From positions 1 through 64,000 of the forward strand of contig JAHLTZ010000025.1 of assembly GCA_025786725.1 (NCBI GenBank): a stretch of DNA of 64,000 nucleotides, read 5' to 3'. Made by a program: the position numbers and the translations under genes. The DNA is from Syncephalis fuscata. Lineage: Eukaryota > Zoopagomycota > Zoopagomycetes > Zoopagales > Piptocephalidaceae. Under the pieces are notes generated by a model, which had not been told where the DNA came from, searched no databases, and saw only the letters and a program-made list of their open reading frames with translations. This document shows positions 1 through 64,000 of the stretch, piece after piece. Within the stretch, counting starts at the first letter, position 1; each line of letters starts with the position of its first letter.

Positions 1-3000
1 ATATTACAATATAAACGCCATATCAGACAGTGATATTTATATACATACGCATCTAGTGATACATAGCAACAACAACACTAGCACTCATTAGTAATAAATA
101 AGAATATAGAAACTGCTGCCTAGTATACTTACAACATTATCGGTAACAGCCAGCCTACATTGATGATAACTAATGCTAATATGCTAATAGGTTGTACATG
201 TTGGATGTAGTATTACAAAGTATATAGTCAAGCAACATACAGCAACACAGTTGTTGAAATGTGCGTCAGTGTACATGCAATATTATTAATCAATACTATC
301 GATATAAATATGCAATAAATAGTATTATGGTTGTTATTCATTGTAATGAGAACACGTGTCAATAGTCATTGTGTATTGAATAATATCAATATTGCAATGT
401 ATGGTCGCATACTAATAATTATTATAGACCAGCCATAATAATAATAAGACTGTTAGGTAACAGAGATAAATGATACATATTATTGTAAACTTTAATTGAC
501 TGTTTATTAATTATATTTCATTAATTTATTATACACTTTTTTATTAGTATTTGTGTAGGCTTATACTGTAAAATAGCAGAGAGAATTATTGTCGCTTTTT
601 TGATTAACCAATTGATTTTCACCGATTTTTAATTCCATCAGTAAATTAGCTAGAAATACATAATACCATTCATTATGACCGCAGAGACTTGACGCATCGA
701 CACATATAAGTCATGTATTTTAAAAAATTATGAAAATGCTAACAACTAAAAAATGCTTAAAGTGCCATTTTAATAATAATATTGCTGTTTCTATATGTAG
801 CATTTTCTCACAATTTTCAAAAATACATAACTTATATGTGTCGATGCGCCAAGTCTATGCGGTCATAATGAATGGTATTATGTATTTCTAGCTAAGTTAC
901 TGATGGAATTAAAAATCGGTGAAAATCAATTGGTTAATCAAAAAAGCGACAATAATTCCTTTGCTATTTGACAGTACAAGCCTACACAAATACTAATAAA
1001 AAAGTGTATTAATTGCTAATAGATATATTAGTGGTAGGTATTGTATATATTTACAGTGTCTATATAATAACGCAATAGCCTACACTGATAAACCGTTGAC
1101 TATGCGTGTTATGAACAATGTGCTAGCCATGTATATTGCCTATTTTATTAGCATCAATGGTAATGTGAAGTAAGCATAAGCAGCATTATTGGTAGGCCAT
1201 ATTATGCGACATTACTTCTGGTCACTAAATAGCCACTATCCAAATGTATACCAATAACAGCTATTAGTATATTACTCACCATTGGGGCGCACGTCATATC
1301 ATTGCTGTTGTACAACATCAAATCTCGTGAACAGTCATCGGTTGGTAGCAATGCATGTCATGCTGCCACTTACTAAACAAGTAGACATTTATGCTAATTT
1401 ATGACGGCAGTAGGCTGATTGATAGCTAGCGGTAAGTATACACCAAGTGCTCATGTTATCTGTAGGTATGTTGCAGATTGGCCAATACCACTAATAGCTG
1501 CATCATTTCGGTTGCTAACTATTTAGTAATAACTGGCATACTATTTTCAACAATCAATAGTAATATTCATGCTTATGTTGGTAACTAATAATGTATAAAC
1601 AATAGCTTTGGTTAAAATATTTTATTAAACAAATTATACCATTGCCGTTGTCAATACAAATGGCATTTTTCTAACTCTTAGTTGTTACACTGTAATACAT
1701 ATCATTACCTTATAGTGGCATTAAGTTGTATAAATAGCACTTGCTGACTATTAATATCAGTGGCTATATCATGCCAATGATTTACGCAGCATATTTAACA
1801 CTAACTGTACATTAATGACTAGTGATGCACAATAAATAGATAGCGTAAATACAATCAAATAATTAGCTAATAGCGATGTTACATGTTCATTAACGTATAA
1901 CTAACTGTTATCAATACTGTATTTCATTTGATTAATAGACATCTGGCTAATATAATGATGGCTATCGAGTTATAAATATTGATGATATGTTGGTGCTGAT
2001 CCGCTATTCTAGCATATTTACTTAATAAAACACTGACATAGCAGCATATTGATTATGACCAATCGGTTAATACAACTAGTCAACAGCATTTGTAAATACT
2101 GCCTAATCAAACCATCAGTAATCAGTGCGGAATACTAATACTTAACTAGCTATATATACTAGCGCTATAACTAATGGTTATTTGGTCATATGTCAATAAT
2201 AGTTTTGCTATGAGTTTCTGCTATTTTTATCGTTATTAGTAGTATAGCATTGTCAATTAAGTATTATAGACTTGATAACAGTCATGAGTAATATTAAAAT
2301 GGTGTTATTGCCAACTAATACGTCTGCTTATATGTTGATGACAACAGTAGTTTAATGTTTTTGTGTTCACTGCTAATCATTGACAATTGTTTAATTGTTG
2401 ATTTCTATTTATATACACCATACAATTATACATATCAAGAACACAGCTGTTTACATATTGTGCCCATTATTGACACTAACTACATCCGTATACAATGTGT
2501 TTATTAGTCATAATGCTGAATAAACATGCTAACGCATTGAAATAAACAGCCAAAGTATTATGGCATACACTAGCTGCAACCAGTAGATGTATACTGCGTT
2601 AGTTAATGATAGTAATATTATTGCATTTATTATTAGCCATCGGTAATTGTATAGCAATAGCAACATCTATTATAACTTAGCCAGTTATATTGATGCCATG
2701 TGTTTAACCAGTTTGACAATTGCTTGTTGTTATTATAAGCCAACAGTATATCAGCAATACCAATATACACTATGCATGATTGACGTATAACTAGGGGTAT
2801 ATTTAGGACTGATTGTATGGTAGTTTACACTATTACGCCTACTAGCTAACCAGCATTGTTGCAATGCTGCTAGTCACACAGAACACATGCCTCAATAGCT
2901 TTACTAAAATAAATCAATAGCCAAATGATTATGGTAATTTCAAAAACAAACTACATACATAAAGGTTTGGTTTACATCAGAATTAAATAGGTTTATTGCG

Positions 3001-5040
3001 TCATAGATACATGTACAAAATAACTCCAATAAATGACATATCAATAATGGTTGCAAAAAACCACAAAATCTTATTTACATCTTTAACAGACACGTTCATA
3101 GTTATAATTTATAAGTCGGCAAACAAATATTATAGACCAATAGCCAATACATATTCATATATACTTTTCTGTAATAATGTTCATTGGCATTAGAATAGTA
3201 CCAAAACTACTAGTTTTGTCATAGCATCGTTGGAAACCTTAAATAGCCATATTAACTCAATATCAATCTATACCAAAATAGTTGCTATATACATGCACAA
3301 TAGTCTTTCCGTAATGCCCATAGCCTGTAATATATTAATCAAATATTTATGCCATAGCATTGCTATTGTATCCATATACTAAATATACTCGTACATGTCT
3401 TGATTATTACCAAAATATGCTCTAATTTCACTGCCAACCCATTTATCACACCGTTTAATCAATCCACATAGCATATCGGCTTTGGTATTAAGGATCTGTG
3501 TCAATTTTATTATTATCTTTAAATATGTTTAATTCAACGGAGCATATTACTTTACTCTGTTTACTTATGAATCAACAGCAGTTCATCGATACTATCAATT
3601 CCCAGTTGTAAGTTGTCAATAAGCAGTGCAAATCTATCAGTTATATTGTCGATAATACATAATTGATTACGTTAAACAAAACAGTAACATAGTCAACTAT
3701 TTAATAAATACAACGTAATACGGTGTGTACATGTGATGTTAATCAATAATGAAATAAAATGACAAATTCATTCAGCACTACTGCAAATACTGCTGATGAT
3801 GCTAAATAAGTGTCACTCCGTGGATCAGTGTTAAATAAATGGAAATAAAATAAAATAGTAGCTGCAGGTAGTTAGCATTTTTCGCGTGTATCCTTGACTG
3901 TAATAGCACCAGCCATCAATGAATATATACAAAATATCTAGTATTCAATGTGCTTTAATTCTGATTAGCGGTCTATTCTATATCATTACATTACAAATGT
4001 ACGTATTTTGTATTAGTAAATATAATGGCATCTACTTGTAATAAATCTATACACAATAGATTGACTGCCTTGTATGTATCCACTAATATTATGACTTCAT
4101 TTTTCTCGAGGCAATACAATTTTCATGATGTTGTCGCCATTATAGATTGTTTTGAATCTAATAATATTGAATGATTAAGAGTAACAATAATAAAAATATA
4201 CTTATAATAACATTTAATAAGCAAAATCACTTAATTTAAAGTGGTATATTGTCTAGTTATAAAGTAGTGTAATTAACATAAAATATAGGCACATTCATGT
4301 CTGATTTTGAATCATCTAGTACGCCTAGCGCGTAGATTTATATTACAGTACTTAAGTTTGCCAGACTTTAACAAGTAATATTACTTATTAACACAAGATT
4401 GTAAATGCCACAATTCAACTACGCAAGACTGCTAATATATATTAGCACTATACTTGTGTCATGTATGTATAAAAGAAAAAGAAACGTTTGTTTATTAACC
4501 AATACTATAATTGTAGTAAATCTACTAAGCAGATTGCATTGATTATATAGATAATAAACAATATATATTGGGATGTGCATATTGGACCAATATGATCAAT
4601 ATAGGCCGTCAGGTTAAAGCAATACTATTATTGTATGGTGAGTATTTAGCGAAAATTAATGTATATAAATGTTAAAAGTAATGCATAATGCTCACTATAA
4701 ACAGCCATAGAGTAATTTTATAGTCATTCGAATATAATGACAAATTATAGACACATTAATGATAAGGTTGTTAATAATGCTGGTTGGAAGTGGTATAATT
4801 GTTGATTACAACACGGCAGTAATAAACTAATTGCCATTGTTACTATATGTCAACTGTGCATCATCAGACACTATTATAACATTATTATAATCTATTCACT
4901 GTTAATAAACCAATTTATTAACACTGGTAGATATACAATACAAGTGGAATAGTACCAAGTTAGCCGAAAAATAGCCCATTTTTTGCCCAAAGCCAATAAC
5001 TAGATCGCTTACAATTATAAAATTTATTAAAAAGTAATAA
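1..5040. other. AT-rich gene-free region
   Basis: I see no supportable gene in this 5-kb stretch. The longest open frame (about 65 codons near 3.0-3.2 kb) has AT-driven composition and no recognisable motif. The sequence is rich in short TAATA/TATTAG/GCCAATAG-like words. The only clear structure is the palindromic element at 534-1006, annotated separately. Decayed repeats are possible, but I cannot demonstrate them by eye. Confidence 0.6.
534..1006. mobile_element. Palindromic MITE, Tc1/mariner-like
   Basis: This is a 473-bp near-perfect inverted repeat. The left arm (534 to about 740) reads CACTTTTTTATTAG inward, and the right arm (about 800-1006) is its reverse complement with scattered mismatches over about 205 bp. 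The element is flanked on both sides by TA (532-533 and 1007-1008), the target duplication typical of Tc1/mariner transposases. Only about 60 bp of AT-rich spacer separates the arms and no transposase frame is present. It is therefore non-autonomous, of the Stowaway/MITE kind. Family assignment from the TA duplication and CACT terminus is inference. Confidence 0.85.
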
Positions 5041-5051
5041 ACAGCTTTACA

Positions 5052-6448
5052 TTATACAAATCGTTGTTTTTTGTTTACTGGTCTGTCAATATAATCATAT
5101 ATAATGATATCTTGGTCGGTTAAACAACAATTAAACAGAGTCCAGTATACCGGCAATGTCTTTCCACGAAGCCATAGTCTTAAACTGCGTTCGGGACCGC
5201 CTGTTTTATGACTCATATACATCGCTAAATCCGCAACTAATGTGCTAACTAGCAAAGCAAGCGTAATGGTGTTATCGGGATTTGCGCCTGCTTCAAGCAT
5301 CCGAACGTTGATATACTGCTTTGTTGAAGCAGATATAAGATATTTATTTTGCTGTTGCTTTAGCTGACTGCTGTTCGTGTTTACTTGTGTGTTGAATAAT
5401 AATGTACCAAGATGTTTAATTGATTCCAGCATAGGACGAATGTTTAACGCCTGCTCTAATGAAGTAGGATGTGATGACGGTATAGCTTCATTAGATTGTA
5501 CATAGTTATACCACGCTTCTAGTGGTGGCATCAAGCTATTCCATGTTTCTAATATTTGCTGACCACGCTCTAGCGATATTTCGGCAGATAGCTTACCCGC
5601 AGCAACCATCATCTCCAATTCATTGGCCATTTCGTGCTTTTCATACAGCTTTTGAGTTATATCTTTTGGGTGGCTAATAGGACAGTTGGGCGCAATGGCT
5701 GTGTGTCCAGAATGTGTGTCATGTCATTTGCTGACATCCGAATATTTGTTTCTAGTTGTTGCAACAGTTCACAACGACGCTCTTGCAAACATTTTTCCAA
5801 CTCATCAAACGCTTGGTTGATGGCCATTCGTGTGTTATTTAGTCGTTGATGATCATATTGGTGGTTGTCTATCCATTGCTCTACGCCAATAGCCATATCC
5901 TTTACCTGTTGCTTGCCTTGCCTGATGCTAGTAAGCATCTCCGTGTTTGCTTCGCAAGTGGGCACTACACGACAGTTCCACTCCACCTTACAATCTACAC
6001 AATGAAACTTGTTGTGGGTCAAACAATAGTGAGTTTGTGGTATGTTGCCATCTACTTCGCAGACCCGCAGCTGCTCCGTCGTCTCTAATACGCGCGCAAT
6101 AACATAATTGATGGGAAGTCGTCGAGCTGCTTCGTCATCTATCGTTGTCGTAAAGTGCTGGCGACATTTCAACGGACAGCCAATCGAAATCATATTGCAA
6201 ATAAGACTATTGTCTTGCAAACGCGATTCAGCCGTAGCTGCTATTAGTTGCTGTATGCATTCTGCACAGAATGTATGCTGACAGGGAAGAGTGCGTGGGT
6301 CGCGCAATTGGTCTAGGCAGATATGGCAAATCAATGCAGATTGCAGCTCAGTCAGTACAGTGACTTGGTTTGTTTTATAAGCAGCCAATTGCTTCTGTTT
6401 TCCGGCTGCTATCTTAGAGTAGTCGGTTTTCCACACCGGCATGCTCAT
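5052..6448 (-). CDS. TRIM-like RING/B-box protein, one frame break
   Basis: The N-terminal part (5657-6448) holds a C3HC4 RING (CHICLDQL ... CQHTFCAEC ... GCPLKC, roughly residues 40-95). A B-box-like zinc site follows (HYCLTHNKFHCVDCK), then a Gln/Glu-rich helical region. This RING/B-box/coiled-coil order is that of TRIM-type ubiquitin E3 ligases. The remainder (5052-5630) continues as a helical region in another frame. The frame shifts at about 5664-5667, where one more base in an A4 run on the coding strand would restore continuity, so a consensus deletion is likely. I start at ATG 6448; ATG 6442 is also possible. TRIM-like proteins are scarce in fungi. Substrate unknown. Confidence 0.75.
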
Positions 6449-6869
6449 CTTGTGTTCTACTATAAAGGACAAATGCTGTTTTTCTGAGACGAAAGTAAGA
6501 TCTTTAGGAGTTGAAGGAAGTCATTTATCTTTTTTGGACGTTTACTTCGTGGAACCAATAATATTTGTTATATTTTGGTTATTTTTAGATAATTATTTAG
6601 CAAGAAGCTATTGTATTTTGACCCTCCTTTTTCTTAATACTTTTAAATACAATCAAACACTTATTCACTACTATAACATGTATAATATTGCATCCAACAT
6701 TAACTAATTCATGTGTAATTATCAGTATAATAATATAATTAATTAGTTATCTTTATTGTTGCTTTAATGTATATATTGTCATTATGATATTAATTGTTCA
6801 AATGTCATTTATTTAGTCAGATTGGTTATAGGGAAGTGGCTGTTTAATAAACGACATTTATACTAATTA

Positions 6870-7250
6870 TATTAATCTTAATCTTACATCACAAATATGC
6901 CCAAAATGCAATATCAAAATATCAGAATATCAGAAAATAGAAGAGACCATTCAGATGCAGGAATCCATGCTGTATATAGATGCAATAACAACCAATGCGG
7001 AACGACATGGAATTGCAATCAATGGCTTCTATTAATATTCGATCAATCTTTCTACACATGGCTAGCAACAATAATAAATGGCCTTGTAAATCTCAAAGTA
7101 ATTAACTGATATGTTATATCCTTTATTTAAATCAATTTATTCGCAGCATTTTGTTAGAAAACATTATAGTTGTGTTTTGTTATGTATAATAGCATTGATT
7201 CTTATTGGAACAAATTTTACTTTGGACACTCGAAATATGGAAGCCAAAGT
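6870..7250 (+). repeat. Dispersed repeat R1, copy at 6.9 kb
   Basis: This is one of about seven copies of a repeat called R1 here. Shared blocks are CACAAATATGCCCAAAATGC, a GACCATTCAGATGCA block, TTCGATCAATCTTTCTACAC and, at the far end, AATTTTACTTTG. Other copies lie at 45.1, 48.2, 55.3 (plus), 55.6 (minus), 59.4 and 62.3 kb. This copy keeps an open frame of about 70 codons, but the zinc-knuckle-like CPKC seen in the 59.4-kb copy is lost. Its class is unknown. Confidence 0.7.
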
Positions 7251-8190
7251 AGATGCTTAGCCACTATCATTAAAGCTATCTTTTTGTTGCTAGCTATAGT
7301 GTTTGTGGATTTCAATTCGATTTACTTTAACATATACACATACTAACTCTCGCCAATATTTTATACTTTTTTGACTATCAGCTTTGCTTCATAATATTTT
7401 AAATTTTAATATAATACAAATAAAGACTTGAAATTTTACTTTACAATGAGTATCTAGTACAAATGAAAACCAAACAAAATAGTATCAAGCTATGCATGCA
7501 ATTCACGTTGAATCAAATTTACAGCGATGATCATATCAAAGTGCAATCATTCTTCTCAAAAGCTATCGCTTATCATATTCAATATAGCCGCAAGTTGCTA
7601 CAAATTTACTTTTTATTAATGTATACAAACCAGCTAACAATGAAAATCTTATCAGGGCGTAGCAAGTGCCAATGGGTACACACAGCAGTGATTTCCCGTT
7701 TATTCTAATATCTATTACATCTTTACCGAGCAAAGGATTTATAAATATCATGATATACCATTATTAAATCGTATATAACAATGATTTATTCATTTAATAG
7801 ATATTATATAGGTATATTCATATGATTGATATAAATGACTTGTGTAGAATAATTCAGCAATGGCAACCATAAGCGGCATAAGCCAGTACACCTTTGCTTC
7901 CCTGCAAAGCTGTTAAAGGAAGGAAGAAGTCACTGCAACGATTTCCACTGCGTACGAGCTGCCACGCGATAACTCGGTGCATAAATTGATGCATGCGTGT
8001 ACCTCAACCGCTTGCATACTAAGTGCAGTGCTGTTGCTGCTGCTGTTACCGCCGTTAACGTTGGACAAATGATGCGTTACCATCACACAGAATGGCTGCG
8101 TAATGTCCGTCGTTCGTTATCCTCAACGGGCCACGCAGCACTACCCTATTACGCAACGGTCTCTCTCTCTCTTTTCTATCTCCTGGCTAC
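7251..8190. other. Intergenic; upstream region of surface-protein cluster
   Basis: I see no supportable gene. The distal part (7900-8190) is less AT-rich, has a CT-rich tract just before 8180 and leads into the CCAAT/TATA promoter of the first Ser-rich gene. Open frames here lack motifs. Confidence 0.5.
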
Positions 8191-8195
8191 CTGTA

Positions 8196-8207
8196 GCCAA
8201 TATAAAG
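8196..8207 (+). promoter_or_regulatory. CCAAT/TATA core promoter
   Basis: A CCAAT directly joined to TATAAAGG lies about 130 bp upstream of the ATG at 8336, just after a CTCTCT tract. The match and distance fit a TATA-type core promoter for the intronless surface protein downstream. Function is inferred. Confidence 0.5.
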
Positions 8208-8335
8208 GAGCGCATGAAAAGTTGATTGCCCTCACTCTTCACCCCACTCAACTAATTATCATATATTTTATATTTTTATATTTGTCGTACTTGATATACA
8301 GCTGATTGCATAACATCATATTAAATTTGTTTACC

Positions 8336-8800
8336 ATGCAACTCACCACTTCTCTCCGCAGCCTCGCTATTGCGCTACTCTTGTCAGCCGCATTAGTCAG
8401 TGCTCAATCGCCCGCCCACTCGGGAAGTGCATCTCCTTCCGGTACCGCCCCCGCCACAACTTCTGATGCATCAGCCTTACCCACTGGATCCGGCTCAGCT
8501 GGCGGCTCCATGAGCGGCTCCATGTCGCCATCTTCTTCACCATCGTCGCCGACATCAGGTGCATCGGGTGCGCCGTCGTCGTCCTCGTCATCATCATCAT
8601 CATCATCATCATCATCTAGCTCGTCGACACCAGCAAGTAATTCCAACACTACCCCGACAACATCGACCCCGACCAGTCGCTCGACTCCTTCTCAGACATC
8701 AACTACGTTCAGTGTTAATGCAGGTACTGCCTACAAGTCCGATGCATCCGGTATTTTTATGGGATTGGCTGGGTCTGCTATGGCAATCTTCTTATTGTAG
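8336..8800 (+). CDS. Ser-rich GPI-type surface protein
   Basis: The protein has 154 residues and no intron. An N-terminal signal peptide (about residues 1-23) ends in a VSA-Q cleavage context. The centre is almost entirely Ser, Thr, Pro, Gly and Ala with a long poly-Ser run coded mostly by TCA/TCG. The end is a hydrophobic tail (GLAGSAMAIFLL) preceded by small residues, as in a GPI-attachment signal. This is the layout of fungal O-mannosylated wall or membrane-anchored proteins. I chose ATG 8336 because it begins the signal peptide and follows the TATA box. It is the first of three similar small genes in tandem. No sequence-specific function can be assigned. Confidence 0.8.
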   Translation: MQLTTSLRSLAIALLLSAALVSAQSPAHSGSASPSGTAPATTSDASALPTGSGSAGGSMSGSMSPSSSPSSPTSGASGAPSSSSSSSSSSSSSSSSSTPASNSNTTPTTSTPTSRSTPSQTSTTFSVNAGTAYKSDASGIFMGLAGSAMAIFLL

Positions 8801-9047
8801 ACTATCAAAGTTAAATAAACTCCACCGTTCACATATTATAAAACAGCAGCCCACTTTTATCCCATCTAATCTAGCGGTGCTTAAAAACAGCCTAGTATCC
8901 GATCCATTCTCAAATACATATAGTAATACAATAAACTGAGTTTAAATATTGTTTTATTTCCTTACAAAAATGTAAAGCGGAAGCAAGTAGCATTATAATT
9001 TGGCTGAGTTTTGCTTTCTCCAAATCTAGCAATGTTTATTATTGCAA

Positions 9048-9056
9048 ATATAAATA
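9048..9056 (+). promoter_or_regulatory. TATA box of second Ser-rich gene
   Basis: ATATAAATA lies about 75 bp upstream of the ATG at 9128, a spacing similar to the TATA element of the neighbouring paralogous-style gene. Function is inferred from position. Confidence 0.45.
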
Positions 9057-9127
9057 CTGCTTTGACAGCTTACTTGGACTGTTAATTGTTCACTCGCTCT
9101 TTTGCTCTATTCTATACTTATATCATT

Positions 9128-9562
9128 ATGCTTGCCTTCAACAAGTTCACCATCGCCGCTATCGCTACCTTGTTGGCTGTAGCCTACCAGCCGCAGGTAT
9201 CGGCCCAGTTTTTCACAGAATTATCGTCAACGCCAAGTGCATCGAGCAGTGCCCACGCATCTACCAGCACCAGCCCATCAGCTATTGCCAGTAGCACAGG
9301 TGCTGCCACCACCACCACCACTCACTCCACTCCTGCTGCATCAACACCAGGTGCCAGTGTACCTACCACCCCTGCCTCAAGCGGAACAGGTACTGGCACC
9401 ACCTCTTCTTCTACGTCTTCAGGTTCAACCCCCAAGCAAACATCTAATGAGTTTGATACCAGCAGCGCCATGGGTCATGACAATAGCGGTATTGTCAACT
9501 CAATGGCTGCTTCTTTGGTAGCAGCCGGTGGTATGATCATGCTTGCTGATCGTCTTTTGTAA
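9128..9562 (+). CDS. Ser/Thr-rich GPI-type surface protein
   Basis: The protein has 144 residues and no intron. A signal peptide (to about residue 27, QVSA-Q) is followed by a Ser/Thr/Ala/Pro-rich low-complexity middle. The C-terminus is hydrophobic (SLVAAGGMIMLADRLL), fitting a GPI signal. The xRLL ending is shared with the 20.2-kb gene (AYRLL). ATG 9128 is chosen over an upstream in-frame non-ATG codon. It sits 327 bp after the similar gene at 8336 with its own TATA box, so it is probably an independent unit. Likely wall or plasma-membrane location; specific role unknown. Confidence 0.8.
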   Translation: MLAFNKFTIAAIATLLAVAYQPQVSAQFFTELSSTPSASSSAHASTSTSPSAIASSTGAATTTTTHSTPAASTPGASVPTTPASSGTGTGTTSSSTSSGSTPKQTSNEFDTSSAMGHDNSGIVNSMAASLVAAGGMIMLADRLL

Positions 9563-10083
9563 GAGATAAAACAACCAAATTGTCGCTTTAAAGCATTATC
9601 TAATTCGATGCAGCCCATCTTTTTATTCTATACACGAGCCGTGTATTCAATAAACTCTACTTTATATTAGTAATAAAAATTGTTTAAGTTGTGAATAATA
9701 ACTGCTTTAGTGATCTTTTGTTTACAACACAATATTACTTAATCAAACTGTTATGTAATACGCAAGTGTGTTATATTTAGTTAAATAGTACTGCTGTACC
9801 AATTTAAATATATTACCAATGCATTTTGGTCACTAGCTAGTTATTTATTTATTTTGGTGCTTTATTTCAGCTATTACTTGGCAACTAAGCGCTAATCATT
9901 GCTGGTAGCAATGGAATGTCGTTACTATAATTGATGCATTTTTATTTGCTGTCTCCTTGTAGTTAGAAGAAAAACGCAGATCCGCTTCATTAGTCGATCT
10001 TATGCTTAATAGTCGGCTAGTTGTCAGCACATTACCTACTCTTTATTAGCTCGTCGTTCATTTTAATTGTAGCCTGTAAAGTG

Positions 10084-10305
10084 ATGAGATCGCTTAGTAA
10101 CCTACAACTGTGGATTGTTATACTTTTCTACTTGTGTACATTGATTAGTACTGTACTCAGTCATTATACACGCTCAAGTGGTGTAGGTATTGTACATGTG
10201 AGCAATCATAGTCGGTCAGAAGGCATAGCGACGACTGTACCATCGTTTACTCCAACTTTATTCTTTACAACTTTTCTTGTTGTTTTAGAAGTTATTCAAT
10301 TATAA
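10084..10305 (+). CDS. Possible small secreted protein
   Basis: The 73-codon frame starts at ATG 10084. It begins with a hydrophobic segment (LWIVILFYLCTLISTVLS) that could be a signal peptide. A short Ser/His-rich stretch follows, and it ends in a second hydrophobic segment (FFTTFLVVLEVIQL). This is a miniature of the neighbouring GPI-type genes, and an AATAAA-like signal follows near 10375. It may equally be a chance frame in AT-rich DNA. No family recognised. Confidence 0.35.
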   Translation: MRSLSNLQLWIVILFYLCTLISTVLSHYTRSSGVGIVHVSNHSRSEGIATTVPSFTPTLFFTTFLVVLEVIQL

Positions 10306-10476
10306 TCAAATCATCCTGTGTGCTACTCTAGCCATATAGACCAATCTTACATTTTTACTATGGGTTGAATTGAATCAATAAATAACAAGTAGCGGCTTTC
10401 ACACCAATTGGCTGTAGAAATATTGCTTTGATATTCTGTTTATTGATACGCAGTTTTGTAATTTGCCCAAATCAAC

Positions 10477-12363
10477 CTAAATATACTTTTTGCGTTCATT
10501 CCTTGCCCGCTGTTGATAGAAATTCCAAATGGCGTATACAACAAATTGTGCACCAAAAATAAACAATAGATATTGCAATAATGACGATGACTTTTCTGTC
10601 GTTACGTGATGAATGCTAGAGCGTGTTTCTTCGTGCATTCTCGATGATCGTTCCTAAGACCGTTTCAAATAAGCATAAATCGATACAATATTGTTACGAC
10701 TTACATCAAGCTGTGATATCTTACTGGATAGCTGACTTATCGCATTCTGTAACTGCTCCATCTTATAGGTAATGCCATGGGCGCCGGTAAAATGGCCAAT
10801 GTCCGTAGACAATAGTTGTACACTGTCCTGCAGCGCGCGTATATCGGAAGACAGCGAGTTCAAATGACTATAACATTTAGTCAGTTGTATTACTCTTGAA
10901 AGGCTAAATGCCATAACTTACACGCCTGTTCCGCTGTTTTCCGACTTGGATCCCGTATTTTCCATAGATTTATCAGATTTTTGCAATAGCATATCTAGTT
11001 TATTGATTATTCTAAACTGTGTATCTTGAAGCATCCTAACATCCTCCATCTGATCCATTATCAATAAATGAACAAATAAATACATTGCCGCATCTACTTA
11101 CATCAAATCCTAATTGAGGATCGCTGGCATGTTTTGCCTTTTCAACTTTCTTATGAATCTCTTCCAAATGCTTTATCATAGTCAGTTGCATATTTCAATC
11201 TTAAACGCATATGCTACTCACCTTTAACTGTTCCTCTGTTGCCTTTGGAGCAGTCTAATCAATAACATTAGTATAAATACAAAGCATACTATATAAATGA
11301 CCTGCCTTGTATTGACATGATCTTGTCTAATTTCATAGGTATCAAATGAAATAACTTCATGGTCATCGGCTAATTTAACATTTTATGTGAGCGTATATCC
11401 AGTGATCTGGCGTTCAATTACCTTCATCGTGACTTGATGCCGCCGACATACCAAAATAGTATCCAGTTGGCAGATCAACATTCTCAGACTCAAAACAAGG
11501 CTGGTAGTTTCCGCCTTCGTTAATATTATCAACGTCGATCTAATATCCACGGTTAATCAGCGCTGGTTAATAACCAATAGCCATAGTATCTATACTTACG
11601 TTGATGGTTCGATTGGCATAAGTAACACGAACTTTCAGTGGTGCTTTAAGATTGCGATATTCACGGAAACATCCACTTAATATGTAGGACATTGGATGTT
11701 CGACCTTGGAATATTCAAGGTTGTTATGATTCAGCATACCTAATACAAATGTATTGGTGCGCTGTTAAATGTATTAGTACAAATATTAATGGCTAACTAA
11801 CTAACTAACTAACTAATAACTAATTAACTAATTAACTAATTAATACTTACTAGATCACGCTTATCGTAGGTATCAAGTGCTACCATTAATCCTTCCCAAC
11901 TATCTTTACTGCCGTAGACCGGACCCATTTGACCACGGTCTTTCGTATACCAGAATGCCATACCATCTCCGCCATGAAGATGTCGGCCAAATACATTGAC
12001 ACTAAATTCTACTATCCACTCTTTATGTGGGTTGGGTTCTTTGGCCCAAATGGCACCTTTCATGCCTTTCAAACTTGGTGAAAGTCGAATAAAGTCCACT
12101 GATGGCAACGTGTCTATTGTAGATGTATGAATTTGTTAAGCATTTTATTGTTTCGCTATATATTCTACAGTCTATTAGCACAACTTACTTTCGAAATATT
12201 CAAAGTATGGAATAGTATCTTCAACAAAATAGGGTTTTTTAAAGGTCTGTTTCCAATCATGTCGAACGGGCACCTTCTCCGGTGGAGTAGCATAAGCAGT
12301 TGCTGTCCACCAGGCCATCAATACCAAGAATGAATTGCTAAAGAGCCGCATTTTATTAACCAT
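10477..12363 (-). CDS. L-type lectin cargo receptor (ERGIC-53/EMP47-like)
   Basis: I read ten exons that join in frame to about 430 residues. Exon 1 (12189-12363) gives a signal peptide. Exons 2-4 (11851-12113, 11600-11761, about 11420-11540) give the legume-lectin-like domain, with FIRLSPSLKG, GGDGMAFWYTKD, GPVYGSKDSWEGL and DTYD. Coiled-coil exons follow, then a single transmembrane segment (YLLFIFGAQFVVYAIW). The tail ends KKYI, a canonical KKXX dilysine ER-retrieval signal. Known family members bind high-mannose glycoproteins and shuttle them between ER and Golgi. One intron near 11290 appears to use a weaker GTCATT donor. Homology to ERGIC-53/EMP46/47 is strong; orthology within the family is inferred. 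Confidence 0.9.
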
Positions 12364-12608
12364 CAAAAACCACTACCAATGCTGTTGGATAAGACTGAAT
12401 CGAAAGAGAAGTATAGGCCGGCGAGAATCGGTATGGCAGAGTGACACCGCTAAATTGTATGATGGATTGGTTGGTTATAAATAAACTGTATTGTAATTTC
12501 ACATTCCGTTTATTAATATGAATACCAAGTGATGTGGTGATTTATTGATGTAAATACTAAGTGGTTTAATAGCTGTATCTTTAACGCGTTCGTTCTATTT
12601 TCTACCAT

Positions 12609-14645
12609 ATGGCATCCTTTCGTCCACTTTGTCTATACGAGCCAAGTTCACCATTGAACATTGATTATGAAACTGATTTTGATAATGAAGGCGGCAATTT
12701 AGCTACGACGCAAACCTGCCTTCAATTAGAAGAAGAGAAGCCACACAATAATCAGTGTAGCAAAGAACAACCAGAACTAATAATAGAGCAATGCGACAAT
12801 GACCAACAGGCCGAGTCTAACTGGTTAATAGCACAAAAACGGCTTTATCCTTTTAAAACAGTACTGCGTAATAATAATATCATTGATAATAATGATAGCA
12901 GTAGCAGTAGCAATAACAGCAACAATAGCAATAATATAATAATTACAACAAAGCATACAACAGCACTCGATACGTGTAAAGACGTAACAGCATTTAAATC
13001 AAATAATCTAGTTCAAAATGAAACACCAAATGAACCTAGCAGTAAAAAAACACGCGGTAATAGATATAGCGAACAAATAGACAGCACTTGTAGCTTGCTA
13101 TATAATGCTGACCACGAAGCAATTAATACCTCACTGGAATTGAGTAATTTATCTAAGCAAGAGCAACAACAACAACAACAACAGGATGCAAATGACGACG
13201 AAACAATGGAATTCAATACCATTTTCAAAGATTATGAAATGCCGCATGACGATGATGAAGTATTCGGCTTTGGTCTATTCAAAGATGAATGTATTACCGA
13301 AGAAGATTTGGTAAGTATAATAACACTATATCGATATTGGCTCACTTGTTGCATAGCAACAATCGATGAAGAAACTTGGTGAAGAAGCAGCAAAATCACA
13401 ACAAGAACAAGCCTTGGAAGCAGCAGTTTATATAAGACAAGCATGTCAAATAGAGTCTAAATGTGACAAAATACAGATAGCTACTACTACTACTGATATA
13501 ATTTGTAAAAACAATCCCATTTTACTATGTCACAATTCAGTAAGTAGCTAAATAAAAGTAATTAGTATTATTAATGTCATTATTATTACTAGCTTATTAT
13601 CGGATCTGGTCAATTGGTTATTAGAGAAAATGGTGTCATTTGGCATGGTCGAATGTTATCTACTACAGATGACACCGATGACACAGTGGATCAGTCATCT
13701 ACACAGCATAGATCACTACTAAATAATATGGGCCATAACACCAATACCATATTACTATTTCTTTATTCAAGACTTTCAGATATACGTGCAAAATATGTAC
13801 CAGATAACAGACCTTTATTACTTGCCACTTATGATGATGCTACATTTGTTCAATTTGCCTTTCCCAATGGTATTTCATGGATAGTCAACTAGAAAGTACA
13901 CTTAACTAATACGTAGTAATAGATGAAACCTCTAATAATCAATGTAAGACAGCTAGTAGTACCGTATCTATAATACTTGAAGAAATACAGGCTCGGCTAA
14001 AATGCGCCCTTCAGCAACAAAATAATACTTTTAATAATAAGGTATTGGAGCATCAACATACTGCAAATCAAACGTCACTAGTACAATCTAATACTGCTGT
14101 AAATATACCATCTATGATGGGCGGGCCATGGATATCGCTTATGGCTGCGGCAAATAGTATTGAAAAAGAGCTTGAATCACAACTAGAATCACATCTTACG
14201 TATGTAAATTGAATGATATCCATACACCAACAATACTAATAAATTTATGATAGACAAGAGATTGAACAGGCCATTAAGACACGAGATGATGCTATTCAGC
14301 ATGCCCACCAAGCCTATCTAGACGCATTAACAGATCTTAAGCAGCGATCTAAGAAGATATCAACTACCGCAATAGCATTAAAGGTGAATGCACAGAATAA
14401 AAGTGCAACACTGGCTGAGTGTCAGCTTTGCTATGCCAACCACGATACACATGGTAAGTGAATTAACAACATATTATTCGCTCATTATAACGCTTTTTGT
14501 ATTAGTAATTCAGCCTTGTCATCATCGATTATGTGGCAGTTGTGCACGCCGATTACAAGCATCTAGCAAATATTGTCCATGGGATCGTGATGAATACACG
14601 CATATTCATCCATTACTGATGGCCAATAATAGCACATTAACATAA
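12609..14645 (+). CDS. RING-finger protein, C-terminal C3HC4
   Basis: There are six exons, about 590 residues, starting at ATG 12609. The N-terminal half is acidic and low-complexity (Asn/Ser runs, a Gln run from CAA repeats). A conserved-looking middle (LIIGSGQLVIRENGVIWHGR) follows. A helical region then leads to a C-terminal RING (CQLCYANHDTH ... PCHHRLCGSCARRL ... CPWDR) of the BRG/cIAP-like C3HC4 type, so ubiquitin E3 activity is likely. The intron at 13872-13918 restores the frame from FAFPN to VIDETSN. The 5' exon is open from the ATG to the donor at 13312. Substrates unknown. Confidence 0.85.
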
Positions 14646-14780
14646 CCAAATAAACTCAATCATTTTATAGCATTCTCTTTACTACGTCAATAAAATAGGT
14701 TTAATCTAAAGAACTCAGCTCGTCTGCTCTCTTCTCTTCTCATTGCAGGGTTGATGTAGGCACACGTCAGTGCAATTGAT

Positions 14781-15446
14781 CTATTTATTTCTATTGGCTT
14801 CAATACAAGTATTATACCAAAGATTTTCCCACTCTTCGTCGCTATGTGTACGGCCCTCGTCACTTAGACCGGCTTTAATGCAAATCGAGCCGCTAACCTG
14901 CTCCTCTTTGCTGCTGTACACGTTATACCATACAGGCTGGTTGCGTGGATCATTAATGTCCAGCGGGTGTCCTTCATCGTGGGATGGCGTGGGACAATTG
15001 CGGGTAAATAAGTGCTGGAGCGGAATGGTAATTTCGCCCATATAGTCACGGCCAATAGTATCTTTATCCCAGATAGTGACGTTAATGGCGGGTGTCATAC
15101 GGCCTGGTTTAATAGGCAATCTATTAAATAGTAGCGATCAATATCAGTATACAATAGTGCCTATACAGCTATTATTCTAGTATTCTGTTACACGTACTCA
15201 AATACTTCATTCCAGACAGGATCAAGGGTCTTTTTAATTGTTTTAGACTGATGTTTAGAACTCCAAATCGAATAACGACATACTATTGTTTAACAAGTAG
15301 GAAACAGGAGGTAGTAGGGGGTTAGTCGAGGCTTGTTGCAATGAAGCTGTTCTATGTCGCGTGCTACTTACTGGGTCAGATAGGCCGTTGGAATCTTTAG
15401 GTGCAAGGTTAGTTGCATTCATCAAGTGAATATGAATTGAAACCAT
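14781..15446 (-). CDS. C2-domain protein, one frame break
   Basis: Three exons encode a single C2 domain. They start MVSIHIHLMNATNLAPKD and run through SNGLSDP, YVVIRFG, KTLDPVWNE, VTIWDKDT and GRDYMGEI, then a short tail with YSSKEEQVSGSI. The Asp residues of the Ca2+ loops (SDP, DPVW, WDKDT) are present, so Ca2+/phospholipid binding is expected. Exon 2 shifts frame at about 15259 between FG and SK; one extra T in the coding-strand TT would fix it. The exon 2-3 junction uses a GTACGT donor. The protein ends soon after the domain (NRNK stop). It could be a small stand-alone C2 protein or the front of a larger one cut short. Confidence 0.75.
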
Positions 15447-15930
15447 ATTGAATTCTGTCAAAGAAAACAGGAAATGCAGCTAAAATGCGTATACTCAATA
15501 GCAGCAATTGCTTGTATTGTAGTAGGAGTAGAAAGAAGTAGAAAGAAGTAGAAAGAGAGCGTGTCACAGTGAGTGGTGGATATTCTATAGTTGGATCTAT
15601 CTTTTTAAATAGCGTTTATGAGATAAACAGGTTATTGAGAACGCGCAAACGCTCTAAGTAATAACCACCAAGGGGTAGACTTCAGAAGGGTAATTGGCAA
15701 GTTTAAAGCACTGCTACAAGGAAAAGAACTTTCCACCTTGGACGTTTATCGTTTAAATGTAGAGAATAGGTGTGAATATAGTTGTTAATAGGACATGTTT
15801 AAAGCTAAATAAGCAATGCCACATTGATTGTAGAATATTAATGCATTAGTTAATAAATATTGCAACAGATAATTATACTGTCGTTTTTTTGTTTTTTCTC
15901 CTTGTAAAGCATTCAATTGTTTCAATCCAT
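15447..15930. promoter_or_regulatory. Shared upstream region with 10-bp tandem repeat
   Basis: This 484-bp gap lies between two divergent genes (C2 protein and URI1) and probably carries both promoters. It contains three tandem copies of GTAGAAAGAA at about 15528-15556. No binding site is identified. Confidence 0.4.
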
Positions 15931-17863
15931 ATGTCTCGTCAAGAGCAACAGCAGCAGCATACTCAGGTGGATGCGGCCAGCTTGGCATTCTACCAAGAGA
16001 AATTGAACAAGTCTTTGATAGAAGCACAGTCTAGTGTGCAGCAATGGCGTGAACACCATAATGAATATCAACAGTTACGTGATGGTTTACAAAAGCTGCC
16101 AGAAGAAACAGCACACCAAGTAATGGTAAGTATATTGGTAGCAGTATTGTTGGTATTGTATTAATGGACTAAGCCGAATCTAAAATAATTCTAACGATAA
16201 ACTGGCGCCTGTATAGGTACCTGTTGGTCCATTAGCGTTCTTTCCAGGCAAAATAGTTAAAACCAATGAGCTTTTAGTTTTACTAGGAGAAAACTGGTTT
16301 ATAGAGCGGTCAGCCGCACAGGCTGTCGAGATTGTAGACCGTCGCTTAGAGAGTAAGTTGATTTATATAAATATATATTAGTACTCTTTAAAACTAATTA
16401 CGAAGTAGCTGTTCAGCAACAACTTGAAACGGCAGAAAAGCGATCCAAAGATATAGAAACTCGCATTAAACTCTCTGGTGGACTGGGCGATCTAACAGGC
16501 TATCCAATTAATGAAGATGGTCAACAAGTAGTTGAGATTCGCGAAGAGTATCATTCTGACGATGAAGACAAATTTGCAACAACATCAACATCAAAGACAT
16601 CAACAGGTAAATAATTATAATACTGATAGTACCATAAATATTAATAAGACCAATTTTAATACAAATATCAATTACTCTAATAACAATACTATTACAATAA
16701 TCACATTGACGCATTTATTTGTATTATACTAACACTTATAAACCATAGAAAAACCATCCATAAAGACTAAAGCCGAACAAGATGAAGATGAACGATTCTT
16801 TACTTATCTTCGTCAATTAGAAGAAGAGTTGAAGGAACAGGAAGAGGAGGAGGAGGAGGAGGAAGAGGAAGAAGAAGCAAGTAAAATGAACGAATCAACT
16901 TTTAAAGCACCATTAAATGTCGGTGAAAAGCCAATACAACCATTAATTATAGAGTTACCGGATGATGATCATATTAATAGCCATGTTAATAACAATAGCA
17001 TAGCCACAGTATCCCCAGTGTTGACATCTAATACATCAACACCTTCTAGTGCTGTATCTATTCCTTCAACAGCATCTAACAAAAAACATGTGCATTTTGC
17101 ACCAGGAACCGTATCACCAGAACACCGACCACCTACACCATTAAAAACACCTATTATTCTACCAACAGCGTCAAATTATAAATCATTTGGACTTAATAGC
17201 CCATTAAAGAAGTCATTAGAAGTGAACACTAGTAATAGTAATGGAACTGTTGTTCATAGTTCATCCATTAATACTTCTACTACAGCAACAAACAAGCCAT
17301 CTATTGTAGCACATCAAGTACAAGAACGTCCCATGACGACCGTCAATCCTGAAGAAGAAGAGGATAAACTGCACTTCCGAGAGGTACATATGATTTAAAT
17401 CTAGTGTGTGTGTGTGTGTGTGGTCTATTAGCAGAACTGGTCAATTAAATAACCGTCACTAAACCACATGACTATTTCTCTTTTTAGATCCAATCAGAAT
17501 ATCATCGACGTCGACATCAAATGATTGCCGCTTCACGGTCACCACTTGACGATACAACAGACATCAATAACAATAATCATGACAATGATGCTATTACTAC
17601 AACGATAACAGCATTATCTAACCAGGTAAGGGGCGGTATCAATATTATTTTACATCTATTACTAACACTATTAACTATTGATACTGCTATTTGTTATGCT
17701 AACTCTTATTAATACACAGTCAAGTGAACCAGGCTCATCCCTAACGCAACAGGAACAATCATTACCACAACAGGAGCAAGCGAAGGAACAGGAACAGGGA
17801 CAGGAACAGCTACCACCAAAACGGATTTCTAGATTCAAGGCGTCAAGACTGGGCAGGCCTTGA
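15931..17863 (+). CDS. URI1: URI/Bud27 unconventional prefoldin
   Basis: There are six exons and about 480 residues. Coiled-coil helices flank the prefoldin-alpha core motif (VPVGPLAFFPGKIVKTNE, LLVLLGENWFIERSAAQA, EIVDRRLE), which is diagnostic for the URI/Bud27 family. A Glu-rich run, a long disordered acidic linker and a basic C-terminal box (RISRFKASRLGRP) follow, as in URI proteins. URI binds the RNA polymerase subunit Rpb5 with other prefoldin-like proteins and acts in polymerase assembly and TOR-linked responses. Start ATG 15931 opens the frame directly. Introns are at about 16126-16217, 16353-16408, 16607-16747, 17383-17487 (with a GT microsatellite) and 17626-17719. All junctions are in frame and no breaks were seen. 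Confidence 0.9.
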
Positions 17864-17869
17864 AAGAAA

Positions 17870-20170
17870 TAATAAACGATAAATATTAACAGTGCTACTG
17901 AAGTCCTGTCGTTTTTTAAACTTTTTACTGTAAACGTGAACCATTGCCGAATAAACCGGTATTTTATGGCCATCGGAACACATGTTGTTACAGCGTAATA
18001 AGCCAGGCAACTGCTGACAACAAACCAATAAACTATATTGCACATGGCATTGTATACGTCATTGACTTTCCTAGACAGAAATGCACTGTAAAGCGTACTC
18101 TTTATTATTTTTAAACAAGGCTGCCATCTAGTGCGTGTGCCATTTCGGTTACAAGCAAGTATTGATTGCTAATTGGCATACGATGATGTATCGCCACTTC
18201 TGTACATCATGTTTTACATGTACTGCTTAATTCGGTAGTTGAGATGACACATGCACTACACTACAGTACAGGCAGGATTCAAGGTATTCGGTGTATGCTA
18301 TGCAGTAATAGATAGCTAGAAAGGTAGATAGATAGATGGATTGTTGGTTAGAGGGAAGGAAGTACATAGAGAGTGGAGAAAAGGAGGGCTGCAAGTAGTA
18401 ACAGCACGTGGAGCTCAGGATGCTGAATGTACTATGCTGTACAATGGTCAAATCAAAGAATAGCATGTAGAGCATGCCAAATTAAAACGACAAGACAGTA
18501 TTATGCAAATCAATCACCAATAAACTGTTTATAAACGAGATTGGTGCATGCATTATGCTTAACCAATTACTAATGTATAGAGAATGCACAGTATATGTGT
18601 GTAGATGTGTAGATGTGTATGTATATGTAGTGTACACATGGCCATATGTGCTATTGTAGATGAGTGAATGTTGTGTACACACACACACGCACTACATCTA
18701 CACATCTACACATTTACACAGTCTATTGACTCTGACAGGCAATGTCTGTGTGTCAGAGGCTAGGCCTAATGGTTATGCATATAGAAATAATTTGTGTTTA
18801 ATCAGTAAAAATATAATGCAAATGTGCTAGTGTTTCAAACGCAAAGATGGTTATAGAAGAAAAAGGACTATGTGGTGCGTAAGCGGCCTATCATACGGCC
18901 CTTTTTTTCAGCAGATGTGCCAATATTGCTTGTTTGTTTCAGAATGAAGCAGAATAGAACATTGTTTTATTGTCAATTGACTTTGCAGCAGTAACAAAAC
19001 AACAACGATGAAGCTAGACTATTTCCTTCCTACCTATTGTATATCCCTCTTTTTTCTGGGTAGATGCGTGGCTCAATGAGCGAATGAATGGATATTGGTG
19101 GTGCCTAGCTTGTAATACTACCGGTTACCTGCCGCTGCTGCTGCTGCTATAGTTACAGCTACAGCTGCCATAGCGCCGACTATGACATTACAGACTTTTT
19201 GGTTATCACACACCCGTGGCTATTATTTGATGGTGGTGAATAATAAAGCAAAACAAACTGGAATAATCAATGGTCAGCTGGTTAGTGTTGTCTAATTGGT
19301 TAATAGACTACTTCATTGCATATTGTCTATATACGTGTCTATGTGTATGCGTAAATAGCATTGTGATGATGCTGATGACGACGACGATGATGTATATCAT
19401 TCAAGGAAGGCGTCATCCTTGTCCTAATGATCGTCACTGCTCATATCATATCCTTTATACTATACTTAATCAATCAATCAATCAATCACATTATACACCC
19501 ACTTAATCACACCCATTTATTCTATGTAACAGTATGAATGCCACTTTCTGTTTAATCATTGCCTCTATGCTGTATGAATGGGGCTAAACAGGTTATCCCC
19601 AAGTACTTGATGCAGTCTCCTCACATGTAGTATTGTACTCCCTAATAAAGGATTGGTTGCAGCAAATCATAGGCAACACGAGAACGGGCGCCATTGGAAG
19701 TCTGGCAATTCTCCGCCTTCCATTGAGCAGCTACGGCCAATAGCTACTGAACAACGTGTTCATACGTGCATGTTTGGAAGGCAGGTTCTAGTGTACAACG
19801 ATAACGGCGTGTCCTCGCCTCTTCTCTATTACACTCACCACTCACCACTCACTCACTCACTCATTGACGCCACTCCCTTCTTTGTCCCTTCTGCTCACTC
19901 GTTTTGTGTCATTGTCTATAGAGGCTGCGTTCTTCCTTCTATAGCCGCCACCACTCTGCCTCCCTCATCATCCTCTAGGAGCAACACCGACCTTTTTCGG
20001 TATTCGACACGCCTTTGCTGACCCCTCACGCCAATTTACACTATTTAAACGTCACTTAACGCCGTCCTCCGCCATGTTCGATACAATCATCAACACTAAG
20101 ATTTTCTTATTAGCTCTACTATCCGCTCTACTTAGTATTACACCCAGTCCCTACGTCAGATAAATTATAT
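17870..20170. other. Intergenic, 2.3 kb, with hairpins and simple repeats
   Basis: I see no convincing gene. It contains an inverted repeat (about 18596-18632 against 18690-18720, GTGTAGATGTGTAGATG and its complement) and a short hairpin at 18730-18760 (CTCTGACA ... TGTCAGAG). An AATC tandem run lies at about 19468-19488. The last 500 bp become pyrimidine-rich and are likely the promoter of the gene at 20176. Confidence 0.5.
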
Positions 20171-20175
20171 TCAAT

Positions 20176-20604
20176 ATGCGTGCCTCCACCGCCTTCGCTA
20201 TTCTTGCTTTCGCCGCTGTCGTCTCAGCTCAGTCCAGCGCCCCAGCTGCCAGTACTACTCCAGCTGCTGGCGCCAACCCAGCTGCCGGTGGCTCATCCAG
20301 CGGTGCTGACAAGGCTACCACTGGCACTGACAAGGCTGCCACTGGCACCGATAAGGCTGCCTCTGGCACCGACAAACCTGCCTCTGGCACTGACAAGGCT
20401 ACCTCTGGCACTGACAAGGCTGCCTCTGGCACTGACAAGGCTGCCTCTGGCTCTGACAAGTCTACCAGCACTGGTACTACTGACAAGTCTGCCACTAGCA
20501 CCGACAAGAAGGACAACGCCGCTGGTGCCGTTGTTGTCGACCGTTTCACTGGTCTCCTTGCCGGTTCTGCTGTCGCTTTGACCGCTGCTTACCGTCTCCT
20601 CTAA
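20176..20604 (+). CDS. GPI-type protein with GTDKAAS heptad repeats
   Basis: The protein has 142 residues and no intron. A signal peptide (MRASTAFAILAFAAVVSA-Q) is followed by an Ala/Ser region. About eight tandem copies of GTDKAAS or close variants (about 20305-20465, a 21-bp DNA repeat) follow. The C-terminus (GLLAGSAVALTAAYRLL) fits a GPI signal. Codons are strongly biased to C-ending forms (GCC, ACC, GGC, AAG, GAC), unlike neighbouring genes, which suggests very high expression. The repeat is rich in Lys and Asp, so the stalk would be highly charged. Likely an abundant cell-surface or wall protein; exact role unknown. Confidence 0.85.
   Translation: MRASTAFAILAFAAVVSAQSSAPAASTTPAAGANPAAGGSSSGADKATTGTDKAATGTDKAASGTDKPASGTDKATSGTDKAASGTDKAASGSDKSTSTGTTDKSATSTDKKDNAAGAVVVDRFTGLLAGSAVALTAAYRLL
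20305..20465 (+). repeat. 21-bp in-frame tandem repeat
   Basis: About eight units of a 21-bp repeat encode the GTDKAAS-type heptads of the surface protein at 20176. Unit differences are mainly ACT/ACC, GCC/ACC and one CCT, consistent with copy-number change by slippage or unequal crossover. Confidence 0.85.
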
Positions 20605-20884
20605 ACAACTAATTAGATTTAGTTTAGAGTAACAATGTAGTTTGCTTCATTAAAGAAGTTATTTCAAAGCAAAATAGCGTGCATATATAGTGTTAAACAG
20701 TGTTTTATTTTACGCACCAGATGGTGCTTAATTATAGCATCATCTGGCATTAACGAGTATTTGTATTTAAAAGCCTTTTATTAGAAAATAGTTATCTATC
20801 TGTATAAACAAGTAAAAGTAGATAGAAAGAGGAAGGTGGTGTATATGACATGGCGGACCACGCAGAATCCACAGATGCTATCGT

Positions 20885-23345
20885 CTACGTGGCAGTGGCA
20901 GTGGCAGTGCCAAGTAGCCGTTCCTCTTCGCCGTCTGACGTCGGTTCGGATCGACATCCGTAAATATTGTCTCGTACAACTTGGTACAATATACCGAGAC
21001 AAAAGACGGCTAAAAAGACCCATTCGGCATTAAAAAATAGCAGGCCCATCGTAGGAAGACCGACAACGATACGATAAATGAAGGTGGATAATACGGTAGG
21101 CGTACAGATATCTAGAGTAGTACGCGCATCCATTGAACGTCTAGTCAGTAACGATGTATATGCTCTCGTTAGACTTACCAACCGGTCCTTCAACGCTACA
21201 TGGAATGATGAGCTGCGGATACAAGGAGCAATCTCGCACGCCATTGACCAAGGTATGATTGCACTACGAGAAGGAAGGAAGGAAGGAAGGAAAGGAGACG
21301 ATATACGCATGGCATGTTAGTTCAAAAGGAGATAGGGCGCAGCAGTAACAGTAGCAAAGGACATATAGAACAGATCAGTGGCCTATCGCTGCATTATCAA
21401 ATGACACTTACATAACGTTGACTGCCAAATTGCGCATATTGAGGTGCAACAACGGTAGTCATGGTATAGTTTAATGCTAATAACGACACCATCAGTAAAA
21501 TGGCCGATAGCAGCAAGCCTTGCGGTGCCGTGCGATGTGCCTTTATCCGGTAAAGAAACACCCAGAAGAATCGTACACCTGCTTGAACTAAACCTGTCGT
21601 TGTGGCAGCGAAAAAGTACAGTACCAAAAGTACAATGAATAGATAATCAGCCGGAAAATGCTATTATTAAATAGCACATTACAATTATTGATGAGCAATT
21701 CATGTGATGTTAAGCGTCATACGCCAGATACATACTTGGCTTAAATAAAGCAGCGTGACATTAACCGGATTGAACCATTCGGGATGACTGATAATATAGC
21801 CACATTCTTTGCCACAGATCGAGTTTTTGACTTTGTCGATACTATAAACAACAGCCATTAGTATTAGCCATAGAATATTGTTACTGTAATCCAGATTACT
21901 ATTAGAACAACAGCAACTTACCATGAAAATAGAATAGAAGTGACTAGACCAATGGTCATGATTAAGCAAAATCCACCTAATAAACACTATTGGTGATATA
22001 TTAGACGAGCAATTAACTAAAGTCTATTTGCTTACCTCAAAGCATCGTACCAATCGGCTGTAAAGTGTATTATTACGTCCATTATCATTTGTAAATGTTT
22101 GTCGGCGTGCCAACTGACTAATAATGGTAGTTGCAGTAACAGTAGTAAAATGTTAATAAAATGTTAATAATTTGCAATTGATATTACATTTCCAACTGTT
22201 CCAAGTCCATCAACATTTTTCTGTCACTCGCTGACATAACACGGGTGGCATTTTCATATTTCCTTTGAATAGCACGGCGTTTGTAGCGTACACGGTCAAT
22301 GGATGCATCGATCTCGGCACTGGTCTGGTGGCGTACGTAACTTCCTCTTAATAGCCGGATTGGCAATACAGATAGTCCATAGGCCTAATAAACAGCGATT
22401 AATTTGTATCTCATTTATTGTAGTTCACACTTACTGTATAACTAACAAATACAGCCATGCCCATAAGTATCAGCGTAGCTACTACAAATATGATTGCTTT
22501 AACACCACCTATGAATAGAATATTCATTGCAATATATCAAATGATTAATTGCTTGTTTCAATGTAGGCTACTCACGCCTATCTCTATTCTATTTAGAACA
22601 ACTTGTCTAGTTGGGGCTTACCATTAGCCAGTAATAGTCGTTTAAACCATTCAAAATTCATATGAGGATTTTCGCCATTTAACTTGGGTCTTAGCGCCAT
22701 ACCGCTCACCAACAGTATTAGTGCAATACATACAGTAAACGTTGTATACTTGGCCGCGCTCACCGCTCTCTATCAATAACATGATATTGATTAGTATTTA
22801 TTATGATGTTATATCGCTATATATCTATATATAGAAAGGAGAATGACTAGATAGTAACTTACTCTTTCTGTTGGTTCGTCATGGTCAAGTTCTTCAAAGT
22901 AGAAATACGCAAATGGAATCACTACAAAGCATAAAAGAACAATCCCAGCAAAGCAGACTATGTATAGTTGTATGTTAGTGCTGCATTAATGTATATATAG
23001 ATATACGTATGTATATATATATATCTATCTATAAAGTTTCTTTAAAAGTCACTTGCCGTAGTAAATGATAGAAAGGGTCGTTAAAAAGTCGTCTATATGA
23101 TCTGGCGTAGCCCAAGAGCGCTTTAATCCCGTCCCTTGGTCAACCGTCGACGATACAAGAAAGATATCGAGCGGTGCAAGTGCCAGTACACATAGACAGA
23201 ACGTTAGCCCCACAACCGTAACAGTAGTTACTAAGGATTCCGACTCGGCTGGATCTTGGTAGTAGCAAGTAAATGCCCAACTTAGCAGTGCAAGAACAAA
23301 TACTACCCCCGTAATAACCAGCCAGATAAGTGCTGCGTACTCCAT
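20885..23345 (-). CDS. LMBRD1: LMBD1-like polytopic membrane protein
   Basis: About eleven exons, starting MEYAALIWLVITGV at ATG 23345, join to a multi-pass protein of the LMBR1/LMBD1 family. Recognisable blocks are LAPLDIFLVSS, YFYFEELDHDEPTE, AYGLSVLPIRLLRG, CGYIISHPEWFNPV, HFPADYLFIVLL, RIKAHRTAPQGLL, ALNYTMTTVVAPQYAQFG and DICTPTVLSTF. A short acidic tail (DGEEERLLG) follows. In animals LMBD1 works with ABCD4 in lysosomal cobalamin export; a vacuolar role here is inference. Exon 1 ends at GTGACT. The last intron carries a CTTC repeat and joins phase 1 to GATATC. No frame breaks were seen. Confidence 0.85.
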
Positions 23346-23897
23346 AGTGCTGCAACGTGTGACAAATACAAGCAGTCAAAACGCGAATAGGTTCAATAGG
23401 TAAAAAAAGTCAATAGTAATAGAGCAGAAGGGTTGAATAATGAGTATGCGATGGAATTGATATAAAGAAGTCAGGTCACATTGCCGAGTCATTGATCAAA
23501 ATAAACACTATGTTGTCGTCATGGCTGTTCCACCTGACCATGGATATCACACGATAATCATCCGAGCATTACCTGTAATGGCTAGCTGATTAGTTGAGTA
23601 GCGAGATAATCATAACAATGAGTCGTTGTATAAGCATTGATTAATTGACTAAAGCTATTTGATATAAAATATGTGTACTACTGAGTCATATTATTAGTAT
23701 TTATTGTAATGTTACATACAATCCACGTCATGTAATTGAATTTAAAAGCGCCAATTTTATTATTTTTGTTGTTTATTTTCAACCTTATAGCTTTCTTGCC
23801 ACTGTTTATCGCGTTGTTATCTACGCATTGCTATCTAGCATTTTAGCGATACAAGCGTATCAAGTGTCTCTTCTATCCTGCACCCTTCTACTACAAC

Positions 23898-25275
23898 ATG
23901 AGTACCCGGCGAAGTGCCCGTCTGGCCGATAAGACGGCCACACAACAAGTGCCACCGTATCCACTAGCACTACTGCCACTACTGCTGTTGCCACTACTAC
24001 TGCTGTTGCCAAAAGATCTGGGCGCGTTTCAAAAAAATCCACTAGTAATCGAGTTACTAAAGTAAAGACTGCCACTAAAAAGACTGCCACAAAGAAACCA
24101 CGAGTAGTCAAGACTAAAAGAACACCAACTGAGCCGCCTGCAATTATGGAGTCAATAGCTTCTATGTCATATGTGTCTCCTTTGGCAACAGAGTTTCTTG
24201 TAGCGTCGTCGTCTAATGCCAATTCTACTAATGACTCTGCAGAGCCATCTATTACGCAAGAGGCTATTAACGATAAAACTCGTCGTTATCCTTATCTTTC
24301 TAGTCCAACACAGGTAAGTAATAATACACACCGTTTTGTTGCCATACTCTTTACTCACAATCGTGTATCACGCACTATTGCAGCACATAAAAGTTCGTAT
24401 CGAGCGAGCCAGAAAACAGCGTATGTTTTTAATGTCCCGCGAGGTACAAACAGACGTTGAACACAGCTATGCAGTATTGGGAAACTCGCAACGTGTAAGT
24501 TGTATGGCTTGTCTCGCTATGCAAACTAACTTGACATGTTTATAAGGTCTACAAAGTCACTATCAAAGAAGTTCCTACCTGCAACTGTCCAGACCATATA
24601 ATGCACCGGGATATGCATTGCAAGCACGTTGTAAGTGAACTATTTATTTTGTATCAACAAACCATTAATTGCTGATTTATAGTTGTTTGTACTCCTTAAA
24701 GTACTTCGTGTATCGCATGACAATCCATTGATATGGCAACGGGCGTTAATACCGTGTGAGCTACGTAGCATATTTGCTTTTGCTGCGCCCGACCCGTTAG
24801 TTATGGTAAGTAACTACTGTATAGCAATGGAACAGCCATTTAATACTTATAATGATAACTAGGCCACCGAGTCTATGCACCAGGAGTGGCAGAACGCAAC
24901 TGCACCCACCCAAGAACCGGGAGATAGCCTTCTATTCCCTACGGTCGATCGTCGTCCTATTGAAGGCGACTGTCCAGTCTGCTATGAAGAGTTTACAGAA
25001 GGAGATGAAAAGAATACAGTATGGTGCCAGTTGGTCTGCGGCAATAACATTCACACCGAATGTTTCAATCGCTGGAAGAGCACTCAAACTTATCGCGATG
25101 TAAGTAATAAGTTGTTTATAGGTGTTATCAATAGTAATAACAGTTATATTCTTATTAGGTTACCTGTGTTTACTGCCGTACACCTTGGATCTGTGGCATC
25201 ACTACAGGCAAATCAAAAGGCACATCTGGTGGATCATTCCGTAACACTTATGTACGCATCGAGACAACATTGTAA
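23898..25275 (+). CDS. SWIM and RING zinc-finger protein, one frame break
   Basis: There are six exons and about 365 residues. A basic Lys/Thr-rich N-terminus (MSTRRSARLADK; KTATKKTATKK) precedes a SWIM zinc finger (CNCPDHIMH...HCKHV). A connecting helix follows (LFVLLKVLRV). Then comes a RING (CPVCYEEF ... CGNNIHTECFNRW ... CVYCRTPW). SWIM plus RING is the layout of ZSWIM2/MEX-type ubiquitin ligases. The frame breaks near 23940-23950, where one extra base in CACACAACA restores it, so the start at ATG 23898 depends on that. The gene ends at the stop 25273-25275. Substrate unknown. Confidence 0.8.
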
Positions 25276-25669
25276 TTTGATATTTGCACCCGTAACAATA
25301 AATTTGATTGTTTTAGTTTGTATAATGTTTAAATATGTACTATTGATATGTTGTTTATTATGTGTCGTTAATGATACTAAGAATATAGTTGTTAAAATGT
25401 GCTGTAATATTATTTAGTAATAGAATATTCGATAGGTGTATCTAATAGCTTGATAAATAAACATTACTAATAAATTATTATGTAAATAAAGGCCTTTTAC
25501 TTTTAAAATGCCTTTTATTGCCTTATTACACATAAGCAGTAGTATATATGACTGTCGATTTAACAAATTACTAAATAAACATAAATAAAATTGTAAAACA
25601 TTTTCAAAAACTATTTATTGATTAGCATATACCAGAATTCAAAAGGCTAGCACAAATTGAGATTTGAGC
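25276..25669. other. Convergent 3' intergenic region
   Basis: This AT-rich gap of about 390 bp lies between the 3' ends of the SWIM-RING gene and the minus-strand surface protein. It contains AATAAA-like words suited to polyadenylation on both strands. No gene seen. Confidence 0.5.
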
Positions 25670-26059
25670 TTAGAGAGCAACAAATCCTACTGCAACTGCC
25701 AATAGTGCAGCACCGCCCATAACTAGCCCATGTTGAGCACTAGTGCCTACTGTAGAGGCGGATGAGCCATTGTTGGTGCTGCTCTTGCTGTTATCGCTGT
25801 TGGTGTTGGTCGCAGCAGCGTTGTTTGACAAAGAGGTTATTGAAGCAAGGATGCTCGATGGAATCGTCGTGCCGCTAATGCCGCTTGTAATGATTGAGTT
25901 TATGTCTTTGCTGGCCGAGCTAAGAAGTGCATCGATATTTGAGGGAAGCGCTGTAGGAACAGATAATGGTGTTGTTGTTTGCTGAGGAGCTGGATCGGCC
26001 ATCGTGGCACCAGCAGCCATGACGGCCAACAAAGCTACACTGGATGTAAAGGCACGCAT
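25670..26059 (-). CDS. GPI-type Ser/Asn-rich surface protein
   Basis: The 129-residue intronless product starts at ATG 26059. The signal peptide is MRAFTSSVALLAVMAAGATM. Its middle includes a possible helical segment (IDALLSSASKDINSIITSG), then Asn/Ser/Thr-rich sequence with possible N-glycosylation sites. The end is a hydrophobic GPI-type tail (GLVMGGAALLAVAVGFVAL). The open frame extends upstream without another convincing signal peptide, so the internal ATG is preferred. It is the first of three similar minus-strand genes (25.7-28 kb). Confidence 0.8.
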   Translation of the reverse strand: MRAFTSSVALLAVMAAGATMADPAPQQTTTPLSVPTALPSNIDALLSSASKDINSIITSGISGTTIPSSILASITSLSNNAAATNTNSDNSKSSTNNGSSASTVGTSAQHGLVMGGAALLAVAVGFVAL

Positions 26060-26374
26060 ACTGTCAAGTATTGAATTAATTGGTGGTTGTTGCGAATAGG
26101 CAAAAAGTAGATGAGCTGTAGAAGAAGTAGTGAAAAAAAAAACACGAGTCGATTCTTGGCAATCGGTTTGGTTAAAAAAGGTAGCAAAGGCGTACACACA
26201 GGTTTAGTGGAAAATTGTAAAACAAGATGGGCTAATTTATACACTGGTCTGAAATGCAACCGGCAAATTTCTTATCTTTCCGGTTGAGAATGATCTTCAA
26301 TTGGTTATGCATGTGTGTCTTGGAGAAATGATACGCAAGACCCACACTGATTGTATGTGTCGGAGTTTTATTTA

Positions 26375-27146
26375 TCAAATAAAATATTGAATTGCTATTG
26401 GAATAAGTAATAGTAGCCATGACTCCGTGTGAAGTCCATGACTAATTGAGAATGCGCTCGAATCGGATGATGATGGTCTTGAGGGCGTATTTGTGGAAGT
26501 ACCGCCCAATTTAGTATCATCGATATTTGTGCTAGGCGCCGTGCTACCAGTAGTTGTTGGGGAAGAGGAAGGCGATGTTGACGACGATTCTGAATTAGGC
26601 TGCTTTGAAGTAGTCGGTGAAGCAGTTGACGAATCGGTCATAGAGTTGGATGGTACTTTTGATGCTGGTGTTGAGATGGATCCAGATGACGACGTTGACG
26701 TCGGTAATGACGGTGTTGGCGTAATAGGATTTGCAATATTACTATTTATTCCCGCTGACGATAGGCCGTTGTTGATCGATGGGAGAAACTTTGCTATCGC
26801 GCTCGGATCCGTATTGGTAAGCACAGATGGTGGGGGTGTTGTGTTGTCGGTAAATTTAGCGATGATAATGCCGATGCCGCTCCCGATCCTAGTTCAGGAA
26901 TATCGTTAAATTTAGGTGTAGGTGGTGTTGCCGCGCCAGAATTTGCTGGGCTGCTAAGTGGCGGTGGTGCCGCGCCAGAAATAAATGGGCTGCTTAGTGG
27001 AGAAACATGACATCAGGACCTGGTGTGGCGCCAGGACGAGATGCGCCAGGACGGGCCATAAACACTTGTGGGTTGTCTTGCGGTGCAGCCCATGCCAACG
27101 AAGACAGCAAGGCAACAGCGACCGTGATGACAGCAAGTTGATGCAT
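26375..27146 (-). CDS. Pro/Ser-rich GPI-type protein with two frame breaks
   Basis: A signal peptide (MHQLAVITVAVALLSSLAWA) starts at ATG 27146. The mature part begins APQDNPQVFMARPGASRPG. It passes through two repeats of the type LSSPxxSGAAxPP and a Ser/Thr/Pro-rich region. It ends in a hydrophobic tail (ESWLLLLIPIAIQYFI). The frame changes at about 27003 (an AAA run on the plus strand) and again near 26862. Each is fixed by one extra base, so assembly deletions are as likely as pseudogenisation. The gene lies between two similar surface-protein genes on the same strand. Confidence 0.6.
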
Positions 27147-27484
27147 AGTAAACGGTGTACAGATGTATGAAATAAGATCACAACCAATGCAACTAGAGGT
27201 AGTATTAGCAACAATAAAATGGACCAGCCAAATGAAATGCAATTAGAAAGAGATGTAATTATATACGACATCTATAGACTGCATGTTCTATATCATCTTC
27301 TTATAATAATGATTTTTTCAAACTGTAGAACATCATACCGGTTTTTATTACATTGTTTAGAAGTGTTTGACTTGTCTAATTTAAACTAAAAAGAATTTAT
27401 TTATAGTATTAAGAACAGCTTGTTCTTTGTATTGCCAATCTTGGCGAATATGCAACTTTAGAATATACCTGCTCAGTAATGCAA

Positions 27485-27943
27485 CTATTGTTGATCCAGA
27501 AGACCAACAATCATAATTGCAATAAAAATAGAAACCATTATTGAATAGAGTTTAATGTCTTGGCTTACTATTGCCACATTGGTCGATGACCCCTTATTAG
27601 TTGTGTCGTTGCTTAGTGTGCCTGATGCTGACGGGGGAGACAATGTAGCAGTTGGTGTTGCTGCACCACCGTTATTAATAAGAATGGCTGAAGGAAATCC
27701 GCCCGGAGGAGCGGCAATCGACGAGACCGTAGCCACTGCACCATTAGATAACGTGAATGTCGAAGTGCTAGGTACAGTATCAGGTACAGCTACCGATTGT
27801 GCGTCAGTTGAAACAGCATGTGGATTTGTCGCTGCTAAAAACAACAATGATAGCGATAGTGTTGTCACTATCTGACGCAAGCTATGTAACCGACAACCAT
27901 ACCTCACTCCATTATTACGCTGATTAACGTATTGATAAAGCAT
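27485..27943 (-). CDS. Secreted or membrane-anchored Ser/Thr-rich protein
   Basis: From ATG 27943 the product has 152 residues. After a short basic N-terminus, a hydrophobic segment (TTLSLSLLFLAATNPHAVST) serves as signal peptide. A Thr/Ser/Ala-rich region with Gly-Gly-Phe follows (AAPPGGFPSAILINNGG). The C-terminal hydrophobic stretch (LYSIMVSIFIAIMIVGLLDQQ) is either a GPI signal or a membrane anchor. An upstream in-frame ATG at 28057 exists, but the TATA-like TTTATATC at about 28022-28030 favours 27943. Function unknown. Confidence 0.65.
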   Translation of the reverse strand: MLYQYVNQRNNGVRYGCRLHSLRQIVTTLSLSLLFLAATNPHAVSTDAQSVAVPDTVPSTSTFTLSNGAVATVSSIAAPPGGFPSAILINNGGAATPTATLSPPSASGTLSNDTTNKGSSTNVAIVSQDIKLYSIMVSIFIAIMIVGLLDQQ

Positions 27944-28059
27944 GGTGGTTGTATATTCTGTGACAAAGTAGTCGTGTGCAAAACAATTAATACTATTAAA
28001 TGGATAACTGAAACTAAAAATAAGATATAAAGAAGAAACGCTGGAGGATACAGCCATTC

Positions 28060-28850
28060 ACAAGGCAGCTGGTTATTTTATTCTCAACTTTTCTCTTTCT
28101 CTCTCGCTTTCTCTCGCTCTCGTCGATCACATTCAATAGGCCCCTTGTTGTTACACACGCATGATGTTTAAAAGGTATATGATGTTTCCATATTTAGAAT
28201 ACACGTATAACATGCGTTCAACAATACACACATAATTGCCACACACTTATTTAGCAGCAATATCGGCAGTTTATTAAATCAACTGTTTATTTAATTGTAC
28301 TTACATTATTATTTTATTTTAACTTTTAGCTTGGTTTAAAAAGATGTGCTTATTAAATTAAATATCAATATTAAATTAATAGAAATAAATAAATAACTAA
28401 ATAAAGCATTGATATAATCTAACGATAATATAGCATGAATGTAAACTATATCAAATATAATTAATTGTAATATTGCTATTACTTAACCAGATTACATAAT
28501 CTAATAAAGTTCAGTTTAAGCTTCGTTGTACTCTAATTAAAGTTTTTCCATTAGGGTCTTTTTCATTTGTTCTCCAGTTAACGACCAGCCGAACATTTAA
28601 TAAATAACTTTTCTACTTCCAATTCTATTTACTATCACTAAAATGCCATTTAGCTTTAACATTAATTAATCATAATATAGATAAGCAAAATTAAAATAAA
28701 ATTTAATATTGTAAATTGGGAATACATAAAAATACATGTATATTTTAGAATTAATTAAATACTCAATATAAACTAATTTATAAATATAACGTGTTTATTC
28801 GCAGCTTTAAGTGTGTAATCATTTGGAAATACTACATATTGCGTGTTTTA
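28060..28850. other. AT-rich intergenic region
   Basis: No gene is supported. A CT-rich tract (about 28085-28120) lies just upstream of the minus-strand gene at 27943. The rest is AT-rich sequence without recognisable repeats. Confidence 0.5.
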
Positions 28851-30388
28851 CTGTAACGGTATATAGATACCAAGATCGTTTCTGATATTGCTGATATTGC
28901 CAGTTAGACCAAGATATGGAACATGGATAGCCTGATCTGATAATTTGGCGTTGTTTGGTGGGTTCGTATCAATGACGATATAGCCAGAATATACCCAGTG
29001 CTTTTTAAGCAAGTGATTCTAGTATGCTAAATGCAATATTGATCATTGCAGTGTCTCCTGGTTTCACTTTAATTTTGTTTGGAGTAATCTTAGCTTCAGC
29101 GTGCATGTTTGTAGTATTTGGCGTTCCACCAAAGCATTTTTAGCGCTGAATTCGTGCATAGATCCAGCCGAAAGATGAGTAATGTAAACTTTTTTTGGTT
29201 GAATAAATTCTTAATCGTTACAGTTGCAAACTTTTGGTGAAGGCTATTTCCTGTTTCCTGTCTATTGCCAAGTTTAATTGCCAAAGAAAAAACACCAATC
29301 TTTCTTGATACTGCTCGTAGAATAATATCGCACTGATTCGACATGACTAAAATTACTTTACCATCCACATGTTCGGGTATCTTACACGAGCCGGTGTTTG
29401 GGTCAGACAGAATGACAAAAAGTGGGTGATCACCTATTATTAACTGCTTATTCTTACAAATATTTGAAACTGATACTTGGATTGGAAATACTGAATATGC
29501 GAACAGTTTCATAAGGCACCTTCATTGCACCAACTGATATTACTGATGGTGAAATACCAGGTGCATCTGAATTTCATATTCCTGGCCGCCCTTTAGATAT
29601 ATTAGAAACGCCAGCAATAATAATCATGTCGTCGGTGTATTTTTGAACTGCTTGAGTCAGTGCCAATCCTCCAGCTTTTATAGTAGTTCCCAAAGATATA
29701 TTGATAATATGCATTTTGTGTTTTTTTTTTGCTTTTTCCAATGCTGGTTCTATCATTTGAAGATTAGGGCCACTTTTACATCCACCTACTTTATAAGCAC
29801 CAATAATAGCGCCTGATGCAATACCATAAAATTTGCCTATTTGTGCTCCAATAATACCGGTCATCTTGGTACCATGACATGCACAATCTTTTGAATTTCT
29901 ACTGGGCTTAGGATCGTTTGTCCCATCATAGGCATTACCGACAAAATCATAGCCATGAGCCACTTTATGGCCTGGACCAAATTTACCACCAAGTGCCAGA
30001 TGCGTATAATCAATACCGCTATCAACAATTCCTATATTAATACCTTCTCCCACTATACCCTTATGGTGCATAGCATTGGCACCAGTCGCCAGGTGCGGCA
30101 TAGCGGCATCAAAAGAATTTCCTAATTTTATATTTTGCATAATAAGTCTATTTTCTTATCCTCAAGTATATGACCTTTTGATAATATCTTTGGTTTCTTA
30201 TACTCGGAACGTCTATTGATACGCACGATATGTTGCTCATTTTGGACTGGCAATGCATTAGTATTAGATGCGCTGATATTGTATTGAGATGTAGCAGTTG
30301 CTGATAATGGTTGTCTAAAATTGTCTGGAGCTGCACTGCAGCGTACAATCAAGGCAATCAGTGCAGTGACCTTTACCGAGTTAAGCAA
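28850..30388 (-). pseudogene. Decayed subtilisin-like protease (S8, PA-domain type)
   Basis: Fragments appear in collinear order on the minus strand. They are a signal-like leader (30388), the catalytic Asp block (INIGIVDSGIDYTHLALGG, about 30020), and a degenerate His block (CHGTKMTG, about 29880). A region matching SPSVISVGA comes next (about 29550). A PA-like piece (GKVILVMSNQC, about 29340) and a C-terminal fn3-like piece (YSGYIVIDTN ... IHVPYLGLTGN, about 28900-28990) follow. There is no in-frame ATG at the leader, and an in-frame TGA lies near 29576. Several frame changes occur, and I cannot find the GTSMA catalytic-Ser block. It is therefore a real pseudogene of a secreted Vpr-like subtilase, not just a base-call error. 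Confidence 0.8.
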
Positions 30389-30389
30389 A

Positions 30390-31740
30390 GATAGTGTATT
30401 GGAATGATATTACATTGTAAAATGTATGTCTAGTATTTTAAATTGAAAAGGATAATGATATTTTGCTAGACTGAACAAATTTATTACGACTATATACATC
30501 ATGCCATTATACAAATCGGAATAAAACAAGTCCGATTTTGTATCAATGCACCAATTAAGTTTACTTGCCAATTTAAAACAAAGTAGATTTTTTTAAATAA
30601 AAAAAGCAAGTAAATGATTCTTTTGTGCAGAAATATCACTTCTGAGTTTACAACGAATGTCTATTTATAAAAATACTGACAATTTACATTTTCGTGTGTA
30701 TTTCTTATAGCAAACATTGAGCTATTATATTCAAAATTGTAAACAAAAACGTTTTATTTTAATAGCGCATGTACCCTATTGGTGATTGATTTTAACATAT
30801 AGTGTTTTTTAATCACATATTATTTTATATTGTTTAAAATATTAATAATCATAATTACGTTTTTTATTTTAGAAAGTAAAATTACATTATCAAGTCAATG
30901 CTATTTTTGATTTATTTACTATTACCATATTTAGTAATTAGAAATGCTCTATTTTCCACACTAAATAATAGTAAATGCGCATTTTATTATATTTTAAGCT
31001 TTATATTCTACTTATGCAAAAAATAGCTATATAACTGGTTGGTTTATTATCAATAAAAAGCACTTATGCCTATTAAACTTATATTGTTACAAATCCTTAC
31101 ATGTTTATAGTTATTAATGTATTTTATAGTATTTTTATAATTAATTATAACTGTATTGCGACATTTTATAATATTTAGCAATGTTTAAAAATACAACAAT
31201 TAGTCATCATTGCGTTGTAAATACTGGCAATTGTATTACATCATGACCATTACTATTAAATATTTTATTGCTACATATTTATATCTAGTCTTTATGACCG
31301 TATAGCTATGAAATACTCAATAATACTTTATAATAAACAACATAAAATAGCACATTTATACATCCCAGTTTTACCTGTTATCCAAACTATAATAATAACC
31401 ATTATCTGACATGATAGCTCGTATTAATATTTGTTAGTATAGCACTAATAGCTACAATGTAATTATCTACGGGAATAAGCTGACTATTAAACGATTTAAA
31501 ACTGCGCTTAGTTTACTGGCAATTCATAGCATTTTTATACGATTCAATAAACCTCTATATACTATTTATAGACCAAATAATAGTAATACCCATGCAACAA
31601 TAGCCATGGAATCGTGTAACCATTAAGTATTTTAAATAGAATAAAGCAACCTACATTCGAGTATGCCCTTTTCTTTCTACTCGCACCTACTATTGCCCAT
31701 TCTGTCTATTGCATATCACTTTTTGCACAGTTATTTCTAG
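30390..31740. other. AT-rich intergenic region
   Basis: No gene or clear repeat is seen in 1.35 kb of AT-rich DNA. The last 80 bp, with pyrimidine-rich text (CCCTTTTCTTTCTACTCGC), probably form the promoter of the gene at 31747. Confidence 0.5.
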
Positions 31741-31746
31741 TCAACT

Positions 31747-33811
31747 ATGCCTTTAAACACCTATAGTGAACGTTTATGGCAAAACTGTGATGTTTTACTG
31801 TATCTATGCCGCTTTATGAATGGCAAGGAGCTGGCACTTTTTGCTACCAGTTGTCGACTTATTCACCAGACAATAGTTGATAGACCGGACTATTGGGAAC
31901 ATCAATTTAAGCGAAAGTTTTGTCTGGGTGATTGGCGGGAACAAGAATGGCTTACATGGCATAACTGGTGCATTGATACTACAACAAAATCCAAAGAATT
32001 GATGGCCAATATAAATGAGACAAAACAAGAACATTTATTATATTCTACCAGTAAAACTATTGATAATATTGATAATGAATATACATTATCCGCTAGTTAT
32101 TCAAAATATATTTCTGATTTTAGTGCCACTCAATGGTTTTATGCTTACCAACGACGTCGGCAAACTGATCATAATTTTATGGCGGGACAGCTCAAAAAGC
32201 AGACATGCCAGTTACCAGTCGGTAAAAACAGGAATCTGTATATAATCGACCTAAATACTTGGTGTGGATTGGTATTGAGTATGCAAGAAAAAGGCTTTTG
32301 GTTGATTCAACACAATATCTTTAGCAAGAAAAACGAGCGCAGCAGCAAGGAATTGGCGTGGAAGGAGTTGACTATTCCTTTATCGCCGCCTTTTCTTGAT
32401 TATATATCCTATACCACTAAAGGTTTTGGAATGCGTCGATTTATTGTAGCTGCTGTTGATATAAAAATATGTAACGAACTGAACAGCATAACACCTGGAA
32501 ATCCAATAGGTAATTAACAATTACTAATGCTAGTTTATATTTTATATGTTTGTTAATATCATTAAAAATAGTAAGCATAGAGGAGTTAAAGGCACAGTAC
32601 ACCAAAGAAACTGAGTATAAAGCCACTACTAATTTAAATGAACGTTCTAATGCATCTTCTACAATAGCATCTTTAAATAAACGAGAAAGTAGCTGGAGAA
32701 AGGTCATTTTGGTGTGGCCTATTACAGGCAACTCGCCACCTAATATTATTTACATCGGACGTGGAGAACGAGATGGGGGAAGTGAAAATAATATTTTTTC
32801 TGACATTTATAATGAATGGGTGCTTTTACATACCAACTATCCACAATACCCATACCAACAATTTGATCTATTTGATTTAGATGGCAATCGATGGATAGAA
32901 GGACTAAAATTGGATAATCACAATACAGCTGGCTGTATTCAGTTTGCTTCTTACGATCAATGCCAATTTTTAACATGTATAATAATAGACGATGTTAAAG
33001 AATCTGGCTCTGCTTCTACTGCTATAGCTGCTCGAGACTTACAAGCTGCCAATAGTAATGATCAAACATTATACATCCAATGGAAACTATTTGACGCTCG
33101 AAAGGGTCAGTCTCAGAGTAATAGGATACTATCGAATCAAATCGCTATTCCATATTGGCCAAACGGTACAATTCAAGCCAAAACGTATACAGAAATAATA
33201 TGCCTAATTACTGTAACTGAATCACGTATTAAATTAGCATATCGTAACAATAGACCAATTAATGCTTTACTGTTTCTTTTTGTATTTGGAAAGAATATAG
33301 CAAATACATTACCACAATCACTATTCGACGCCAGAGATTATGGTCAGCGGCTACCAATTGATAGTTCCGAACAAGGACATGTATTATGGAGGCGGCCTAT
33401 AATTGGTAGCACTATTATGAGCTTATACAGTGCGAAACTGATTATATTCAGGACTATAAAGCATTTAATGTGCTAGATGCTCAAAATGGACATCTACTGC
33501 GTCCAATTGTTTCTGTGGATGACGCTAAACTTACTCACTTTCTTGGATCATTATGCGGATTATATATTTACATTCGTGAAGTTTTAAGATTTATTGACAT
33601 GCAGACTGGCCGTATTTACAAACCACCAACTTGTCTTACTAGGGAACAAACTAAAGACGACACTGAAGACAAGTTTTTAGGCCCCATTGAAGTACTGCAA
33701 TTACCAGAATTGAGTGAAGAATTTACAACAGATACTATAAAATATGATGTATCAAACGTTGTTGTTGGTCGAATAAATGTAAATGGACTGTACAGCTCAT
33801 ATAGATTATAA
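31747..33811 (+). CDS. F-box-like protein, one frame break
   Basis: Exon 1 (31747-32509) starts at an ATG. It opens with an F-box-like motif: LYLCRFMNGKELALFATSCR, then LIHQTIVDRPDYWEHQFKRKF. An intron ends at about 32570 and a long second exon follows (about 410 codons) with no recognised domain. It is hydrophilic, with several aromatic and beta-like stretches that could form a propeller or substrate-binding fold. The frame shifts at about 33423, where one extra T in TT restores it, and the gene ends at 33811. F-box proteins link substrates to SCF ubiquitin ligases through Skp1. The F-box call rests on the N-terminus only. Confidence 0.65.
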
Positions 33812-33899
33812 ATAAACAGCTTTATTTGCATAGCATGCATCTTAAATATTCAAATCAAATACTAAACTAATTGTATTATTTATGTTAAGAGTACTGCGT

Positions 33900-34725
33900 T
33901 AATAATAAATAGTTTATTAGCCATTTAGTATGACTTGTGGTTAAAATGACTATTTTTAATAATATTCTTTTTATTAAACATGATGATAGATGATGAGTAA
34001 CATTAGGAATCAAATACTCATTATCATAGATTCATTATTTAGCATGCATATATACTCTATTCACCTAATCATTTCTATACTGTTATATGATATAATAGAC
34101 ATATTCTATTGTTTATATGTTCCATTACGTTTTACTCAGTCTACTCATTACGTTATATACGCTGTAGTCTCAACGCTACCCATCATACTTTCTCCACTGT
34201 ATATCTATTCTACGTTCTATTACTATATTGTATAATGGCTACACTTTATTTATCACTGTTGCCAATTTGACGCTAACTCTATTATCTATAAACTTTGACT
34301 CATTGAGCTATACCGAGTCGAATCTTGTAGCCAATAAAGCTAACAACCAATGAACAACGAATTTGACTAGGACAAGGCTAGAAAGCGTAAAATGGCGTAT
34401 AGTAGAATGAGTATTCAATGGGTAGAGCACAAATAGCAGTGTTAAAGTTATAGTGTATATAACGCAACGAACGAGATGAGTAGGGTGCATAAAAGTATAT
34501 AAGGCATAAAGTATATCTGGTATATCATAGAGTGGCTTATAACACTGTAGAGGTACAATGGGAGTAATATATATATGCTGGATAATAAATCTATGATTGA
34601 ACGAATTAATCATAATATAACTTGCCATCTGGCTTCATGTTCACTAGAACAATTGTCTAGTTTAGTTACGCGAATAGTATCAAAAAGTGTTATTTAACAC
34701 CAAATCACAATAAAATCATAAGACA
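33900..34725. repeat. Foldback pair of dispersed repeat R2
   Basis: Two diverged copies of a repeat called R2 face each other. One runs forward from about 33905 and the other is its reverse complement, ending about 34725. The outer ends share a motif like CATTTAGTATGAnTTGnGTTAAATGACTA. The inner parts share a coding-like block. Translations of the two arms and of the 54.6-kb copy keep the same frame (LYDI..I.Y.L......T.....VIY). Other copies lie at 45.4, 54.4 and 62.2 kb. Class unknown. Confidence 0.65.
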
Positions 34726-34917
34726 CCATCATTTACAGGGCTAGCTAATTAGTTTCTTTATAATAATGCGGTAGTCATTATACACACATACATACCTATA
34801 CAGTATGCATGTATAATAACCAATAACCAATAGAAGGTGATCGACTAACGAAAAAAAGGACAGAAAACTTAATGAAAGAATAAAATAAAAGAACCAGTAG
34901 TAAACTAAAAAAAAGAA

Positions 34918-35505
34918 TTAGAATTGAATAGGTGTGTATTCAGGAATATCCCGCTCGCACTCTTGTCCAAAGAGTCGAGAATAGATGGCACCATCGGGCT
35001 CTTGCGGTGTAGGGGGCAGAGAGGATGAACGACGGGGTGGCGCGTGTTTAGATAGGCCAAGTAGCGCTACACCCGCCACTAGCTTGTTATGAGCAGTATT
35101 AGGGGTTGTCGGTGTAGTGGGCCTAATATCCGCGGTCGCAACACTCCGACGGCCATTAACACCGGTGGTAGTGGTCACGGTCACACTGGGATCCATATCG
35201 GATGCATATCCATTAGCCATGGTCGTATTAATATGCGGTGGCAAAAGGGAGGAACGACGACGGGGCAATGCACCATAATTTGCATTGGCATTAGCATTCA
35301 TGGTGGGACTCGTCGGGGTCAATGGTGGCACGAAGAGTGAAGATCTACGATGAGGTACGACAGGTGGTGCTTCGCCGGGAAATTCGTACATTAATGCATC
35401 ATTCTGAAAGATGAGGTCATCCAGATCGAGTAGCTCGGCATCAAGCAAATCATCATCGCTATTGGTAGTACCCACAGTCCATGAACGAATATTAGCCCAA
35501 ACCAT
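34918..35505 (-). CDS. Disordered protein with four RRxS motifs
   Basis: The 195-residue intronless frame begins at ATG 35505. An acidic stretch (SDDDLLDAELLDLDDLIF) is followed by Ser/Thr/Pro-rich sequence carrying PHRRSSLF, PRRRSSLLPP, GRRSVA and PPRRSSSLPPTPQ. These are repeated RRxS sites of the PKA or 14-3-3-docking type. A short hydrophobic patch (LVAGVALLGL) is not convincing as a membrane segment. No family recognised. A regulatory phosphoprotein is a reasonable inference only. Confidence 0.65.
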   Translation of the reverse strand: MVWANIRSWTVGTTNSDDDLLDAELLDLDDLIFQNDALMYEFPGEAPPVVPHRRSSLFVPPLTPTSPTMNANANANYGALPRRRSSLLPPHINTTMANGYASDMDPSVTVTTTTGVNGRRSVATADIRPTTPTTPNTAHNKLVAGVALLGLSKHAPPRRSSSLPPTPQEPDGAIYSRLFGQECERDIPEYTPIQF

Positions 35506-35509
35506 TGTA

Positions 35510-36260
35510 CGTATAATAGAGCGTATCAAAGGACGTGTGTGTGTGTGTGTGTATACAGTGACCTATTCACAATAATCAAATAACCGCAATCAAGGTGTGC
35601 TGTAATAGATGATTATTGGTGGTGGTAGTCGTGGTTGATTGATTAATAGCCGAGAGTAGATAAAAATGTTTATTATTATGACTACAATACTAAAAAATTA
35701 ACTAACGACGGGAAAAAAGAAAATGGTGTTAGTAACAACAGAGAGAGAGAGAGAGTGTGTGTGTGTGTGAAAGTAACAACAATATAGGCAAGAGCGGTAA
35801 AAGGTAGCCGATAAGAAAAAACAAAAATGCATGTACTTGTAGGTTAATGTCACTGATTTTAAATAAACCCGAATGTGGTCGATGTAACCATGCTTGTCAA
35901 GGCCATGCGGTAGTGTGTATGTGTGAGTATGTATGAGTATGGGCAGTGCACATGCCCTTAGTATGCATGTGCTCAAGTCGTGATAGTTCCCCTCACATCC
36001 CATCCATCGTCGTGGTGCCTTCTTTTCCATTGCCAATCCACTTCACTAACCGGTTGTGTTGTTACAAAATAGTCCAATGGCAAATGATGACCCATTTTAC
36101 TGACGACCATTAAGAGTATCGTGTAGCAAATACACATTGACTTAAAACACAGCAAGTATATCGAGGCCACAATATTAATAGTAAGGGTGGTAATATGAAC
36201 GATTAGCCTTAGATGAATCCCTGCACGGCTATCTTGGTCAAGTTATATGAAACGAAAGAT
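35510..36260. other. Intergenic with GT/GA microsatellites
   Basis: I see no supportable gene. GT runs at about 35533-35552 and 35755-35770, and a GA run at about 35738-35754, sit upstream of the minus-strand gene at 35505. Frames in this part are low-complexity antisense artefacts. Confidence 0.5.
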
Positions 36261-36267
36261 AGCGGTT

Positions 36268-37339
36268 TTAGGCTATGCCTCCCTCAACTCGAGAAATAAT
36301 ATCATCACAGAGCTTCATCAAATCGGTATTTTCCCTTGTTTTGGTCTCCACCGTGCTTTCTAGTTGTTTAACGCGTGTTTCCATACGTAGGTTCGTGGCC
36401 CGCAGTGTGGCCAACTCTTTTTCATGTTCAATCCGTATCTCAGCCAATGTCACGTTGGCACTAATCAATTGAAAAGCATGGAACCGAATAAAGCAATAGC
36501 CAATGGTGAGCAATTTTGTCATAGGCCATGCGGTTACGCAATACTTACTAGTCTAATTGCTCTTCAGCATGTGCCTTTAATTTATCAAAGCGTTCTTTGT
36601 AAATGCCATTATCTGATTCTAATCTTTCAATGGTCTTTAATAAAGTATCTTGATCCTATTAATATAATTCAATTTAATGGTTTATTATCGTCTATGAGTT
36701 ACAGTAAATACTTACTCTTCTTAATGCTTCATTCTCTGTTTTACGCATATTATATCGTTTCTTTAATTCTTCAAACGCATGTTCCACTTTGGTCATATGA
36801 TCTTGTAACAAGTCCCGTTCCTCTGTTATGGTCGCCATAGTGGTTGAATAGTTGGCACGTTCATTTTTGGAATCATCTGTAATGCTTGTTGTTAGTGTTA
36901 TCAACATGGTGTTGTTACTATGACTTGCCAATCATTCGCTTCATGGTTGCTTCAAATTCATTCATTAAGGACTCAAGTTGTTTCTTTGTTTGTGTTTCTT
37001 TAGACAGTGCTTTTTGGTATTTCTCCAATTCATGTCGTACTTGGGCAACTTGTTCTTCAGCCTAATTAACCATTTAATTAATACTAATTAATAAACATTA
37101 TAATCTTTGACGTACTTTTACTTCAGCATCGGCTCTGATACGCTCCATATCACGTTCCGAATAGGTGGGTGCACTGCGTGGAGTGGCAAACTCAAAGCTC
37201 AAATCAAGCATGGATGGCCTTGATGTTCCTTCTATGCGTGACCGTCTAGCTGTTAACATATCGGCCACTTTACTTCGTTGTGGTGCTGGGGTCTCAAACT
37301 GTAACATCCAATCAGAACTATCCTTTTTAGCAGTGCCCA

Positions 37340-37375
<36 letters not shown>

Positions 37376-38705
37376 TTGTATTAATTGATGTAGATGATTC
37401 ATTAGATGTGGTCAAATCAGTTAATGGGTCAAATTCAGCAATAGAAGTAAGTATTTTATCATCCAAAGTACATGGAGGTGGTGTTTCTTGAGCCATAGCT
37501 CTTACAGCTATTGGTGTAGTGGGTGTCTTATTATCAATATTGCTATCTTCATTATTTACACTCCCATCTTTATCAGTGCTACTTGATAGTAAAGATTGTG
37601 ATTTAGCTGGAGTAAGAATATGATAACCAGAATTTGTATTAGATTGTAGTGCAAATGGTCCAGTAGTCGGTAGCGTGTATTCGGTCGTTTTTCCGTTATA
37701 GCATGGTATTTGTAGTATTGATATCTTCAGTAGATGTTGATACTGGATCTAAAGTGCTATCTTTACTTGATAGTGCTGTTACTACACTATTATCTTGCTT
37801 ATCTTCTTCTTCTTCTTGCTGTTGTTGTTGTTGTTAATCGCTATAGATGATTTAGGTATAACACTATCTACTTTAGCTTCATTTATCTCCGGTAATCTAT
37901 CAATCTGTGTAGATGCTTGTTCTTCACTAGATAGATTAGATGAATGGATAGCATCTCTACCACAGTTGATGGGGTTGACGACTCACTAATAACAATAGGG
38001 GTTGACGCTATAGGTGTGGTTATTATTGGTATAGTTGGTTCAATAGGTATATCAACTAGTGTATCTCTTAGTGGAGATGCAGATGAGAACAATGGAATGG
38101 TAGATAGATCAGTATCTAATAATGATAATGAAGTATTTGAAATACACTTTAAAGGTGATTCAATAGTATCGTTTAACGTAAATGGCGGTGTGGTTGAAGT
38201 TCCTTGAGGATGAGGACTATCCAGAACAATAGGCGATTGAGCTGAACCAGATAAATGATCGGTATTTGTACTGGATAATTGAACAAATTGACTTGGACTA
38301 TTCATTGTTTTAGTTGAGGTGGCCGGCCAGCAACTGTCATCAAATAATAGTGGACCTTTGTCCTTAATAACCATGTCTTGTTCACTATATTGATATTCAC
38401 TCGAAAGACGGGCTCGTTTTACCGATACTAATGATACGCCATTAGTATCGGTGTTTTCATTACAATCCTCTGAAGTAGCAGGTCGTTTAGGTGGTGTCTA
38501 TATTTATTAGTCAGTTAGTAATAGCCTATATACATATATACATATACATATATATATATATATATATATATCTGGTGTATATACATACTATTTTGTTAGT
38601 AGTGGCATAATGAGATGCATTATCCTCTTGTGTAGCTGTATTATTGGTTACAGGTACCGAGTTGGCAATTGATAAAGGCTTAAGTGGTTGACGTAACTCA
38701 TCCAT
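36268..38705 (-). CDS. TACC-family coiled-coil protein, frame breaks
   Basis: The gene begins MDELRQPLKPLSIANS at ATG 38705. The N-terminal half is disordered and Ser/Thr/Pro-rich with an alanine run (37350-37380) and Gln/Glu runs. The C-terminal half is a continuous coiled coil read through several exons. It ends with LKAHAEEQLDYANVTLAE, then LESTVETKTRENTDL, MKLCDDIISRVEGG. This matches the TACC domain (human TACC3, fission-yeast Alp7/Mia1). TACC proteins load XMAP215/Alp14 onto spindle poles and microtubule plus ends. Frame changes near 37954, 37817-37836 and about 37710 lie mainly in simple repeats and are probably assembly deletions. An AT microsatellite fills intron 1. Confidence 0.85.
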
Positions 38706-38929
38706 ATTGATCTTAATAAAAACAAGTACAATAAACTAGATAAACGCGAGTACTGTTGATCAATGTCAAAATAGGCTGAAAGTAGAAAGAGAACGCGTAC
38801 AAGTGGAAAAGACACGAAAATAAACATTTATTATGATTATGATTATTAACCACGCTGTCATCACAATAAACACTAAACATCATTTATTACTAATACCATC
38901 TATTAACAGCATATTCATCATTATTTAAT

Positions 38930-41900
38930 TTAATCGTCAGGTTGAGAGGATAGGAAGGACTCTGCTTGTTCAACTAATCCTTCAATAAAGTCTTTATCTG
39001 ATGATTTGAGTTCCATGGCTAGTATGTGAGTGTGTCGTTTAATTAGACCAGCTACAGGGTGACCAAATATAGATTTGCCATAAAGTGATGCAGATTCACC
39101 GACCACTTCAATCACTTGCATATGCAATAGTCGTTCGGCAATAATAGTGGCCAGCATCTTAAACTCTAGTTGAGCATGAACACGGTCCAGATGAATAGAT
39201 AGTGCTGATGCACATTCGGTAAATGTTGTCTCATGATCAGCAAGGGCGAGTGCAAACTCTGGTGGTGTCAATGTTGGTGGTGGCACTACCATGAAATCAG
39301 TACATGTCACCGATAATTGCCAATCCAAATGCTGGTGTGAAATAGTCCTATCCGTATACTAATAGCCATAATAGCATTAATATAACCATAATAATAACAA
39401 AACATATATTGTGGGTACTTACTTCGCAGGCATAGGCCAGATCACCGTCTATACGCATGCCTGATTGTATTTTACCTTGAATTACAAGTTTAATCGATCG
39501 TTCAATACAGTCATTTGATGCAATAGACTCGGTAATATCAATGGTATTACGGGCACTAAGACCCATAGCACGGATGATACCACGACCTGGCCATCTCATC
39601 TCCATATTACGCAGTGTGGCATCACTTGTAATGTTTTGTAGTTGTATTGTAGCTTGTACAAATGTTTGACTAAATGGATCCAAGGTAATGGCACGATCTG
39701 ATACAGAGATTGGGCTTAATTCATAAGACTAATCAATAATTAGTATACTATTCATATTCATAAAGTGTTATACTTACTAAACGTAAATGATTATCTTGAG
39801 CAAATACAGTAAATGAACGTGGGGTTAAAGTCTTTTCGACGGCTCATTTAATGATATGTTACTGTTATTATTATTATTTACAGTAGAGGATTCTATTGTA
39901 TGGTTTGTTACAGGATGGAAGATGTTACGGTCTTTTTCTAATAAATTAATATTAATATCGATGTTATATTATTAAATGGCTATTTACCTTTTTCTTATCC
40001 ACTTTTCTACGTACAACTAAAAGAGCAGATGGATCTGATGATTCAGCCATTATAAAGTTAGTAGATGCATTATTATTGTTGTTGTTGTTACTATTAATAG
40101 ATGCAGGTGATGGTGATCGAAGTGTTATTAATTGATCTGGTGTAGTTGATACTATTTGTTCATTGTCTTATTCATTATTATTAATACATAGTGTGTGTTA
40201 TATATAATGTTAATAAATTACCTTTAATGAATGATCAGCGATGCCTTGTTTTGGCCGACTCTTTTTCTTTATCTTTATTTTGTATATTAACATTAACATT
40301 TACTTAACTAATAGTCTATTTATTTAACTTACTTCTTTTATTGGCTTTGATGGATCTACTTGTTCTACTGTTTTTTCTTTTTCGTCTTTTTCGTCTTCTA
40401 TTACCATTCATTCATTAGTATGTATATCTATATATAACTATATATAATAATGAAATATATTACCGTTATGAGCTGTGTTGGTTGACTTGTTGTTTTTGGT
40501 GTTGTATCAATAGTAATATTGACTGATTGTAGATTAGATGCATCTTCTTCATCGCCGAGTAAGTGTTGTCGTTGACGGCGTGTTGTTGCTGTAGTATCCG
40601 TTCTTTGTATACTGGCCCGTTCTTTACCTTTATGTGATATTGATAAAGAGCTTAATAATTGCTGATGATTTGCTGTAAAATCATCGTCACTGGCTGATAA
40701 TTCAGCTCCTTCGGGCATTTCACCTGGTCCCACGAGTACTTGAGGTCGTGGTGGTGATGGTGATGCTGCACGGTGTTTACGAGATCGATGTGATGTCTTT
40801 TTAGTCTTTGCACCCACTATTACACCATTATATTAACCGTTGTAATATATAGATATACTATTTAATTACCTTTAGGGATATCTTGCCATTGATCGTTGAA
40901 ATTTTGTAAGGTTAGTTTAACCACAGGTATAGTATCTACATTGATATAGCCATGACCATCTGGTCCTTGTTGAATGCGTGGTATGCCCTTTCCAGTAACG
41001 TCGGTATTGCCTGCCCTTGATTCACCTTCATCAGCTGATAAAGGCATAGAAGGTGTATCTTGAATGTAATATGGATCGTGTAAGTGCTGATTGGCATTAG
41101 ATTAGTAACAAGCAATTAGTATATCTATCGTATCTATTGTATCTATCGTATCTATTGTATCTATTTATTTAATTACCTTTTTCTTGGAGATTGTTTACGA
41201 CCTTTTTGACCTTTACTTGGTTCGGATTTACCACGTTTGCCTATTGATCCATGTGGTGTTCTCGTCTGTCTCTTATCGTTGTATACATCATCACTATGTT
41301 CAGAAGAGGTGTCTTCTTTATCAGAAAGCCAGAATTGTGTAATGTCTGGTAGTGGTTTGCCAATCCATTGATCTAAATCAATATCTTCAGGTCTTTTTAC
41401 TTTACGTTGCGCACGAGGTGCTACAGGATTAAGTGGTGTGGCAAAGTAAATTCTATAAAGTTCACTAATTATTGCTCGTGGATCTTTTGGTATTTGTTCA
41501 AGTAATTGTGTTGTTAATTGTCGACAGCTATTTAACTGATATTAAATAGTTCATTAATAGTGGTTAATTACTTAACTTATTACTTACTCGATCGTTAACC
41601 TCTAAATCACTTGTATGCGCATAGACGGCTAAACTAGCAATAACTTGATGTGTTGCATCTTCCAGTACTTTTGATAGTGTAATATTCCATCGCTCTAATA
41701 AAGAGTGTGCCCAACCAATATAGACTTTAATAAACTTTGAATTAGTATCGATTGTAGCGCCGGTGATAGTTTTCGTAACATTGGATTTCCTAATGAACGT
41801 AGTGTTACGGTTGGTTGGTCCAAATATCTAATATCTAGATCGTAAATGAATTCATTGATATACTAAATACTTACTCGTTATATTCACCGACAATATAGGC

Positions 41901-43798
41901 AGCTGCCCATAGAATTTCAATATTTGTTTCTGGTTGTGTAGCTGTATCCAATAAGGATTGATCATTCAATAGAGTGGCCTGTTGATGTCATTGGGTTAAA
42001 ATTAATAGAATTAGGTATTTTACAAAATGTATTACCATCATACGGACACAGTAGCCGCGTACACTTTTAACTCGCACGGCAACATCAATCAATTGATCTG
42101 ATAGTAGTGCACCAACTTGTACACCACTAACGCGGGATAGATCAAGTAATACGGCAATGTACCATTCAAAATTGACAACATACGTGTAGGCATGCTGTGA
42201 ACACATTCGAATAATATGTTCTACCACGAAGTACGATATAATGGACTAAGTGGTAGGAAATCTGGATCATTTACTATATGAGTCGGTGAATCCATAAAAT
42301 ATGGAATCAACTGTAGCATTAATCGCTTTACTATATCCATTAATGTACGTTTTGTAGCCTAATGGATAGATAATTCATATGTAATTGATGAATAGTTAAT
42401 AGATAGTGCGATGCCTACTTACCAATACTACAACTAAATCAAGTGCTCTAATACGAATACTCAAATCAGGATCCTCGGCACAGGATAGAATCAAATCACG
42501 ATGTTGAACAACCAATTTTGGATACCGTTCAAGTAAATCAGCCAACACTAATAAACCAACGTATTTTACTATAATAATAATAGTATCAATACTGTTAATA
42601 TCTTGGATTAAGTCGTATTTGATTAAACTAACAATTTTGATCTGAATCTTCAAGGAATAGTGTAATCTTCGATGCACATAACATAGCAAGTGTAGTTGCT
42701 GCTTCTTCTTCAGCTTCGGATAGAATATTCAATATACCACCAGTTACTACTGATCGAATACATTCATAAAGCACCGACATGGCCGGTGTTGTTTCAATCA
42801 GTGTCTGGAATGAAGGTAATAGTTTTCGTACAAGTCTTGGCTCCAATGGCGTCAATAAAGCAAACTAATATTACCACCACCACATAAATAACCAGCTAGT
42901 ACATTAATACAACAAACACTTACCAATTTAATAAGCTTAATTAACATCCAATTATTGGAGGAAGTGGTTAATAATCGAAATAGTTGTGGTGCCAATGGTA
43001 GATAATTACGCGGATTACGTCGAGCCAACTCACAGATAACATTGACAGCCGCCGATACAACCGCTATCATGGTGGTTACTTAGTAAACCATCTACTCTAT
43101 CTAATGAATAACAAACTACTTACCAGGATCTGTATCCTCTAGACGTTCCGTAAGACGAGGGACACACTCGTGGAGTGCTTCAGGATACTTTAAGCATATT
43201 TTATACAGTACTAGAACAGCACGTTTCCTAATACTAGGTCGGCCATGATTGGTCAAGGATAGAATATCTGGATAGAGATCGCGTGCTAGATCCGGTGTAA
43301 TAATATGAGATAGTCCATTAATAGCCACGCCAATCGAAGGAAGATCTTTGCTAATGATATCCTAGTAGTGGTACACATTAAGTATTTACCAAACATTAAC
43401 ATTAATAACAATAAGTGGCGTACCTTTTTAATAAGATTGGTAGTAAGCATTAAAACATCGGTGTTCTGATTAAATGATTGTGTGGCTGCTAAATAGCCTT
43501 GACGTTTCCAATAAAAATCTGACGAAGCCATAACTTCAATGACGTGGAATGACGCCCACTCCATATCATAGCCAAGCATATGTAACTATTAGTTCATTGG
43601 GTAATTAGAGTATGTTATATAGTTTCAAATACTATCATTTACATAGCATAGCTTGCATATAGCGTTGACCTTGCGTGTCATATCAGTGGATCGCAATTCA
43701 TTGCGAATCTCGTCCATTCTACTAGTAATGTACTTCTTTTCATTGCGCTTATTCGATCGCAAGCCGCGAATAAGATCGGTCAATGTACTGCGGAACAT
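38930..43798 (-). CDS. APL5: AP-3 complex subunit delta
   Basis: A long gene of many short exons starts MFRSTLTDLIRGLRSNK at ATG 43798. Adaptin repeats include GYDMEWASFHVIEVMASS, KRQGYLAATQSFNQNTDVL, NPRNYLPLAPQLFRLL, SSNNWMLIKLIKL and LTPLEPRLVRKLLPSFQ, typical of AP-3 delta. A charged hinge follows (LDQWIGKPLPDITQFW; Lys-rich TKKTSHRSRKHR). The C-terminal ear-type domain ends SSQPDD. AP-3 sorts cargo from Golgi or endosome to the vacuole. The frame shifts at about 41737, and one extra A in an AAA run restores it. The gene lies head-to-head with FSH1 (218 bp) and just upstream of TACC on the same strand. Confidence 0.9.
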
Positions 43799-44016
43799 GA
43801 TGGCACAGAAAAAGCCGGCTAATAAGAAGAGAAAGTAAAGGTATAAACGATAGGCAGATGAAGAGTAAATAGTACGGCTTAGGAGACAATTGAATGAACT
43901 GACGAAATAGGCATCACTTAATAAATGTGTGTGACGTCAATGAAGAGTGGTGATTGCATTCTTTTTGCGCTTCATTATTTTTTTCCTTTGATTTCCCTGC
44001 ACTTTTCTATTTAGTT

Positions 44017-45061
44017 ATGTCGACTTCGGCTCCATTAAAAATACTCTGTCTACATGGCTATATGCAAAATGGCCAAGTATTACGCCGTAAGATGGGTGCT
44101 GTGCGTAAAAAGTTAAAAAACGTAGCAGAATTAGGTATATTACAGCTAGTTAGCTACTTAGTATATATATATTAACACTGATTGCTATAGTATTCATAAC
44201 ATCATCGCATCCAGTGCCTATGCCAAGAATATAACTGAATTAGAGCAAGCTCGGTTACAGAAATTGTATAATTCAGAAGGAGGAGGTAAGTGCGATATAT
44301 TCACTATAAAGCATTATACTTATGTCTATAATAATGCCACTAGAACTACATCCATATGCTTGGTGGTTTGGCTCAGAGGACGGTTTGATCTACAGAGGAG
44401 CTGAAGAATCGTTGAAACAGATTAGAGATGTACTTGCAGAACAGGTTAGTACAATTGTAATAAAGAATACATTATTAAACTAAGAGTAGGGACCATTTGA
44501 TGGTATATTTGGCTTTTCGCAAGGTAAATGATAATATATAGTAAATATTAATACTTAGTATTTGTAAAAGGCGCGGTGTTTGCTTCAATGCTTGCATCAA
44601 TTTATAGTAAACCAGATCATCCATTAAGATATGGTAGCAGCCATTCAGCCTTTCAATTCTCCATGCTAGTTTCTGGATTTAAAGCGCGTAGTCCTGATTA
44701 TGCATCGTTATACGAAACGCCTATTAAGTGTCCAAGTTTTCATGCTATTGGCGCTGAGGATCTTGTTGTACCATCTGGTAAGTAATTGAACAGTTAAACA
44801 GTGGCGGTTATTAATAATATGTTAAAGCGGCATCAGAAGCACTGGCTAAACTATTCGATAATCCTACAGTATATCGACATGATGGCGCGTAAGTAATAAA
44901 CAGGATATATATATATAATTATACTATAACTTATAAGTTATTTATTAAGACATGTTATCCCAACCAATGCTGCTGCCCGACTTGCTTTTACTGAATTTAT
45001 TAAGCCGTTTGTAACTGGTTCTCCCTCGTTAATGGATATTGAATCCATCCCCAAAATTTAA
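44017..45061 (+). CDS. FSH1: FSH1-type serine hydrolase, one frame break
   Basis: About seven exons give roughly 255 residues, starting MSTSAPLKILCLHGYMQNG. The alpha/beta-hydrolase triad is visible: Ser in GPFDGIFGFSQG, Asp in AIGAEDLVVPS, His in GAHVIPTN. An oxyanion-side motif (LHGYMQNG) and the family block HPYAWWFGSEDG are present. This is the FSH family of fungal serine hydrolases. Substrates are poorly known and acyl-esterase activity is expected. The frame breaks near 44221 (between PVPM and KNITELEQ), fixed by one extra base. It shares a 218-bp divergent promoter with AP-3 delta. Confidence 0.85.
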
Positions 45062-45422
45062 AACAATAATAATGATAATGAATTTTAACAAAAATCATAT
45101 TTAATACTTGTAATTAATTGTAACACCTTTATTAATAGATTGATTTAGATAAAAGAATGTTACATACTATCTGATTTCATTGAAACATTTGAGGTTGATT
45201 ATTGTTGTTGTTGGCCATGTGTAGAAAGATTGTTCGAATATTAATAGAAGCCATATGGTTGCAATTCCATATCATTTCACAGTCGTTGTTATACTAATAT
45301 ATCTATGCTATGTACCATTACATTTATAACAAATTTGACATTTATTGGTTGAGTTAAATAAACCGTATCATCATATAAAATATTGTATTTCATTTAATAT
45401 TATTATACAATATAATTGAAGC

Positions 45423-45870
45423 TATTACCCATTTAGTATGATTTGATGTTAAATGACTAGATTTAATAATATTTGGATTTGGATTTATTAGCTTAAGTGA
45501 GACAACGGTCCGTAGGACCTAACCGCGCATTTGCAGCATTTGTCTGCCACCCCTAGGAGAATAGACGGTTCATTTCGAACCTATCCGCGCGCAACGCAGA
45601 ACCTGCCATCTACAACTGAAAACCGTTGGTGGCTCTCCTCACGTGTTGGAATATCGACCATTTCTTCTACGGAAGGATCCCATCACGCATTTCCTGAAAA
45701 CAAGATTCGAACTAGGCGAACCAACATTTCCTACTTTAGGGAAGACGCGTTGACCGTTTAGGCCACCACGCCTCCCCCGACTAGATTTAATAATATTTAT
45801 TTTATTGAATATGGCGATGGATGGTGAGTGCCATTAAATATCCAATTATACTGATTTGAGTACTTACAAA
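45423..45870 (+). repeat. Dispersed repeat R2, interrupted by SINE
   Basis: The start (CATTTAGTATGATTTGATG, then TTAAATGACTAGATTTAATA) and the later GATGGATGGTGAGTG match R2 copies at 33.9 and 54.4 kb. The SINE at 45475-45778 sits inside it. The partner duplication copy has the same R2 uninterrupted at about 62110-62215. Confidence 0.65.
45475..45778 (-). mobile_element. tRNA-derived SINE with 20-bp target duplication
   Basis: This is a 304-bp insertion. On the minus strand the head reads GGGGGAGGCGTGGTGGCC and contains an A-box-like TGGCCTAAACGG and a B-box-like AGTTCGAATC, spaced as in a tRNA with a long variable arm. An unrelated body of about 200 bp follows, ending with a tail of ATCCAAAT-type repeats. 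The flanks are a perfect 20-bp duplication (45455-45474 and 45779-45798). The other copy of the duplication has the uninterrupted sequence, proving an insertion. It is G+C-richer than its surroundings. Confidence 0.9.
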
Positions 45871-46344
45871 AACAACACATGGATTAACATTATTATTACT
45901 ATTATTTATCTATTTGTTATATTTTAATAATGTTAAATATTATTTAGCATTTATTAATACTAATATCGAATATTGAAAATAGTACAGACTGATTTATTCA
46001 AACTAATTCAAATGTAGCTGACATAGCACTGTTTCAACAAATAACAGTTCTTAGTGTTGAAAACTGATTGGCGGTTTTATTACTATTATTTTGCTAAGAT
46101 GAAATTACAAGTTCATTATTATAAGCCTGCACAATCGAATAGGAGCAACCAATTGTAAACTTGTTAATAAAATAATGATTTTATTGATTAAAGTGCATAA
46201 ACCGGAGCATTGGCCAATATCTGGTATGTAAGTCGACTGAACGGCGTAGTTGCTAGATGCTTTTGCTTTTGACGAATATATATCTAAAGTGATCGGGATA
46301 GCGGTTTGGTTGCACTACCAATGCTAATGTCTTGAGATAATTGA

Positions 46345-46542
46345 TTATCCACAATAGTCGCGACATTCCTTATAACGACATTTGTCGTAGTCAAGCCTCC
46401 ACCAACGAGTGCAGTCTTTAATGCAAGCTTTGCAATCCGCAGGCTTAATTAAAGACTCTTTTGGTTTAGCATCCACCATGGTGGTTGTAGTGGCTATCAA
46501 AGCCACAACGACGGTGCAAACGACGGCAATAGAAAGCTTCAT
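46345..46542 (-). CDS. Secreted six-Cys peptide, copy 1
   Basis: The 65-residue precursor starts at ATG 46542. The signal peptide (MKLSIAVVCTVVVALIATT...) ends near VDAKP, and 46462-46542 is identical, base for base, to the copy at 61397. The mature part is short, basic and aromatic (TRWW; Arg/Lys-rich). Its six Cys are spaced C-x2-C-x3-C-x10-C-x4-C-x3-C, the same as the paralogue. The mature sequence otherwise differs strongly. Effector-, defence- or toxin-like peptides have this layout, but I recognise no family. The CX3C-X15-CX3C core resembles helical-hairpin peptides. It is intronless and lies within the inverted duplication. Confidence 0.8.
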   Translation of the reverse strand: MKLSIAVVCTVVVALIATTTTMVDAKPKESLIKPADCKACIKDCTRWWRLDYDKCRYKECRDYCG

Positions 46543-46834
46543 AGTGATATTAATTTGTTAAAACAAACAAATAAACCAGACAATAGATTGTGTGGTATAA
46601 AATGTATAGTAGTGTGTGTTTGGCAAGAAGTAGAGTGATGCTGATATCGCAGTTGGTTGTGTATATTTTGTGGGCTATTTAAACTTATGGTTTACTGAGA
46701 TGCTAGTATACTGTAGTATATGAGGTACACTATTGATGTGTAATATGAGCCAATAGAGCAATCCAAATAATGGTTTAAGGTACACATGTCCAGTAGATTC
46801 AGGGTGTGATAGTGTGCTTCCTAGGCTTAATTTC

Positions 46835-46898
46835 AACTTGCTCGGTCTTGATTTAACCTGTCCGGTCTTGATTTTAACTTGTCTGGTCTTTACTTTAA
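46835..46898 (-). repeat. Three 21-bp tandem repeats upstream of peptide gene
   Basis: Three units of about 21 bp (plus-strand core TGTCCGGTCTTGATTT) lie roughly 290-355 bp upstream of the peptide start. The same array is in the other copy (about 61042-61107) with one base missing in a unit. A regulatory role is possible but only inferred from position. Confidence 0.55.
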
Positions 46899-46964
46899 TC
46901 TACCAGTCATGTACACAAATAACACAACAACGTTCATAATCCAGTACATATGTGATAAAAATAG

Positions 46965-47900
46965 TCATACTAGCCTGTATTTTTTGTTATACGATTTAGC
47001 TATTTGGTAAAAGCAGGTATATTGTTTGGCTTTGTAAAGCGATAATGATGTTTTGCTGCCATTTCCACTGATCTGGTCCTCAATATCTGCATACATACAA
47101 AAATAGCACACAATACTGATACAAAACAAGTTTAATATATCAAACTGGTATTTTATACAGGTTTTACAGCCATACATGGGTCAGCCATGATTTTTAAATT
47201 ATAAATGTGTTGATTGGTACATGTATGCATTTCATTCGACACTATACCCATTTTATGGGGCAATAGTTGTTTCGAATTCACAAATGCATCGCATCCAGAC
47301 ATATCATGCCACATGTGCAACTACGATCATTCAAACGACAATTAATCTAAGTTATCTGAAGCTGCCTATACAATAAGTACTGTTTGTAGGATGATGCACC
47401 ATGAAATTCTGAGCAATGAAACATTCCAACAAGTTATTTTTATCAGTTTTTCAGCTGTAGACTAATTGCATTGGTTAAATTATACGCAATGCGATATGTG
47501 GACACTAAACTAGACGCTGTAGAAAGTCCTACCCAAATATCAGCAATTTCAAGTGCATAGTAGCTGTGGATTGTATATCAATTGGCAATCATCCAAGGCC
47601 TAAGTACTGCTTACATTTCTGAAACCAACTCTGACAACAAGTTAAGCAAGATGGAGTGTAGAAGAACAAGCCGAAGCAGAACCAATAGAAAAACAATTAG
47701 AAGCTTGAAGGTTTACTGGTTTAACCTATAGCAAACCATTGTAATTATGCTAAGCTGGACTGCGTTTATCAAAAAGTCGACTGTTGCTGATGCAACCAGA
47801 ACAGCAGCAACGTCAAATTGAGATAGCGCACAGAAAACAAAGAGTCATAAATAAAATTGAATCAATGAGTTTAGTTTGTAAATAGTTTATTATTGTCACT
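46965..47900. other. Possible decayed coding remnant inside duplication
   Basis: The minus strand near 46975-47097 keeps a 40-codon frame (DIEDQISGNGSKTSLSLY...) preceded by an intron-acceptor-like TATGCAG. The same frame is intact in the other copy (about 60851-60973). Plus-strand frames at 47440-47760 show protein-like patches broken by stops. A dead transposase or host gene is possible; no family recognised. Confidence 0.3.
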
Positions 47901-48164
47901 ATAATTTATAATCCTGGTTGTTTGTATAAATAAACATTTACAATCACGTTGTAGCTTCTTATATACTCACATGTACACGACCACCAACTAAGCCAACTAT
48001 TATAAGGCTTAATCTAATTATCTATCAGAGTAAGCAGCCAACATTATACATTATTGCAATAATAGAAAACAGATTAATTCTATTTATTGCCCATTAACAA
48101 AAGCTGTATAGCTATATTAAAATAAAACAAAACATTGGATTAAGCGAGTAATATTTATATGATC

Positions 48165-48394
48165 AAGCCATTTTTACTTTGACTCCCACATTTTGAGTTC
48201 TTAAAGTAAAATTCATTTCAATTAAAGTCGCACTATTATGCGCAACACAATTATATTGCTTCCTATTAAGTGTTGTTAATAGATTGATTTGAATAAAAAA
48301 AATGTAACATACTATCTGATTTCATTGAAACATTTGAGGCCGATTATTGTTATTGTTGGCCATGTGTAAAAAGATTGTTCGAATATTAATAAAA
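48165..48394 (-). repeat. Dispersed repeat R1 at right end of copy 1
   Basis: This contains the R1 end hairpin TTTTACTTTGACTCCC ... TTAAAGTAAAA (48171-48210) followed by TTAATAGATTGATTTGAATA. It then runs through the GGCCATGTGTAAAAAGATTG block and stops abruptly at 48394, where other R1 copies continue. The cut marks the edge of the duplicated unit. Confidence 0.7.
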
Positions 48395-48475
48395 GTGAAA
48401 CAGATGAAATAAAAAATGTAAAACAAACAATAGCTTCTATGGCTTAATTATTTTTGGTACCTTTATTGACTAATT

Positions 48476-49775
48476 ATGGCGACTAACAAGCTACAGAAAA
48501 CACAGCTACAACAATTATTGCGTCGATTAGTGCAATCGCCAGGAACATTCACTGCTGAACATGCGTATACAGCACTGACCGACATACTAAGTGGTAATGC
48601 AACACCAAGTCAAACGGCAGGTTTTCTTACGAGCTTGCGTGCCCATCAGCTCGACCATAAAGCGGATATTATAGCAGCGTGTGGCAAAGTACTGATTGAA
48701 CAAGCGGGAAAAGTGCCACTTGCTGACTACGCTTTATCGGCCAACGATATTGTCGATATTGTTGGTACGGGTGGTGATGGTCACGACACGTTTAACGTAT
48801 CTACTTCAGCGGGTATTGTTGCCGCGGCTGCCGGTGCTTGCGTGGCCAAGGTAAAAATAGCAACGTAGCGAACATACATTTGATGAACGGTAATAGCTAA
48901 TTTTAACTAATTTGGCTTTGTTTATGTGTGTGTGTGTGCGTGTGTGTATCACTAGCATGGTAATCGTGCCTCATCGTCGGCTTCTGGTTCGGCCGATTTA
49001 CTAGAAGCGTTAGGTTGTCAGATTAGTAAATTGACACCTGAACTTGCTGCTCGTCTTTTGGCAGAAAATAACTACTGTTTTTTATTTGCGCAAACTTACC
49101 ATCCAGCCATGGCGCATGTGGCATCAGTGCGTAAGGAACTCGCCTTTCCTACAGTATTTAATCTGCTAGGACCGCTTATTAATCCGGCTCAGCCTAAACG
49201 AATAGTTGTAGGTGTAGCCGCTGCATCTTTAGGACCTACTATGCTTGAAGCATTGCGTATCGGTGGTGCAGAACGAGCATTGGTTGTCTGTGGTGAAGAA
49301 GAATTAGACGAGGTAAGTAAATACGTTTATTATAATACGGCTAATTAATTTACTGCTATTATTAATGTATGTAGATTAGTACAGCTGGATATACGAATGT
49401 AAGTATTTATAATCATATTTATTAACTGTGGTATTAATCAATTGGCTAATTAATTTTCATTATTAGGTGTGGCAATTACTAGATGGAAATGTAACGCATT
49501 TTAAACTTCATCCTAATGATTTTGGATTATCAGTCCATCCACTGGATAAAATACGCGGTGGTGATTCACATCATAATGCTGCCATATTACGTGAAATATT
49601 GGCGGGTCAGCGAAAAGATGCCATCTTGGATTTTATTCTATTAAATGCCGCAGCACTACTGGTCGTTGCTGGTAAAGCCGCCGATTGGAAGGCTGGTGTA
49701 GCATTGGCTCAAGACGCGATTGAGTCAGGACGGGCCACACAAGTATTGGCACGGTTTGCAGCGGCTACGTCATAG
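48476..49775 (+). CDS. TRP4: Anthranilate phosphoribosyltransferase
   Basis: Four exons (48476-48850, 48956-49312, 49375-49398, 49467-49775) give 354 residues, a normal TrpD length. The PRPP-binding glycine loop (DIVGTGGDGHDTFNVSTS), KHGNRASSSASGSADLLEAL, and FLFAQTYHPAM and FNLLGPLINPA are present. It transfers phosphoribose from PRPP to anthranilate, the second committed step of tryptophan synthesis. As in other fungi it is separate from TrpE/G/C. Exon 3 is a 24-nt micro-exon (ISTAGYTN) that is in frame. No frame breaks were seen. Confidence 0.95.
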
Positions 49776-49995
49776 TTTTATTTTATAAAAAGCAATATGT
49801 TTGGTTAAAGTGGTCGAAATAAATAAATTAGTGCAGCTACTACGATGTAGTAATAATACAGCATAGAATAGGCTATGCAATGTTTATTAAAATTGTCGCT
49901 ATATTAAAGAAATCAAAACTAATAATAAGCGCTAAAAATGAAATAAAAATAGAGTTAGATAATTAATTGGTATCGTGCTAATATTGCTATTCTTG

Positions 49996-52543
49996 CTATT
50001 CTTGCTGTTCATAGCTAGCCGATCGTTTACTCGATGCTGCTTTTGATCCTGTCTCGTTTACAGATTCCGATTCGATTACTTGAATTTCATCAGTAGCGGT
50101 AGTTTCAAAAGAGCGTTGTGTATTTAGCGGACGAATAAATGATAAAGCACTCAGATATTTTGTTTTACGGCTCGTTACACTATCACGTAGTCGTTGCCGT
50201 AAATTACCTGATGATGTCTGCTCTCCAGGTGTTGCTTCGTAGGCTGGTGGCGGTGCTTCCACAGTAGACACTGTAGCCATAGTAACTAACGAACGAGGAC
50301 TATCTGGATAACGAGACGGTGATAGCAAGTTCGATGCGGCTCGTTCACGCTCCTTTAATCGAACAGCCATATCCACGGCATTATCAAGTTCTTCTTCGTT
50401 AAGACAGGACAGATTTGTATCAGTGACGGAGTAATACGCATTATGGGTGCCCAGATCCGTCCAAAGTGATATGTCAGAGTCACGATTCGCCTTTCTGCCC
50501 AGTGCAAAGTTAGAGGCAAAGGTTGGTCGATGTGTACGCTGTCCTTCACTGCTTCCAGAATTACTAAGACCGGATTTATTGCTACCTGTCGTATTTTTAG
50601 CATTAAAACGTTGTGTGCGCTTAGCAGATGGAGTTGATCGTTTATTGGCGGCAATAGTCATGGCGGCAGCTTCAGCCTTTCGCTGCTGTCGAACTGCTTC
50701 ACCACGCAGCAATTGTTGTACAATAAGTGTCGATGCCACAACATCTAATAAAGTAATTAGTATTAGTTATACAACATTAAATGCATATATTCATTACTTA
50801 CAGTCAACGCTGTAAAGCGCATTTGTGATATACGGTGGCATAGCTTGACTGACATAGAGTAGTGGGCAGAATACACTTGAGGCACAGGCACATACCAAAT
50901 AAATAAGACCATCTCGAGCTAGAGCATCGTAGACACGCGCAGCATTGCTGGCCATTGTGCATCGATGTCGCATCACCACGGCCAAGAAGAGGCCAGAGCA
51001 TACAAGGTTACTTAATACATCTATGACAATCTTGCTGTAAAATGTCTCGATACTAATACCAAATAGCATATATGGTGCGAGACAGCCATCATTCGGTAGA
51101 TGCTTTACATCAAGCGCATATACCCGTACCGCATTATAAGTCAATAGTGCAACAACGACGATTTCCACGCCAATGCCTACAACGGCCACCCAGTAGGCAC
51201 GCTTATGGCCATAATAGGCTTTAACCATAAGAATACCCGCCACAGCTCCGGTGCCCAAATAGCCGGTAATAAGTCCAATAGCGCGAATAACCTTACATGG
51301 CACAATTTGATCTTCACTATCGCCATCACCCACAAGTAATTGCGGTATCAACGGTAAATGGGCCATTAATACACCCGCGGTCAGCATGACTAATAGCCAA
51401 CGCGCAGGATTTCCACGATCGCGATTCAATAAGATCGACGAATTAATTGCATTACTTAGCGCAAAATAAAGCACAATACTAAGAATGCCACGACTTATCA
51501 TACGGCCGACAAAGCGATCACGTTCGCTTGCTATATACCAGCGTTCATTGGTGGCCGAGAAAGAGAAGAAATCTGGCTCTGGTTCAAGTTGTGTATCAAC
51601 CGGCGCTAGATTGGTACAAGCATGGACAACTTGCGGCTCATTCTGGCGGTGAAGTGCTAATGAGAAATTAACAAAGGCACGCGCTCCTTGCCGTGTCTCC
51701 AGACGTGGATGCAAACTGAGTGTCAGCTTGGGCAAAGTAAGATTGGCAATAGGTGGTTGTAGTGTAGCATTCAAAGAGGCTAATTTGTAAATAACACGAC
51801 AGCAATCAGTTAGCATATAGCCAAAAATAGCTAGTTTATATCGACTTACCTGATAGATCACCCAGCATACAGGAGCCAAAATGGCCAGGGAAGCATTTGT
51901 ACCGTGTAGACGACTCCGATGAGGACACAACAGGTGGACGTGAAACAGTCCGCCATGTATTAACAATATTCTCTCTATCTGGTACAAAATCCGTGGCTTT
52001 AAACGGCTTGCCATCATCGGGCATGCCATCCCAAGCATTCAACGAGGCCAGACTAACGATAGGTGCCTCGCCTGTACCCGCCGGAATAACTTGTTGTGGC
52101 TGATTAGGATAACGAAAGTCTGGATCGTAGACTCGATTAATGTGTTGGCAGTAACCAACTGAAGTGGTGTTGCTGGTACCGGCTACACCCGCCGACAAGT
52201 CAATGCTGTCAGAAAGTGCATTTTCGTGCAACTTTATCAAATACACTGCCCGATCATTAGGATCAATTCGCCGGCTACTGATGTACACTCGACCATAAGG
52301 CAAGCTGCCACCTGAATAAAAGGTAACTGTCACATCCATGGTAGGCGTACGTAGACGACCGCGGATTGCATCTAATGGCTCTAGACCGCTTCGCAACGGT
52401 ATTGCCACTCTAACACCCGAAGTCGAAAAGTCTGCATTGACACATTGAACATCAATATGCAATACAATGAATAATATTATACTAAGGAAATAAAGCATGT
52501 TGACTTTTACACCATGAATGGGCATTCTATCTTGAATGTCCAT
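49996..52543 (-). CDS. Polytopic membrane protein with PPxY tail
   Basis: Three exons give about 800 residues. A signal sequence (MLYFLSIILFIVLHIDVQC) precedes an N-terminal lumenal or extracellular region of about 350 residues with paired Cys. About seven hydrophobic segments follow (for example ILSIVLYFALSNAI, WLLVMLTAGVLMAHLPL, YWVAVVGIGVEIVVVALL, GLIYLVCACASSVFCPLLYV). The long cytosolic tail is Ser/Arg-rich and contains APPPAYEATP, a PPxY motif of the kind bound by Rsp5/Nedd4 WW domains. The layout is receptor-like. No GPCR family motif is recognised, so it may be a receptor, transporter or sorting protein. Confidence 0.75.
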
Positions 52544-52559
52544 TACGGCCAATCAACTA

Positions 52560-53370
52560 AATCTAATGGAGTTGGATGTATATTAAGGTGGAACAATAAT
52601 AACAATAGTTATTTAACAAGCTAATAGACTATTTAACTCATTAATAGACCATAGATCATGTCCTTTGTCTGCACGTCTACACTATTATTACTACGATTAA
52701 TAAACTACACAATAACACTAGCAGTAACGCGATTAATGTACTATGCAAATAATAGGCACGAATAAATGGTGTTTGTATGAATTAATAGGACAAAATAAAA
52801 CGAATGGATGCCAGAACAAGGTGTGGCGGGCAATAAGATAGCATGTATTGTTTCGGTGTTTCATGAATAACTGAGCGGTGAAAAGAGAACTGGATTGTTA
52901 TCTGCATGCGTCTCTCAATGGGTGCCATAGTGTAACCTCATTGTAGAAAGACAGCGCGGTCCGCATGGCAATGAACACGCGCATGCTAATAACAATGGCT
53001 GTGCTGTTGTTACAGCCCACCAATGACTATGGCGAATTGCATTTTAATTGGTAATACCGCGTGAATGCTTGGTTTCCCTGTCGCCTTTGGCTTTTTATCC
53101 ACACAGTGTACGTCATATTAGAGCCAATCTAGGCCAGAAAGAGGTGGGAGTAGATTTGATGTGGAATGGCAGCTACCATATCGATCCTGTATACTTTTTG
53201 CCCTTTATGATGTCGATGTATGTCCTTTTGGAAAGGGCCGCACGGTCGAGGAGGCTAGAACAGCTTTGCGTTGTATCGTTATATGAATGGCCGAGTTGTG
53301 GCGTTCTTGTGCCTCTGGCATGCATTCCTAAATAAGACGAATAGTGTGTTAGTGCTTTTTATTGGTCTGG
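52560..53370. other. Intergenic, 0.8 kb
   Basis: No gene is supported. It is the upstream region of the membrane-protein gene and the 3' side of POP7. A plus-strand frame at 53048-53335 lacks motifs and neighbours that would support it. Confidence 0.45.
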
Positions 53371-53379
53371 CTATTATTA

Positions 53380-53934
53380 TTATTGGCCGTTGACTAAATC
53401 AATGTCACCTTGGCAGTTGTTGTGCCGAGTAAGAAATGCATTGGCGCCTACCTGATCTTTTGGATAAATATCATCGACTAGAGTGACAGTTGATGTAGTT
53501 GTTTGAAGGGATACTTGATGATGCATACTTGTTTCAATAGCCGTGGCCAGCTCAATGGCCCGGCCAATAGCTGCACCAAGTCCGTGAATAACAATAGTGT
53601 CGAATCTATTGTCAAAGTGTTTATAATAAATATTAGAGTGCTATAGAATTATAATTATACATACTTTGCCTCGTTTGAAGCTAAAAGCTTTTTCGCACGT
53701 GCTAATTGGCCGTGGAATGAGCTTTTTCGCGTAACATAAATGTCGTTTGGTTTAGTTGCTGCTCTTTGTGGTGCTCGCTTGGCGATCCGACCTTGAATTC
53801 CATTATTAGAACTGTTGTCGTGTCGCAGCTCACCATACTGTTAATGACTTACCTTGTATTGCGCGCTGTTGACGGGCAACTTGGCTAGTCCCCACGATCT
53901 TAAACGGAGTATTACTAGAGGATTGGGTACTCAT
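53380..53934 (-). CDS. POP7: RNase P/MRP subunit Pop7/Rpp20 (Alba-like)
   Basis: Three exons give about 155 residues, starting MSTQSSSNTPFK at ATG 53934. A basic N-terminus (RIAKRAPQRAATKPN) leads to the Alba-like fold: DIYVTRKSSFHGQLARAKKL, then IVIHGLGAAIGRAIELA, TTSTVTLVDDIYPKD. It closes TRHNNCQGDIDLVNG before the stop at 53380. Pop7 pairs with Pop6 on the P3 arm of RNase P/MRP RNA and is needed for tRNA 5' and rRNA processing. Motifs and length fit well. The exon 2-3 intron is about 80 bp. Confidence 0.85.
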
Positions 53935-54384
53935 TGTATAAAGTGCGTTACAAACAATACTGCGTAAAAAGTAAAAGTATAAAAAAATGGCGCTTCTTAT
54001 CTTCAAAAAGCAAAGGCAATAATTTTAAAGAGTTTTCATAATTTTATGGATCTATTTTTCTTTACTGTTTATTATTTGTCATTCTTATTACACTCGTTGT
54101 GTTTTCTATGAATATACTTGTCCTTATTGTTTGCTATCTATTCTTCTTATTACACTCATTGTTTTATTGATAAGATGTTTTATAATTATATTTGCTTTTA
54201 TACTATTAATTTTTATTCTTTCTTCTATTCCACCACTTGAACAATCCCCTCATCCACATTTCAATTTGCTCATAGCCTTTATATGTATAATGCCATTCAA
54301 TTTATGACTTGTATTATCATATTATATATATCATCTCATTTATTAATTAAATAAAAATAACCATTGTTTTTTGTATGTCAAACA

Positions 54385-54850
54385 ATTTATTAGGCATTTA
54401 ATGTGGTTTGTGTCAAATGACTAAATTTAATAACATTCGCCTAGTTGAACTACATTTTCCTTCTATTGAACATGGGGACAAGTGGTGAGTTTTATTTAAT
54501 TGTCACATCATCACACTTATTGCTTTTTTGGGGACAAATGACTAATATTTAATGACGCCCAATCTATTGAACATGATGATGGGTGGTGAGTGACATCAGT
54601 CATCAAACACTCACCATTGTAGCTTTATTATCCAATATGCATATATCCACCGTTTACCTATATCATTCCCATTCTATCTCACATTACTATATATCATTAT
54701 ATGATATACTAGTCATATTCTATTGTTTATCTACACCAACACACTTTACTCATTCCACTCATTGCATTATATGCTTTCCACCGCACATTTATAATTTCAT
54801 TTATCGTTCCATACTCGTATAGTCTTCCTCTATTCAATGTTTTTTGTTTT
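54385..54850 (+). repeat. Dispersed repeat R2, copy at 54.4 kb
   Basis: It starts with GGCATTTAATGTGGTTTGTG and contains two tandem versions of the GAACATG ... TGGTGAGT block (about 54465-54490 and 54565-54595). It then has the coding-like block LYDILVIFYCLSTPTHFTHS in the same frame as the foldback at 33.9-34.7 kb. Flanks show no clear target duplication. Confidence 0.6.
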
Positions 54851-55309
54851 TGTTCTAGCTTTATTATTAACAAATGTCGACTAATGTCGGTCATCTGTTT
54901 AATTACTTTAACATTGCTAATCTCGTTCAATATTGTGTATTCATTATAATGTTTATCATTTTATTGTATATTGCCTATACGCTGTCTATAGTCGTTGTCG
55001 GTATGATTCCAGTTCTTTTATGAATAAAAGTTAACATATCGCACTTAGTTTGTTCACTGAGGTATATTGGCTGAATAAATAATATGAATATGAACGAAGT
55101 TATGTTTTATTAAAAATATTTATAAATAAACTAGATTATGTCAATTAGTTATGATTTTAGTGTTAATCAAGCAAAGTGACGGGTCTACATAGTAATAACA
55201 CATATTGTGATGATATATGCGTACTGGATAATGAATCTATGATGATGCAGTTTATTTAACTCAATTAACAAGTACTAAAAGTTAAAAGCTAAAAATGAAA
55301 TGATACATA

Positions 55310-55850
55310 GCATGTATATATTAACGCCACAATAACGACTGCGGAATGATATGGAATCGATCATATGACTTTTATTAATATTCAATCAATCTTCCTACAC
55401 ATGGTCAACAATGATCGGTCTTGTTTCAAAAAAAATCAAATGATATGTTACACTATTTATTTAAAAGGCTACGGTTGCGTTTACTTTGCTCCCACATCTG
55501 TCCCCAAAGCGCAATTTGTTTCAACTGAGGTTATGCTGTTGTTATACGCAACATAATTATATTACTTCCTATTAAAATACTGTTAATAGATTGATTTAGA
55601 TAAAAGAATGTAACATACTATTTGATTTCATTGAAACGTTTTAGGCCGATTATTATTGTTGTTGGTCATGTGTAGAAAGATTGATCGAATATTAATAGAA
55701 GCCATATGGTTGCGATTCCATGCCATTCTGCATTTGTTGTTATTGTATCTACGTGCAATGTAAATTATTGCACCTAAATGGTCTTTTCTATTTTCCAATA
55801 TTCCACTATTGCATTTTGGGCATATTTGTGCTGTAAGATCAGGATTAATA
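55310..55850. repeat. Inverted pair of R1 repeats
   Basis: A plus-oriented partial R1 (about 55310-55560) is followed directly by a minus-oriented R1 (about 55560-55850), giving a foldback structure. The minus copy keeps the whole R1 consensus, including the CPKC-coding end. Confidence 0.65.
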
Positions 55851-55859
55851 TAATTAATT

Positions 55860-56640
55860 CCTTAATTATTTTAATAAAATTTAATGATTAACACAAGCTT
55901 AAAAAACAATACATTTACTAATAAACATCACAACTATAACATAGCTTAATAATATAGACATTTTAATAAACTAATGTTTATTAATAAACAATTTACTTTT
56001 GCAGTGTCATCTAAATCTAGCAATTTATTGCTATTATTGTGTATAACGCGCGATAAGTGTCCAACTACTTAGCTACTAGACCACAAGTTAGTAGCAAGCA
56101 ACCGATAATACAATATCAATTATTTCTTTCATATCATCTGCCCGCCCGTCGGCCTCTATCCTGTTTGCTAAACTAAAAGCGTAACATTTCTATAACAAAA
56201 TGGCTATCACATGGCCACTAGATTATAACTCTGCCACACCTAACGACAGTACAATTATTACCGCCGCATATGTCTTTTAGGTTACACCAAGAACATGTTC
56301 TGCAAAATTAACACTAATAATGCTGAAACTGCAGTTGGCGTTAAAACAAACGTTTTTTTATTAAGAAGCAAATACAAACTACCAATGAAACAGCTATTAC
56401 AAAGAAAAAATATGTAATTAACAATGTTCAGTTTGCAATGAACATTATTACAAGAAAATAAAGTGCAGTATAGGCAAATAATGAGTTAATCAATAAATAA
56501 TTTTTAAATTTAAAAAACATTAAAAACGGTGGATTTTTAAAAAAATATATTATGGTGAAAGATTTATAAGTTTAAAACAATGTATTTTAGTAAATTCACC
56601 TTTATTAATCAACCAATTAAATCATGGCAAACAATAACAT
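55860..56640. other. AT-rich intergenic region
   Basis: This is 0.78 kb of AT-rich DNA with no recognisable gene or repeat, on the 3' side of phosphoglucomutase. Confidence 0.5.
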
Positions 56641-56644
56641 CTTA

Positions 56645-59076
<2,432 letters not shown>

Positions 59077-59444
59077 ACTCAACTTTGTTTAAACAGCAAT
59101 TACAACAGTAAAAACGACAGTAACAAAAGACCAATAAGTAGAAATAATAGCCGTAGCGGTTGGGGGAAGAAGAAGAATGGGTAGTGCACCATAGGCCAAC
59201 CGTTTACTTACTTTTAGATATACGTCACCACGATGTATTGAACAAATGTGAGGTAGACTCAGCTAAATCAAAAACCATAGTTTTAATTCGGGTTGTCAGT
59301 CATTTCAGATAATATGGTTTTGACACTGAATCACATGAGTCTACTAATAAATCAATTAACATTAGGAAGCTATTATGCTTTTAACTTTCACATTTTTATT
59401 TATCCATTTCACCCTTCAACACTTTTGAATACAATTAAACATTT

Positions 59445-59800
59445 ATTATCACAAATATGCCCAAAATGCAATAGTAGAATATTAGAAACTAGAAGAGACC
59501 ATTCAGATGCAACAACAGATGTAGAATGGCCTAGAATTGCAATCATATGGTTTTTATTAATATTCAAACAATCTTTTTACACATGGCCAACAACAATAAT
59601 AATCGACCTCAAATGTTTCAATGAAATCAGATAGTATGTTACATTTTTTTATTCAAATCAATCTATTAACAACACTTAATAGGAAGCAATATAATTGTGT
59701 TGCGCATAATAGTGCGACTTAATTGAAATGAATTTTACTTTAAGAACTCAAAATGTGGGAGTCAAAGTAAAAATGGCTTGATCATATAAATATTACTCGC
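59445..59800 (+). repeat. Dispersed repeat R1 at left edge of copy 2
   Basis: This is the best-preserved R1. Its translated start reads ICPKCNSRILETRRDHSD and later IIWFLLIFKQSFYTWPTT. It ends in the TTTTACTTTAAG ... CAAAGTAAAAATGG hairpin. The duplicated unit begins inside it at about 59552, so R1 sequence continues outward here but not in copy 1. Confidence 0.7.
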
Positions 59801-62503
59801 TTAATCCAATGTTTTGTTTTATTTTAATATAGCTATACAGCTTTTGTTAATGGGCAATAAATAGAATTAATCTGTTTTCTATTATTGCAATAATGTATAA
59901 TGTTGGCTGCTTACTCTGATAGATAATTAGATTAAGCCTTATAATAGTTGGCTTAGTTGGTGGTCGTGTACATGTGAGTATATAAGAAGCTACAACGTGA
60001 TTGTAAATGTTTATTTATACAAACAACCAGGATTATAAATTATAGTGACAATAATAAACTATTTACAAACTAAACTCATTGATTCAATTTTATTTATGAC
60101 TCTTTGTTTTCTGTGCGCTATCTCAATTTGACGTTGCTGCTGTTCTGGTTGCATCAGCAACAGTCGACTTTTGATAAACGCAGTCCAGCTTAGCATAATT
60201 ACAATGGTTTGCTATAGGTTAAACCAGTAAACCTTCAAGCTTCTAATTGTTTTCTATTGGTTCTGCTTCGGCTTGTTCTTCTACACTCCATCTTGCTTAA
60301 CTTGTTGTCAGAGTTGGTTTCAGAAATGTAAGCAGTACTTAGGCCTTGGATGATTGCCAATTGATATACAATCCACAGCTACTATGCACTTGAAATTGCT
60401 GATATTTGGGTAGGACTTTCTACAGCGTCTAGTTTAGTGTCCACATATCGCATTGCGTATAATTTAACCAATGCAATTAGTCTACAGCTGAAAAACTGAT
60501 AAAAATAACTTGTTGGAATGTTTCATTGCTCAGAATTTCATGGTGCATCATCCTACAAACAGTACTTATTGTATAGGCAGCTTCAGATAACTTAGATTAA
60601 CGTCGTTTGAATGATCGTAGTTGCACATGTGGCATGATATGTCTGGATGCGATGCATTTGTGAATTCGAAACAACTATTGCCCCAAAAATGGGTATAGTG
60701 TCGAATGAAATGCATACATGTACCAATCAACACATTTATAATTTAAAAATCATGGCTGACCCATGTATGGCTGTAAAACCTGTATAAAATACCAGTTTGA
60801 TATATTAAACTTGTTTTGTATCAGTATTGTTGCTATTTTTGTATGTATGCAGATATTGAGGACCAGATCAGTGGAAATGGCAGCAAAACATCATTATCGC
60901 TTTACAAAGCCAAACAATATACCTGCTTTTACCAAATAGCTAAATCGTATAACAAAAAATACAGGCTAGTATGACTATTTTTATCACATATGTACTGGAT
61001 TATGAACGTTGTTATGTTATTTGTGTACATGACTGGTAGATTAAAGTAAAAGACCAGACAAGTTAAAATCAAGACCGGACAGGTTAAATCAAGACGAACA
61101 AGTTGAAATTAAGCCTAGGAAGCACACTATCACACCCTGAATCTACTGGACATGTGTACCTTAAACCATTATTTGGATTGCTCTATTGGCTCATATTACA
61201 CATCAATAGTGTACCTCATATACTACAGTATACTAGCATCTCAGTAAACCATAAGTTTAAATAGCCCACAAAATATACACGACCAACTGCGATATCATCA
61301 TCACTCTACTTCTTGCCAAACACACACTACTATACATTTTATATCACACACTCTATTGCCTGCTCTATTTGTTTGTTTTAACAAATTAATATCACTATGA
61401 AGCTTTCTATTGCCGTCGTTTGCACCGTCGTTGTGGCTTTGATAGCCACTACAACCACCATGGTGGATGCTAAACCAACCGCGGAACATGGTGCTCCAGC
61501 TCTAGCTCATTATAGTCCTGCGGATTGCAGGTCTTGCGTTGATATATGCGCTCGTTGGCGGTGGGACAAACGCAGCAAATGTCGTAAAGTGGAATGTAGC
61601 GAATGGTGTGAAAAATAAATGATTTCAAGACATTAGCATTGGTAGTGCAACCAAACCGCTATCCCGATCACTTTAGATATATATTCGTCAAAAGCAAAAG
61701 CATCTAGCAACTACGCCGTTCAGTCGACTTACATACCAGATATTGGCCAATGCTCCGGTTTATGCACTTTAATCAATAAAATTATTATTTTATTAACAAG
61801 TTTACAATTGGTTGCTCCTATTCGATTGTGCAGGCTTATAATAATGAACTTGTAATTCCATTTTAACAAAATAATAGTAATAAAACTGCCAATTAGTTTT
61901 CAACACTAAGAACTGTTGTTTGTTGAAACAGTGCTATGTCAGCTACATTTGAATTAGTTTGAATGAATCAGTCTGTACTATTTTCAATATTCGATATTAG
62001 TATTAATAAATGCTAAACAGTATTTAACATTATTAAAATATAACAAATAGATAAATAATAGTAATAATAATGTTAATCCATGTGTTGTTTTTGTAAGTAC
62101 TCAAATCAGTATAATTGGATATTTAATGGCACTCACCATCCATCGCCATATTCAATAAAATAAATATTATTAAATCTAGTCATTTAACATCAAATCATAC
62201 TAAATGGGTAATAGCTTCAATTATATTGTATAATAATGTTAAATGACATACAATATTTTATATGATGATACGGTTTATTTAACTCAACCAATAAATGTCA
62301 AATTGTTATAAATGTAATGGTACATAGCATGGATATATTAGTATAACAACGACTGTGAAATGATATGGAATTGCAACCATATGGCTTCTATTAATATTCG
62401 AACAATCTTTCTACACATGGCCAACAACAACAATAATCAACCTCAAATGTTTCAATGAAATCAGATAGTATGTTACATTCTTTTATCTAAATCAATCTAT
62501 TAA
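59552..62503 (-). repeat. Inverted duplication, copy 2
   Basis: This is the 2.95-kb partner of 45132-48394, in opposite orientation and separated by about 11 kb containing TRP4, the membrane protein, POP7 and PGM. It has no SINE and keeps complete R1 repeats across both edges, so it is probably the ancestral copy. Non-coding parts are nearly identical to copy 1 by eye. Confidence 0.9.
61397..61618 (+). CDS. Secreted six-Cys peptide, copy 2
   Basis: The 73-residue precursor has a signal peptide and first mature residues (to ...VDAKP, 61397-61477) identical to the 46.5-kb copy. It then has a longer, Ala/His-rich linker (TAEHGAPALAHYS). The six Cys have the same C-x2-C-x3-C-x10-C-x4-C-x3-C spacing, with the same TGC/TGT choice at each Cys. 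All other differences in the aligned Cys domain (18 of 32 codons) change the amino acid. About 15 bp after the stop the two copies become near-identical again. The core is basic and Trp-rich. Secretion is expected; target and activity are unknown. Confidence 0.85.
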   Translation: MKLSIAVVCTVVVALIATTTTMVDAKPTAEHGAPALAHYSPADCRSCVDICARWRWDKRSKCRKVECSEWCEK

Positions 62504-62600
62504 CAATATTTTAATAGGAAGCAATATAATTATGTTGTACATAGCAGCATGCCTTCAATTGGAACGAATTTTACTTTGAGGGCTTAAAATTGGGATCAAA
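62335..62600 (+). repeat. Dispersed repeat R1 at right edge of copy 2
   Basis: The blocks ATATGGCTTCTATTAATATTC and TCAGATAGTATGTTACATTC match other R1 copies. It ends with AATTTTACTTTGAGGGC and runs into the 3' end of the truncated P-loop gene at about 62590. Confidence 0.65.
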
Positions 62601-62720
62601 ATGTAATCGATCCATTTCAATGTGTTCCAATTCATATTTTTTGGTAATCATTTGGGCCAATGTTGTCTTGCTAGAGCCTGAACAGCCGATAGTTAAAATA
62701 CATAGCGATGTATTACCCAT
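62571..62720 (-). pseudogene. Truncated P-loop (adenylate-kinase-like) gene
   Basis: From ATG 62720 the frame reads MGNTSLCILTIGCSGSSKTT, a clear Walker A (GCSGSSKT), then LEHIEMDRLHFDPNF. This matches the first 45 residues of FlaR/adenylate-kinase-like P-loop kinases. It then enters R1 sequence, which supplies the stop at 62571. The rest of the kinase is absent here. It was probably cut by R1 insertion or by recombination at R1. A larger P-loop gene lies 340 bp upstream on the same strand. Confidence 0.7.
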
Positions 62721-62724
62721 TGTA

Positions 62725-63050
62725 ACGACATTAGTAGCAATAAAGAGTAAATTGTAAAAGATAATTTAACTGGACTACTATTTTTAAATGATTAGATGGA
62801 TATCGACTCATCGTGATAACAATGGATTTAACATTTATTGGTTAAAATATAAATGAATAACTTAGCAAAAATAATATCAAGCAATAAAAAGGAAACAGTT
62901 GAAAAATAGGCCCGCTAATATAGCTGTACAAGATACAATGGTACAAATATTCACGCATTGTGAAGTAGTTAAAAACCAAAAATAATAAACTGCGGGGAGG
63001 TAATTGTATGTATCGACAGATTAAATTAAATTAACTTAAATTAACTGGAA
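62725..63050. other. Intergenic, AT-rich
   Basis: A gap of about 330 bp lies between the two P-loop genes. No feature is seen apart from AT-rich text; the upstream signals of the truncated gene are presumably here. Confidence 0.4.
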
Positions 63051-63058
63051 AAGGTAAC

Positions 63059-63712
63059 TCATAGATCGATGATACCTCGTAGATCGTAGGCCAGCTCGAG
63101 TTGCTCAAACCATAACGCCGTTTCTCGAGGTGATCGGAATCGATAGACACATAAACGAGGATAATTACCAATAATCATGGGATATTCGTTTCTTAATTGA
63201 CAATGAAGCTTTACAGCATGTTTAATGGCTGTTAAGCCTGAAAACAATTTGAAGGGTCGACGGCGGCCAAATGAACACTTGAAAAACTTCTTTTTAAACA
63301 AAGAGCGGAAACTGCGCCATGCTGTACGACAGACTACATGTAATAATGAGTAGTCGAGCCATATTAGCGTGTCGGCGCGTGTCCATAGGAGGGGACGCCA
63401 AGCATAAAAGTTGCCATGGGTCACCCAGCCGTCGTCGTGCGCGTCCAGAATCAACTGGACCTGTAGGGCAGTTTCCTCGGCGTATTGGCCGCGAGGGGTC
63501 TCCTCGGGGCAGATGGCACTAAGATCGATTTGCGGCTGACGCAGTAGCCGAGATAGGTTGCAGGCAAGCTTTTCCTTGCCGGCACATCCATTACCAACGA
63601 TAATCATTCGACAAGGTGGCAGTTCATAGCTATAGGCATAGCTCATATTACCACAGCTGCCCTTTGATACATTGCTGTAGCGCGACTCGGCCGCGACAAT
63701 AGGCAAAACCAT
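63059..63712 (-). CDS. P-loop NTPase, FlaR/adenylate-kinase-like
   Basis: The 217-residue intronless frame starts at ATG 63712. A P-loop appears as MIIVGNGCAGKEKLACNLSR. The usual Ser/Thr after GK is Glu, so nucleotide hydrolysis may be altered. Other family features are PQIDLSAI, DDGWVTHGNFYAWRPLL (the WIxDGNY region), ADTLIWLDYS and a basic LID-like RTAWRSFRSLFKKKFF. C-terminal YPMIIGNYPRLCVYRFRSP fits the last strand. These proteins resemble the topology-modulation/adenylate-kinase-like P-loop kinases; the substrate is unknown. ATG at MSYAYSYELPPC (about 63646) is an alternative start. Confidence 0.75.
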   Translation of the reverse strand: MVLPIVAAESRYSNVSKGSCGNMSYAYSYELPPCRMIIVGNGCAGKEKLACNLSRLLRQPQIDLSAICPEETPRGQYAEETALQVQLILDAHDDGWVTHGNFYAWRPLLWTRADTLIWLDYSLLHVVCRTAWRSFRSLFKKKFFKCSFGRRRPFKLFSGLTAIKHAVKLHCQLRNEYPMIIGNYPRLCVYRFRSPRETALWFEQLELAYDLRGIIDL

Positions 63713-64000
63713 GACAAAGATATGATATGATAATGAAGGTGAGCGGTGGGTGTGACAACGATAAGAAGAGGGAAAAATGAAATGGAACGGCCAGAAGCAA
63801 GATAAACTATTACAAGACGTACAAGTTGGTGCCTATATAGCACGCTGGGTGGGTGCGTGACTTTGTACAATTAATAAAGAGCAAATTGAGCCGTGGGCTG
63901 TGCTAATGCATGGGTGGTGGGTGTAAGATGGTGGTGCTGAACCTGTTTACAAAAGACATGTGCTTCAACATGCGTGTGAGACTATTGGATCTCGTGAGTT
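63713..64000. promoter_or_regulatory. Upstream region of P-loop gene
   Basis: On the minus strand CTATATAGG lies at about 63832-63840, about 120 bp upstream of ATG 63712, a plausible TATA box. No other gene is visible to the window end. Confidence 0.4.

Follow-up and report, generated by a model that had tools for sequence, protein, structure and literature searches.

Among the closest described systems, conotoxin precursors combine a conserved signal with a hypervariable, cysteine-rich mature peptide, and their 5′UTR/signal and 3′UTR sequences are conserved enough for primers (PMC3862624). In exon 2 of conotoxin genes, dN and dS are reported to be 2–8 fold above those of exon 1 (PMC3862624), and the cysteine codons are site-specific, the cause of which is debated (PMC3823881). 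The micro-exon genes (MEGs) of Schistosoma encode secreted variable proteins with a conserved signal peptide, spread over many short exons whose lengths are mostly divisible by three; these exons are given as 6–81 bp (3–81 in the abstract), mostly 15 bp, with introns of 0.1–5 kb (PMC10526429). The bicycle genes of aphids, which are fast-evolving putative effectors, have ~17 exons on average, larger than 3 nt, and nearly all of the small internal ones start at codon position 2 (PMC9168663). The HYP effectors of cyst nematodes carry a hypervariable central domain that varies by motif arrangement and number at single-gene loci (PMC11228951). Single 1-nt exons have been described in plants, where intronless relatives were ascribed to RT-mediated intron loss (PMC8831610).

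The genes described here are from Syncephalis fuscata, of the Zoopagales (Zoopagomycota); Piptocephalis and Syncephalis are mycoparasites (review PMC10386755). We analyzed a window of 64,000 nt (the whole stretch of DNA, positions 1 to 64,000 of contig JAHLTZ010000025.1, called C168 below) and searched the S. fuscata genome (28.95 Mb, 299 contigs). Two copies in the window, A and B (Table 1), had been predicted from the letters alone to be recent duplicates with a frozen signal and a mature region changed only non-synonymously, and both open reading frames were confirmed. Like conotoxin superfamilies, the family of A and B has a frozen leader and UTRs and a hypervariable Cys-rich mature part in which the cysteines are conserved. 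Unlike conotoxins, it is fungal, its Cys codons are identical in close pairs alone and approach saturation across the family, and it has sister genes with putative 3-nt micro-exons, while the conotoxin genes of the accounts cited mostly have three exons. Homology to conotoxins was not detected with Pfam, in the protein collection searched by shared 5-residue words, or in a PDB profile search. The many very short in-frame exons of MEGs recur, as far as can be read from sequence, in the sister genes, but not in A and B themselves, which are uninterrupted. Unlike those of Schistosoma, the putative fungal exons are almost all of exactly 3 nt (136/143), the repeat introns are fairly uniform at ~78 nt, the predicted products are small peptides with Cys, and there are sisters that lack introns. 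The fungal micro-exons start at codon position 2 like the small exons of aphid bicycle genes, but they are 3 nt long and their introns belong to one tandem repeat family. No non-Syncephalis protein, and so no MEG or bicycle homolog, was among the 13 matches of the search via shared 5-residue words. Unlike HYP effectors, the fungal family varies by residue replacement among ~200 copies.

Table 1. Mapped features of copies A and B (window positions) and of the seven complete sister genes (contig:position), the latter read from sequence only
Feature	Position	Strand	Basis
Copy A, intronless gene, 65 aa	46345..46542	-	ORF
Copy A architecture: leader, linker, six-Cys mature domain CxxCxxxCx10CxxxxCxxxC	46345..46542	-	ORF
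Copy A leader (signal) segment	46462..46542	-	81 bp identical to copy B
Copy A linker, hypervariable mature region and stop	46345..46461	-	A/B alignment
Copy B, intronless gene, 73 aa, leader as A, mature region unlike A	61397..61618	+	ORF
Copy B leader segment	61397..61477	+	A/B alignment
Copy B linker, hypervariable mature region and stop	61478..61618	+	A/B alignment
Duplicated unit with copy A, inverted relative to the B unit	45779..48394	-	blastn
Duplicated unit with copy B	59552..62181	+	blastn
Conserved 3′UTR anchor of A, TAGCATTGGTAGTGCAACCAAACC	46303..46326	-	90 genome matches, ≤3 mismatches, control 0
Conserved 3′UTR anchor of B	61634..61657	+	24-mer genome search
TATA-like TTTAAATA of A	46676..46683	-	read in sequence; putative function
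TATA-like TTTAAATA of B	61256..61263	+	read in sequence; putative function
AATAAA polyadenylation-like signal of A	46180..46185	-	read in sequence; putative function
AATAAA polyadenylation-like signal of B	61775..61780	+	read in sequence; putative function
Putative micro-exon gene (L068+L113+L098)	C249:42121
Putative micro-exon gene (L064+L112+L100)	C225:225479
Putative micro-exon gene (L115)	C168:297257
Putative micro-exon gene (L065)
Putative micro-exon gene (L033+L111)
Putative micro-exon gene (L103+L114)
Putative micro-exon gene (L071)

The units of A and B lie 15 kb apart and are 96.6% identical over 2641 columns, gene included (blastn). The contrast inside the duplication was borne out: the signal segment is identical (0/81 mismatches), 18/32 codons of the Cys domain differ, every one non-synonymously, the six mature Cys codons are identical, the linkers differ in length by 21 nt, and the differences end ~15 bp past the stop codon. 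The absence of silent change in the 14 unchanged codons (13 plus one Trp) holds as well, with 0 silent changes, but this is a statement about residue-keeping codons. The non-coding DNA had been called nearly identical, and the flanks are indeed ~99% identical, but unevenly so, with 7/150 mismatches just before the ATG (−150 to 0) as against 3/1,617 from −1800 to −150 (1,650 columns); downstream there are 10/546. In 100-column steps, 16 upstream steps have 0 or 1 mismatch each, the pre-leader step 7, the leader step 0, the mature step 32 plus the 21-nt gap and the next step 13, followed by 0, 4, 4, and 2. The changed codons carry 4 bases beyond the minimum needed, compared with 12.1 expected with random codons, and NG86 gave pS 0.18 and pN 0.40 for the linker and mature part. 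Several other elements were observed in the window. Neighboring ORFs, which resemble eukaryotic genes split by introns, have Pfam domains of glycosyl transferase family 3, adaptin, and phosphoglucomutase, and an imperfect palindrome of ~480 bp (88%) lies at 531–1009. A repeat family of ~220–390 bp borders each duplicated unit on either side and recurs at other sites (59511–59766, 62345–62600, 48178–48395, 45129–45474, 55502–55743, 6864–7251); it is a possible duplication substrate or mobile element.

A genome-wide search for paralogs showed that A and B are one instance of a family-wide pattern. The first 30 nt of the leader have 198 genome matches (≤3 mismatches, both haplotypes counted; control 0), the 24-mer of the 3′UTR is likewise repeated (Table 1), and two protein-level searches of the genome gave at least 150 scored places each. 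In the protein collection, a search confined to relatives sharing 5-residue words returned 13 homologs at E ≤ 0.1, all hypothetical proteins of S. fuscata. The 82 distinct leader copies examined comprise 28 of class I, 31 in which the leader is followed by a GTATGT donor, 4 weak matches, and 19 others, of which L063 and L074 at least also look intron-split. Class I was defined strictly as uninterrupted, with at least four Cys and the 3′UTR anchor close behind, which excluded 8 of 36 candidates. Over the 378 pairs of class I members, median identity is only 0.50 in the mature part, compared with 0.88 in the leader, 0.80 in the 250 nt upstream, and 0.81 in 180 nt of 3′UTR. After removal of 7 near-identical or allelic members, conservation of the 3′UTR exceeds that of the mature part in 209/210 pairs of the 21 non-redundant intronless members, and that of both flanks does so in 194/210. 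A and B are each other's closest relatives in the mature part among these 21 (identity 0.66).

The signal peptide of the family was judged by eye. A dibasic RR or KR within residues 27–45 is present in 16/21 members, where it is probably a Kex2-type cleavage site to judge from the sequence; A and B have none. A TATA-like motif is found upstream in 17/21 members and AATAAA behind the stop codon in 19/21. The leader Cys codon is TGC in 28/28 class I members, and the minority codon at the six mature Cys positions was counted in 5/26, 3/28, 9/28, 11/28, 9/28, and 11/24. Pfam gave no match above cut-off for A or B (weak Vanabin-2, E 0.017). The spacing CxxxC...CxxxC is that of the α-hairpinins, or vicilin-buried peptides; in α-hairpinins, disulfides between the two motifs link two helices. 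The Cys spacing of the family fits this CxxxC/CxxxC pattern, and the only two matches of the PDB profile search were plant vicilin peptides, neither significant (E 0.5 and 0.57). Family-type leaders were also seen on other precursors: with another mature type, GPIPPFGACKCRDDDGYCTSC, in L079 (C278), L029 (C24), and L030 (C157), and on longer Cys-free precursors with dibasic sites in L067 (C1) and L043 (C168:77.7 kb). Several of the public models with the family leader (among P0004–P0008) end in an apparent translated repeat intron or an early stop, and their annotated peptides are probably wrong.

The more surprising result is the architecture of the sister genes, which lie outside the window, carry the family leader and 3′UTR, and seem to have their mature peptide coded by 3-nt micro-exons. 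We parsed 34 intron-class genes, of which 7 were complete (Table 1). In the complete genes the last base of the leader exon is the first of a codon and GTATGT comes next, the putative micro-exons begin at codon position 2, and the repeat unit of ~80 nt is typically ...TAATAG, exactly 3 nt, GTAAGT, a pattern with 1,593 genome matches (≤3 mismatches; control 0). Counted in 32 genes, most of them partial, and with no length constraint, the AG nearest to each of 272 donors lies 3 nt before it in 238 cases, 6 nt before it in 17, 1 nt in 13, and 2 nt in 1, and the remaining 3 donors have no AG in the preceding 15 nt; in a control with randomly chosen intron positions, 240/272 lacked an AG over this distance. 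When a multiple of three was preferred, 136 of the 143 micro-exons in the complete genes were of 3 nt and 7 of 6 nt, and without this constraint 131 were of 3 nt, 6 of 6 nt, five of 1 nt, and one of 2 nt. Most introns of the seven genes (139/150) are 70–82 nt long, and those of 132–492 nt may hide unrecognized units or insertions. Insertions of ~410 nt within ~80-nt introns were observed in L034 before the sixth micro-exon (C96) and in C13:178413 after base 771, and are possibly a mobile element.

Each complete sister gene has 6–31 putative micro-exons. Conceptual splicing of the 31 micro-exons at C249:42121 yields LVRRGDPAQCAACVENCKRRTGLDWGKCRNGSCRTIC, with six Cys in exactly the spacing of copy A; this framework was obtained in 0/20,000 trials with shuffled micro-exon order and in 0/20,000 with random 3-mers of the gene, and that of C225:225479 likewise never appeared. 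In the case of L065, the framework tested was absent from the observed five-Cys peptide too. The predicted peptides of C225:225479, C24 (L065), and C168:297257 have six, five, and four Cys, respectively, those of C13:178413 and C267:657307 have two each, and that of C13:7420 has none. The public partial model BDF19DRAFT_464749 (P0012) has a 33-nt exon and what we read as a 9-nt exon at L091, and it ends in an apparent intron; we regard it as weak and mixed support for micro-exons. Five comparisons of intron-class (class II) pairs were made: L059/C225 (introns 95% identical, 4/10 micro-exons differ), L034/C249 (92%, 5/12, all after a unit missed by the parser), L052/C249 (97%, 2/11), L096/L081 (94%, 2/4), and L051/L052 (99.8%, 0/7). 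Micro-exons outpacing their own introns were not seen in these five. The layout of nearly one residue per exon appears more extreme than any that we found described in the PMC literature, a collection outside which most subscription papers lie, and within it we found no description of uniform 3-nt exon arrays or of this peptide family.

A burst of change in the mature part was found in three close relations, A/B, L025/L047 (neighbors 2.8 kb apart on C228, units 97.7% identical), and L054/L046 (93.9% identical, an allele or recent paralog). The changed linker and mature codons number 24, 13, and 18, respectively, and 39 of these 55 differ at 2 or 3 bases, some of them adjoining alignment gaps. 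Silent changes in residue-keeping codons number 0/13, 0/28, and 0/17 (0/58 in total), where random codons would give 6.0, 11.7, and 7.8. We fitted a codon mixture model to the three pairs with the silent distance d on a grid. The pooled d peaks at 0.02, near the flank values, indicating that the change is young and the excess non-synonymous; relative to this peak, lnL falls by 2.1 at d 0.12, 3.9 at 0.2, and 12.3 at 0.5. For A/B alone, d up to ~0.3 is allowed, with ω of ~4; the changed codons require ω of ~4 or more even at the slowest clock that this pair allows. For A/B the flank clock demands an ω of ~63 at d 0.02, or ~36 at the fitted value of 0.034, and the other two pairs need 133–256. 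A multi-nucleotide-mutation codon model was tried in place of the point mixture model and was not clearly better, with lnL differences <1.5 either way. Not all of the nine close relations show such a burst: the mature parts of L055/L056 and of L075/L076 are free of differences, L022/L023 share 99.4% identity overall, and no more than two mature residues distinguish the third copy, C, from its allele or vary in the L016/L019 set. For four other pairs the best-fitting d is from 0.12 to 1.0.

In more distant pairs the mature parts seem older than the flanks, as silent Cys codons are near saturation there. The TGT/TGC mismatch is 0.39–0.45 family-wide, where the 3′UTR diverges by 12–30% on average, and is already 0.39 at 12% 3′UTR divergence; in the four older bins, silent mismatch is ~0.15–0.21 in the leader vs 0.39–0.46 in the mature part.

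The assembly retains both haplotypes in this region, since C22 matches C168 45779–69511 at 98.8% and carries alleles of A and B, and C169 matches C168 94254–104000 at 98.9% and carries an allele of C, which lies at C168:91934 in a unit around C168:91286–93999. The second-haplotype stretches themselves, C22 1885–25584 (window region) and C169 3288–13005 (C168:94–104 kb), are 98.8–98.9% identical to C168. A and C share one mature type, which recurs in the allele of A at C22:2454, and B shares the other with its allele at C22:17492 (98%). In the allele of B on C22 we saw single-base indels and a disrupted reading frame; we dropped the reading of it as a pseudogene as uncertain, C22 being a noisy contig with 73 gap openings in 23.8 kb. 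Between −1800 and −150, A differs from B at 3/1,617 positions, from its own allele at 21/1,623, and from C at 41/1,622, and at 5 upstream sites A sides with B and with B's allele against the remaining three copies, compared with 2 at which it sides with its own allele. As the two units are present in each haplotype, this pattern marks non-allelic gene conversion. A and its own allele, with a flank divergence of ~1%, differ in three linker or mature codons, by 2, 3, and 3 nt.

Such recombination or conversion of flanks between copies is family-wide, because the similarities of the 5′ and 3′ flanks are uncorrelated among the 21 members (Mantel r = 0.11, p = 0.26). The decoupling of flanks from mature parts is incomplete, because mature similarity correlates with that of the leader and of the 3′UTR (r 0.43 each, p 0.001 and 0.0005). 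No difference separates the 180-nt 3′UTRs of L075 and L076_2082. At L076 (C212:181000–184100), the neighboring members P0002/P0003 are nearly identical downstream and unlike in their upstream and mature parts, and these two C212 neighbors align only from ~50 bp before the ATG.

We consider that the A/B contrast reflects diversifying selection on the mature part together with gene conversion of the flanks, with a probability of about 0.55. A and B are intronless members of a large family of this mycoparasite, with a precursor made of a frozen leader, a linker, and a small, presumably secreted and processed, disulfide-rich peptide. The unit would have been duplicated recently on C168, giving A, B, and C; strong diversifying selection since then would have replaced most loop residues in one lineage, the cysteines staying in place, and gene conversion among the copies would hold promoter, leader, and 3′UTR alike, which would make the contrast sharper than substitution alone would give. 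The diversifying selection originally proposed is supported by a pooled silent clock close to that of the flanks and ω of ~4 or more. Descent of A and B in place is suggested because their closest mature relatives are mutual and the only genome DNA similar to the mature part of B is B's allele, A, C, and the alleles of these. Multi-base changes cluster by codon, as selection on residues predicts: over five pairs, phase 0 has 47 units with two or more changes and the other phases have 33 each. The ω values on the flank clock, ~63 and 133–256, are hard to explain by single substitutions alone. Also weighing against this reading are the 2- and 3-nt codon changes that separate A from its own allele, the close relations that show no burst, the near-saturated silent Cys codons of distant pairs, and the incomplete decoupling of mature parts from flanks. 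A and B themselves probably descend from micro-exon genes, all of whose introns would have been lost at once via cDNA.

The micro-exon sister genes lead us to rank second, as a possible but distinctly less probable explanation, that the spliced transcript of a sister gene is reverse transcribed and its cDNA recombines with an intronless locus via the shared leader and 3′UTR, so that the mature segment is exchanged in a single step and the flanks stay as they were. Leader and 3′UTR are common to both classes, and L028 and L033, which lie 20 kb apart on C13, are a pair in point. L033 has 14 recognized micro-exons and 15 introns; L028 is intronless and, with two Cys, outside strict class I. Over 1,600 columns of upstream and leader sequence the two share 98.06% identity, and they are nearly identical in the 3′UTR stretch compared, but their mature parts differ. 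That L028 lacks every intron while its flanks are intact points to a cDNA origin, and the difference of its mature part from spliced L033 suggests a cDNA that derived from a different member or evolved rapidly after insertion; we infer a similar origin for A and B. The changed codons of L054/L046 also carry extra bases at the random rate (8 vs 7.4 expected). A/B, in contrast, retain 13 residue-keeping codons with 0 silent changes, so that a donor must be a close relative, and the changes follow the codon frame rather than the micro-exon frame, an observation that bears on exchange of single micro-exons and not on replacement by whole cDNA. Class I changes as swaps of single micro-exons (phase 1) were considered on their own and were unsupported, the changes clustering in codon phase. 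Of the donor cassettes that had been proposed, no contiguous one was found in the assembly by DNA similarity, although a donor spread over micro-exons would be invisible to contiguous searches and its cDNA would leave none. Similarity searches of the own genome with the mature DNA of L047 and L046 likewise returned only these genes, alleles, tandem neighbors, and same-cluster copies. Two exact three-exon patterns searched genome-wide for A/B-like micro-exon donors had one match each: 1.3 kb on C8 that splices in silico to an unlike peptide, and C251:71198 within the intron-class gene L085.

An old split of the mature parts, with flanks and leader homogenized later by conversion, was the refuting alternative named in the original prediction, and half of it stands, since conversion is family-wide. 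Near-saturated silent Cys codons in most pairs with 3′UTRs differing by 12–30%, the lower silent mismatch of leader than of mature part in the four older bins, and the four pairs fitting d 0.12 to 1.0 all agree with it, as does the d of ~0.3 allowed by A/B alone. For the three bursts we nevertheless think it improbable, given 0/58 silent changes and the loss of 3.9 lnL at d 0.2 compared with 0.02. The targeted hypermutation once suggested for the mature segment is far less probable still: the sharp borders at the leader and ~15 bp past the stop codon would suit it, as would the codons in which A and its own allele differ by several nucleotides, but the Cys codons are intact, and mature silent sites of the three close pairs can exceed the flanks by ~6-fold at most (d ~0.12 vs 0.02). 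A mutator blind to coding effect is unsupported, given the want of silent change in these pairs and a d of 0.12 being already 2.1 lnL worse. Hardly any weight falls on an assembly or sequencing artefact. The noise of the second-allele contig C22 would speak for one, but each mature type recurs on at least two contigs, and a like contrast is seen at unrelated loci.

Going back to selection with flank conversion as the preferred reading, we can also envisage a two-stage engine, which we put forward only tentatively and think unlikely on balance. A separate 3-nt exon for nearly every residue, within a tandem array of ~80-nt introns, would let residues be added, dropped, or changed without frameshift, and spliced cDNAs of such micro-exon genes, written into intronless loci by way of the common leader and 3′UTR, would give pairs like A/B.

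The life style of the fungus, the likely secretion, and the hypervariability make it most likely that the peptides are effectors or toxins against host fungi or competitors. The puzzle of venom genes, in which a frozen leader and UTR accompany a racing mature part with preserved Cys codons, has a counterpart in a 29-Mb fungal assembly, where the Cys codons are kept in close pairs. Selection, conversion, cDNA rewriting, and hypermutation are separable here because alleles, tandem neighbors, and ~200 leader copies are available in one assembly. Should RNA data bear out the sister genes, codon-length exons would add up to a whole peptide, with nearly one residue per exon, and how the spliceosome defines dozens of consecutive 3-nt exons would become testable. 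Gene finders could then miss a secretome of this kind, as may be seen from 13 family proteins against 198 leader matches in both haplotypes.
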